Source: a virus
IMG/VR virus record: IMGVR_UViG_3300042868_004862
Location: 1 to 37,238 of that record
Reading direction: 5' to 3' (one strand)
Length of the DNA stretch: 37,238 nt
Shown here: positions 1 to 37,238 of the stretch, in pieces
How the letters are laid out: each line of letters opens with the position of its first letter
Numbering within the stretch: the stretch's first letter is position 1
Translations under genes and position numbers: made by a program
Notes under the pieces: generated by a model
The model's database searches: none
The model's input: the letters and a program-made list of their open reading frames with translations, nothing else
What the model was told of the DNA's origin: nothing

Positions 1-253
1 CCTTTGACTTATGCGACTCTTGGTGGAACTGTTGCTGCTAAAGCAACGATGTTGAACAAAGCAGGCAAGGCTGTCAAGACACGAGATGTTCTCGGTAAGA
101 CTGTGATTGGTCGTGAGGGACGAGCCAAACTATCTGAGTTTGCTACAGCACGTATGCGTGATATGAACAAACGTGGTGTTGCCAACTTTACAGAAGATGC
201 TATTAGAACTGCTGGGCGTGACATGTATGCCGTAGGCAAGCAGGCTTTACCTG
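1..253. repeat. Terminal direct repeat, left copy
   Basis: This segment is repeated at 36986-37238 with a single difference: C at 126 against T at 37111, a silent Ala codon change. Both copies lie in the same reading frame of one gene. Reading from the right end into the left end therefore restores a single uninterrupted gene. The simplest interpretation is a circular or circularly permuted genome whose assembly overlaps itself, not a biological terminal repeat. Confidence 0.9.
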
Positions 254-3018
254 AGACTGTTGCAAAAGAAATTGGTATTAAAGGTCCTGGCATTTACTTT
301 TTTGGTAGCCGAATCAAACTTCCTGGCAGCGGTGTTATTGGAGATGCGCTTGAAAGCGGCATCTCTAAATCTCGTTTGGGTCTGGTGAACAACTTTGGTG
401 TTGAGAAGTTACAAAAGAAAATAACCCCACGGGGCACAGGTCACTTTGCTCAGTTTGGTCCTGATACCATTAGAGATTATCGTGTTGCTCTTGCTAATGG
501 AAAACTGAAGCCTGATGACGCATTCTTTGCTTCCACTATTTTGGAAGCAGATGACATTAAACGTATTCGTGTTGCTGAAGCGACAGCTGACTTTGAAGGT
601 TTGTTGGGTGGTGTAAGAGACCAAGTTGTTTCTACTCAGAACGGCAATGTTATTCGTCAGTTGTTGGACAATGTCGACACACCAAACATTCCTGCTAAGG
701 GTTTGTCTATTGGTGCATCACCGGAGCAGATTGATATTGCTAAGCGTTGGCGTTTGCACATGGACCAGATTCATGATGGTGTTCTTTCTTCTATGAAGGA
801 AGCTGACCCTGATTTTGCTCTTGGCTACGCTAAAGGCTACATGCCACGTTTTGTTACCGAGGAATACAACACTTGGAAGGAAGCCAACGCTGCTTTGGCG
901 CAGCAGTTGGCGCCACAAGATGGTCCGACAGACATGCTTCGTGTTGCTACCAACTTTAAGTCTAGAGATGTTCAGGTTGGTGACTGGTGGTTTACCAAGT
1001 TTCTTGGGCCACAAGACATGGATATTGATTCTCTGAACACTTTGGCTTTTCCTCAACTTGGTTTTAATGTGTTTCATGATGACATGAAAGAAATCATTCC
1101 AAGATATTTGCGCAACTCTGCTGAGCAGATGGGTAATGCGGCAATGATTAAGTCTATTGGGGAACGTGGTGGTGCTGACTTTATTCAAAGCATGACCAAG
1201 AAGATGAAGATGGACGAAGACGTTGTTAGGAAGACAGCTGATAAAGCTAAGACATCTGCAGCAAAAACCATGGACTCGATGATTGATTTGCATGACGGTT
1301 TGCAAAGTGGTGTTGACACTTTGAAGACTGGACTCAAGACACAACGTGACAATATAGATGCAGCAATACAACGACATCTTGCTTTTGCATCCCGTGTAGG
1401 AGCCAACCCACAAGTTCCTATTGTCAGCAATCAAGCGTTGAATCAACTTCGTATTGATATGGCACAAACATTGGACTTGTTGCGCAGAGCTAACAAGAGG
1501 GTAGGTATCAGACAGATGGGTTTGAAAAACAAACCCATTAGTGGACCTCAGCAACTTCGCCAATTTACAAGTAAGACAGGTCAACTTTCTAAAGAGTACG
1601 ACGATGGTGTTGCTGTCCTGAATGATGGTATAAAACTTCTGAAACAACTTAGTAGCAAGACTGAGTGGGGTCCAGCAGAACGTGTTCTTGCATCACAGAT
1701 AAGAAACGAAGCCCAATTTTGGGCCACCGCAACGACCATGGCATCTGACGAATTTGATGACAGAATGATTCAAGGTGTAAAGAGTTTGATATTTAGTGGC
1801 AAGGGAACTGTTGATGCTGCTGGACGAGTTACAGATTCTGCTGGCACACTTATCAACCAAGTTCCACCAGATTGGGTCAAGGCTACATACAACTTGAAGT
1901 CTGGTTTGATTGAACTTGGAGAAAACTTTCCAAGCTTGCAAGCAACACCCCAGTTCTATGATTTGTGGCAAAAGATTGAAATCATGGAAGACCCAATATA
2001 TTTACAGAACTTAACGAAATACATTGGTGGTTACACAAAGTTTCACAAAGCATACGCAACTATGACACCTGGATTTCATGTGAGAAACGGTTTAGCAAAC
2101 GGTGTCAAACTTACGTTTATGGGAACTGAATGGAAAAACATTCACGCTGCCACACCTTTGTATTTTAATTGGATGTCCGCTAACAAGTCTGGCATGTTGT
2201 GGAATGATTTTGTTAAGACACTACCAATAGAGCAACAAGAGTATGCCATCATCGCACGCAAGGCGATGATGGGTTCTGGTGGAGGCATTTTCAGCAAGTC
2301 TTTCAAAGACGTTGCTCGTGCATCAAAATTGATAGACAACAAGCTCGTAAACTTCAACGGGAAACTTGGACAAGCATCAGACAACTACAGTCGTTTTGTA
2401 CTTGGCTACGACTCTGCAGCCAAAGGCATGGATATTGGGCTGTCACAGGCACGTGTGAAACGTGCGTTCTTCGACTACGAAGACTTGAGCGAACTTGATG
2501 AAGTGATGCGATTGATTGTTCCGTTTTGGTTGTGGACATCACGCAACCTTGTATTTGAATTGCAGAACCAGTGGCTTAACCCTAAGCCATACCAGATTTT
2601 TCGTTCAGGTTTACGCAACTTGAAGGATGACCGATACGATGAAGAAGAGTACCCATCCCCGTTCATTCGTGAAATGGGCGGTATTAAACTTCCTTTTGGC
2701 AATGATTTTTATCTTGCACCTGACTTGGGATTTACCAGAACGGGTCAACAACTCGAAGAGTTGTACAACCCGTTGCGTTATGTCAATAACATGAACCCTC
2801 TATTAAAGATTCCAATTGAAGAAGCCATTGGGCGTTCTACGTTTAGCGGACAAGAATATGACACACCTCTTGACCGTTTACTACATATTCTCAAGGGTGG
2901 CATCCCGCCATTGAACCAAGGCGACAGATTGTTTGGCAGTGAAGGTGATTCTGCAAAGAACGCTTGGCTGTCTTACATTGGTTCACCAGTCCGCACATAT
3001 CAAACCAAGGAGAAATAA
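1..3018 (+). CDS. Large internal virion protein, C-terminal part (start is at 36623)
   Basis: The frame is open from the first base. Its true start is ATG at 36623, across the junction, giving about 1,126 residues in all; the TTG at position 4 is internal. The product is largely helical, with a Lys-rich middle and a conserved-looking C-terminal block containing FDYEDLSELDEVMRLIVPFW and an aromatic, Pro-rich tail. A very long protein at the end of the virion module, after the tail nozzle and smaller internal proteins, fits the DNA-ejection proteins of T7-like podoviruses. No lysozyme motif was recognised. It ends TAATG, overlapping the next gene by one base, so translation is probably coupled. 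The virion role is inferred from size and position. Confidence 0.75.
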   Translation, partial: PLTYATLGGTVAAKATMLNKAGKAVKTRDVLGKTVIGREGRAKLSEFATARMRDMNKRGVANFTEDAIRTAGRDMYAVGKQALPETVAKEIGIKGPGIYFFGSRIKLPGSGVIGDALESGISKSRLGLVNNFGVEKLQKKITPRGTGHFAQFGPDTIRDYRVALANGKLKPDDAFFASTILEADDIKRIRVAEATADFEGLLGGVRDQVVSTQNGNVIRQLLDNVDTPNIPAKGLSIGASPEQIDIAKRWRLHMDQIHDGVLSSMKEADPDFALGYAKGYMPRFVTEEYNTWKEANAALAQQLAPQDGPTDMLRVATNFKSRDVQVGDWWFTKFLGPQDMDIDSLNTLAFPQLGFNVFHDDMKEIIPRYLRNSAEQMGNAAMIKSIGERGGADFIQSMTKKMKMDEDVVRKTADKAKTSAAKTMDSMIDLHDGLQSGVDTLKTGLKTQRDNIDAAIQRHLAFASRVGANPQVPIVSNQALNQLRIDMAQTLDLLRRANKRVGIRQMGLKNKPISGPQQLRQFTSKTGQLSKEYDDGVAVLNDGIKLLKQLSSKTEWGPAERVLASQIRNEAQFWATATTMASDEFDDRMIQGVKSLIFSGKGTVDAAGRVTDSAGTLINQVPPDWVKATYNLKSGLIELGENFPSLQATPQFYDLWQKIEIMEDPIYLQNLTKYIGGYTKFHKAYATMTPGFHVRNGLANGVKLTFMGTEWKNIHAATPLYFNWMSANKSGMLWNDFVKTLPIEQQEYAIIARKAMMGSGGGIFSKSFKDVARASKLIDNKLVNFNGKLGQASDNYSRFVLGYDSAAKGMDIGLSQARVKRAFFDYEDLSELDEVMRLIVPFWLWTSRNLVFELQNQWLNPKPYQIFRSGLRNLKDDRYDEEEYPSPFIREMGGIKLPFGNDFYLAPDLGFTRTGQQLEELYNPLRYVNNMNPLLKIPIEEAIGRSTFSGQEYDTPLDRLLHILKGGIPPLNQGDRLFGSEGDSAKNAWLSYIGSPVRTYQTKEK

Positions 3019-3539
3019 TGAAAAGGCAATACACAGGTAACAAAGATGGCGCAGCAAAAGGTTTGCGTCCCGGAATGAAAGTGTTCATTGAAGAAGTAAT
3101 TAAACTTGGCAATGGTGCTTTCTGGAACAATGGCGATTTTGGTGTTCGCACTATGCGTGGAAAAGAATCCCTGAGTGTTCATGCAACAGGCAGGGCTGTA
3201 GATTTTTCTTACCGCAACATGGGCAAAGGTAAGGGCGTCCCCAATGGACGCCGCGAGGCTGTACGCATGTGCAAGTTACTTGTTGACAATGCAGACCTGC
3301 TTGGACTAGAAGCATTGTTTGATTATTTCCCAGCACCACACGGTCGTGCATGGATGTGCGATAGAGACGCTTGGTCAAACTACAAGAAGGAAACAATTCA
3401 CGGAGCCCCTAAGGGAGATTGGTTGCATGCGGAAGTTTCTCCAGAGATGGCTGACTCCGCCGAGAAAATGCGGAAAGCATTTGCTCAACTTGTAATTCCC
3501 GCACCTGTGCTTCAGGAAGAAAAATCGAAGCCTGTTTAA
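3018..3539 (+). CDS. M15-type peptidase (endolysin or virion peptidase)
   Basis: The 173-residue product has the zinc-binding pattern of M15 D,D/L,D-peptidases: SVHATGRAVD, with His55 and Asp62, and DWLHAE, with His138 as third ligand. Such enzymes cut peptide bonds in peptidoglycan stem peptides or cross-bridges. The ATG at 3018 is preferred because AAGGAG lies 5-10 bases upstream and the start overlaps the preceding stop as TAATG. No signal peptide is visible, so release would need a holin or the enzyme may be carried in the virion. It is the last gene of the plus-strand late unit. A separate transglycosylase-like lysin lies in the opposite operon. Family assignment is firm; the exact bond cleaved is unknown. 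Confidence 0.85.
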   Translation: MKRQYTGNKDGAAKGLRPGMKVFIEEVIKLGNGAFWNNGDFGVRTMRGKESLSVHATGRAVDFSYRNMGKGKGVPNGRREAVRMCKLLVDNADLLGLEALFDYFPAPHGRAWMCDRDAWSNYKKETIHGAPKGDWLHAEVSPEMADSAEKMRKAFAQLVIPAPVLQEEKSKPV

Positions 3540-3798
3540 GAACTGTTTGTGAAATCACCATCCCGTTAGGGATGTGTGTTGGCATACCAACTGTTTTCAT
3601 ATTTTCTATTTCATCCGGGAAGTAGGACGTTACTATCGTAACATGCCCTTCCAAACAGTCGGGCCATAGCCAACCTACAGTCACAACTGTGCGTGGGTAT
3701 GGTTTGTAGTCTTTTATGTCTGTCCAACCGTTTTCACCATCAAAAGCATCCGTCCAATGGACTGATACTAAATCCCATTTACATTTAATCTGTTTCAT
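3409..3798 (-). CDS. Hypothetical protein, last gene of the minus operon
   Basis: I do not recognise the family. The first part (KWDLVSVHWTDAFDGENGW, then VVTVGWLW) looks like a compact mixed alpha/beta fold with many Trp residues. The last 40 or so residues lie antisense to the 3' end of the M15 peptidase gene, a convergent overlap of 131 bp. The start chosen is the ATG at 3798, four bases after GAGGAG; an ATG directly upstream at 3801 is also possible. The start overlaps the stop of the upstream gene, the usual pattern in this operon. The overlapped tail may be dispensable. Confidence 0.6.
   Translation of the reverse strand: MKQIKCKWDLVSVHWTDAFDGENGWTDIKDYKPYPRTVVTVGWLWPDCLEGHVTIVTSYFPDEIENMKTVGMPTHIPNGMVISQTVLKQASIFLPEAQVRELQVEQMLSAFSRRSQPSLEKLPHATNLP
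3559..3574. terminator. Possible terminator hairpin after the late unit
   Basis: CATCCC, a four-base GTTA loop, then GGGATG form a 6-bp stem 20 bases after the M15 stop, followed on the plus strand by TGTGTGTT. It lies where the plus-strand unit should end, but the T-tract is poor and the stem lies inside a minus-strand gene. Support is weak. Confidence 0.3.
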
Positions 3799-4078
3799 CA
3801 TGCTCCTCATATGGGTCAATGTTTTCATCTTTAAGATACATTTCTAATGTGGACACAAGACCATTAACAAAGTATGCGATGGTTTCAAATCCATCTTCAT
3901 GCCCGCTTTTAGTAAGTTCCCATGCTCTGCACAAATCTATAGCAGATTGATTTGAAGCAGTAACCATAAGATTGACACCATTTCTCATGTTGTCAATCAT
4001 TGCATTACCGTTCTTGTCCATCGCTTCTACTTGCGAGCGAGGGATAATATCATGAATCCAATTGTGGTCGTTCGACAT
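3785..4078 (-). CDS. Hypothetical protein
   Basis: The 97-residue product begins MSNDHNWIHDIIPRSQ and is mostly helical with an acidic end (DPYEEHDETD). No family is recognised. The start at 4078 is chosen because AAGAAG lies just upstream and because a longer reading would run through the whole of the preceding gene in another frame. It overlaps the upstream 4050-4247 gene by 29 bp and the downstream gene by 14 bp, showing coupled translation in the minus operon. Confidence 0.6.
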   Translation of the reverse strand: MSNDHNWIHDIIPRSQVEAMDKNGNAMIDNMRNGVNLMVTASNQSAIDLCRAWELTKSGHEDGFETIAYFVNGLVSTLEMYLKDENIDPYEEHDETD

Positions 4079-4247
4079 ATTTCTTCTTTCGTTTTGGGTT
4101 AGTGATGTATAAGCACCCTTGAGGGAGCCCGTTTTCCAATATTCCTTGACCAACGAGCGCTTCGCCAAAGTATTTTTTGAGTACTTCCGCCACTTCGTGT
4201 ACGTTAATCTCATTATCAAACCCCACCGTAATCTGTCGTCTCATCAT
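4050..4247 (-). CDS. Small hypothetical protein
   Basis: The product has 65 residues, starts MMRRQITVGFDNEINVHEVA and ends in a basic stretch (NPKRKKKYVERPQ). The helix around INVHEVAEVLKKYFGEAL is amphipathic. It starts inside the 3' end of the sigma-like gene (32-bp overlap) after a weak GAG element, and its end overlaps the next start. No function is assigned. Its coherent composition and fit in the overlapping chain favour a real gene over a shadow frame. Confidence 0.55.
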   Translation of the reverse strand: MMRRQITVGFDNEINVHEVAEVLKKYFGEALVGQGILENGLPQGCLYITNPKRKKKYVERPQLDS

Positions 4248-4617
4248 TGTTTCTCAATCTTTCTAGCACCGTGGGGTCCTGTAGCATAATTTTTCTGAGG
4301 CTATCCATTGCGGAGTTCCTTAATCTCCAAGCATGAGTTTTAGTTACCCCCAATCTTTCACCTAGTTCTTCTAATGAAATCATTTCTGTATTCACTGCAT
4401 CAATAATAAATCGTTCTTGCTCACTGAGTTTTTCAATACAACTAGCAACGGCTTCACGGAAAGGTTGCAACTCTTCTACAGACTCCCTGATGTCTTCACC
4501 TGGGGCAGCTTGCATCAACGCCTCAACGGGCGTTTCAGGTCTCCTAGGACCACGGATAGTTACTTCGTGGTATGGAGTAAGGGGGACTTCTTTATTGCTC
4601 GGCACCTGGCGTATCAT
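4216..4617 (-). CDS. Sigma-70 region 4-like DNA-binding protein
   Basis: Residues about 53-112 (FREAVASCIEKLSEQERFII, then SLEELGERLGVTKTHAWRLR) match the pattern of sigma-70 region 4: a helix containing L-S-x-x-E-R, then a helix-turn-helix that normally reads the -35 element. At 133 residues there is no room for a normal region 2, so it could be a sigma-like activator or a divergent single-domain sigma factor. It lies near the distal end of the minus operon, downstream of the replication genes, as expected for a middle-to-late regulator. The start ATG at 4617 overlaps the upstream gene and has no clear ribosome site; GTG 12 bases later is an alternative. Confidence 0.75.
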   Translation of the reverse strand: MIRQVPSNKEVPLTPYHEVTIRGPRRPETPVEALMQAAPGEDIRESVEELQPFREAVASCIEKLSEQERFIIDAVNTEMISLEELGERLGVTKTHAWRLRNSAMDSLRKIMLQDPTVLERLRNNDETTDYGGV

Positions 4618-5035
4618 ATATCGGATTTGTCATCATGTCCATCACTTCTTCTGGTAGTAGTAAAAACCCTTTAGTCGGATTGTTTGACATTGGGGCAAAC
4701 TTCTTTAGACGTTTGTCCGACAATGTCTGTATATACCTTTTTAATCGTTCCACCTTAATAACTACAAGGCTTCCATCCAAGGCATACACGTAGACCCACC
4801 AGTCAGCGAGGGTTACCTCTACACCTGACGGTTTCCAACCCGTATCCCGTGGGTTCTGTTGTGTCTCCACAACCATTCGACCATTACGGTAACGGTCAGT
4901 TTTTACCTCAAACGAACCTGTGGATATTGCGGTGAGGAAGTCCTTGGTTATTTGCTCACCTTTTTTACCGAACTGTAAATCATTTTTGAAGTTGTACTGT
5001 TGAGTTGCTGGAATGTCCCATCGGTTATCTTTCAC
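4592..5035 (-). CDS. PD-(D/E)XK-type nuclease, small
   Basis: The 147-residue product carries a likely PD-(D/E)XK core: GKKGE (Glu27) on the first helix, SFEVKTD with Glu43-x-Lys45 on a strand, and a following strand MVVETQ. A Trp-rich segment (VTLADWWVYVYAL) follows. Such folds cut DNA in recombination, repair or host DNA breakdown. The start is GTG at 5035, overlapping the preceding stop as GTGA. The gene sits two genes from RusA, so a role in processing replication intermediates is plausible. The fold assignment rests on motif reading only. Confidence 0.6.
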   Translation of the reverse strand: MKDNRWDIPATQQYNFKNDLQFGKKGEQITKDFLTAISTGSFEVKTDRYRNGRMVVETQQNPRDTGWKPSGVEVTLADWWVYVYALDGSLVVIKVERLKRYIQTLSDKRLKKFAPMSNNPTKGFLLLPEEVMDMMTNPIYDTPGAEQ

Positions 5036-5208
5036 TGAGGTCCAGCATGTTCTATTTCTATGTTAGAGCCTGACATTTTGATTAGTCTACCATCTTTAGC
5101 AATGGCTACCCATGAAGTGGCATCAGGGTCACAATTACAACCTTGAAGTTTCTCGGGGTTATGAACTACTCGGGTTGCACATTGTCTACACCTCAATGAA
5201 TACATCAT
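5032..5208 (-). CDS. Small zinc-ribbon protein
   Basis: The 58-residue product starts MMYSLRCRQC and has two Cys pairs (CRQC and CNCD) about 16 residues apart, as in zinc ribbons. The ATG at 5208 is chosen because GGAGAAGG sits immediately upstream and it overlaps the RusA stop as ATGA. It may bind nucleic acid or act as a protein adaptor. No specific function can be given. It is one of five very small Cys-rich proteins encoded in this genome. Confidence 0.6.
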   Translation of the reverse strand: MMYSLRCRQCATRVVHNPEKLQGCNCDPDATSWVAIAKDGRLIKMSGSNIEIEHAGPQ

Positions 5209-5570
5209 GCCTTCTCCACATACAGACAAACGATTTGTTTGTCATCTGTATACGCTACACCATTGAGTGCGTCAAGGATGGCTTTAGTGTAATTATCTAA
5301 GTCCCCAGTCAACTTACTTATTGGGCCTTCTACTAATGGATTGTGCATCATTGGTTCTATCTGTATTTCTGTACCTTCAACCGTAAAGCGAAGCTTTACA
5401 GATAGCAAACCTTTTTCAAAAAGAGGTCCGGTATACATACTGGATATTTCTTTTTCGTAACTACGAGTTTCTGTAGGTGTGTAAGCAAAACCTGTTTTCT
5501 TGCTGAACCGTGGTCTACCTTTAGCACGAGGACGGATTGGGAATATTTGATTGAATACATACTTCTTCAT
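5205..5570 (-). CDS. rusA: RusA-type Holliday junction resolvase
   Basis: The 121-residue length is typical of RusA. The N-terminus has the family pattern PIRPRAKGRPRFS, and the C-terminal half carries the acidic metal-binding cluster in GDLDNYTKAILDALNG (Asp90, Asp92, Asp100) followed by TDDKQI (Asp109/110). RusA dimers cut four-way junctions symmetrically. In phages this resolves recombination or replication intermediates before packaging. It lies in the replication block of the minus operon, overlapping both neighbours by ATGA. Confidence 0.88.
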   Translation of the reverse strand: MKKYVFNQIFPIRPRAKGRPRFSKKTGFAYTPTETRSYEKEISSMYTGPLFEKGLLSVKLRFTVEGTEIQIEPMMHNPLVEGPISKLTGDLDNYTKAILDALNGVAYTDDKQIVCLYVEKA

Positions 5571-5770
5571 TTTTTACTTGCCCCTTCAGCGATTATCCTG
5601 ATTGCTTCTTTTCTTGACTGACGAACATATTTAGTGCTGCCATCTGCAAGAGTAACTTTTATTCTGCTTGGATGGTAAGGCAATGTTTTAGCTATTCTTT
5701 TTTTGTTGGCTGACCCTTTAACATACTTACTGAACGCATTAACTTTTAGTTCTTTTCTTTTTCCGTGCAT
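5567..5770 (-). CDS. Small basic hypothetical protein
   Basis: The product has 67 residues, strongly basic, with KVTLADGSTKYVRQSRKEAI near the C-terminus. It is placed between the primase and rusA, with TAATG overlap upstream and ATGA overlap downstream. Charge and position suggest nucleic-acid binding, but no family is recognised. Confidence 0.55.
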   Translation of the reverse strand: MHGKRKELKVNAFSKYVKGSANKKRIAKTLPYHPSRIKVTLADGSTKYVRQSRKEAIRIIAEGASKK

Positions 5771-6678
5771 TACGGTCTGAACGCTGTCGTAGTATCTTGA
5801 CCATATATTTTCTCGATGATGTCCGTTAACATTTCTGTGGCATTCTCACGCAAATGATATTTACCCCATCGTCTATCTGCATCTTCGAGCACAATGTAAG
5901 CCATCCCAATTGGGACCTTATGCTCCACCATTCTGTACGTCATCATACAAAGTATACTAGACCTGTCACTACCCGGCAGTGGTCCGTTCTTCCAGATGGT
6001 CCGAACATACTCATTGCAATACGTCAGTGCTTGCTCAACTGAAGCTCGTACAGTAGTCATATCGAGTATTGCTTTTGTTTTAGGATGATGCATTTCTGCA
6101 ATAGGAATTAACTGTTCTGCTGTCACTCTGTTCTCCAATGCTTCAGCGAGGAACACGCCAAGTTCAATTGGCTCATCGTAGTCATCCAACATGAAACGAT
6201 TCTCTGGTGACTGCACCATACCCGCTGGGTATGGTAGTCTCACGTAGTTACCCAGTGCTGCTGCTGTTTCTTGCTTTGGGTTGACTTCTTTAGCCACCAA
6301 ATTGATTGCCTCGTGAGCGGACAAGAATGCTCTACGCATAACGGCTGCTTGAACTGGCTCTGAAGCGAATACCCAAACATGGAAACCTCTGACAGTTTTT
6401 TCTAGGAATGCAGGTATTCCTTTGAGTTGCAATGCAAGTTGAAGGTTGCGACCAAGGTCAATCTCATTGACATCAATGTCCGAGCAACCCCACCTGACAG
6501 TGCTGTTATCTAGTAGTGGATAGATTCCTACAAGTTCTTCACCATACAGATGTCGTGCGAACGTTTTATAGTTTACTGGTTCTTTTATCGAACCACCCTC
6601 CCAAGTACCGTATGCATCTGTGCGACCTTGGAAGAGTTCCATGAACTCTTCAATAGCATCATTCATAGGGATGTTCAT
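5770..6678 (-). CDS. Archaeo-eukaryotic primase (AEP) superfamily protein
   Basis: The product contains the AEP catalytic signatures in order: a metal-binding strand with Asp-x-Asp in GCSDIDVNE (Asp67 and Asp69 from the chosen start), RGFHVWVF with the motif-II His near 100, and GNYVRLPYP as motif III. These enzymes make primers for DNA synthesis. Downstream of the core, a helical region with NGPLPGSDRSSILCMMTY could be a primase C-terminal domain. It follows the DnaB-type helicase and overlaps its end, so the two probably form the replication pair. The start is uncertain: ATGs at 6717, 6678 and 6666 all lie within the helicase 3' end, and 6678 follows GGGA. Confidence 0.78.
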   Translation of the reverse strand: MNIPMNDAIEEFMELFQGRTDAYGTWEGGSIKEPVNYKTFARHLYGEELVGIYPLLDNSTVRWGCSDIDVNEIDLGRNLQLALQLKGIPAFLEKTVRGFHVWVFASEPVQAAVMRRAFLSAHEAINLVAKEVNPKQETAAALGNYVRLPYPAGMVQSPENRFMLDDYDEPIELGVFLAEALENRVTAEQLIPIAEMHHPKTKAILDMTTVRASVEQALTYCNEYVRTIWKNGPLPGSDRSSILCMMTYRMVEHKVPIGMAYIVLEDADRRWGKYHLRENATEMLTDIIEKIYGQDTTTAFRP

Positions 6679-7693
6679 ATTCAAGTCCCATTTGTTTGTA
6701 TTGTCGTGGTAGTTCACCGTTGAGTTCTCGTAGGCGACCTGTCATGGCGTTGAGTTCAAAGTCCACATCATCGACAAGTTGCCCAGCAGGACGTTTGTTT
6801 TTTAGGAGGTTCACAGTCACAGTATGCTCGTGAATCTTTGCTTCATAGCGCAGATATTCCAATCGTTCTTGCGAACGTTCTGAGCCACCTCTGTTTAGCT
6901 TTTCGATGAGTTCATTAATTTCTGTTTGTATTTCATACTTGCGTCTACGAACACCAAGGATTGCTGTGGCTTGTTGCTCACCACCGAACGCACCCGAACT
7001 CATAGTAGGTTTTCTACCATCAGCACCTGCGTGACGTGAAGTTTGATGCAACACAAGCATTGGTACATCATGTTTGCGCCCAAAACTTTTAAGGAAGTTA
7101 GCTTTGTCTGGTACAGTTTCACCTGCTTGAACTAAGTCTAAGAAGTCTACGACAACAAGTTCTGGTGCCTGATTCCACACTTCACAGAGTTCGTTGTAGC
7201 CACGTTCCATGTCACTTGCTGAAAGCGATTGGTCAAAGACTGCTAGGTTTGGATAGTCTTCGTTGGCTGTTTTGTGAAGCAGATTTATTGCTTCTTGGTC
7301 ATGGTTTGCGATTCGTTGTTCAAGAACTCTGGCATCAATGTTGTGTGTGATGCAGGTGAGCTTGATGAGAACAAGTTCTCTTGGTTCGTCAGGGATAAAG
7401 AGCGCGACATGCTTGTCGCGGTTATTGCGCAACATGTGAAGTAGTAATAATGTTTTGCCACCGTGAGCGAACCCCAGCACCATGGCGATTTCTCCAGGTG
7501 CAATTCCACGCATCTCTGCGTCTATTTTATTTATGCCAAGATTGATACGTTCTTGCGGAGACTGGGCCCAACGAACAAATGAATCAACCGATTCTCCAAG
7601 CGGTGTATACATCCTGTAGTCGGAAAGTGGGGAGACAATCTGTCTCCCCACCGATTCCCAGCCCGCAGCAATTTCTTCTGCGGACATTTTCAT
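6659..7693 (-). CDS. DnaB-type replicative helicase (RecA-like ATPase)
   Basis: In the 344-residue product, Walker A is GFAHGGKT (residues 74-81) and Walker B is LVVVDFLDLV (about 179-188). PMLVLHQTSRHA follows as a sensor-like strand, then GAFGGEQQATAILGVRRRK. This order matches DnaB-family helicase C-terminal domains, which unwind DNA as hexamers. It lacks the usual long N-terminal primase-interaction domain, so loading and primase contact probably differ; the adjacent AEP gene may supply these. The start ATG at 7693 overlaps the upstream stop as TAATG. A shorter RecA/KaiC-like ATPase is the alternative reading. Confidence 0.82.
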   Translation of the reverse strand: MKMSAEEIAAGWESVGRQIVSPLSDYRMYTPLGESVDSFVRWAQSPQERINLGINKIDAEMRGIAPGEIAMVLGFAHGGKTLLLLHMLRNNRDKHVALFIPDEPRELVLIKLTCITHNIDARVLEQRIANHDQEAINLLHKTANEDYPNLAVFDQSLSASDMERGYNELCEVWNQAPELVVVDFLDLVQAGETVPDKANFLKSFGRKHDVPMLVLHQTSRHAGADGRKPTMSSGAFGGEQQATAILGVRRRKYEIQTEINELIEKLNRGGSERSQERLEYLRYEAKIHEHTVTVNLLKNKRPAGQLVDDVDFELNAMTGRLRELNGELPRQYKQMGLEYEHPYE

Positions 7694-8115
7694 TACTTGC
7701 CTCGGGGTGGCCAGTAAGACTTTTCTCCATTTGTAGCACGGAACGAAGGACGTTTTGGATTGTCTGCCAAACCGTCACGGTTGTCCCATACTTCAGTCAC
7801 ACCGTCACGCTTGCAGGCTTTGATAAGCCAGTCAGGCACTGGACCGTGTGTTGTACCCTTGATGCTTACTGCACCAACCGAGGAAACTGCTTCGCTTCCT
7901 GCGAATGATGACTGAACCATTTGAACTGCGTTGGTCGTTGATACTTCTTGTGCTGCTGATGTGTCACCGAAGATTTCATCGAATACTAGTTCTTTGATAG
8001 TAGAGAATAGAACTGCATACTCGCTGACACGAGCATCCATCTCTTTGGTTTTGTCAGTCAAGTCTGCTGCAATCTTTGCACAGACTTGTGTGATTATGGC
8101 TTTGTCTTTATCCAT
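7693..8115 (-). CDS. Hypothetical protein of the replication block
   Basis: The 140-residue product has a helical N-terminal half starting MDKDKAIITQVCAKIAADLT. Its compact C-terminal domain contains PDWLIKACKRDGVTEVWDNR and a polar tail with many Trp and Pro residues (KSYWPPRGK). It is coupled to both neighbours, nuclease and helicase, by TAATG overlaps. Position suggests a DNA-replication accessory such as a single-strand binding or loader protein, but this is inference only. No catalytic motif was found. Confidence 0.6.
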   Translation of the reverse strand: MDKDKAIITQVCAKIAADLTDKTKEMDARVSEYAVLFSTIKELVFDEIFGDTSAAQEVSTTNAVQMVQSSFAGSEAVSSVGAVSIKGTTHGPVPDWLIKACKRDGVTEVWDNRDGLADNPKRPSFRATNGEKSYWPPRGK

Positions 8116-8948
8116 TACTCTGCCTCCTCGGCGTTATCGGAGTTAATAAAACTCCCCTTGCACTTATCCCAGACAGGACACCACCTCTGCGAACAGAGGA
8201 AGTGCTGGTCGTTGATTAACCAACGACCATTGTCTGAGTGTTGATTATACATTAGCACTGTACGTGCTATTGCTGTTGCTTGTTCAACAATCCAGTTGCC
8301 ATGGGCTTCTGTTCTGCTGACACTCACAATTTGTCCGGTACTGGACGCATTGCGAATCATGACACCAAACTTGAATGTGGCAGGATAATCAATCATGCCC
8401 AACTCGTATGCAGCTTTGGTGTAAATCGAAGACTGAATGTTTTGTGTTTGTTTTTCTGCTTGATAATATTTACGTGCAGCAGTTTTCCAATCCCAAATAC
8501 TTTCTTGATGGAAGTAATCCATCGTTCCTTCAAAGTGAAGTTCATAGTCATCAAGCATTCCTACTTTGGTAGTGAACTTGAACTCTGATGTGCCACCGAG
8601 TGGCACATGCGGATAAATGTCTCGTAACCATGCATCACACATTGAACGAATGTGAGTGTTCCAAGTTGACGGATTAGTGTTAGTGACATTGATTGCTTTG
8701 CCTACTTCAATCAATTCTTTTTCTTTCCACCTGAAGGCTTCCACTGCGTGGTCGCCCATGTGTTGAGCGGACAGCTCTTCATTGAGGATTGCTTCAATGG
8801 CTGTGTGACAGGCAGTGCCCATCATTGCAGAATCATTTTCTTTGCGAGACTCAGGGTGCAAGGCTGAAAGCCGAGCACGCTCAGGACACATCAGTGCATC
8901 TCCAAGCCAAGATTGACGGATGAATATTTTGTTATCTTCGATTCTCAT
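8115..8948 (-). CDS. PD-(D/E)XK exonuclease, Cas4/RecB-like
   Basis: The 277-residue product shows the RecB/Cas4 nuclease order. An early Cys (MCPERA, Cys21) and GTACHTAIE with His48 come first, then FEGTMDYF with Asp144 and IWDWKTA with Asp153-x-Lys155. QNIQSSIYTKAAYELG carries the QxxxY motif, and a C-terminal Cys cluster (CSQRWCPVWDKC) closes the protein. The Cys set suggests an Fe-S cluster, as in Cas4 and AddB. These enzymes resect DNA ends. It is the first gene after the promoter at 9015-9044 and heads the replication operon. Its ribosome site AAGGAG lies about 7 bases upstream. Confidence 0.82.
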   Translation of the reverse strand: MRIEDNKIFIRQSWLGDALMCPERARLSALHPESRKENDSAMMGTACHTAIEAILNEELSAQHMGDHAVEAFRWKEKELIEVGKAINVTNTNPSTWNTHIRSMCDAWLRDIYPHVPLGGTSEFKFTTKVGMLDDYELHFEGTMDYFHQESIWDWKTAARKYYQAEKQTQNIQSSIYTKAAYELGMIDYPATFKFGVMIRNASSTGQIVSVSRTEAHGNWIVEQATAIARTVLMYNQHSDNGRWLINDQHFLCSQRWCPVWDKCKGSFINSDNAEEAE

Positions 8949-8965
8949 TGGCTTCTCCTTGTTGT

Positions 8966-8989
8966 GCGCCCCACCTGTTGGTGGTGCGC
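8966..8989 (-). other. Leader hairpin upstream of the nuclease gene
   Basis: An imperfect inverted repeat (GCGC-C-CCACC, loop, GGTGG-T-GCGC) lies in the short untranslated leader between the 9015-9044 promoter and the ribosome site of the nuclease gene. It has no T-tract, so it is probably an mRNA stability or translation element and not a terminator. Confidence 0.5.
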
Positions 8990-9014
8990 TCCAGTGGCTT
9001 GTACCTGTAAGGGC

Positions 9015-9044
9015 ATTATAACTACATTACTTTATCGCTGTCAA
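9015..9044 (-). promoter_or_regulatory. Strong sigma-70-type promoter for the replication operon
   Basis: Reading the minus strand, a perfect TTGACA (9044-9039) is followed after 18 bases by a perfect TATAAT (9020-9015). Transcription would start near 9008 and enter the nuclease gene after a leader of about 60 bases. The -35 hexamer overlaps the stop codon of the upstream small gene, so the promoter lies inside an otherwise continuous minus-strand operon and boosts the replication block. Confidence 0.85.
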
Positions 9045-9214
9045 GCATCCTCGCTAAATATTCCGTGGTTGTAGTCTTGTATTAGTTCTTCTGCTAGTCC
9101 TTCAATGAAGTTATCTAGTCTTCCTTCTATTTCACTTCTAATTTTTGTCCACTCATCGTTTGTGAGTGGATGTTGAACCCAGAGTTCAACATCTGATTTA
9201 CTTATAGATTCCAT
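9041..9214 (-). CDS. Small acidic hypothetical protein
   Basis: The 57-residue product starts MESISKSDVELWVQHPL and is acidic and helical (IRSEIEGRLDNFIEGLAEEL). The ATG at 9214 follows a GGGG element and overlaps the end of the lysin gene by 13 bp; an upstream ATG at 9223 is possible. No family is recognised. It ends in the -35 box of the next promoter. Confidence 0.55.
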   Translation of the reverse strand: MESISKSDVELWVQHPLTNDEWTKIRSEIEGRLDNFIEGLAEELIQDYNHGIFSEDA

Positions 9215-9621
9215 GGTCCCCATCCGTCACCATATCTGTCAATCCCATAGTTGTAGATATGCAAGGCTGACAGCAGGTTGATTGCTGGATTGAACAGCCC
9301 TTGAGACGCTTTAGGAGGGCTCAGGACGCCCTGTTCTTTGAGCCATGGAGTCCAGAAGCCATTTATCTGAACTAGCCCTCTGGAGCCACCACTAGGGTCT
9401 TTACTATTAAATGCCGAAGGCATGCATCTGGACTCTCGAAACATAATCATGTCAAGGGTTTCGAGGTTTTTCCACTTCCACCCTACTTGCAGTGCTGTTT
9501 CCCAGAACTGGGGGCACTTTGCTGTTGCGGGTGCTGCTGGATGATTTATTATTGGTCTAGGTTCCTGGGGGACATGCCCCCCCAAGAACATGGCTGCTGC
9601 CATAAATGCTTTTATTATCAA
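9202..9621 (-). CDS. Lytic transglycosylase/lysozyme-like lysin (SLT fold)
   Basis: The central part of this 139-residue product matches the SLT/goose-lysozyme pattern: LDMIMFRESRCMPSAFN with the likely catalytic Glu63, then GGSRGLVQINGFWTPWL, then NLLSALHIYNYGIDRYGDGW. Such enzymes cleave the glycan strand of peptidoglycan. The first 15 residues (IIKAFMAAAMFLGG) are hydrophobic and could be a signal-arrest or export sequence. The start is TTG at 9621, seven bases after GGAG; no ATG is available that keeps the hydrophobic segment intact. Unusually for a lysin it lies in the minus early/middle operon. Confidence 0.8.
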   Translation of the reverse strand: MIIKAFMAAAMFLGGHVPQEPRPIINHPAAPATAKCPQFWETALQVGWKWKNLETLDMIMFRESRCMPSAFNSKDPSGGSRGLVQINGFWTPWLKEQGVLSPPKASQGLFNPAINLLSALHIYNYGIDRYGDGWGPWNL

Positions 9622-9622
9622 G

Positions 9623-9841
9623 TTATTCTCCTTGTAGTGCTGCCAGTAGAACTTCTTCCATTTCTTTCTTAGCCGACATCAGGTCAGCGAACTCGGTGAA
9701 TGTTTCATTTGCTCTTTTATCATCGCCTAAACGATTTATCTTTTTAGCTAATTGGTCTACCCCGATAGACAGGGATTTTATGACTGCTCTTAACTCTGTA
9801 AGTGTAATCGTTACCTCTAAGGTTGGTTCATTTTTTCTCAA
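9623..9841 (-). CDS. Small hypothetical coiled-coil protein
   Basis: The product has 72 residues with heptad-like helices (LRAVIKSLSIGVDQLAKKIN, then FADLMSAKKEMEEVLLAALQ). The apparent start is TTG at 9841 with a distant GGAG. The end lies directly before the ribosome site of the lysin gene, so the two are co-translated. It overlaps the upstream gene by 14 bp. No family is recognised. Confidence 0.5.
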   Translation of the reverse strand: MRKNEPTLEVTITLTELRAVIKSLSIGVDQLAKKINRLGDDKRANETFTEFADLMSAKKEMEEVLLAALQGE

Positions 9842-10076
9842 GGAATATCACATCTCCTGACGCAACCCTTATATCATAAGGGTATAATAGTTTTAGTGAC
9901 TGTATTGTGTCAGAGAAAATCTTATCAAATTCACTTAACATCTCCACTTTGAAGTTATCACAGACCCACCCCCACGTATATATGTGAATGTCATCCGGTT
10001 TAGTTTTCCAGTGGACACAAATGTCTGCTGCCATATCTAGTTTACCTAACTCAGCTATTGCTTCCTTGACTTGCAT
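9828..10076 (-). CDS. Small hypothetical protein
   Basis: The product has 82 residues with aromatic strands (ADICVHWKTKPDDIHIYTWG), followed by a helix and a terminal strand, suggesting a small globular alpha/beta fold. AAAGGAGAA precedes the ATG at 10076. It overlaps the neighbouring short gene upstream by 26 bp and the next gene by 14 bp. Function unknown. Confidence 0.55.
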   Translation of the reverse strand: MQVKEAIAELGKLDMAADICVHWKTKPDDIHIYTWGWVCDNFKVEMLSEFDKIFSDTIQSLKLLYPYDIRVASGDVIFLEKK

Positions 10077-10212
10077 TTAGTTCTCCTTTGATGTGTGAAT
10101 TGACCCATTCTTCGCAACGGATTAGCCAACCGTATGTATCTACGGTTGGCATACCGTTACCTGCTAGCCAATTTGCAAACAACTGCAAATCTTCTTGTGT
10201 TGCTGTTTTCAT
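10051..10212 (-). CDS. Very small hypothetical protein (53 aa)
   Basis: The frame begins MKTATQEDLQLFANWLAGNG and ends NASQGSNS. The ATG overlaps the stop of the preceding gene as ATGA, the same coupling used throughout the operon. The sequence is helical, with conserved-looking Trp residues (FANWLAG, YGWLIR, CEEWVN). It is the only frame that fills the gap between its neighbours. No family is recognised. Confidence 0.5.
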   Translation of the reverse strand: MKTATQEDLQLFANWLAGNGMPTVDTYGWLIRCEEWVNSHIKGELNASQGSNS

Positions 10213-10673
10213 TTTGCTTCAAAGATTTTTTTGAAAGCAACACTTGCACCATACAAGTCAGCCATAGCATTGCGCATAGCACCTTTTGCTTGGTCTTCAT
10301 CAAACATTGTTTCGCGACCATCAGCGAAACGGATTGACGAATGTACTTTGCCTTCGCTGTCGCAGTAACAGAACAAGCGAACTCGAACCCTTTCTGGATT
10401 CTTGCTTGGTGGAGTGTCATCTTCTGTGATTGGTGCGGCCCAACCACTTGTCAATACACCGAATGCGTCATAAGCGGACACAAGGATGTCTGCTGAAGGT
10501 TCTTGAAGCATCTCGTAGATGTCACCATTCTCCTGAATTTTGACTACATTAATTGTTGGAAGAACATTGATTCCATATAAAGATGCTTTTTCGTATGTGA
10601 ACAATGTGTTTGATTTTGGCAGCGTGTCTGCCACCATTGTGTCTACTTTTCTGAATGTCTTGTTGACTGTCAT
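10209..10673 (-). CDS. Hypothetical protein
   Basis: The 154-residue product is globular, with an internal beta-rich part (PERVRVRLFCYCDSEGKVHS) and a C-terminal helix (DQAKGAMRNAMADLYGASVA). The ATG at 10673 overlaps the preceding stop as ATGA and has a GGAG site upstream. It lies between WhiB and the lysin cluster. I cannot name a family; a phage middle-gene role is all that context supports. Confidence 0.6.
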   Translation of the reverse strand: MTVNKTFRKVDTMVADTLPKSNTLFTYEKASLYGINVLPTINVVKIQENGDIYEMLQEPSADILVSAYDAFGVLTSGWAAPITEDDTPPSKNPERVRVRLFCYCDSEGKVHSSIRFADGRETMFDEDQAKGAMRNAMADLYGASVAFKKIFEAK

Positions 10674-10795
10674 TTGGTTTTCTCCATGTCTGTTGGTTTA
10701 TGTTTATTGGAACACTGTGGTGTTTTACTTAATGGTAAATAAGTTGTCATAACTTGTTTACACATTTTGCAAATCCAATTCTGTATTTGTTTCAT
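10670..10795 (-). CDS. Very small Cys-rich protein (41 aa)
   Basis: The frame encodes MKQIQNWICKMCKQVMTTYL and then a short tail with CSNKH. The CxxC pair, about 16 residues before Cys-x3-His, resembles a single treble-clef or zinc-ribbon knuckle. It overlaps the WhiB 3' end by 38 bp and the next start by ATGA. The gap between its neighbours and the clean coupling support a real gene, though it is short. Confidence 0.5.
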   Translation of the reverse strand: MKQIQNWICKMCKQVMTTYLPLSKTPQCSNKHKPTDMEKTK

Positions 10796-11021
10796 TACGT
10801 TGATACCTTCCTCTGAGTGTTACCCCACCCCATACTCCCATTGAGCCGGTTTCTAAGCCGTACTCATGGCATTGCTTTTTTACTGAACACGTACTACAAA
10901 TTCTTTTTGCTACTTTGAAGTTAAAGACATCCTCTGCTTTGTCACCTCGCTTTGGAAACCACCATTTGGTTGGTTTCCCATAGCACATAGCACCAATCAT
11001 CCAACTTGCATCAGACATCAT
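10758..11021 (-). CDS. WhiB-family Fe-S transcription regulator
   Basis: The 87-residue product has the four invariant Cys residues that bind a 4Fe-4S cluster (Cys13, then ICSTCSVKKQC giving 42, 45 and 51), followed by the GVWGG turn (62-66) and a basic tail (TLRGRYQRN). WhiB proteins are found only in actinobacteria and their phages. They act by binding region 4 of the principal sigma factor. The host should therefore be an actinobacterium, and the protein may redirect or repress host sigma. It overlaps the upstream 172-residue gene by 11 bp. Confidence 0.93.
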   Translation of the reverse strand: MMSDASWMIGAMCYGKPTKWWFPKRGDKAEDVFNFKVAKRICSTCSVKKQCHEYGLETGSMGVWGGVTLRGRYQRNETNTELDLQNV

Positions 11022-11529
11022 TGTTGCTTATCTTGTTGATGAGCATTGTCATAACTTTCTCGGCAACATCGTTGGCGATGTTGACGGACATCGTGTTGAT
11101 TTTGTCTTGGATGATGTCAGTAATACTCATGTTGTCGTGGATATTTGTGACAGCCGTATTGACCATAGAACGGAACCTGGAATACTCAGTCATCTGGCGC
11201 AGAAAGTCAGGACTATTGAATATTGTTTCGTTGTTTAGGTTCATTGAAAGTACGATGTCACTCATGCTGATATTGTCACCGATACGCCGTGCGATGTCAT
11301 CAGTATCCATCGATTCGATAACCCAATCACGAGTCCTTCGCAGGAAGTCACGAGAATTTTCGAGTGCGCTTGCAACACTCTCAGCATCCGGGATTCTATT
11401 CTCTACGTGCTCGTCAATCTTTTCGCAGATTGTTGTTTCCAATGACTGATTGAATAATGATGGCATTGATGCAGCATCGATTGCTACATCAAACTCCATG
11501 ACTTGCGGGATTAATCTGATAGTTGTCAT
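11011..11529 (-). CDS. Helical hypothetical protein
   Basis: The 172-residue product is almost entirely helical and polar, with repeated Ile/Asn-rich segments (DIARRIGDNISMSDIVLSMN, later DNMSITDIIQDKINTMSVNI). The two I/MSxxDI segments suggest an internal duplication. The start overlaps the amidotransferase stop as ATGA, with AAGGAG upstream. No family is recognised. Its place directly after the amidoligase-amidotransferase pair makes it a candidate substrate or partner, which is inference only. Confidence 0.6.
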   Translation of the reverse strand: MTTIRLIPQVMEFDVAIDAASMPSLFNQSLETTICEKIDEHVENRIPDAESVASALENSRDFLRRTRDWVIESMDTDDIARRIGDNISMSDIVLSMNLNNETIFNSPDFLRQMTEYSRFRSMVNTAVTNIHDNMSITDIIQDKINTMSVNIANDVAEKVMTMLINKISNNDV

Positions 11530-12542
11530 TTTGACAGCTCCTTTGTGTTTGTTGTGTTTTGTAATCCATTAGGTAATCTCAAGCCAGATTCATGGAAGAA
11601 ATCTTCCATACCCAACCAGCAATTACATGCGCCATAGTGTCCACAATGTAGACATGCATCACAGTTAGGACATTCTGTAGGCCAATTTGATTCATCAACT
11701 GTTAAAGCAGTAGCACACGTGTAACATTCCACGAGACTTGTCTCATCGTCAATGTAAGTCATGTAGACCCTGAACTTTTGCATTGCTAATTCTTCTAGGT
11801 CTTCTTGCCAAAGGTCTGCTTCATCGTCATACTCGACTGATGTAACTGGTTTGACATCATGCATTGATATATAGCGTCGGCTCTCATAATCCCATCGCAT
11901 GTTATTGCCCATTGTGTATTCGTATCCGTAATCATCATCATCCCACATAGTTTGTGTAGGTTTGTAGACAGACCTTGCAGCTGCATACTTTTCATACGAT
12001 GAATTAGACCACCACATGTCTTTGTCCCAATGACCGAGATGTGCATTGAGAATGTACCAATGGAACTTAGCATCCTCATTGTGAGTCAAGAACACAAGCT
12101 TGTTACCACCAGCCCACGTCTCCATTTGATTGAAGTATGCCTCATCATCAAGAGAAGTAATACCACCAACAGCTGGCATGATGTCTTCTGCAAAAACTTT
12201 TGTATCGCTACGTTTGTCATTGAGAGGAATCTTGACATCCAAGATTCCGTTATGACCAACAACAGAAGTAGGGTCATTACCGAGTAGAAACGGATGACAG
12301 TTGTCAATCGTCTCTGAACCATGAGTGGCCCATCTGAAGTGGAAAATAGCTGGACCCTTATGTTTCTCACGAGCATCAACAAACTTGTTGGCAACCTCAT
12401 TGAAGTTCATAGAATGCGCTTTTACAAAGCCTTTTGACTCCAAAATAGCAAACCCGAACCCATCACCATTGTTGATAGCTGCTTCTTTGAAGCGTGACAT
12501 ATCCGGCGTTACATCACCTGGCATGAATGTTAGCAAACACAT
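11526..12542 (-). CDS. Class-II glutamine amidotransferase with Cys-rich C-terminus
   Basis: The start is set at ATG 12542 because Cys2 must become the N-terminal nucleophile and GGAAGGGA lies just upstream. From it, the Ntn-type motifs follow in order: MCLLTFMPGD, NNGDGFGF (about 25-31), FHFRWATHG (Arg70, His74) and GHNGIL (97-99). These enzymes release ammonia from glutamine, or make or break gamma-glutamyl amides. The last 60 residues hold many Cys (VECYTCATALTV, then CPNCDACLHCGHYGACNC), probably a double zinc ribbon. The gene follows the amidoligase with a one-base gap, so the two probably act in one amide-forming pathway. The acceptor is unknown. Confidence 0.85.
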   Translation of the reverse strand: MCLLTFMPGDVTPDMSRFKEAAINNGDGFGFAILESKGFVKAHSMNFNEVANKFVDAREKHKGPAIFHFRWATHGSETIDNCHPFLLGNDPTSVVGHNGILDVKIPLNDKRSDTKVFAEDIMPAVGGITSLDDEAYFNQMETWAGGNKLVFLTHNEDAKFHWYILNAHLGHWDKDMWWSNSSYEKYAAARSVYKPTQTMWDDDDYGYEYTMGNNMRWDYESRRYISMHDVKPVTSVEYDDEADLWQEDLEELAMQKFRVYMTYIDDETSLVECYTCATALTVDESNWPTECPNCDACLHCGHYGACNCWLGMEDFFHESGLRLPNGLQNTTNTKELSK

Positions 12543-12543
12543 A

Positions 12544-13638
12544 TTAAACGTCCCTTCCAGTGGATTTGATTTTGACCTTCTCCGAGATACGAACATCGAG
12601 AACCTTGTACTTCTCGTTGTTCAATGTGACCCACTTACGAAACTCTGGGAATGTCAAAGCATTCTTTTGCAGAATATCCTGAGTGGTGATTAGTTCGCTG
12701 TAATGAAACAGTGCGTCGCAGAATTGAAGTGCTACTTTGACTGTTTCTGTTTTCAGCGAAGGACGGAACAATCGTAACTCGATTGTGTTCTCAGGTTGGA
12801 TGTTGACAGCCACACTACGTGACTGATTGCAATCCTCACCCTTAGCCATCTTGATTAGGTTTGTGTGACGAACAAGCTTGCCGTTATCATCAACCCAATC
12901 ACGATGACTATTAAGGAAACGCTTGATGTCATAACTTGCATAGTCATGACTCTCACGACCAGAAAGTTGCACCATCTCAGCACGGTTCTTGTAAACGAAC
13001 GCAATGAACTTGAACTTATGTGCAGTATCAGCGAACGCAGACTTAGCCACGTGAATGTGCAACCCACAACAAGGACGCTTCCAAGCCTCAAAGCCACGCC
13101 TAGCCAACTTCTCGATACCTTTCCACTGGAAGTGATTCATGAAATAGTCCAGCTCACCCGGATGAGAAACAATCTCAAAGCCATTGTAAACAGAACCATC
13201 CTCTTTCAGATAAATGTCTGACTCTGTAGATGAGTTGACATCTGTCAGCAGTTGCTTTGGAATGTCTGGACTGAATGAACTCTCACCGATACATTGCGTC
13301 TCAAGTTCGAAGCCCATAGTCAATGTTGTACGGCTGTCTGAGTAAACATTGCCAGGTATCCGTGAATCCAAGTACCTCACATACGCCGAATGTGTGCCAT
13401 CCGAACGCATAAAAGAAGGACGAGGCTTGTAACTGTAGTTATGAATCGTGCGATAAGACCTGTCATCTCCATCATCATCGTTATCATCATCATCACTGTC
13501 GTAGTAATGGTCAATGATTGCCTCGTGGTGAGACGCACAGAACAACCCATCACGATACTCGTTAGTGTATTCACCTGGCTCTTCGCAGAAGGTTTCATTG
13601 CATGGGTCTATCTCATTGTTTTCGCTATTGACTGGCAT
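12544..13638 (-). CDS. Putative amidoligase (glutamine-synthetase-like fold)
   Basis: The 364-residue product carries the amidoligase signatures: LTMGFELETQ (about 106-115), EDGSVYNGFEIVSHPG (146-161), CCGLHIHV (190-197) and VNIQPENTIELRLFRPS in the C-terminal half. The acidic, His and Arg residues of these strands form the ATP/metal site in the GS-like family, which joins carboxyl and amine groups. An N-terminal Cys/His knuckle (Cys13, Cys18, Cys34, His37) is followed by a long Asp tract. AAGGAG precedes the ATG. Partnership with the adjacent amidotransferase suggests peptide, cell-wall or protein modification during infection. The substrate cannot be read from sequence. Confidence 0.8.
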   Translation of the reverse strand: MPVNSENNEIDPCNETFCEEPGEYTNEYRDGLFCASHHEAIIDHYYDSDDDDNDDDGDDRSYRTIHNYSYKPRPSFMRSDGTHSAYVRYLDSRIPGNVYSDSRTTLTMGFELETQCIGESSFSPDIPKQLLTDVNSSTESDIYLKEDGSVYNGFEIVSHPGELDYFMNHFQWKGIEKLARRGFEAWKRPCCGLHIHVAKSAFADTAHKFKFIAFVYKNRAEMVQLSGRESHDYASYDIKRFLNSHRDWVDDNGKLVRHTNLIKMAKGEDCNQSRSVAVNIQPENTIELRLFRPSLKTETVKVALQFCDALFHYSELITTQDILQKNALTFPEFRKWVTLNNEKYKVLDVRISEKVKIKSTGRDV

Positions 13639-13873
13639 CGTTGCTCCTTATGTTTCGTCGTAATGTTTCTCTCATTGCTATACCGTCCTGCCAAAGCACA
13701 TTGTTTTGCAGTTCGAACATGTTTGCCAAAGCGTTAAAATAATGAAACGCAATGTCATGTGTCTTGAACGGGATGTCCACTACAACAGGGTCGTGGTCAT
13801 CAGTCCAAGATGTTGCGATACGAATAGATGTGACCGAACCATTGTTCGTCATCATCACTACTTCACCCTTCAT
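13625..13873 (-). CDS. Small hypothetical protein
   Basis: The 82-residue product starts MKGEVVMMTNNGSVTSIRIA, chosen because AAGGAG lies just upstream of 13873. An alternative longer frame would lack a ribosome site. The N-terminal half is beta-rich and the C-terminal half is a helix ending in basic residues. It overlaps the amidoligase start by 14 bp and so belongs to its expression unit. No family is recognised. Confidence 0.55.
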   Translation of the reverse strand: MKGEVVMMTNNGSVTSIRIATSWTDDHDPVVVDIPFKTHDIAFHYFNALANMFELQNNVLWQDGIAMRETLRRNIRSNDASQ

Positions 13874-14045
13874 AGTTTCTCCTTTGTTGTGTATTTTGCC
13901 CACCCGAATCTTGCATTGAAGGATGCTGAGACTTAGCCCGGCGGAGTTTTTGGTCCACTCGATACTCGTAACCAGCCACCGAAGCCAGCACTATTGCGAT
14001 TAGATGTGTAGTAAACAACACCATAAATATTCCGTACCAATTCAT
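13863..14045 (-). CDS. Small single-pass membrane protein
   Basis: The 60-residue product has one hydrophobic segment near the N-terminus (YGIFMVLFTTHLIAIVLASV, about residues 4-23), followed by a basic cytosol-type stretch (DQKLRRAKSQH) and a polar tail. The orientation would place the tail inside by the positive-inside rule. The start overlaps the preceding stop as TAATG. It could be an early membrane modulator of the host or a superinfection factor. The family is not recognised. Confidence 0.55.
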   Translation of the reverse strand: MNWYGIFMVLFTTHLIAIVLASVAGYEYRVDQKLRRAKSQHPSMQDSGGQNTQQRRNYEG

Positions 14046-14227
14046 TAGACCTCCGACATCTGTATAACAGGACGATTAAAGTGTGTGTCATCCAACAAAC
14101 AAGCAATTTGTTTGGATTGATTCTGTGCCATTCTCTTATAGCAATTGATAGCTGCATTAGCTATTTCCAATTGCAACTTGAGTGCTTTCACTTGTATTTG
14201 TAGGTTATGTTCTGCCATTGTTATCAT
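14045..14227 (-). CDS. Small coiled-coil protein
   Basis: The 60-residue product contains a clear heptad helix (LQIQVKALKLQLEIANAAIN). The ATG at 14227 sits five bases after the CAGAAAAGAGA leader (14233-14243) shared with other genes of this block. It ends in TAATG overlap with the membrane-protein gene. Function unknown; coiled coils of this size often form small oligomers. Confidence 0.55.
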   Translation of the reverse strand: MITMAEHNLQIQVKALKLQLEIANAAINCYKRMAQNQSKQIACLLDDTHFNRPVIQMSEV

Positions 14228-14249
14228 GTGTTTCTCTTTTCTGTGTAGG

Positions 14250-14282
14250 GCAACCCAGAAGGCCCGAAGCCCTCTGGGTTGC
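14250..14282. other. Intergenic GC-rich hairpin
   Basis: GCAACCCAGA (14250-14259) pairs perfectly with TCTGGGTTGC (14273-14282), and the enclosed bases can add a short GGC/GCC stem. It lies between a stop codon and the ribosome leader of the next minus-strand gene. No U-tract follows on the minus strand, so termination is unlikely; mRNA processing or stability is more plausible. Confidence 0.7.
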
Positions 14283-14302
14283 TTGACTTGTCACTCAATC
14301 GT

Positions 14303-14752
14303 TCAGAGTGGGTTGAACGATTTCTTTGGCACAACCGTCTTAGCATTGCTGTTGTCAATATCAACAACCTTTGCACCGATGTCCAACATACCGAGAGGCG
14401 ATACATATTTCACGTATTCACCAGTCTCATCTATGTAACCTTCCTGCAACTCTGCAGGATAAGTTTCACCCGCTTCGTTAAGCATCTCAACTTTTGCTAC
14501 CGAGTCGTATGCGTTGGCTCGTGCAATTGAAGTTGCTTCGAATGAGATAACCGAGCCTGGTGCAATACCAAGTTTGGCAATCTTGATGTTGTTCATCCAC
14601 ACTTGCCATTGGACATTGTCCTTGTTGGCAACGAACTGGACGAACCTGCCTTTACCGCCATTACCGTTGCTAATTTTAGCAACTGTCAATGGATATGTTT
14701 CAACGGTCTGGGTCGTAACCTCAGCCGTTTTGGTCGCTGTTGATGCTTTCAT
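14303..14752 (-). CDS. Hypothetical protein, paralogue of the 15974-16402 product
   Basis: The 149-residue product has a Thr-rich N-terminus (MKASTATKTAEVTTQTVETY) followed by a globular domain: GRFVQFVANKDNVQWQVW, then GSVISFEATSIARA, and finally LDIGAKVVDIDNS ending FNPL. The gene at 15974-16402 encodes the same arrangement (KFVRFVANK, YQVW, GSVLAL, LDMALKVVGCDNS, FNPL), so the two arose by duplication. The beta-rich pattern could be an OB-like or small binding fold, but nothing catalytic is visible. A variant of the block leader (AGAAAAGGA) precedes the ATG. Confidence 0.65.
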   Translation of the reverse strand: MKASTATKTAEVTTQTVETYPLTVAKISNGNGGKGRFVQFVANKDNVQWQVWMNNIKIAKLGIAPGSVISFEATSIARANAYDSVAKVEMLNEAGETYPAELQEGYIDETGEYVKYVSPLGMLDIGAKVVDIDNSNAKTVVPKKSFNPL

Positions 14753-14800
14753 GTTTTTTCCTTTTCTATTGTTTGTGAATATTTATTATGTGAGGGGATT

Positions 14801-14828
14801 CAACGCCCCGCGCAAGCAGGGGGCGTTG
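14801..14828. other. Intergenic GC-rich hairpin
   Basis: CAACGCCCC (14801-14809) pairs perfectly with GGGGCGTTG (14820-14828) across a ten-base loop. It lies between the end of one minus-strand gene (14840) and the ribosome site of the next (14752). Like the hairpins at 14250 and 15430 it lacks a U-tract. Confidence 0.7.
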
Positions 14829-14839
14829 GAGACCCACAC

Positions 14840-15100
14840 CTAATCTTGGTGTCCGCCTCTTACCCAATCCATATCGAAATCGTTCAAACACGTTGCACGA
14901 CTAACGAATGCTTGGAATGATGTGAAGTCATCTGTATCTGTTTGAGTTGACAACTCTTGCAGAAAGAATGGTGTAGCAATTTTGCGGTAATGAATAGTTA
15001 ACTCAATCATGTCATCACTGTTATCATCAGTGAGAAGGCTGCTTAAAATGTCATCTGGTTCTAACCCATCCGACTCTTGATTGTTGAATATTTCATCCAT
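14840..15100 (-). CDS. Small acidic hypothetical protein
   Basis: The 86-residue product starts MDEIFNNQESDGLEPDDILS, chosen because the CAGAAAAGAGA leader lies five bases upstream of 15100. A longer frame exists but would cross the previous gene. It is very acidic in the first half (many Asp) with a helical second half, and it ends DWVRGGHQD. Acidic early phage proteins can be DNA mimics, but that is only a possibility here. Confidence 0.55.
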   Translation of the reverse strand: MDEIFNNQESDGLEPDDILSSLLTDDNSDDMIELTIHYRKIATPFFLQELSTQTDTDDFTSFQAFVSRATCLNDFDMDWVRGGHQD

Positions 15101-15128
15101 GTTTTTCTCTTTTCTGTTGTGTTGTTGA

Positions 15129-15392
15129 TTAGTAATAAAGCTGAACTGATTCTTCACCGTATTGCGGATACCTATCCTCCGAGTAATCATCATCTTGCTC
15201 ATATGATGGCAACGCTACATCTAAGTCATGATTTACCAGATGTGCGTTATCACGTGCATCTTCCTCCTGCTGCTTAGCCATTTCCTCTGAAACACCATTA
15301 ATCATATTCTGATATGCATATGACGCTGAAGCGTAAGGATTACTAGCACTTTTACGTTTTGCTAACGGAAGATTATTAAAATCAATTTCCAT
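15129..15392 (-). CDS. Small acidic hypothetical protein
   Basis: The 87-residue product starts MEIDFNNLPLAKRKSASNPY. The ATG at 15392 is preceded by AAAAGGAGA, which decides the start over a longer frame reading through the GC hairpin. The protein looks disordered, with a Tyr- and Asp-rich tail (SYEQDDDYSEDRYPQYGEES). It is the first gene on the downstream side of the hairpin-array region. No family is recognised. Confidence 0.5.
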   Translation of the reverse strand: MEIDFNNLPLAKRKSASNPYASASYAYQNMINGVSEEMAKQQEEDARDNAHLVNHDLDVALPSYEQDDDYSEDRYPQYGEESVQLYY

Positions 15393-15429
15393 TTTATTTT
15401 CTCCTTTTCTTTTTCTCTCGCAGGGCTGA

Positions 15430-15454
15430 GGCGCCCCGCCAACAGGGGGGCGCC
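15430..15454. other. Intergenic GC-rich hairpin
   Basis: GGCGCCCC (15430-15437) pairs with GGGGCGCC (15447-15454) around a nine-base loop, just upstream of the ribosome site of the 15392 gene. It is the third of a set of similar hairpins placed before genes in this block. No T-tract follows on either strand. Confidence 0.7.
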
Positions 15455-15539
15455 GAAGCGCAAGAGACTGAATACTTTCCACTAGCCCATCCGACTCTTT
15501 ATCTATTAAAGTTTTATTATTTCGTTATCGGTATCGGTG

Positions 15540-15922
15540 TCATTGCTTGAATGTTTTTGGGCTGGTAGGGATGTCCGCTCACACGGAAACATGGGGGGTG
15601 AGTAGACAAGGGGGCAAGTACGACAGTAGTGGGCGAACTTAGGAGTGAACGCAAAGCGTTCGTGAGTAAGTTCGCTCAGGGGGTTAAATGGATAATCGAG
15701 CTTTGCGAGATTCCATTTATCAGTTCGGACCCGAAGGGTCCGGCACGAGGCAGCTTCGCTGCCGAGAGAACAGGGTCGGCGGGAGCCGACTCAGTTCGGG
15801 GTTAGCGAGCGTAGCGAGCACGAGGCCGTAGGCCGAGAAGGGTGAATGCGCGAGAGCGCATTCGGACAATAGCGAGCGAAGCGAGCGTCAAATTCGCCGC
15901 GGAGCGGCGAATTTTTTTTTTT
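15540..15922 (+). ncRNA. Candidate structured non-coding RNA (hairpin chain), plus strand
   Basis: A chain of perfect or near-perfect stems follows in close order. A long two-part stem at 15633-15675 holds GAACGC-AAA-GCGTTC as its tip. Then come AAATGG/CCATTT (15686-15718), CGGACCC-GAA-GGGTCCG (15726-15742), GGCAGC-TTC-GCTGCC (15749-15763), GTCGGC-GGGA-GCCGAC (15775-15790) and GAATGCGC-GAGA-GCGCATTC (15844-15863). The chain finishes in an intrinsic terminator at 15890-15922. The T-tract direction sets the strand as plus, opposite to all flanking genes. The 5' end is not defined: no good promoter was found, so the start given is a guess. No known RNA class is recognised. Confidence 0.55.
15890..15922 (+). 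terminator. Strong intrinsic terminator, plus strand
   Basis: An 11-bp perfect stem (15890-15900 with 15904-15914) closed by a GGA loop runs straight into 11 consecutive T (15912-15922). On the minus strand there is an A-run before the stem and no U-run after it, so the signal is directional. No plus-strand gene precedes it for 12 kb. Confidence 0.88.
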
Positions 15923-15928
15923 ACAAAG

Positions 15929-15962
15929 AACGACCCCCAACCCTCACGGGCTGGGGGTCGTT
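15929..15962 (-). terminator. Terminator hairpin after the 15974-16402 gene
   Basis: AACGACCCCCA (15929-15939) pairs with TGGGGGTCGTT (15952-15962), and CCC/GGG can pair inside the loop. It starts 11 bases after the stop of the minus-strand gene, and the minus-strand sequence after it is TTCTTTGT, a moderate T-rich tail. It would partly insulate that gene from the downstream block. Confidence 0.65.
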
Positions 15963-15973
15963 CTCGCTTTTCC

Positions 15974-16402
15974 CTAGAGAGGGTTAAAGGCTTTCAGGAC
16001 TCTCACGCCTGAATTGTCGCAACCGACAACTTTCAACGCCATATCTAGATTCTGTCGTGGGTTCGGATACTTGAAGATTTTTCCCTCGCTGTTCGTGTAT
16101 TCGTACACAATGGGCGAAGGTGTTTCGTTCCCTTCTGCGTCAAGTACGAGTGCGCCGTTTTTGTAGTGGCTAGCAATTGCTACCGTTTCAGGGTCAAGGG
16201 CAAGCACCGAGCCGATTTGGATATTCAGCGATTGGATAACGCTGTTCCTAATCCAAACTTGGTAGGCGATTGGGGTCTTGGCTTTGTTCGCTACGAACCG
16301 AACAAATTTACCTTTACTTGTCTCCGAGCCTTCCACGCTTGCGACTTTCATCTTGTACGGTTCGGGCGTGGCTGGTGTTTGGGTTTTCGTTTGTGTTTTT
16401 AT
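15974..16402 (-). CDS. Hypothetical protein, paralogue of 14303-14752, apparent ATA start
   Basis: The domain KGKFVRFVANK, YQVWIRNSVIQSLNIQIGSV, LDMALKVVGCDNS, ending FNPL, parallels the product of 14303-14752. The first in-frame ATG (16349-16351) would give 125 residues but lacks a ribosome site and removes the Thr/Pro-rich N-terminus seen in the paralogue. The shared CAGAAAAGAGA leader (16408-16418) ends five bases before an in-frame ATA at 16402-16400, the same spacing as at 14227 and 15100. No ATG, GTG or TTG lies between. So translation starts at ATA (142 residues), or the ATG was recently mutated. Function unknown. Confidence 0.6.
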   Translation of the reverse strand: MKTQTKTQTPATPEPYKMKVASVEGSETSKGKFVRFVANKAKTPIAYQVWIRNSVIQSLNIQIGSVLALDPETVAIASHYKNGALVLDAEGNETPSPIVYEYTNSEGKIFKYPNPRQNLDMALKVVGCDNSGVRVLKAFNPL

Positions 16403-16452
16403 GGCTGTCTCTTTTCTGTGTTTGTTTTTGTTTTTGGGATTTGGTCGGGGGT

Positions 16453-16596
16453 CTAGGCGTCTAGGTCGTACTCGTTAGCGAGCATTTCCACAATGAGGGC
16501 GTTTCTCTCTTCTCGCTCAATGGCGAGAAGGTCGCGAACTGTTGGGGCTTGCCATAGTTCGGCCGTAAGGCTTGGGCGCTCTAACTGGATTTTCAT
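16453..16596 (-). CDS. Very small acidic protein (47 aa), first gene after the early promoter
   Basis: The frame starts MKIQLERPSLTAELWQAPTV and continues as an amphipathic helix rich in Glu (LLAIEREERNALIVEMLANE). The CAGAAAAGAGA leader (16601-16611) lies four bases upstream of the ATG. It is the first frame behind the strong promoter at 16642-16671, so it should be one of the most highly expressed early products, which supports a real gene despite its size. No family is recognised. Confidence 0.6.
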   Translation of the reverse strand: MKIQLERPSLTAELWQAPTVRDLLAIEREERNALIVEMLANEYDLDA

Positions 16597-16641
16597 GTTT
16601 TCTCTTTTCTGTTGTGTGTGTGTGTTTTTCATTACTCCGAT

Positions 16642-16671
16642 ATTTTAGGCACACGCTCGGCGCTGTGTCAA
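16642..16671 (-). promoter_or_regulatory. Main early promoter, minus strand
   Basis: On the minus strand TTGACA (16671-16666) and TAAAAT (16647-16642) are separated by 18 bases, the same spacing as the promoter at 9015-9044. The start point would be near 16635, about 40 bases before the first small gene. It should be read by the host vegetative sigma factor and drive the accessory and amidoligase block. Confidence 0.85.
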
Positions 16672-16700
16672 GTCATCAATTAGCACTAAGTCCGTAATCT

Positions 16701-16736
16701 GTTAGGCAAGCCTAACTAATGTAAGGCAAGCCTAAC
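16701..16736. promoter_or_regulatory. Two tandem palindromic operators, iron-box-like
   Basis: GTTAGGCAAGCCTAAC (16701-16716) and GTAAGGCAAGCCTAAC (16721-16736) are 16-base near-palindromes exactly 20 bp apart, so they face the same side of the helix. They lie 30 bp upstream of the -35 box. TTAGG-N4-CCTAA is the core of DtxR/IdeR operators in actinobacteria. The location, about 65-100 bases before the start point, suits activation or looping better than simple blocking. Binding by a host iron regulator or by a phage protein are both possible. Confidence 0.6.
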
Positions 16737-16985
16737 ACGAACGGCTGTTCGCCCCCTTACTTCAAGAGCCGTGGGTTATGGCTCCCCACATATGTATTCA
16801 AGTCGTAAACCGTAAGTCAGTTTAGGAGCAAAGTGGGAAAAGTCAGGTATCAATAGACCAACAGGTTCCCGAACAACCAAACCTGTGACACAACAACCAA
16901 ACTAGAGACACGGACAACAAGACCTAAACACGCAGGTCACAAGACAAGCACAACAGACAGAGCAAGAAGCACACGGATAGGGGCG

Positions 16986-17026
16986 ACGCTAGTTAGCGTT
17001 GACCCGATGCCAATGGGTAGCATAAC
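16986..17026 (+). promoter_or_regulatory. Palindrome abutting a weak plus-strand promoter-like site
   Basis: ACGCTA-GT-TAGCGT (16986-16999) is a perfect palindrome with a two-base centre. Its last base begins TTGACC (16999-17004), followed after 16 bases by CATAAC (17021-17026). This could be an operator-controlled plus-strand promoter leading towards the late genes, but the -10 match is poor and the transcript would run antisense to two minus genes. Confidence 0.3.
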
Positions 17027-17232
17027 ACACTCAGTTTCTTGAGGGGGGGGACTTGGACTGGATGCTAGTACCAGCAAGGGTCGCAGTAGGTGACCCTGTG
17101 TACAGGGGGGGCAGGTGGGGGGTAGGGGTATGTAGAGAAAGGGATGGTATCTGCGCAGGGCGAGAGCGTTCTCCCAAAACATAGGGGGGGGTGCTAAAGA
17201 ATAGGGTACCTTAATTAAAGATAATATGAAAA

Positions 17233-17628
17233 CTATCTGTAGCTTTTGGTCTTGTTTGCAATTTTTGTTGGTTGCTTGACGAACTGTTGACCTGATTTGG
17301 TGCCTTTACGTTTGGCAGCAGTGGTCTTAGCGTATTCAGCAGATGACAAGTTTTCAATAGCTTTCTTTGGCAGGTAGCGTTCACCTGTTGCTTTGGGTCC
17401 TTGGGTGGATGGTTTACCTGATTTGGTAGTCCACTTCTCTTTGGTCCATTTGGACAGGGATTCTTGTTTGCTGGTTTTTGCACCTGTGTATCCGCCACCT
17501 GCAGCCTTGTATTTTTGTGCTACGAGTTGGGCTTTACGGGCAGACCATTGTCCTGCGTTGCCACCTTGGGTTCCTGCCATTACTCGGTTTTTGATTTTGT
17601 TTCGAAGCGAGGGGTTGGTGTATGTCAT
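17233..17628 (-). CDS. DUF5872-like basic protein
   Basis: The 131-residue product reads PSLRNKIKNRVMAGTQGG, GQWSARKAQLVAQKYKAAGG, SLSKWTKEKWTTKSGKPST and ATGERYLPKKAIENLSSAEY. This pattern matches my memory of the DUF5872 family, found in phages and large algal viruses. It is rich in Lys, Gly and Ser, with Trp-containing repeats, and looks like a nucleic-acid-binding protein. Its ATG overlaps the stop of the 17625-17942 gene as ATGA. The function of the family is not known to me. Confidence 0.75.
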   Translation of the reverse strand: MTYTNPSLRNKIKNRVMAGTQGGNAGQWSARKAQLVAQKYKAAGGGYTGAKTSKQESLSKWTKEKWTTKSGKPSTQGPKATGERYLPKKAIENLSSAEYAKTTAAKRKGTKSGQQFVKQPTKIANKTKSYR

Positions 17629-17942
17629 GAACCTTTAACCCATTTTTTGTTGTTTGGTTGGGCTGTTTTTGATGGAGACCATTTGACTTTGTCTGCCCAA
17701 TATGCTGGAGACATTGGTCCTTTTGAGATGTTTTTTTGGTGTCGGTTTTTGAAAGCTTCTCGTTGTCCTGCAGTTTGGTTGGTTTTGACACCTTGTTGTC
17801 CGAAGCGAAGGGTTTTGATTTGTCCACCAGATTTGGCTACAACGATGTGTGATTTGGTTGGGTGTCCTGGAGTGGCTTTAGGTTTGTTGAAGCCGGCTAC
17901 GCCAGCTCTGGTCAATCGAGGGTCTTTTTTGCTTGTTGCCAT
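17625..17942 (-). CDS. DUF6321-like basic protein
   Basis: The 105-residue product starts MATSKKDPRLTRAGVAGFNK and continues KATPGHPTKSHIVVAKSGGQ, KTLRFGQQGVKTNQTAG and AYWADKVKWSP. This resembles a small family (DUF6321 in memory) seen next to DUF5872 in phages and algal viruses. The start at 17942 follows AGAAAG; a longer frame starting at 17972 has no ribosome site. It is basic and Gly/Lys-rich. The pair is transcribed away from the late genes. Function unknown; DNA binding is a guess from composition. Confidence 0.7.
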   Translation of the reverse strand: MATSKKDPRLTRAGVAGFNKPKATPGHPTKSHIVVAKSGGQIKTLRFGQQGVKTNQTAGQREAFKNRHQKNISKGPMSPAYWADKVKWSPSKTAQPNNKKWVKGS

Positions 17943-18119
17943 TACTGTTCTTTCTAAGGGCTGTCCGCTCACTTGGGTTCGCGTTCAGCTCTTGTGTGTT
18001 CCGCTCTTGGGTCGCTCACGGTGTTCCGCTCCCCCCTGTTATTGTTACATTAGTTCGTTACCTGACACAGAGTGAGGTGACAGCCACGCACAGTGGTGTA
18101 ACAAACAGCCTTAGATGTG
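17943..18119. other. Divergent intergenic region with direct repeats
   Basis: This region separates the minus operon from the plus late unit and must hold both start signals. GTGTTCCGCTC occurs at 17996-18006 and again at 18021-18031, 25 bp apart, and related TCCGCTC or TCGCTCAC elements lie at 17963-17971 and 18012-18019. No good TTGACA/TATAAT pair was found on either strand, so the late promoter may depend on a phage-coded factor. Confidence 0.5.
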
Positions 18120-18554
18120 ATGAAACAAAACGAAGAGATGACCCTCACTGCACCGCAGGAGAAGTATTTGGATTGGCTGTGCACCGCTCCGTCGGAGCGT
18201 GTGCCAGCTTCTAAGAACAAGTACTCGATGGAGAACGCAGTTGATATATCAACGATGCGCAGATGGGAAAAGAAAGACATCTTTCGTAGCCGATGGAAGA
18301 CACAAGTGGATGACATCCAAGGTTCGCCAGAGCGAACTCAGAAGCTTCTAGACAACTTGTACAACAAGGCCCTGGAAGGTGATACCAAATCCGCTGAACT
18401 GTATTTGAAAGCGACTAATCGGATGGCTCCGCCATCAGTAACGATTAGCTCTAATAAGAAGACAGTGGATTTGACGGATGCCGAATTGGATTCGTTGATT
18501 GCCACTATCGCAGAACGTGAGAAGGCTGGTCGGGTTAAGTTGAGGGCTGTTTGA
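18120..18554 (+). CDS. terS: Terminase small subunit (probable)
   Basis: The 144-residue product has an N-terminal helix-turn-helix-like part (QEKYLDWLCTAPSERVPASK, then AVDISTMRRWEKKDIFRSRW), a central helical oligomerisation part (TQKLLDNLYNKALEGDTKSA) and a short acidic/basic tail. This layout matches small terminases, which bind the packaging site and pass DNA to the large subunit. It is the first gene of the plus late unit. The large terminase lies 4.3 kb downstream instead of adjacent, which is unusual. GTG at 18117 directly precedes the ATG used. Confidence 0.7.
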   Translation: MKQNEEMTLTAPQEKYLDWLCTAPSERVPASKNKYSMENAVDISTMRRWEKKDIFRSRWKTQVDDIQGSPERTQKLLDNLYNKALEGDTKSAELYLKATNRMAPPSVTISSNKKTVDLTDAELDSLIATIAEREKAGRVKLRAV

Positions 18555-18685
18555 TTTTGTTGACTTGCCCTGATTGTGGTGAGGAGTATCCTCCTCAGGT
18601 AACTGACTGGCTTTGTCCGATTTGTGGTGTAGATGATAAGAAGCAAATGGTGACGTTTGAATTGAGGGATTATGGCAACGACTAA
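18551..18685 (+). CDS. Very small zinc-ribbon protein (44 aa)
   Basis: From TTG at 18551 the frame reads MILLTCPDCGEEYPPQ, then DWLCPICGVDDKK. Two CPxCG knuckles 14 residues apart form a classical zinc ribbon. The start overlaps the terminase stop as TTGA with GAGGG upstream, and the end overlaps the next gene by 14 bp. A single zinc ribbon of this size usually binds nucleic acid or a protein partner. No specific role is known. Confidence 0.65.
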   Translation: MILLTCPDCGEEYPPQVTDWLCPICGVDDKKQMVTFELRDYGND

Positions 18686-18968
18686 CGATGCAATGTTTCG
18701 TGAGTTGGCTGTCCTATACCCGACAGCCGGACAAACACTAGGTGACTTGTTGTATGCCTACTGGTCTGACCAGGGACTTGAGTATCGAGGCACATTGCAA
18801 AGCACTGTGTATCTTGCTGCTGGTGCTACTGGCAACACGCTTGGTGACTTGGCTAACACGTTTTGGAGTGACCATGACTTCTTGATTTCCAACTTGGAAC
18901 AAGAATTAGGTGACGACTTGCTCTTAGAGACAGAGGACTACATTTTATTGGAGACTGGTAATGGCTGA
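18672..18968 (+). CDS. Probable virion or fibre-associated protein
   Basis: The 98-residue product has two imperfect repeats (QTLGDLLYAYWSDQG and NTLGDLANTFWSDHD, about 36 residues apart) and an acidic Leu-rich end (DDLLLETEDYILLETGNG). Repeats with LLLE motifs are common in structural or neck proteins of phages. It lies directly upstream of fibre-like genes and overlaps the next by 8 bp. No firm family is assigned. Confidence 0.55.
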   Translation: MATTNDAMFRELAVLYPTAGQTLGDLLYAYWSDQGLEYRGTLQSTVYLAAGATGNTLGDLANTFWSDHDFLISNLEQELGDDLLLETEDYILLETGNG

Positions 18969-19338
18969 TAAGAAGATTACGGCGTTGACGGCAACCACCA
19001 CAGTGGTGGCAGCCGATGTTATTCCTGTAGTAACTGATACTACGGGTACGCCTACAACCAAGAAGGTTACTGGTTCCAATTTGGCTGCCGCTATTGCTTT
19101 GATTGGTTTGAACGCTGGTGAGGGTGTTCGTACCATGATTCATGGTGTTCAACTTCCTTCTCCGCACACTGTTGCGTTTGAGGGTGCTACAGATAACGAT
19201 TTTGAAACCGTTTTAACGGTTGTTGACCCTACGGCTGACCGTACAGTAACTTTTCAGGACGCAACAGGTACTGTTGCTCTTACCAGTGATTCACAAAATG
19301 ACCAGTTTGTTTTGGCTGGAGCAATTTTTAATAGTTAA
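18961..19338 (+). CDS. Tail fibre-like protein
   Basis: The 125-residue product starts MADKKITALTATTTVVAADV, and the next part has the Thr/Val-rich strand pattern typical of phage fibre N-terminal regions. Near its end RTVTFQDATGTVALTSD resembles the repeated strand units of fibre shafts. It is too short for a full receptor-binding fibre, so it may be a fibre base or a trimerising virion protein. The start overlaps the upstream gene (8 bp). Confidence 0.65.
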   Translation: MADKKITALTATTTVVAADVIPVVTDTTGTPTTKKVTGSNLAAAIALIGLNAGEGVRTMIHGVQLPSPHTVAFEGATDNDFETVLTVVDPTADRTVTFQDATGTVALTSDSQNDQFVLAGAIFNS

Positions 19339-19369
19339 TCTCACATAGGGAACGAAAGGTTATATAGAT

Positions 19370-19741
19370 ATGGCAACATTTAGCAAACTAGCATTACAAC
19401 CAGCAGGCACCACAGGCACAGGTCTTGGCGTCAAGGTAGCCGCTACGGCAACCGCTGGCACCGCTATTCACACAGCGTCAGCAACAGCAACAACCATTGA
19501 TGAAATCTGGTTGTATGCAGTTAACTCTTCTGCTTCAGATGTGAAGTTGACAATTGAGTGGGGTCAAGCAGATGCACCAGATGGCAACATCGAATACACA
19601 GTTAAGGCTGAGAACGGTTTGTATTTGATTGTTCCGGGTCTACTCTTGCAGGGCAATGCTACTGCCAAGGTTGTTAAGGCTTTTGCTGCAACTGCAAACG
19701 TTATTGTGATTCACGGGTACGTTAACCGCATTACAGCGTAA
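19370..19741 (+). CDS. Probable virion structural protein (beta-rich)
   Basis: The 123-residue product is Ala/Thr-rich and beta-rich: MATFSKLALQPAGTTGTGLG, then DEIWLYAVNSSASDVKLTIE, ending in VIVIHGYVNRITA. The pattern suggests a jelly-roll or Ig-like fold, as in decoration or fibre proteins. It lies between fibre-like genes. A ribosome site (AAAGG) is about 12 bases upstream of the ATG. No enzyme motif is seen. Confidence 0.55.
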   Translation: MATFSKLALQPAGTTGTGLGVKVAATATAGTAIHTASATATTIDEIWLYAVNSSASDVKLTIEWGQADAPDGNIEYTVKAENGLYLIVPGLLLQGNATAKVVKAFAATANVIVIHGYVNRITA

Positions 19742-19752
19742 GGTCATCTTAG

Positions 19753-20661
19753 ATGCCTAGTTTTTTAACTAACACTGCAGGTGGAAAAGCGATTAGCGGT
19801 GGTGCTTTAGCACCACGAAGTCGGCGTGGCAACACTAATCAGGTTGCTTCTTATTGGGTTGGTGGTGGTTCTAATCCACCTGCAACAGTTGAATATCTTG
19901 TTATAGCAGGTGGTGGCGGTGGAGGTGCTGAAGGTGGATTTGAAGGTGGTGGTGCTTCTGGTGGTTATCGTAACTCAACTGGTACAGAAACTTCAGGTCG
20001 TGGTTCTTCAACAGAATCCAAATTGGCAGTTGTCGGTGGAGTACAAGTCACTGTCACAGTAGGTCAGGGCGGTAATAAAACAAAAGGTACTAATTCGGTT
20101 TTGGGAAGCATCACTTCGCTTGGTGGCGGTGGTGGTGGTGGAAGCGACAGAAATGGTGGTGCTGGCGGTGGTGCTGGCTTCAATCAAGGTTCTGGTGGTA
20201 CAGGTACTGCAGCACAAGGTTACGATGGTGGCGCAGGTAGCGGTGGAGGACAAGGTTGTGGCGGTGGCGGTGGTAGTGCTGCTGGTACTGGTGGGGCTGC
20301 AAACTCAAGTTATGGCGGTAATGGCGGAAGCAGTATTTCTTCCTCAATTACTGGAACTTCTGTTGCTCGTGCTGGTGGAGGAGGTGGCGGAGAACGAAAC
20401 GGTGTAGGACCAGGAAGTGGTGGTGGTGGTGGTGCAACTGATGGTGCAAACTGGCTAGGTTCTCCTACTAATGCAACCGCAAATACAGGTAGTGGTAGCG
20501 GTGGTGGTGGTACTGGCGCTACTGGCGGTAGCGGTATTGTTATCTTGCGTTATCCAGATTCTTTTGATGCTGCATCAGCAACTACTGGTTCACCAACGAT
20601 TACTCTTACTGGTGGATATCGTATTTATCAATTTACTGGCACGGGAAGCATTACTTTCTAA
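19753..20661 (+). CDS. Glycine-rich tail adhesin
   Basis: The 302-residue product has a short N-terminal attachment segment (MPSFLTNTAGGKAISGGALA) and then EYLVIAGGGGGGAEGG, which opens a long domain with at least ten runs of Gly. It closes with GGSGIVILRYP and YRIYQFTGTGSITF. This is the layout of phage glycine-rich domain proteins, where polyglycine helices form a sandwich carrying variable loops for receptor recognition. It is a strong candidate for host-range determination. It overlaps the next gene as TAATG. Confidence 0.8.
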   Translation: MPSFLTNTAGGKAISGGALAPRSRRGNTNQVASYWVGGGSNPPATVEYLVIAGGGGGGAEGGFEGGGASGGYRNSTGTETSGRGSSTESKLAVVGGVQVTVTVGQGGNKTKGTNSVLGSITSLGGGGGGGSDRNGGAGGGAGFNQGSGGTGTAAQGYDGGAGSGGGQGCGGGGGSAAGTGGAANSSYGGNGGSSISSSITGTSVARAGGGGGGERNGVGPGSGGGGGATDGANWLGSPTNATANTGSGSGGGGTGATGGSGIVILRYPDSFDAASATTGSPTITLTGGYRIYQFTGTGSITF

Positions 20662-21014
20662 TGGCACATTTTGTTCAAATCACTGATGGTGTAGTTACTG
20701 ACGGTATGGTTATTAACAATGCTGTTGTTGGTGATGAGTTCCCTGCATCAGAACCAATAGGGCAAGAATTTATTCGCAACCACAAATATGTTGGAACATG
20801 GTTGCAAACTTCGTACAACCATAACTTTCGCAAACAGTATGCAGGTATTGGTTTTACATACGATTCCGAGGCAGACCAGTTTGTGCAACCACAACCATAC
20901 GCTTCATGGTCGTTGGATGCCAATAATGATTGGCAACCATCAACTCCAAGACCTGAGGGTGTTTGTGTTTGGGATGAGGAGTCGTTGTCGTGGCTCGCTA
21001 TTCCCGTTGGCTGA
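20661..21014 (+). CDS. Small virion or fibre-associated protein
   Basis: The 117-residue product starts MAHFVQITDGVVTDGMVINN and later contains QYAGIGFTYDSEADQFVQPQ followed by SWSLDANNDW. This YAGIGxTYD and PQPYxSW arrangement recurs in short proteins next to tail fibres of marine and freshwater phages. The usual annotation is only structural or hypothetical. A role in fibre assembly or as a tip is inferred from position. Confidence 0.6.
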   Translation: MAHFVQITDGVVTDGMVINNAVVGDEFPASEPIGQEFIRNHKYVGTWLQTSYNHNFRKQYAGIGFTYDSEADQFVQPQPYASWSLDANNDWQPSTPRPEGVCVWDEESLSWLAIPVG

Positions 21015-22450
21015 TATTTGCACCAGTAGCAATACTCGCACTGTTTGCCCCAACTGTCCACGCTGAATCCCAACAAGGACTAGAAGCACGGTATTTCATT
21101 ATAGATGAAATACCTCCAGTTAAATCTGAACACATCTATACCGAGTGCGGTAGTGAAGTGGAAAACAACATTAACCGTTCGTATGACGGTGAACCATTCC
21201 TAGGTTGTCCAGATGATATGTTTATGGTTCATATAACGGGAACAATCATAATCCCTGAACATGACACCATAGAGTTCTGGTTGGCATCGGATGATGGTGG
21301 GACTATAAAGATTGGCTTGGACGAATGGGGTGTTTGGAATGACCAAGGTTGTTCAGCCACCGAATCAGGTCCAATAGACATTGATGCAGGAAACGCTCCA
21401 CTAGATTTGTGGGTGTACGAAAATGGTGGTGGTTCGTGCATAATGTTGGCTTGGAAGATTGATAATCAGGAATGGCAGATAGTTCCCGACTCAGCGTTTT
21501 TAACTAGTTATATACAATCCGATATAACCACAACTATTCAGGAGACAACCACAACATGGGAATCTACAACAACATTCACGACTACAACGATGACCACTTC
21601 TACTATTGCACTATCTACGACTGTGCCTGTAATAAGCGAACCAACTATTACGACACCTCAAATAATTCCCACACTCCAACCAGAGCCGACAATGCCAGAC
21701 CCGCCAGCAACGGTTCCTCTACCACAAATAGAGCCACCAACCATGCCAGAGGTACCAGTCCTCTTGCCACCAGAGATTGAAACATATCCACCAGAAACAT
21801 TAGAACTCCCTCCCTACATTGTGGACACAATGCCATTCCCTGTGGACACATACCCTACTATTGAGCCACCGCAAACGCTACCGTTTGTCGGTGAACTGCC
21901 AGGACCACCTGACACAATTGAATTGCCACCAGACACAATGCCAGAGCCTCCTGTAATCCTGCCAATCGAGTTGATTGCAGAACTGCCACCTGAACTTGTG
22001 CAAGCCCTAGAAGATGCCAGCGAAGATGTGTCTTTGACCGAAGAACAGTTTGACACGGTTGTGGAATCTATTGCTGAACTAGACGAGGAAGAAGCGGTAG
22101 CACTAATTGAGCAAATCCTTGCTACCGCAGTAACACCAGACCAAGCAACAGAACTGGCGTCCAACCCAGATGTGCTTGAGGTTGTCACCTCAGAACAGGC
22201 AGAGGAAATCTTTGACACCTTGGATGTAACCCAATTAGATAACACCCAAATAGATGCTTTGGTTGAGGCGGTTCAGTCTGCCCCCGTAACCGTTCGTAAA
22301 GCGTTCGAGAAGACCATAAACGTATTTGATGATGGTTTGGGTGATTATGTTCCAATTGGTTCTAATGTCCCCGTGGACACTCGCAGGACGCTTATAGCGG
22401 TTGCTGCTGGGGCAGCCACCGTTGCAGCAGGACAACGCAGGGTGAAGTAA
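20990..22450 (+). CDS. Secreted, membrane-anchored PA14-like protein with Thr/Pro-rich stalk
   Basis: The 486-residue product starts at GTG 20990, with GAGGAG upstream. Residues 1-25 form a signal peptide (basic start, hydrophobic IFAPVAILALFAP, cleavage after VHA). Residues about 28-165 look like a PA14-type domain (GLEARYFIID, then FWLASDDGGTIKIGLDEW). A Thr-rich stretch (about 175-215) and a long Pro/Glu/Thr region (215-320) form a stalk. A helical acidic region and a C-terminal hydrophobic segment followed by RRVK end the protein. It should sit on the host surface, not in the virion. Superinfection exclusion, adhesion or lysis timing are possible roles, none shown. Confidence 0.7.
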   Translation: MARYSRWLIFAPVAILALFAPTVHAESQQGLEARYFIIDEIPPVKSEHIYTECGSEVENNINRSYDGEPFLGCPDDMFMVHITGTIIIPEHDTIEFWLASDDGGTIKIGLDEWGVWNDQGCSATESGPIDIDAGNAPLDLWVYENGGGSCIMLAWKIDNQEWQIVPDSAFLTSYIQSDITTTIQETTTTWESTTTFTTTTMTTSTIALSTTVPVISEPTITTPQIIPTLQPEPTMPDPPATVPLPQIEPPTMPEVPVLLPPEIETYPPETLELPPYIVDTMPFPVDTYPTIEPPQTLPFVGELPGPPDTIELPPDTMPEPPVILPIELIAELPPELVQALEDASEDVSLTEEQFDTVVESIAELDEEEAVALIEQILATAVTPDQATELASNPDVLEVVTSEQAEEIFDTLDVTQLDNTQIDALVEAVQSAPVTVRKAFEKTINVFDDGLGDYVPIGSNVPVDTRRTLIAVAAGAATVAAGQRRVK

Positions 22451-22467
22451 CAGCTAGCACTATAGGT

Positions 22468-22635
22468 GTGAAGAAAATACTTTCTGAAATCCATGGTTTG
22501 ACCTGGACTCTAGCCGGCACTGGAATGGTGCTGATTACGTTGTCAGGTTCAACACGGGTATTTGGGATACAAATCACGTTGGTCGCAATTGCGATTCATC
22601 TACTTGGTGCACTATTAGGAGAAAAAAATGAATAA
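22468..22635 (+). CDS. Small two-helix membrane protein, holin-like
   Basis: The frame from GTG 22468 gives 55 residues. MKKILSEIHGLTWTLAGTGM enters a first hydrophobic segment, and ITLVAIAIHLLGALL is a second, with a Glu/Lys tail. This two-span form suits a holin, antiholin or spanin-like partner of the following gene, which it overlaps by 8 bp. It has a GGTGTG context but no strong ribosome site. Confidence 0.5.
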   Translation: MKKILSEIHGLTWTLAGTGMVLITLSGSTRVFGIQITLVAIAIHLLGALLGEKNE

Positions 22636-22897
22636 GGCAAAAGACATCGCAGGACGAATTGTAGCATTGTTTCTGACTAACGCTTTGGGCGTTGTCACTG
22701 GTGCTGCGGTAATTGCTCCTGACTTGGAAGTATGGAAGTCAGCATTGATTGCTGGTGCAGTGTCCATCTTCAAAGTAGCCGAAGGTCTTGCTAAGGCAAG
22801 CATTGATGGTGTTCTCACTAAAGATGAAATTGATGCAGCATTTGGTGCAACTCCTCAAAAGATTGCAGCTAAGAAGGCAGCCGCTAAGAAGGCATAA
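22628..22897 (+). CDS. Probable holin
   Basis: The 89-residue product has two hydrophobic helices (IVALFLTNALGVVTGAAVIA and VWKSALIAGAVSIFKVAEGL) and a Lys/Ala-rich C-terminal tail (KIAAKKAAAKKA). This matches small actinophage holins, which form lesions in the membrane to time lysis. AGGAG precedes the ATG. It lies before the large terminase, far from both lysin genes, so the lysis functions are scattered in this genome. Confidence 0.65.
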   Translation: MNKAKDIAGRIVALFLTNALGVVTGAAVIAPDLEVWKSALIAGAVSIFKVAEGLAKASIDGVLTKDEIDAAFGATPQKIAAKKAAAKKA

Positions 22898-24489
22898 TGG
22901 AACTAACCGACCTTCTCAATGAGAAGGAGTGGCGCAAGTGTAGGGGTCCAGAGAATGCAACCACTGAGGAATTGGTGGCTGCGTTCTCGCACTTTTGTGC
23001 AAACTATTGGCACATCAGACATCCTGAGCGTGGTCGTATCAAGTTTGACATGCGTGAAGCACAGATTGAAACTGTGCGATGCTGGATTGAAGACCGATAC
23101 ACGATTGTGCTAAAAGCACGTCAGATTGGTTTTTCTACTCTGGCAGCTACATTTACCTTTTGGGAAACATTTTTTTGGCCTGACCGATTCACGGTAATGC
23201 TTTCACGCACAGAGCGTGAAGCAGCCAAGTTGCTACAGAAAACCAAGTACGGTTACAAGATGATGCCGAACTGGGTTCGGCAGCGTGGGCCTGACCTGCT
23301 GTCCGATAACCAATTGAAGATGGTGTTTGCCAATGACTCTGCGATTGAGTCATTACCTTCTGGTAATGACCCTGCTCGTGGAGAATCTGTATATCGAGTG
23401 TTCATTGACGAGATGGCGTTTATCCCTAACGCTGCTGAAGCTTGGGCATCCATTGAACCGATTGCCGATGTGGGTGGACGTGTGAACTGTTTGAGCACAG
23501 CCAACGGTGAAGGGAATATATTCCATGAACTGTGGGTTGGCTCTCAAACTGGAACCAATCGGTTTACTGGAATCTTTTTTCCTTGGTCTGCTGGAGACCG
23601 TGACCAAGCATGGTATGACGCTAAGAAGGCAGACCTGCCTGATTGGCAGATGGCACAGGAATATCCTGATGACCCTGATGAAGCGTTTATCCGTTCTGGT
23701 CGTCCGGTCTTTGACCTTGAAGCGATACGACTGATTGAACCGATTGAACCTGACCGTGGATATTTGAAGGCATCATCTGGTCGTAACAACTATGACTTTT
23801 ATGAAGATGGTGGAGCTTTAGCTATTTGGGATTATCCCGCACGAGGCGAGACTTACGTGATTGGAGCGGACGTTGCAGAAGGTCTGGGGCATGGGGACTT
23901 CAGTTCTGCACACATCATCTCTGCCGATACCGGTATGGTTGTGGCGCATTGGCACGGGCACGTGGACCCTGACATTTTTGGTGAAGAGGTCTTGAAGGAG
24001 ATTGGGTATTACTACAATCGAGCCTTGATTGGTGTGGAATCAAACAACCACGGCTTGACTACTTTGAAGGGTTTGCAAAGGTCTGGTTATCGAAATATTT
24101 ATCGTCAGCGAAAGATGAACCATCGTAATCCAAAGATTAGTGAAACGATGGGTTGGAGAACTACCTCCGTGTCTAAGCCTTTGGCTATTGACGAATTGAA
24201 TGCTGCTATTCGTGACGAGAGTCTTTCTTTGTACGATGGCAAGACTATGGCTGAACTTCGCACGTTTGTGCGTGAAGCCAACGGTAAGATGCACGGCTCG
24301 CCACATGATGACCGTGTGATGTCTTTGGCTATAACTAACCAGATGTTGAAGTATGTTTGGTTGCCTGAGTACCGTTCTGAGGATTCCCCAATGAAGAACA
24401 CGATGGGTTGGTGGGAGAAGTACATTATTCGAGACATTCAGCCACAGAATGCACGAATTGGTTCTTTTAACACCAGCTCTAGTACTTAG
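22897..24489 (+). CDS. terL: Terminase large subunit
   Basis: The 530-residue product has an ATPase domain with a divergent Walker A KARQIGFST (73-81), Walker B VFIDE (168-172) and a coupling motif CLSTANGEG (199-206). An RNase H-like nuclease follows, with VIGADVAEG (Asp325), LIGVESNNHG (Glu381) and HDDRVMSLA towards the C-terminus. It powers DNA packaging and cuts the concatemer. The start overlaps the holin stop as TAATG. The full length and complete motif set indicate an intact enzyme. Confidence 0.95.
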   Translation: MELTDLLNEKEWRKCRGPENATTEELVAAFSHFCANYWHIRHPERGRIKFDMREAQIETVRCWIEDRYTIVLKARQIGFSTLAATFTFWETFFWPDRFTVMLSRTEREAAKLLQKTKYGYKMMPNWVRQRGPDLLSDNQLKMVFANDSAIESLPSGNDPARGESVYRVFIDEMAFIPNAAEAWASIEPIADVGGRVNCLSTANGEGNIFHELWVGSQTGTNRFTGIFFPWSAGDRDQAWYDAKKADLPDWQMAQEYPDDPDEAFIRSGRPVFDLEAIRLIEPIEPDRGYLKASSGRNNYDFYEDGGALAIWDYPARGETYVIGADVAEGLGHGDFSSAHIISADTGMVVAHWHGHVDPDIFGEEVLKEIGYYYNRALIGVESNNHGLTTLKGLQRSGYRNIYRQRKMNHRNPKISETMGWRTTSVSKPLAIDELNAAIRDESLSLYDGKTMAELRTFVREANGKMHGSPHDDRVMSLAITNQMLKYVWLPEYRSEDSPMKNTMGWWEKYIIRDIQPQNARIGSFNTSSST

Positions 24490-24510
24490 TAACGAATTGT
24501 CTTAATAGTT

Positions 24511-24738
24511 ATGGAAGAATTTCGTTGCTTAGACTGCCTATCGACTTTTATGGAGGCAGAACTCCCTCGTAGGGGCTCTATTTGTTTTAAGTGCCACATC
24601 AAAGGCATTAAGTGGGGTTTTACTTATGGCAAAGAGGATTTTCATGGACCTACGGTTGTTGAGCGTCAGCGTGAGCAGATGCGACAAGCTGAGTCAGCTG
24701 GCATAAAGGCTGAACCAGTTGGGCAACGGTGGGTGTGA
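24511..24738 (+). CDS. Small zinc-ribbon protein
   Basis: The 75-residue product has FRCLDCLSTFMEAE and then ICFKCHIKGIKWGF: two CxxC knuckles about 18 residues apart, forming a zinc ribbon, followed by a basic helix (ERQREQMRQAESAG). It lies between the large terminase and portal, where small proteins sometimes help packaging. Function unknown. Confidence 0.65.
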   Translation: MEEFRCLDCLSTFMEAELPRRGSICFKCHIKGIKWGFTYGKEDFHGPTVVERQREQMRQAESAGIKAEPVGQRWV

Positions 24739-24739
24739 C

Positions 24740-24955
24740 GTGGAACCAGTCTGGGTTCCCATTGTCGTCGCAATCCTCATGGGACCAGTTGTCGTCGTAT
24801 TACAGCGACTCCGAAAAGAGAACACCGACCAGCATGAAGAGGGACGCATTTTATTACGGGTCATTGGTAATAAGGTGGACAAAGTTGCTAGCAAAATTGA
24901 TGGCCATATTGGTTGGCATGAAGGTGTTAAAGACAGTGTTGGGAAAGAGGACTAA
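24740..24955 (+). CDS. Small single-pass membrane protein
   Basis: The start GTG 24740 lies one base after the previous stop. The 71-residue product begins MEPVWVPIVVAILMGPVVVV, one transmembrane segment, followed by a long polar helix (RLRKENTDQHEEGRILLRVI) and a His-containing end. N-out topology is likely. It resembles small phage membrane proteins such as Rz-like or holin partners, but no firm family is assigned. It overlaps the portal start as TAATG. Confidence 0.55.
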   Translation: MEPVWVPIVVAILMGPVVVVLQRLRKENTDQHEEGRILLRVIGNKVDKVASKIDGHIGWHEGVKDSVGKED

Positions 24956-26823
24956 TGGCTAGGACATCTAATCAAGAGCTGATTACTCGTTATCGCAAAA
25001 AGATTAATCAATCACGTCGTTGGCGAGAAGAAGAAAAATACGACGACCTTTGGCGTCGTATGATTGACATGTACCGTGGTAAGCATTACATAAAAGCTTC
25101 TGAGAGTGACCAGTTGTTGGTCAACATTGCTTTTGCAACTATTAACGTCATTGCTCCTGGTGTTAGCGTTAACTATCCAAAGATTACTGTTAATGCTCGT
25201 AAGTCGGAGCAGGCTCCGAACGCAGTTGTTACTGAAGCAATCGTGAACTATTGGTGGAAACATTATGAGTGTCAAAAGGAATTTCGTCGTGCGGTAAAAG
25301 ACACTTTGATTTGTGGTCATGGTTGGGTTAAGACCGGGTACCGTTTTGTTGAGAAGGATGTTGAGTATGAAAGTTCTGACGAACTTGCCGATGGGAGTCC
25401 CGAGTCAATAACTGAGTCTGCTCAGATTATTACAGAAGACCGTCCGTTTGTGGAACGCATTTCTCCTTTTGATGTTTTTGTGGACTCTGATTGCACATCC
25501 ATGTCAGATATGCGTTGGATTGCTCAACGCATTCGTCGACCTTTGTCTGATGTCAAAAAGGACAAGCGATACAATTCTGTTGCTCGCAACGATGCACAAC
25601 CTAGCCACTATTCTCGTTATGGATTAGATGGTGTTGGTGGTCGTGATAGACCACGACCATCGTCTGAACCTGAAGATACCTACGTAGAGATTTGGGAATA
25701 CTACGACATTGATGCAGGCAAAATGTCTGTGTTCTGTGACGGAGGCGACAAGTTTCTTGTGAACCCAACAGACATTCCTTTCTCTTTTGGACATCCATTT
25801 GTCATGATTCCAAACTATGAAGTGCCAGAGTATTTTTATCCCATGGGCGAACTAGAAGCCATCGAGCCTTTGCAGATGGAACTTAACCAGACACGTACAC
25901 AGATGATGAACCACCGTAAACGGTTTTCACGCAAGTGGCTGTACAAAGAGTCGGCATTTGATGCCGACGGTAGGTCTGCATTGGAATCAGACGAGGACAA
26001 CGTAATGGTTCCTGTTATTTCCGAAGAGAGTATCGGGAGTGTTGTTGGTCCGATGCCTGCTGTTATCAGTCCACCAGAGTTTTATAATCAGTCTGAACTT
26101 ATCTCTAGTGACATTGACCGTGTGTCTGGTGTATCTGAATATCAGCGTGGTTCGCTACCTGAGATTCGTCGTACAGCCACAGAAGCCGGCATCATTCAAG
26201 ATGCCGCTAATGCTCGTTCATCGGACAAGCTTGCTTTGATTGAACGTTCTATTGCAGAGGTTGCACGCCGCATGGTTGCTTTGGCACAAGAGTTTATGAC
26301 AGGTGAAGCTGCAGTTCGTATTGCGGGAACAGGTGCCAAACAAGTTTGGTTGAACTTTGACCGTGATTACCTACAAGGTGATTTTGACTTCGATGTAGTT
26401 GGTGGTTCTACTCAGCCCGTGAATGAGACTGTGCGACGTCAACAGGCCGTACAGGTTGTTGATGCAATGGCACCGTTTGTTAACACTGGTATTATTGATA
26501 TGCCAAAACTTGCTGGTTATCTTTTAACATACGGTTTTGGTATTAAAGATGGTGCATCATTTGTTGTCCCACCTCCACCGCCTGAGCCTCCTGCTCCACC
26601 TGCTCCAGAACCTCAGATGCCTCCTCAGGGTATGCCGCCACAAGGTATGCCTTCTCAGATGCCTCAAGAGATGTCACCTCAAATGCCACCGATGATGCCA
26701 CAAGGTATGCCACCGCAAGAGATGGGTGGTGGATTACCGCCTGAACTTGCATCATTACCTCCTGAGGTATTGATGCAGTTGATGCAACAAGCGCAGGGTG
26801 GCCAGATGCCACCACAAATGTAA
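24955..26823 (+). CDS. Portal protein
   Basis: The 622-residue product matches the podovirus-type portal pattern: helical N-terminus (NQELITRYRKKINQSRRWRE), a central stem region (LIGPLQ-like EPLQMELNQTRTQMMNHRKR) and ISSDIDRVSGVSEYQRGSLP. A long helix (LIERSIAEVARRMVALAQEF) follows. The dodecameric portal forms the DNA channel. The last 80 or so residues are a low-complexity Pro/Met/Gln tail with PPQGMPPQGMP-like repeats, unlike the rest. It lies directly after the terminase block and before scaffold and capsid, as usual. Confidence 0.88.
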   Translation: MARTSNQELITRYRKKINQSRRWREEEKYDDLWRRMIDMYRGKHYIKASESDQLLVNIAFATINVIAPGVSVNYPKITVNARKSEQAPNAVVTEAIVNYWWKHYECQKEFRRAVKDTLICGHGWVKTGYRFVEKDVEYESSDELADGSPESITESAQIITEDRPFVERISPFDVFVDSDCTSMSDMRWIAQRIRRPLSDVKKDKRYNSVARNDAQPSHYSRYGLDGVGGRDRPRPSSEPEDTYVEIWEYYDIDAGKMSVFCDGGDKFLVNPTDIPFSFGHPFVMIPNYEVPEYFYPMGELEAIEPLQMELNQTRTQMMNHRKRFSRKWLYKESAFDADGRSALESDEDNVMVPVISEESIGSVVGPMPAVISPPEFYNQSELISSDIDRVSGVSEYQRGSLPEIRRTATEAGIIQDAANARSSDKLALIERSIAEVARRMVALAQEFMTGEAAVRIAGTGAKQVWLNFDRDYLQGDFDFDVVGGSTQPVNETVRRQQAVQVVDAMAPFVNTGIIDMPKLAGYLLTYGFGIKDGASFVVPPPPPEPPAPPAPEPQMPPQGMPPQGMPSQMPQEMSPQMPPMMPQGMPPQEMGGGLPPELASLPPEVLMQLMQQAQGGQMPPQM

Positions 26824-26865
26824 CGATAAATATATAACTATAGAGCAACCCCTTGAAAGGACTCC

Positions 26866-27651
26866 ATGAGTGAAGTAGTAAGCAATGAACCAGTAGTACA
26901 AGTTGCCCCTGAGTTAGAAAGCGAAGGACAAGCAGCAGCTGCAGGAGAAATTGAAAGCCTAAGTGAGCAGGAGATTGAACTTCTTCCTGTTGATGAATAT
27001 GGCGACAAATATGTCGCTGTTCAAGTCAATGGCGAGGAAGTAAGAGTTCCTCTTAAAGAGGCGCTTTCTGGATACCAGCGTCAAGCGGATTATACCCGCA
27101 AGACACAGGAACTCAGTGAGCAACGGCGACAAGTACAGTTTGGTGGCGCATTGCAAGAAGCCTTGCAAAACGACCCAAAGGGTACTTTGGAATTGTTGAA
27201 GCAACATTACGGTTTAGACGAGACACCTTTAACCAAAGAGGAAGAAGAACTCCAAGACCCGGTTGAGAAACAATACCGACAGTTAGAACAACGAGTGCAG
27301 GCTTTTGAACATCAAAAGGCTGCAGACGAGTTGGAGCGTACTGTTGCTTCGCTGCAAGCGAAATATGAGGACTTCGATGCAAACGAAGTTGTGTCCAAAG
27401 CTTTGGCTTTGGGTTCAACCAATTTGGAAGCTGTCTACAAACAAATTTCGTTTGACAAAGTGTACGAAGATGCGAAAGCCATTCGTCAAATCCGCTCTCA
27501 AGCGGCTACCGACGAACAGACCCGCACGAGTGCAAAACGTCAAGCGGGAGTTGTTAGTGGTGGCACAACATCGTCAAGTGCTGATGTTTCTGCTAAACCA
27601 ATTACATCATTGCGAGAAGCATTTGAAGCTGCAAAGCGTCAACATGCTTAA
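26866..27651 (+). CDS. Capsid assembly scaffolding protein
   Basis: The 261-residue product is acidic at the N-terminus (ELESEGQAAAAGEIESLSEQ) and helical throughout, with the common scaffold element VPLKEALSGYQRQADYTRKT. It ends in a basic helix (SLREAFEAAKRQHA) that would bind the coat protein. Length, charge pattern and position between portal and major capsid fit the scaffold role. AAAGGA precedes the ATG. Confidence 0.82.
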   Translation: MSEVVSNEPVVQVAPELESEGQAAAAGEIESLSEQEIELLPVDEYGDKYVAVQVNGEEVRVPLKEALSGYQRQADYTRKTQELSEQRRQVQFGGALQEALQNDPKGTLELLKQHYGLDETPLTKEEEELQDPVEKQYRQLEQRVQAFEHQKAADELERTVASLQAKYEDFDANEVVSKALALGSTNLEAVYKQISFDKVYEDAKAIRQIRSQAATDEQTRTSAKRQAGVVSGGTTSSSADVSAKPITSLREAFEAAKRQHA

Positions 27652-27675
27652 CGCTTAACTTAAGGAGACAACAAT

Positions 27676-28614
27676 ATGGTCGCTGCGAACAGCAACTTTG
27701 ATAATCTATTAACAACAACCCTTGCGAACTATCGCAAGACCCTCACGGACAACGTATTTACTGCACGTCCGTTGACTTACACTCTTATGGACAAGGGTCG
27801 CATTCGTATGCTTAACGGCGGTACGAAAATTGTTGAGCCACTCATCTACGGACTCAACAGCACTGTTGGTTCGTACTCGGGTTACGAATCAATTGCGCTT
27901 ACTCCACAAGAAGGCATCTCTGCTGCAGAGTTTGAATGGCGTCAGTATGCTGGCTCGATTTCAATCTCGGGTATTGAAGAAGCCAAGAACAACGGAGACC
28001 AGGAAATCATCAACTTGTTGGAAGCAAAAATCATGCAGGCTGAAGAGTCTATGCGTGAAGGTTTCAACACGATGTTTTTCGGTGATGGAACTGGCAACAG
28101 TTCAAAGAACTGGAACGGCCTTGGCAACTTGGTTGAGTCTGGCAACACCGTTGGCGGAATTGACTCAAACACCTACACATGGTGGAGGTCATACGAAGAG
28201 AACACTGCAACTGCTTTGACTCTTGCTCAAATGTCAACCGCATACAACAGCGTTTCGGTTGGTAATGACCACCCAGACACATTGTTGACAACTCAGACTT
28301 TGTTTGAGAAGTATGAAGCATTGCTTCAACCACAACTCCGTTACACGGACACCAAGACTGCAGATGCTGGATTCCAGAACCTGTTGTTTAAGGCTGCTCC
28401 TGTAATGTACGACACTGGTTGCACAGCAGGAACGTTCTTCTTCTTGAACAGCAAGTACATCACTTTGGTTGGTCACTCAGACAAGTGGTTTGCACAAACT
28501 GCGTTTGTTTCGCCAGAAGACACTGATGCACGTTACTCGCTCATCATGTGCTACGGAAACTTGACTGTACGTAACCGTGCAAAGCAAGGCAAACTGACCG
28601 CTAAGACAGCCTAA
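27676..28614 (+). CDS. Major capsid protein
   Basis: The 312-residue product directly follows the scaffold and has a strong ribosome site (AAGGAG). The N-terminal arm (NFDNLLTTTLANYRKTLTDN), a long spine-like helix (QEIINLLEAKIMQAEESMRE) and RNRAKQGKLTAKTA at the end fit the HK97-type fold used by P22/T7-like heads. A hairpin after the next gene would uncouple expression downstream. Confidence 0.88.
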   Translation: MVAANSNFDNLLTTTLANYRKTLTDNVFTARPLTYTLMDKGRIRMLNGGTKIVEPLIYGLNSTVGSYSGYESIALTPQEGISAAEFEWRQYAGSISISGIEEAKNNGDQEIINLLEAKIMQAEESMREGFNTMFFGDGTGNSSKNWNGLGNLVESGNTVGGIDSNTYTWWRSYEENTATALTLAQMSTAYNSVSVGNDHPDTLLTTQTLFEKYEALLQPQLRYTDTKTADAGFQNLLFKAAPVMYDTGCTAGTFFFLNSKYITLVGHSDKWFAQTAFVSPEDTDARYSLIMCYGNLTVRNRAKQGKLTAKTA

Positions 28615-28644
28615 GTTAACTACTAGAAAACAAGGAGAAATATT

Positions 28645-29070
28645 ATGCCACTATTAGCAAATGATACAGACGGTGCGGTAACACGCAAGCGTATTGAAAC
28701 ATATATTGCAGCATTAGAAAAGGTTACAGCAGTAGCCATTACTGATGCAGCAACACCAACCGCCGCAGAACTACTTGTAAGCAAGTTGTTTGTCGGTACA
28801 CCAACAGTAGACACAACTTTTACTCTGCCAACCGCAGCACTTGTGCTTGCAGCGTTGACGGATGAGGCAGTTGGAACTTCGTTTGAGTTCACAATTGTGA
28901 ACCTTGCGTCAGCATACCAATACACGGTAACTACGGCTACTGGTTGGACGATTACCAACGGTGGAAACATGGTTGTGTTTGATGGAACTTCAGCAACATT
29001 CCTTGCTGTTGTAACATCATCGTCAGCAATTCAGTTGTACCGCAAGAACTCTGGTGGTGCAGTTAAGTAA
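28645..29070 (+). CDS. Capsid decoration or head-fibre protein
   Basis: The 141-residue product has an N-terminal helix (AVTRKRIETYIAALEKVTAV), a Thr/Val-rich beta domain and TTATGWTITNGGNMVV. Its placement right after the capsid gene with a good ribosome site (AAGGAG) is typical of head decoration proteins. The sequence pattern of beta strands and Gly turns fits, but no exact family can be claimed. Confidence 0.68.
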   Translation: MPLLANDTDGAVTRKRIETYIAALEKVTAVAITDAATPTAAELLVSKLFVGTPTVDTTFTLPTAALVLAALTDEAVGTSFEFTIVNLASAYQYTVTTATGWTITNGGNMVVFDGTSATFLAVVTSSSAIQLYRKNSGGAVK

Positions 29071-29082
29071 GTAATCTGATTC

Positions 29083-29112
29083 GGAGGGGTGGAGGCCACA
29101 CTCCACCCTTCC
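29083..29112 (+). terminator. Terminator-like hairpin after the capsid genes
   Basis: A 12-bp stem with one G-T pair (29083-29094 with 29101-29112) closes a six-base loop, and AAATCTATTT follows. It lies 13 bases after the decoration-gene stop. The T-tract is weak, so partial termination or mRNA 3' protection of the abundant capsid message is likely. Confidence 0.6.
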
Positions 29113-29139
29113 AAATCTATTTAGTTTTAGGAGAATAAA

Positions 29140-29295
29140 ATGCCTTACAATTACCCTCAGTTAGATAGTCATGCAAGTGCAACTCCAAAGTCTGGGACTG
29201 TCACAGCTCCAGGTTTGTATGGTCAAAGTTCAGTGCCAGTTAAAAAAGATAAGAACTATAAGGTTCGTCCAAACTCAGACAAGGTAGGCAAGTAA
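29140..29295 (+). CDS. Very small hypothetical protein (51 aa)
   Basis: The frame MPYNYPQLDSHASATPKSGT continues with GLYGQSSVPVKKDKNYK and a basic end. TTAGGAG precedes the ATG. The composition (Pro, Ser, Tyr, Lys, no hydrophobic core) suggests a disordered protein, perhaps a minor head component. It sits between capsid genes and two basic proteins in the same unit. Confidence 0.6.
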   Translation: MPYNYPQLDSHASATPKSGTVTAPGLYGQSSVPVKKDKNYKVRPNSDKVGK

Positions 29296-29297
29296 TT

Positions 29298-29822
29298 ATG
29301 GCTTATATACCAACACCTAAGAAGTATCCTAAATCACCTTCGGCTTCACGTCAAACTGGTGGTAAAGCAAAAGAGTCAATGCCAGGAGTTCGTGGCTCAG
29401 GTGAAATGATGGCACTTAAGGGAACTGGCAAGTCTTATGTTAGACCAGCAATGGCTGGTGCATCTGCAGCAGGTCGTGGTCGTGGTGGTGCAGATAGCAT
29501 GCCAAAGGCTAAAGCAAAAGCAAAAACACCAGACTTTAAAGTTGGTGGTTCGTATCGTTCGGGTCGCACGATTCAAGGTGCAACTGGAACCAAGGCTCGT
29601 GTGAGTCGTGCAGGTGCTGCTCGTGAAGGTATGGGTTCAGCATCTGGTGGTCGTGCTACAACAATGGGTGGTTTTGGTAAGACAATGCCACGCAAGTCTG
29701 CTGCAGGTCGTGGCAAGGGTGCTGATGCAATGGGTTCGGCTACTGCGAAGAGTTCATCTGCTAAGGCTGGTGCGTATGCTAAGCCAAAAGCTAAAGTTTC
29801 TCGTATGAGGTCAATGTACTAA
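29298..29822 (+). CDS. Extremely basic Gly/Ala/Lys/Arg-rich protein
   Basis: The 174-residue product lacks a hydrophobic core. It has repeated units such as SAAGRGRGGADSMPKAKAKA and later KSAAGRGKGADAMGSATAK, showing an internal duplication. The composition is like nucleoid or protamine-type proteins. It lies in the head module, so it may bind packaged DNA or line the capsid. It overlaps the next basic gene as TAATG. Function is inferred from composition only. Confidence 0.65.
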   Translation: MAYIPTPKKYPKSPSASRQTGGKAKESMPGVRGSGEMMALKGTGKSYVRPAMAGASAAGRGRGGADSMPKAKAKAKTPDFKVGGSYRSGRTIQGATGTKARVSRAGAAREGMGSASGGRATTMGGFGKTMPRKSAAGRGKGADAMGSATAKSSSAKAGAYAKPKAKVSRMRSMY

Positions 29823-30778
29823 TGGCTATGAATGCAGCCGAGAAGGCTCGTATTGCTGGTCGTAAGGAAGCTGTTAAGGCTGGTACCGCAAAGGGTCAAA
29901 GTGCTAAAGAGTCTCGTAAACGTTATTATGTAGAGACTCGCATTGGCGAGATGAAGGCTAAGGGTAAGACTGTCACTCCCGAGTTGCGTAAGCAACTTCG
30001 TGAGAAGTTTAACTCTGGCGATGTAAGTCGTCGTGGTTTTGCTGCACCAAAGAAAAAGGTAACTAGTTCTAGTTCATCTAGTTCTAATCCTCCTGCTATT
30101 TCCGGTACCCCTAGTTCTTCTTCTAGCAAGGGTCGTTCTGCTACTTCCAATATGAAAGGCGTGTCGGGGTACAAGGCTGGTTCTACTAAGCCTTCTTCGA
30201 TGTCCGCTGACACTAAAAAGGGTCGTAGTGGTGGAGGCAAAGTTTATGACTTTGCCCGCAATGAACTTCTTGGCGTAGATGACTTTGGTCGTGCAGGTAA
30301 GAACTTGCGCAAAGGTAATTACGGCAAGGCTGCGAAGTCTGCTGGCGCTGGTGTTCTTGAACTTGGTTCAAGTATTGCTACTCTTTTCGGTGTTGGTGCT
30401 GGTGCCAAGGCTGCTGTTGCAGCTGGCAAGGCAGCAAAATTGGCTAAGGGTGCTAAGGGTGCATCTAATTTGAAGTACTACAAGAACTTGGGTAAAGTTA
30501 CACCTAAGATTGTTGGTAAGGCTGCACCATATAAGGCAGCACCATTATCTAAAGCTGCTAAGGCTGCGAACTTCAACACTTACAAGAATCTTGGTAAACC
30601 GGCAGCAAAGACTGTAGCGAAGACTGCAAAGAAGTCTGTTCCAGCAGTTGCTAAGCGCAGTCCTCGTGTTGCCAAGACTGTTACTAAGCCAATGGTAAAG
30701 AGAACTTCGAAGCCTTTGACTTCGAAGGCTGTTGTAAAGACTCCTGTAAAGAAAGTTCCAAAGAAGCGTATTAAGTAA
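29822..30778 (+). CDS. Histone H1-like basic protein
   Basis: The 318-residue product has a helical basic N-terminus (MAMNAAEKARIAGRKEAVKA) and a Ser-rich linker (KKKVTSSSSSSSNPPAISG). A middle part with a hydrophobic Gly/Ala stretch (LELGSSIATLFGVGAGAKAA) follows, then a long Lys/Ala/Pro tail that resembles eukaryotic H1 tails. YKNLGK occurs twice (residues about 220 and 260). It probably binds DNA or membranes inside the virion. No family is recognised beyond composition. Confidence 0.62.
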   Translation: MAMNAAEKARIAGRKEAVKAGTAKGQSAKESRKRYYVETRIGEMKAKGKTVTPELRKQLREKFNSGDVSRRGFAAPKKKVTSSSSSSSNPPAISGTPSSSSSKGRSATSNMKGVSGYKAGSTKPSSMSADTKKGRSGGGKVYDFARNELLGVDDFGRAGKNLRKGNYGKAAKSAGAGVLELGSSIATLFGVGAGAKAAVAAGKAAKLAKGAKGASNLKYYKNLGKVTPKIVGKAAPYKAAPLSKAAKAANFNTYKNLGKPAAKTVAKTAKKSVPAVAKRSPRVAKTVTKPMVKRTSKPLTSKAVVKTPVKKVPKKRIK

Positions 30779-30795
30779 CAAACAGGGCTATTGGT

Positions 30796-31011
30796 ATGAA
30801 CCAAACGGCCAAACTTGCTCATACTCTATACGGGGAGCCAACTACTAAGCACTCCCGTCTTGCCCATGCAGAAGGCGCTCGCCTTGCTGCTCCATCAGGC
30901 CCTTATATCGGGCGTAATCGTTGCATAGGCAAGGATGACACGTGTGAGGGCCCAAAGGCCCGTGGGACAGATTTCTGCATCGGACATCTAAGAAATAAGG
31001 GTGAGGCTTAA
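30796..31011 (+). CDS. Small Cys/His-rich protein
   Basis: The 71-residue product ends with RCIGKDDTCEGPKARGTDFC followed by IGHLRNKGEA: three Cys and a His with zinc-finger-like spacing. The N-terminal half is polar and basic. It is placed between the basic proteins and the tail adaptor and overlaps the latter as TAATG. Small proteins of this pattern recur in actinophage head modules. Function unknown. Confidence 0.6.
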   Translation: MNQTAKLAHTLYGEPTTKHSRLAHAEGARLAAPSGPYIGRNRCIGKDDTCEGPKARGTDFCIGHLRNKGEA

Positions 31012-31700
31012 TGGCAATAACACTTACGACATTACGTGCGCAGGTCAGGGAAATGGCCGACCTTGATGAAACGGATTTGTCCGATTCTATTATTGACCAG
31101 TTTGCTCGTGAAGGGTTCCAACGCATTTATGCGTTAGAACGCCGTTGGCCGATATTACAAGAAACATACACGTTTAATACTGTCGCCAACCAGCGTGAGT
31201 ACACAATATCTACAATTGGGGATATTCGAGAAATCATTTCTGTTGTGGACACATCAACCCAGGGTGCCAGGCTTAGTCTGATTGATTACAACGATGCAGA
31301 ACAAATTTGGTTGGGCAATCTTGATACTCCTAGTCGACCATATTTTTATAGTTTTTGGGACAAAAAGTTATTGTTGTGGGCTAAGCCAGACATTGTGTAT
31401 CCGATGACTGTGCGAGCTTTTCGTAATCCTGTTTATACTTGGTTGACTAACGTTAACGAGGATATTGACCTTGACGAGTTCTTTCATGCTATTTTGCCCT
31501 ATTTTGTTCTTGCTCGTGTTTATCAGCGTCAAGAGGACTCTGATTTAGCAAACATGCATATGAAGTCTTTTGAAGAAGGTGTTGCATTTGCTCGCCGTGA
31601 CTTGATGAAAGCATCAAGTGCACAACCTGTTGTGATGTCCGGTGGACGACAGTATCCAACTATGAAGCGTTGGTTGCAGACTCTTGGTAGGACGTTGTAG
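31011..31700 (+). CDS. Tail adaptor (tail tubular A-like)
   Basis: The 229-residue product starts MAITLTTLRAQVREMADLDE and contains DQFAREGFQRIYALERRWPI, with later regions rich in Trp and Tyr (YSFWDKKLLLWAKPD). The helix bundle plus beta pattern and its position before a 535-residue nozzle-like protein fit gp11/gp4-type adaptors that join portal and tail. It is followed by a TAGTG overlap with the next gene. Confidence 0.78.
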   Translation: MAITLTTLRAQVREMADLDETDLSDSIIDQFAREGFQRIYALERRWPILQETYTFNTVANQREYTISTIGDIREIISVVDTSTQGARLSLIDYNDAEQIWLGNLDTPSRPYFYSFWDKKLLLWAKPDIVYPMTVRAFRNPVYTWLTNVNEDIDLDEFFHAILPYFVLARVYQRQEDSDLANMHMKSFEEGVAFARRDLMKASSAQPVVMSGGRQYPTMKRWLQTLGRTL

Positions 31701-33307
31701 TGGCACAAGTCCTTATTGAACGCCGTGATGATTTTACTGGTGGCTTGAATCTTCGTGCCGACCAGTTTCAGTTGTCCAACAATGAGTCACCTGACATGAT
31801 GAATGTTGAGATTGACCCTCGTGGTGGTTTGTTTAGTCGTGGAGCGTTTAGAGAGATTAACGACACCGCTGTGTCTGGTACTTGGGCTCCTAAGCGTCTG
31901 ACATGGTTTAAGGGTTCTACTGAGTATCTGATGCTTACAACGGAAACGACTGTTTACAAATCTACTGGAACAAACTTTAGTGTTTTGAATTTTGGTGCTG
32001 GTACTCCGATTGTGTCTGCTAGTACGAATGGTTCATCGCTTGCCCAGTGGGGCAAGACGATGTATATTACTACTGGTCAAGCCGGCGTTGCATCATATAA
32101 GTGGGAAGTTGCTGACACCTACTCAACTGCTTTGACTGCAAGTGGTCCTACCTGGCAGGCTTACGTTAGTCCTGTTGGTGGATACTTTCCCAAAGCGGAG
32201 CATACAATTCAGCACACAAATAAAATGTTTGTTGCAAATACAAAAGAGAATGGCGTTGTTTATCCTAACCGTTTGCGATGGTCTCATGAGGGTTTGCCAG
32301 AAGATTGGCTTGAATCTGACTATATTGACTTTAACGGTGGTGGAGATGGTATAACGGGTCTTGCTGTTGTTGCTGGACATCTTGTTGTGTTTAAGCCACA
32401 GGCTATTTATGTTTTGTTTGGGTACGACTCGACAGACCATCAGGTCGTTGAGTTGTCTTCTAGTCTTGGAGCGGATAACCCTTCTTATATTGCACAGTCT
32501 GAACAGGGCGTTTACTTCTATGTTCATGCCAAAGGTTTGTTTTATTACAACGGTAACACTGTTGTTGACTTGTTTCAAAACTTGAAAGCAATGTATCCAC
32601 TTGGATACATTAACAGTAACTATGACAACAAGGTTGCTGTGTCGTATGTCGGTAGACGTGTTTGGTTGGGTGTTCCTTATTCAACTGGCACAGCTGCTAC
32701 CGAAACAACTGTTAATCTTGTTTATGACCCAAGCATTGGTCAGAATGGTTCTTGGAACATGCTTGCTTCTGCAGGTGGTTACGGTCTTATTGGTGGTTCA
32801 GATTTTAGAACTTCTGCTGGTATTGCTGTGCCACTTTTGATTCATCCAACACTCCCAAGAGTGTTGGAAGTTGAGAAGTATGATTCTGAAACAGATTTGA
32901 TTGGTGGAGCAGAATTGAACTTTACCACTTACTATCGCACAGGTTGGATTGATGGCAACAATTATTCAATGAAGAAGATGTTCCGTAGACCAGATTTTGT
33001 TTTGAAACAGGTTGACACACAACGAACTTTGAATGTTAAAGTGTTCCACAATTTCGAAGAAGCAACTGGTAATGAGCGTAAAAGTATTGATATTGTTCTT
33101 CCAGCATCTGCGACCGGTATGAGGTGGGGTATTGGTAAATGGGGCCAAGACAAATGGGGTGTTGTTGCTGAGGGCGCTCAGGTTATTCGTGGTTCTAATC
33201 TTGGTTTGGCTCGATGTGTGCAACTGTTGTTTACTGGTCCAACTGGTGGCGAGTGGGGCATTGACAGTATTGCTTACAAATATAATAATCGAAAGGTCAC
33301 TGGATAA
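31700..33307 (+). CDS. Tail nozzle protein (tail tubular B-like)
   Basis: The start is GTG 31700, overlapping the previous stop. The 535-residue product is beta-rich with propeller-like repeats: DDFTGGLNLRADQFQLSNNE near the N-terminus, then many Gly-Tyr-Val blades, and WGIGKWGQDKWGVVAEG near the end. The opening motif (GGLNxRxDxFxLxxNE) is common in podovirus nozzle proteins. It forms the tail tube end in short-tailed phages. Confidence 0.82.
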   Translation: MAQVLIERRDDFTGGLNLRADQFQLSNNESPDMMNVEIDPRGGLFSRGAFREINDTAVSGTWAPKRLTWFKGSTEYLMLTTETTVYKSTGTNFSVLNFGAGTPIVSASTNGSSLAQWGKTMYITTGQAGVASYKWEVADTYSTALTASGPTWQAYVSPVGGYFPKAEHTIQHTNKMFVANTKENGVVYPNRLRWSHEGLPEDWLESDYIDFNGGGDGITGLAVVAGHLVVFKPQAIYVLFGYDSTDHQVVELSSSLGADNPSYIAQSEQGVYFYVHAKGLFYYNGNTVVDLFQNLKAMYPLGYINSNYDNKVAVSYVGRRVWLGVPYSTGTAATETTVNLVYDPSIGQNGSWNMLASAGGYGLIGGSDFRTSAGIAVPLLIHPTLPRVLEVEKYDSETDLIGGAELNFTTYYRTGWIDGNNYSMKKMFRRPDFVLKQVDTQRTLNVKVFHNFEEATGNERKSIDIVLPASATGMRWGIGKWGQDKWGVVAEGAQVIRGSNLGLARCVQLLFTGPTGGEWGIDSIAYKYNNRKVTG

Positions 33308-33546
33308 TGGCTATAACTATTCCGCATACATTTACTGATGCAACCATTGCTGAAGCTGCTGAAGCGAATGCTAACTTTACCGCTGTAAAGAACTTTGTTG
33401 ACGCACTGCAGGCAGGCACAAACATTACTGCTGGCGCAATTCAAACTGCTGCCATTGCTGATGGTGCCATTACTTCTATTAAGTTAGCTAGTCCTGTTAG
33501 TGGTGATAGTGACCAGATTGTTTTGGGGACATCAATATTCTCATGA
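33307..33546 (+). CDS. Small fibre or nozzle-associated protein
   Basis: The 79-residue product reads MAITIPHTFTDATIAEAAEA, then NFTAVKNFVDALQAGTNITA and AIADGAITSIKLASPV. The AIxxGAITxxKL pattern is common in fibre base or phage tail proteins. It overlaps the nozzle stop as TAATG. It could be the N-terminal attachment part of a fibre whose distal part is encoded elsewhere (18.9-20.7 kb). Confidence 0.6.
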   Translation: MAITIPHTFTDATIAEAAEANANFTAVKNFVDALQAGTNITAGAIQTAAIADGAITSIKLASPVSGDSDQIVLGTSIFS

Positions 33547-33719
33547 TGGAACCACTATCGATTCCTGTTGTAACGACGCTGAAGTCTACGGATGCTATTG
33601 CTATTCGTCAGATTGTTTCGTCTTTGATTGAGGCTATTGATTTATTACGTAAAGATGTTGAGCAATTGAAAAGTCGTCCAGTCACCCAAACTGGTAGTAA
33701 ATATAAAGGAAATTTCTAA
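33543..33719 (+). CDS. Very small coiled-coil protein (58 aa)
   Basis: The frame starts MMEPLSIPVVTTLKSTDAIA, with a heptad helix (IRQIVSSLIEAIDLLRKDVE) and a basic polar end. The start overlaps the upstream stop as ATGA and the end overlaps the next gene as TAATG, so it is coupled on both sides. A small trimeric or dimeric coil in the tail module is likely. No family is recognised. Confidence 0.6.
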   Translation: MMEPLSIPVVTTLKSTDAIAIRQIVSSLIEAIDLLRKDVEQLKSRPVTQTGSKYKGNF

Positions 33720-34156
33720 TGGCATTTAATCCGGCAGAATACGCAGCACGTCTTCAAGCATTGATTAGTGGTTTTAATAGAGAGAGTAGTCGTTCTCTTT
33801 ATGAGAACCAAACTATGAACCAGACTGCTCGTCGTGCGATGGCAGACGTAAATAGAGAGTATGATAGGCAGGCACCACAGTTGGTGTCAGGTTATGGTCG
33901 TAGTGGACGCAACACGGCAAACGTTAAGAGTGGTGCATTTTCTAAAGCAATGCAAGACTTTGCTAAAGACCGTGTTGATAAGACTGGTCAAGCGCAGGGT
34001 GCGCTTGACACGAGTAACGCTTTTTATCAAGGTGATTTAAGTAATCGTCAAGCACAGCTTGCAGAGGACAAAAACATTTTGGCAGCACAGAAGGCTCAGC
34101 AGATTGCTGAGGACGCAGGACAAATATTGCAGTACAGAGCAGGAGCATACGCATGA
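33719..34156 (+). CDS. Internal virion protein (small)
   Basis: The 145-residue product is helical and Ala/Gln-rich (NPAEYAARLQALISGFNRES, later DLSNRQAQLAEDKNILAAQK). Size, position after the tail genes and helical, polar composition fit gp14-type internal proteins of T7-like phages, which enter the host envelope first. The end overlaps the next gene by ATGA. Confidence 0.62.
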   Translation: MAFNPAEYAARLQALISGFNRESSRSLYENQTMNQTARRAMADVNREYDRQAPQLVSGYGRSGRNTANVKSGAFSKAMQDFAKDRVDKTGQAQGALDTSNAFYQGDLSNRQAQLAEDKNILAAQKAQQIAEDAGQILQYRAGAYA

Positions 34157-35460
34157 GTGCAGATAGTGTTGATAGGAAGAACAAGAACAAGGTTGTTGCG
34201 CAGATACCAAAGACATCTACTGTCGGTGTTACTACGTACCCTACCCAAGATTTTAGAGACCGTACTTCCGCAGATGCTACTGATGCTCGAAATTCTTATG
34301 CTGCTACAAGAGAAACTTATGGTAAGCCTTTTAATTATCTTGGGGCTACACCTGCAGCACGTTCTGCTTATGATTTGCAGGTTGGTCGTAATCAGCCTGT
34401 GGCACAAGTTACTACAGTTGACCCTTTTGCCGCTTATGGTGGTATTGAAGGTTTGACAAGCATGCTTCGAGGTAGTGGTGGTGGAGGTTCTAGTACAGCG
34501 GCTGCAGATGCTTTGGCTCGTGACAAGTTTAATGCTGAGCGTTCTGATGCTGATACCGCTTCTGCTACTTCTCTCCGTGCTTTGCAAGGTTTGCAAGGTC
34601 GTCTTGCGTCTGGTGGATACCGTGGTAACGCTGACACTTTGCTTGACTTGATTAGAGGACAAGATGAGACTGGACAAGCTTCTATCTGGGATAATTACAA
34701 CACTGGGATTGGCAATATCAATGCTGGGTATGATACTGCTCAAGGTTTAGTTAACACTGGTTACGGGGATTTGAATCAGTATCTTGGTGCAAACCAAATT
34801 AATCCTTATGCTAATTTGCAGCAACAGTCATCACCTGTGAACAATGCTATGGCTAACTATTTGAGTGCTTATGGTGTTTCTAATGACCCTGTTAGTCAGC
34901 AGGTTCAGGCTTCTCAGATAGCCAACCAGGGAGGTGCTGATGCGTTTAATCAGTTACAGCAGTTGATGTCCGCTAACCAGTTGGCTAACAATCAGTCGAA
35001 TCTTGATGTCTCTCGTATGGCACAGAATTATGCGACTACTGGTCTCGGCTCTCAACGTGCTGCGTATCAAGCGAACGCTGATACGGCACGTACAACTGCT
35101 ATGAATCAATTGATGGACCAAATTAATCAGGCACGTTTTGGTGTTGAAGAGGGTGTTGGTACTCGAAGGAATGCACTTGAAGAAGCGATTATTGGTGCTG
35201 GTGGTAGTACTAGTGCTACTGCTGCGGATGTTAACCCGGCTACTGGACGTGTTGAGACAGGTCCTGCTGCTGCTGGTTCTGGTAATAATGCCAGTGTTCC
35301 TTCTGTTGGTAGTGCTACATCTCGTGCGCAGCAGGTTGCTGCAGCACCAGACAACTATCCGAACTTTAAGGCTGCTTTAGCAGACTTGAATCCTAACTAT
35401 AAGTTTACGACTATGGCTGCAGCAAAGAAGAAGTTTCCTGCTTTGGCTAAAGCGTTTTAA
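34153..35460 (+). CDS. Internal virion protein (Gln/Asn/Ala-rich)
   Basis: The 435-residue product is Gln/Asn/Ala-rich and helical, with repeated segments (QQVQASQIANQGGADAFNQL, later NQLMDQINQARFGVEEGVGT). It has a Gly-rich patch (LRGSGGGGSS) near residue 110 and a folded-looking C-terminus (YKFTTMAAAKKKFPALAKAF). It lies in the run of internal virion genes and overlaps its neighbour by ATGA. A role in forming the ejection conduit is inferred from position. Confidence 0.6.
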   Translation: MSADSVDRKNKNKVVAQIPKTSTVGVTTYPTQDFRDRTSADATDARNSYAATRETYGKPFNYLGATPAARSAYDLQVGRNQPVAQVTTVDPFAAYGGIEGLTSMLRGSGGGGSSTAAADALARDKFNAERSDADTASATSLRALQGLQGRLASGGYRGNADTLLDLIRGQDETGQASIWDNYNTGIGNINAGYDTAQGLVNTGYGDLNQYLGANQINPYANLQQQSSPVNNAMANYLSAYGVSNDPVSQQVQASQIANQGGADAFNQLQQLMSANQLANNQSNLDVSRMAQNYATTGLGSQRAAYQANADTARTTAMNQLMDQINQARFGVEEGVGTRRNALEEAIIGAGGSTSATAADVNPATGRVETGPAAAGSGNNASVPSVGSATSRAQQVAAAPDNYPNFKAALADLNPNYKFTTMAAAKKKFPALAKAF

Positions 35461-35481
35461 GTAACAAAAGGACTAATTAGT

Positions 35482-36630
35482 ATGGCTGACCCATATAGCG
35501 AGATGATTGCAGCAATGATTTCTAGTAAGGGCGGGTCAGATTTCTCGTCCAATACTATGGACCCTGTAATGCAGTATTTGTTAGGCAACTATCAGTCTGC
35601 TCCTCAGTTTACTCAAGACGACTTGTATCGTCAGTATGCACCGAATATTAGGTCTGCCAATAATTCTATGAATCCTGCTTTTAAGCAGGCTGCTGATGCG
35701 ATTAAGTCAGGTACCCCTTCTTGGGAGTTGTGGTCCAATAAGGACTTGATTAAGTCATCTGGTTTACAGCCAGAGGACTGGAAGAGTTTTGTTGAGGATT
35801 TAGCGAAAGAACAACAAGATGTTCTTAGTGCGATGATGAAGCAAGACATGGAACAAGATGTTTTTCAGAAAGCTGGAATGCCTGGTGCTAGAGAAACCTA
35901 TCTTGACAAGACTCCTGATGGCCGTCTCAAGAATATTGCTACTGCATACAAATTTGCTCCTGAACAATTTGACAGTTTGATTGGTAACCTGCCTCAGCAG
36001 GAAGCTACTGATGTAGCTCGTAATAAGGCGATAGATGCCAAGTATGGTGCAGTTATCGAGACAGATGAGAAGAAGAAAAGGAAGTTACTTTTTGACCGTG
36101 CTTTTCAAGATTTGTCTGCTAAAGAGCAGAAGCGTTGGAAGAAAGAAAACAAGTACATTCTTAATGATGATGGTACTGCGGTCCCTTATTTGAATACTCC
36201 TGGTGACAATAAGGGTGGTTTGATTGGTAATGCTTTGAAGTCTATTTTGCCATACACTCCAAGTAAGGGATTTCAGAATCCTATAGATTCTCTTTTTGGT
36301 GCTAAGCCTTTTATCGACAGACTTTTGCTTACTGCTGGTATAAACAAACCTGCCAATATGACAGGTGCAGCGATGATGCAAGCTGATAGAGAACTTAAGA
36401 TGAATCCTGCTGGCGTAGAGGACAAAGCTGCATCTGCTAGAAGCAGAGCTTATGGCAGTTTTCTTAAGTCTTTGCAAGATGGTAATGTTGGTTCTGCTGC
36501 CGATAGTAATCGTCGTGCGCAGGAAACTGCCTTACAGATTCTCACTAGCCTTGCTTCACAAGGTGCCACTCCTCTAAAGGACAGCATTCTGTCCAACGCT
36601 ATGTTGAAGCGTACTACACGGAATGGCTAA
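35482..36630 (+). CDS. Internal virion protein
   Basis: The 382-residue product is polar and helical with two Lys-rich stretches (ETDEKKKRKLLFDRAFQDLS near the middle), a Gly/Pro loop and an Ala/Gln-rich C-terminal helix. AAAGGA lies before the ATG. It overlaps the last large virion gene by 8 bp. No catalytic signature is seen; ejection-protein status comes from position. Confidence 0.6.
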   Translation: MADPYSEMIAAMISSKGGSDFSSNTMDPVMQYLLGNYQSAPQFTQDDLYRQYAPNIRSANNSMNPAFKQAADAIKSGTPSWELWSNKDLIKSSGLQPEDWKSFVEDLAKEQQDVLSAMMKQDMEQDVFQKAGMPGARETYLDKTPDGRLKNIATAYKFAPEQFDSLIGNLPQQEATDVARNKAIDAKYGAVIETDEKKKRKLLFDRAFQDLSAKEQKRWKKENKYILNDDGTAVPYLNTPGDNKGGLIGNALKSILPYTPSKGFQNPIDSLFGAKPFIDRLLLTAGINKPANMTGAAMMQADRELKMNPAGVEDKAASARSRAYGSFLKSLQDGNVGSAADSNRRAQETALQILTSLASQGATPLKDSILSNAMLKRTTRNG

Positions 36631-37238
36631 TATACCCAGCGACTCTGCTGACATTATTGCACGTTTGAAAGCTATTCGTCCGGCTGCTCCTGTCTCCTCA
36701 CAGAAGCCTTTGCGTCCTGCTGTTATTCTTCCTAGCTCAAAGCCGAATGCTTCGGCTTTGAAGAACTTGCTTTTACCTTTACAGATTCTTGATACACCAC
36801 ATCGTGCTGTTATCTCTGGTGTTCGTGAAGCTGTAGATGTTTTAGATTCTGACCCCAACACGAATGCTTCTTTGTCTGATTTTTTGAATCAGGCAAAAGA
36901 TTTTGATTACGGTACTGGTAAGGCATTCCCGATGAAGGGTTGGGGCGGTCGTATACTTGGTCTTGTTGGAGACATTGCCCTTGACCCTTTGACTTATGCG
37001 ACTCTTGGTGGAACTGTTGCTGCTAAAGCAACGATGTTGAACAAAGCAGGCAAGGCTGTCAAGACACGAGATGTTCTCGGTAAGACTGTGATTGGTCGTG
37101 AGGGACGAGCTAAACTATCTGAGTTTGCTACAGCACGTATGCGTGATATGAACAAACGTGGTGTTGCCAACTTTACAGAAGATGCTATTAGAACTGCTGG
37201 GCGTGACATGTATGCCGTAGGCAAGCAGGCTTTACCTG
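36623..37238 (+). CDS. Large internal virion protein, N-terminal part (continues at 1)
   Basis: The ATG at 36623 opens MANIPSDSADIIARLKAIRP and the frame is still open at the window end. Codon 122 is the one at position 36986, identical to the first codon of the window, so the gene continues through 1-3018 on the circular map. The N-terminal 120 residues are Pro/Ala-rich then helical, with SLSDFLNQAKDFDYGTGKAF. It overlaps the previous gene by 8 bp. No separate ribosome site is obvious, suggesting coupling. Confidence 0.78.
   Translation, partial: MANIPSDSADIIARLKAIRPAAPVSSQKPLRPAVILPSSKPNASALKNLLLPLQILDTPHRAVISGVREAVDVLDSDPNTNASLSDFLNQAKDFDYGTGKAFPMKGWGGRILGLVGDIALDPLTYATLGGTVAAKATMLNKAGKAVKTRDVLGKTVIGREGRAKLSEFATARMRDMNKRGVANFTEDAIRTAGRDMYAVGKQALP
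36986..37238. repeat. Terminal direct repeat, right copy
   Basis: This copy matches 1-253 except for T at 37111 in place of C at 126. The gene frame is preserved in both copies. The overlap length and single silent difference indicate an assembly of a circular or permuted population, giving a unit genome of 36,985 bp. Confidence 0.9.

Follow-up and report, generated by a model that had tools for sequence, protein, structure and literature searches.

Known hairpin arrays and the present locus

CsrB/RsmZ-type sponge RNAs, which sequester CsrA/RsmA, are composed of a chain of small hairpins with an intrinsic terminator at the end. REP/BIME/REPIN elements are intergenic hairpins with strand-specific single-stranded features and are often arrayed; the recognition of REP hairpins is confined to one of the two DNA strands, and REP/REPtron palindromes are defined by a directly preceding GTAG or similar tetranucleotide (PMC8266576). 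Strand-specific intergenic hairpin arrays are an already known kind of element, and the chain of ten hairpins (H1 to H10) described here is a new form of them. It was found in the window, i.e., the whole 37,238-base stretch of DNA analysed, which corresponded to IMG/VR virus record IMGVR_UViG_3300042868_004862 and had a 253-base end repeat with one mismatch.

Compared to CsrB/RsmZ, the chain was similarly a run of small hairpins closed by an intrinsic terminator, without notable coding capacity, but it did not show the repeated A(N)GGA that CsrB/RsmZ have in most loops: GGA was present in only two of the ten loops, those of H5 (GGGA) and H10 (GGA). We know of no use of CsrA by the phage or its probable actinobacterial host.

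Compared to REP/BIME/REPIN, the chain was likewise intergenic, arrayed, and strand specific, but its stems were not repeated in the genome and it ended in an RNA terminator. A DNA-level palindrome array (REP/BIME-like or another intergenic repeat), with the plus strand acting as ssDNA without a dedicated RNA (e.g., as the target of a hairpin-binding protein, a replication by-product, or a mobile-repeat remnant), is in our view a rather unlikely reading. It is favored by the one-strand recognition that REP hairpins likewise display (PMC8266576), but it is opposed by four features: (i) the chain stems differed from each other (only H6 and H9 had one in common), unlike mobile-repeat copies; (ii) no GTAG stood directly before any of H1 to H10; (iii) the chain ended in a canonical RNA terminator; and (iv) no TnpA_REP (Y1 HUH) transposase was detected among the 19 proteins of the phage window scanned against Pfam.

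Phage genome and setting

Minus-strand genes spanned about 3.4 to 16.6 kb of the window, and this early region encoded an AEP-type primase, a DnaB-like helicase, a PD-(D/E)XK nuclease, and a WhiB-type transcription regulator (10758-11021, minus strand); two more small minus-strand genes were located at 17.2-18.0 kb, and the predicted structural genes were on the plus strand from 18.1 kb on. A WhiB-type regulator points to an actinobacterial host, and the phage probably infects actinobacteria; its group, of which related members (L numbers below) were collected via terminase and capsid, is a common one of uncultured, probably freshwater actinophages. All genes neighboring the chain ran opposite to it, and the last plus-strand gene to its left ended at 3539, in agreement with an earlier note on this DNA that had found no plus-strand gene for 12 kb.

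Three further features of the minus-strand region were recorded: (i) neighboring genes at 11526-13638 (minus strand) with glutamine amidotransferase class-II (sub-threshold) and amidoligase domains, a pair unusual for a phage early region; (ii) a GC-rich hairpin of about 40 bases in front of most early minus genes (e.g., 14800-14830 and 15430-15454), varying in sequence, conserved in placement, also present in L007, L014, and L192, and possibly acting as an mRNA 5' stabiliser; and (iii) two tandem inverted repeats TTAGGCAAGCCTAA / TAAGGCAAGCCTAA at 16702-16735, directly upstream of a predicted minus promoter (16671-16642), which resemble actinobacterial DtxR/IdeR iron boxes.

Anatomy of the hairpin chain

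The chain was located between two genes at 15634-15914, and the array length of about 230 bases given earlier had to be corrected to about 280. It was preceded by a G-rich stretch (15551-15633, plus strand) starting with GAATGTTTTTGGGCTGGTAGGG, which by eye looked like the GTTTTGACCTGGTG motif of the relatives. The ten hairpins, all read on the plus strand, were as follows: H1 (15634-15674), a long bulged hairpin with loop AAA and outer stem CGAACTTA/TAAGTTCG; H2 (15686-15718), with a tandem G.A mismatch and loop TTT; H3 (15726-15742), with a 7-bp stem and loop C(GAA)G; H4 (15749-15763), with a 6-bp stem and loop TTC, the sole hairpin having a GNA loop on the minus strand; H5 (15775-15790), with a 6-bp stem and tetraloop C(GGGA)G; H6 (15805-15819), GCGAGC(GTA)GCGAGC, and H7 (15821-15837), CGAGGCC(GTA)GGCCGAG, both with a tandem G.A mismatch; H8 (15844-15863), with an 8-bp stem and tetraloop C(GAGA)G; H9 (15872-15886), GCGAGC(GAA)GCGAGC, again with a tandem G.A mismatch; and H10 (15890-15922), with an 11-bp stem at 15890-15914 and loop C(GGA)G, running into a T-run that extended to 15922. 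H6, H7, H9, and part of H2 needed tandem G.A mismatches and thus were not perfect Watson-Crick stems.

H10 plus the T-run constituted an intrinsic (rho-independent) terminator on the plus strand only, with a GC-rich stem directly before the T-run, which bore out the strictly plus-strand terminator claimed before. The 11-bp stem and the 11 consecutive T (15912-15922) were also both as described, although the T-run did not wholly follow the stem: three T were inside it and 8 came after it.

Perfect stems of 6-11 bp with loops of 3-4 were found in six of the ten hairpins, compared to an average of 0.2, and 2 at most, in 2000 dinucleotide shuffles of 15625-15925, so that a chain of six or more mostly perfect small-loop stems was indeed present. 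These shuffle controls, together with a coherent loop pattern not expected of an artefact, make chance or an assembly artefact extremely improbable, even with the chain known from a single metagenomic virus record and with no second copy in the collections searched.

The earlier note had recognised no known class, and Rfam (4227 models, release 15), searched at gathering and relaxed thresholds, likewise gave no match (best sub-threshold score of 20.4 bits vs a threshold of 60). Phage records and plasmids, searched by DNA similarity, contained nothing like the chain, and blastn with 7-base words against all relatives collected matched the spacer hairpin at 15405-15467 and not the chain. Because no homologue of the chain was found in the collections searched, there was no covariation to be had for the chain itself.

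Strand of folding

The fold of 15625-15925 on the plus strand had an energy of -137.2 kcal/mol (z -8.1; z -6.2 for 15540-15930), and the minus-strand fold reached z -9.7. Both strands thus folded better than shuffles, and therefore fold energy alone could not choose the strand; loop types and the T-run did. GNA/GNRA loops and tandem G.A mismatches are both exceptionally stable, and GNA triloops characterise very stable hairpins of DNA no less than those of RNA. On the plus strand, seven hairpins had a C(GNA)G or C(GNRA)G loop, and on the minus strand one had, compared to shuffle means of 0.035 and 0.004, respectively, and a maximum of 1 in 2000 shuffles. Tandem G.A/A.G mismatches in 5'-CGAG context were found in H2 (inner part), H6, H7, and H9, all on the plus strand; on the minus strand, these positions would become C.T mismatches. 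The unpaired bases on the plus strand were G 40, A 38, T 18, and C 5 (77% purine), and those read on the minus strand were C 75, T 55, A 44, and G 14.

As judged from sequence features, the plus strand is the chosen folding strand by three independent signs, namely, terminator, loop identity, and tandem G.A mismatches. The loops, mismatches, and unpaired-base bias on this strand point to a design that serves a folded, single plus strand, and the T-run argues for that strand being RNA, with ssDNA still compatible.

The minus-strand counterpart of this reading would be a C-rich 3' tail of the 15974-16351 transcript, its hairpins acting in minus RNA as a Rho-type or back-up terminator, or as an attenuator, ahead of the leftward promoter. 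The unpaired-base composition on the minus strand is as expected of a Rho loading region; however, the T-run was present on the plus strand only, the G..A form of loops and mismatches appeared on the plus strand in 7/8 hairpins and is not required by a simple pyrimidine-rich tail, and the minus gene already has a hairpin terminator at 15928-15963. A minus-strand tail is therefore judged improbable.

Flanking genes and signals

The gene to the right of the chain (15974-16351, minus strand) was a paralogue of 14303-14752 (minus strand); the two encoded small beta-rich proteins 37% identical to each other and without family matches, and each of the relatives searched harbored one copy of this putative SSB gene vs two in the window. 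Searches of the 15974-16351 product against Pfam and PHROG gave no match, and Foldseek matched its AlphaFold model (pLDDT 66) only weakly to SSB proteins (E about 0.5), because of which the identity as a putative OB-fold ssDNA-binding protein is a lead only. A long hairpin (15928-15963, minus strand) was located directly 3' of this gene and convergent with the plus terminator, the terminators of the two convergent units (15890-15922 and 15928-15963) standing back to back.

Two minus-strand promoters were predicted by a scan whose total number of promoters found was no higher than chance expectation: TTGACA-18-TAAAAT (16642-16671; 11/12 matches) for the unit ending at 15928 and ATGACA-16-AATAAT (15516-15543; 10/12 matches) for the leftward genes. 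No sigma-70-type plus promoter upstream of the chain exceeded the scan threshold; TATTAT at 15515-15520 (plus strand), not called by the scan, was read by eye as a weak -10 candidate for a divergent plus transcript, without a good -35. Farther left were the leader motif TCGGATGGG (15486-15494, minus strand), found at the same place in L190, L191, L192, L218, and L217, and, between this motif and gene 15129-15392 (minus strand), a spacer hairpin (15430-15454, minus strand) of the type that precedes many early genes of this phage family. The leader motif in the relatives was located between the next gene and their hairpin element (see below).

Composition and origin of the module

GC content was 0.57 in the chain vs about 0.40-0.46 to its left; contrary to the earlier claim, the rise was not confined to the chain, GC staying at 0.48-0.54 rightward to about 17 kb and reaching 0.53 at 20-20.5 kb. 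The GC3 values of the two genes right of the chain were 0.56 and 0.68 vs 0.30-0.51 elsewhere, and the 15.54-16.6 kb module was a compositional outlier in the phage. Such high GC and GC3 in the chain and its two right-hand genes suggest acquired DNA, and this outlying composition and the absence of the chain sequence from near relatives are points in favor of the DNA-level palindrome array. The window GC skew switched sign at about 15.5 kb; an origin of replication at the chain was considered and rejected, the relatives having no GC-skew sign change at their element.

Element of the relatives at the same locus

The sequence comparison covered relatives L190, L193, L218, L191, L196, and L192, which carried the same gene family and a different noncoding hairpin element 3' of the putative SSB gene. 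This element was composed of motif GTTTTGACCTG and four hairpins (HA, HB, HC, and HD); in some relatives, GTTTTGACCTG was itself preceded by another hairpin, H0. Its alignment (five sequences) kept 27/27 pairs in all rows, with three pairs changed on both sides, compared to 30-46% paired in slid-alignment controls; covariance model R1 built from the element found the left-out L192 at 25.3 bits.

The chain and the element of the relatives were alike in place (each between leader motif TCGGATGGG and the 3' hairpin of the gene), in having several small hairpins, in a mostly better folding in the window-plus direction, and in a C(GTA)G hairpin (HC), but the latter contained four or five hairpins instead of ten, had different sequences, and lacked a T-run. 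In a survey of 83 gaps, the four strongest folding included window gap 15483-15973 and its homologues in L190 and L193, each of which folded better in the window-plus direction; L192 was an exception, the reverse complement of its element folding slightly better.

The position is common to the two, and homology was not demonstrated by model R1, which scored 13.5 bits on the window chain (E 0.025 over the 37-kb window) and up to 14.5 bits on unrelated hairpin arrays, from which the model therefore did not distinguish the chain. A fast-diverging homologue of the relatives' element (H0-HA-HB-HC-HD) with inserted hairpins, an origin that is compatible with RNA, is a tentative possibility on the unlikely side. 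It agrees with (i) the shared place, bordered by leader motif TCGGATGGG and, at the opposite end, by a gene of the same family with its terminator hairpin, (ii) the H1 outer stem GAACTTA/TAAGTTC, found again in L190, and (iii) the in-order alignment by R1 of four chain hairpins on the plus strand at 15769-15866. Besides the equally high scores of unrelated arrays, it is opposed by the order of motifs (GTTTTGACCTG comes after H0 in the relatives, and the similar motif comes before H1 in the window) and by the window gene being a second paralogue.

Hairpin-dense regions in L028, L196, L194, L202, and L203 were also inspected and set aside, being for the most part coding sequence or the usual spacers.

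Another plus-oriented noncoding element, rich in G and conserved among relatives, was recorded at 16960-17216 (plus strand), with copies in L190 (6896-7135, minus strand), L191 (about 11310-11640, plus strand), L194 (2322-2564, plus strand), L214 (1824-2070, minus strand), L217 (1559-1793, minus strand), and L158. It displayed the core GATGGTATCTGC[T/G]CAGGGCGAGAGC, the end GGGTACC(10 nt)GGTACC, and runs of 5-9 G that could form G-quadruplexes; its core recalls a tRNA D-arm, with no match by ARAGORN or Rfam. In several relatives, a GTTTTGACCTGGTG-like motif stood before it, as for the element 3' of the putative SSB gene.

Similar arrays in other viruses and bacteria

The doublet GCGAGCGNAGCGAGC-N40-70-GCGAGCGNAGCGAGC, present in the chain at 15805-15886, was found in 30 viral contigs, for which the chance estimate is well below one, repeats being not independent and several contigs being near-copies. 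Bacteria and archaea had it in at least 119 stretches, a large share of them actinobacterial. Every viral locus retrieved carried the GCGAGCGNAGCGAGC motif on one strand only, and among the other perfect triloop hairpins within 400 bases of viral GCGAGCGNAGCGAGC (n=60), GNA loops were found on the motif strand in 20 and on the opposite strand in 5; further same-strand C(GNA)G palindromes thus accompanied the motif in these arrays as in the window (7 vs 1). Such arrays resembled the chain in that a single strand carried the tandem-GA/GNA hairpins, interspersed with further C(GNA)G palindromes such as GAGGCCGCAGGCCGAG, a whole unit common to the chain and the L237 array, but they had unrelated hosts and neighbors, and many bacterial ones were near-tandem copies of one unit, often 44-60 bp apart. 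The occurrence of the doublet in such repeat arrays of bacterial chromosomes again speaks for a DNA-level array.

The gene beyond the 3' side of the motif was on the opposite strand, as in the window, at 19/27 viral loci (not all independent) and at 25/32 intergenic sites of one Oligoflexales chromosome; this arrangement would suit the minus-strand tail, but it was present in only 8/23 intergenic sites of a mixed bacterial sample. Two other candidate patterns were rejected: (i) a replication-strand bias of the motif, suspected from forward-only matches among those listed for the Oligoflexales chromosome and refuted by 20 sampled stretches, in which both strands were represented, forward matches simply heading the list; and (ii) the motif as a general actinobacterial feature, its distribution being patchy (38/100 actinobacterial genomes, few exceeding the reversed-pattern control and most near it). 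A literature search for 13-mer variants of the motif retrieved nothing related, and the literature searched contained no description of unrelated phages keeping their GNA/tandem-GA hairpins on the same strand.

The chain hence does not stand alone: other viruses, and bacteria too, have similar arrays with hairpins coherent in strand, and the relatives have another hairpin element at its place.

Proposed RNA and its meaning

The earlier interpretation of the locus as a dedicated structured plus-strand RNA is partly supported: a folded plus strand with a plus-only terminator, running opposite to all neighboring genes and matching no Rfam family, agrees with it, and the locus is a candidate for a dedicated RNA gene. 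To judge from the letters of the DNA, the chain is designed to fold as a single strand, and its transcription is suggested by the terminator. We give about an even chance to the chain being the folded 3' part of a plus-strand RNA of about 0.4 kb, convergent with the neighboring minus gene. In favor of it are the plus-only terminator, the loop and mismatch bias, the adjoining terminators of the two convergent units, the conserved hairpin element of the relatives at the same locus, and the strand-coherent viral arrays; against it are the negative scan for a sigma-70-type plus promoter upstream, the negative searches for a homologue of the chain, the inability of R1 to separate the chain from unrelated arrays, the fact that GNA triloops are also typical of DNA hairpins, and the better-than-shuffle folding of both strands. 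The start of this RNA would lie in the AT-rich gap near 15.51-15.56 kb, with transcription running away from that of the leftward promoter and TATTAT at 15515-15520 as a possible -10; its end would be the T-run (15922), directly facing the terminator hairpin of the minus gene that converges on it. The mini-hairpins, with their C(GNA)G or C(GNRA)G loops and tandem G.A mismatches, need a single plus strand to be stable, and the chain takes the place of the other hairpin element at a conserved position. The plus RNA would most likely be nuclease-resistant and bind a protein or separate two transcription units; it may accordingly act as a stable scaffold, a decoy, or an insulator between the two minus units. 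We consider it doubtful that the chain, as the most elaborate member in its phage family, belongs to an undescribed class of plus-sense phage RNAs with chained GNA-loop/tandem-GA mini-hairpins that would serve as nuclease-resistant protein-binding scaffolds or decoys in phages and in bacteria of several phyla.

The loop and mismatch signature, which connects unrelated phages, is a simple and testable rule by which such arrays may be found and their folding strand told. If transcribed, the chain would add a structured RNA with no Rfam family to a common group of uncultured, probably freshwater actinophages; even if it acts as DNA, the strand coherence of GNA/tandem-GA hairpins across unrelated phages is an observation with no counterpart in the literature searched.
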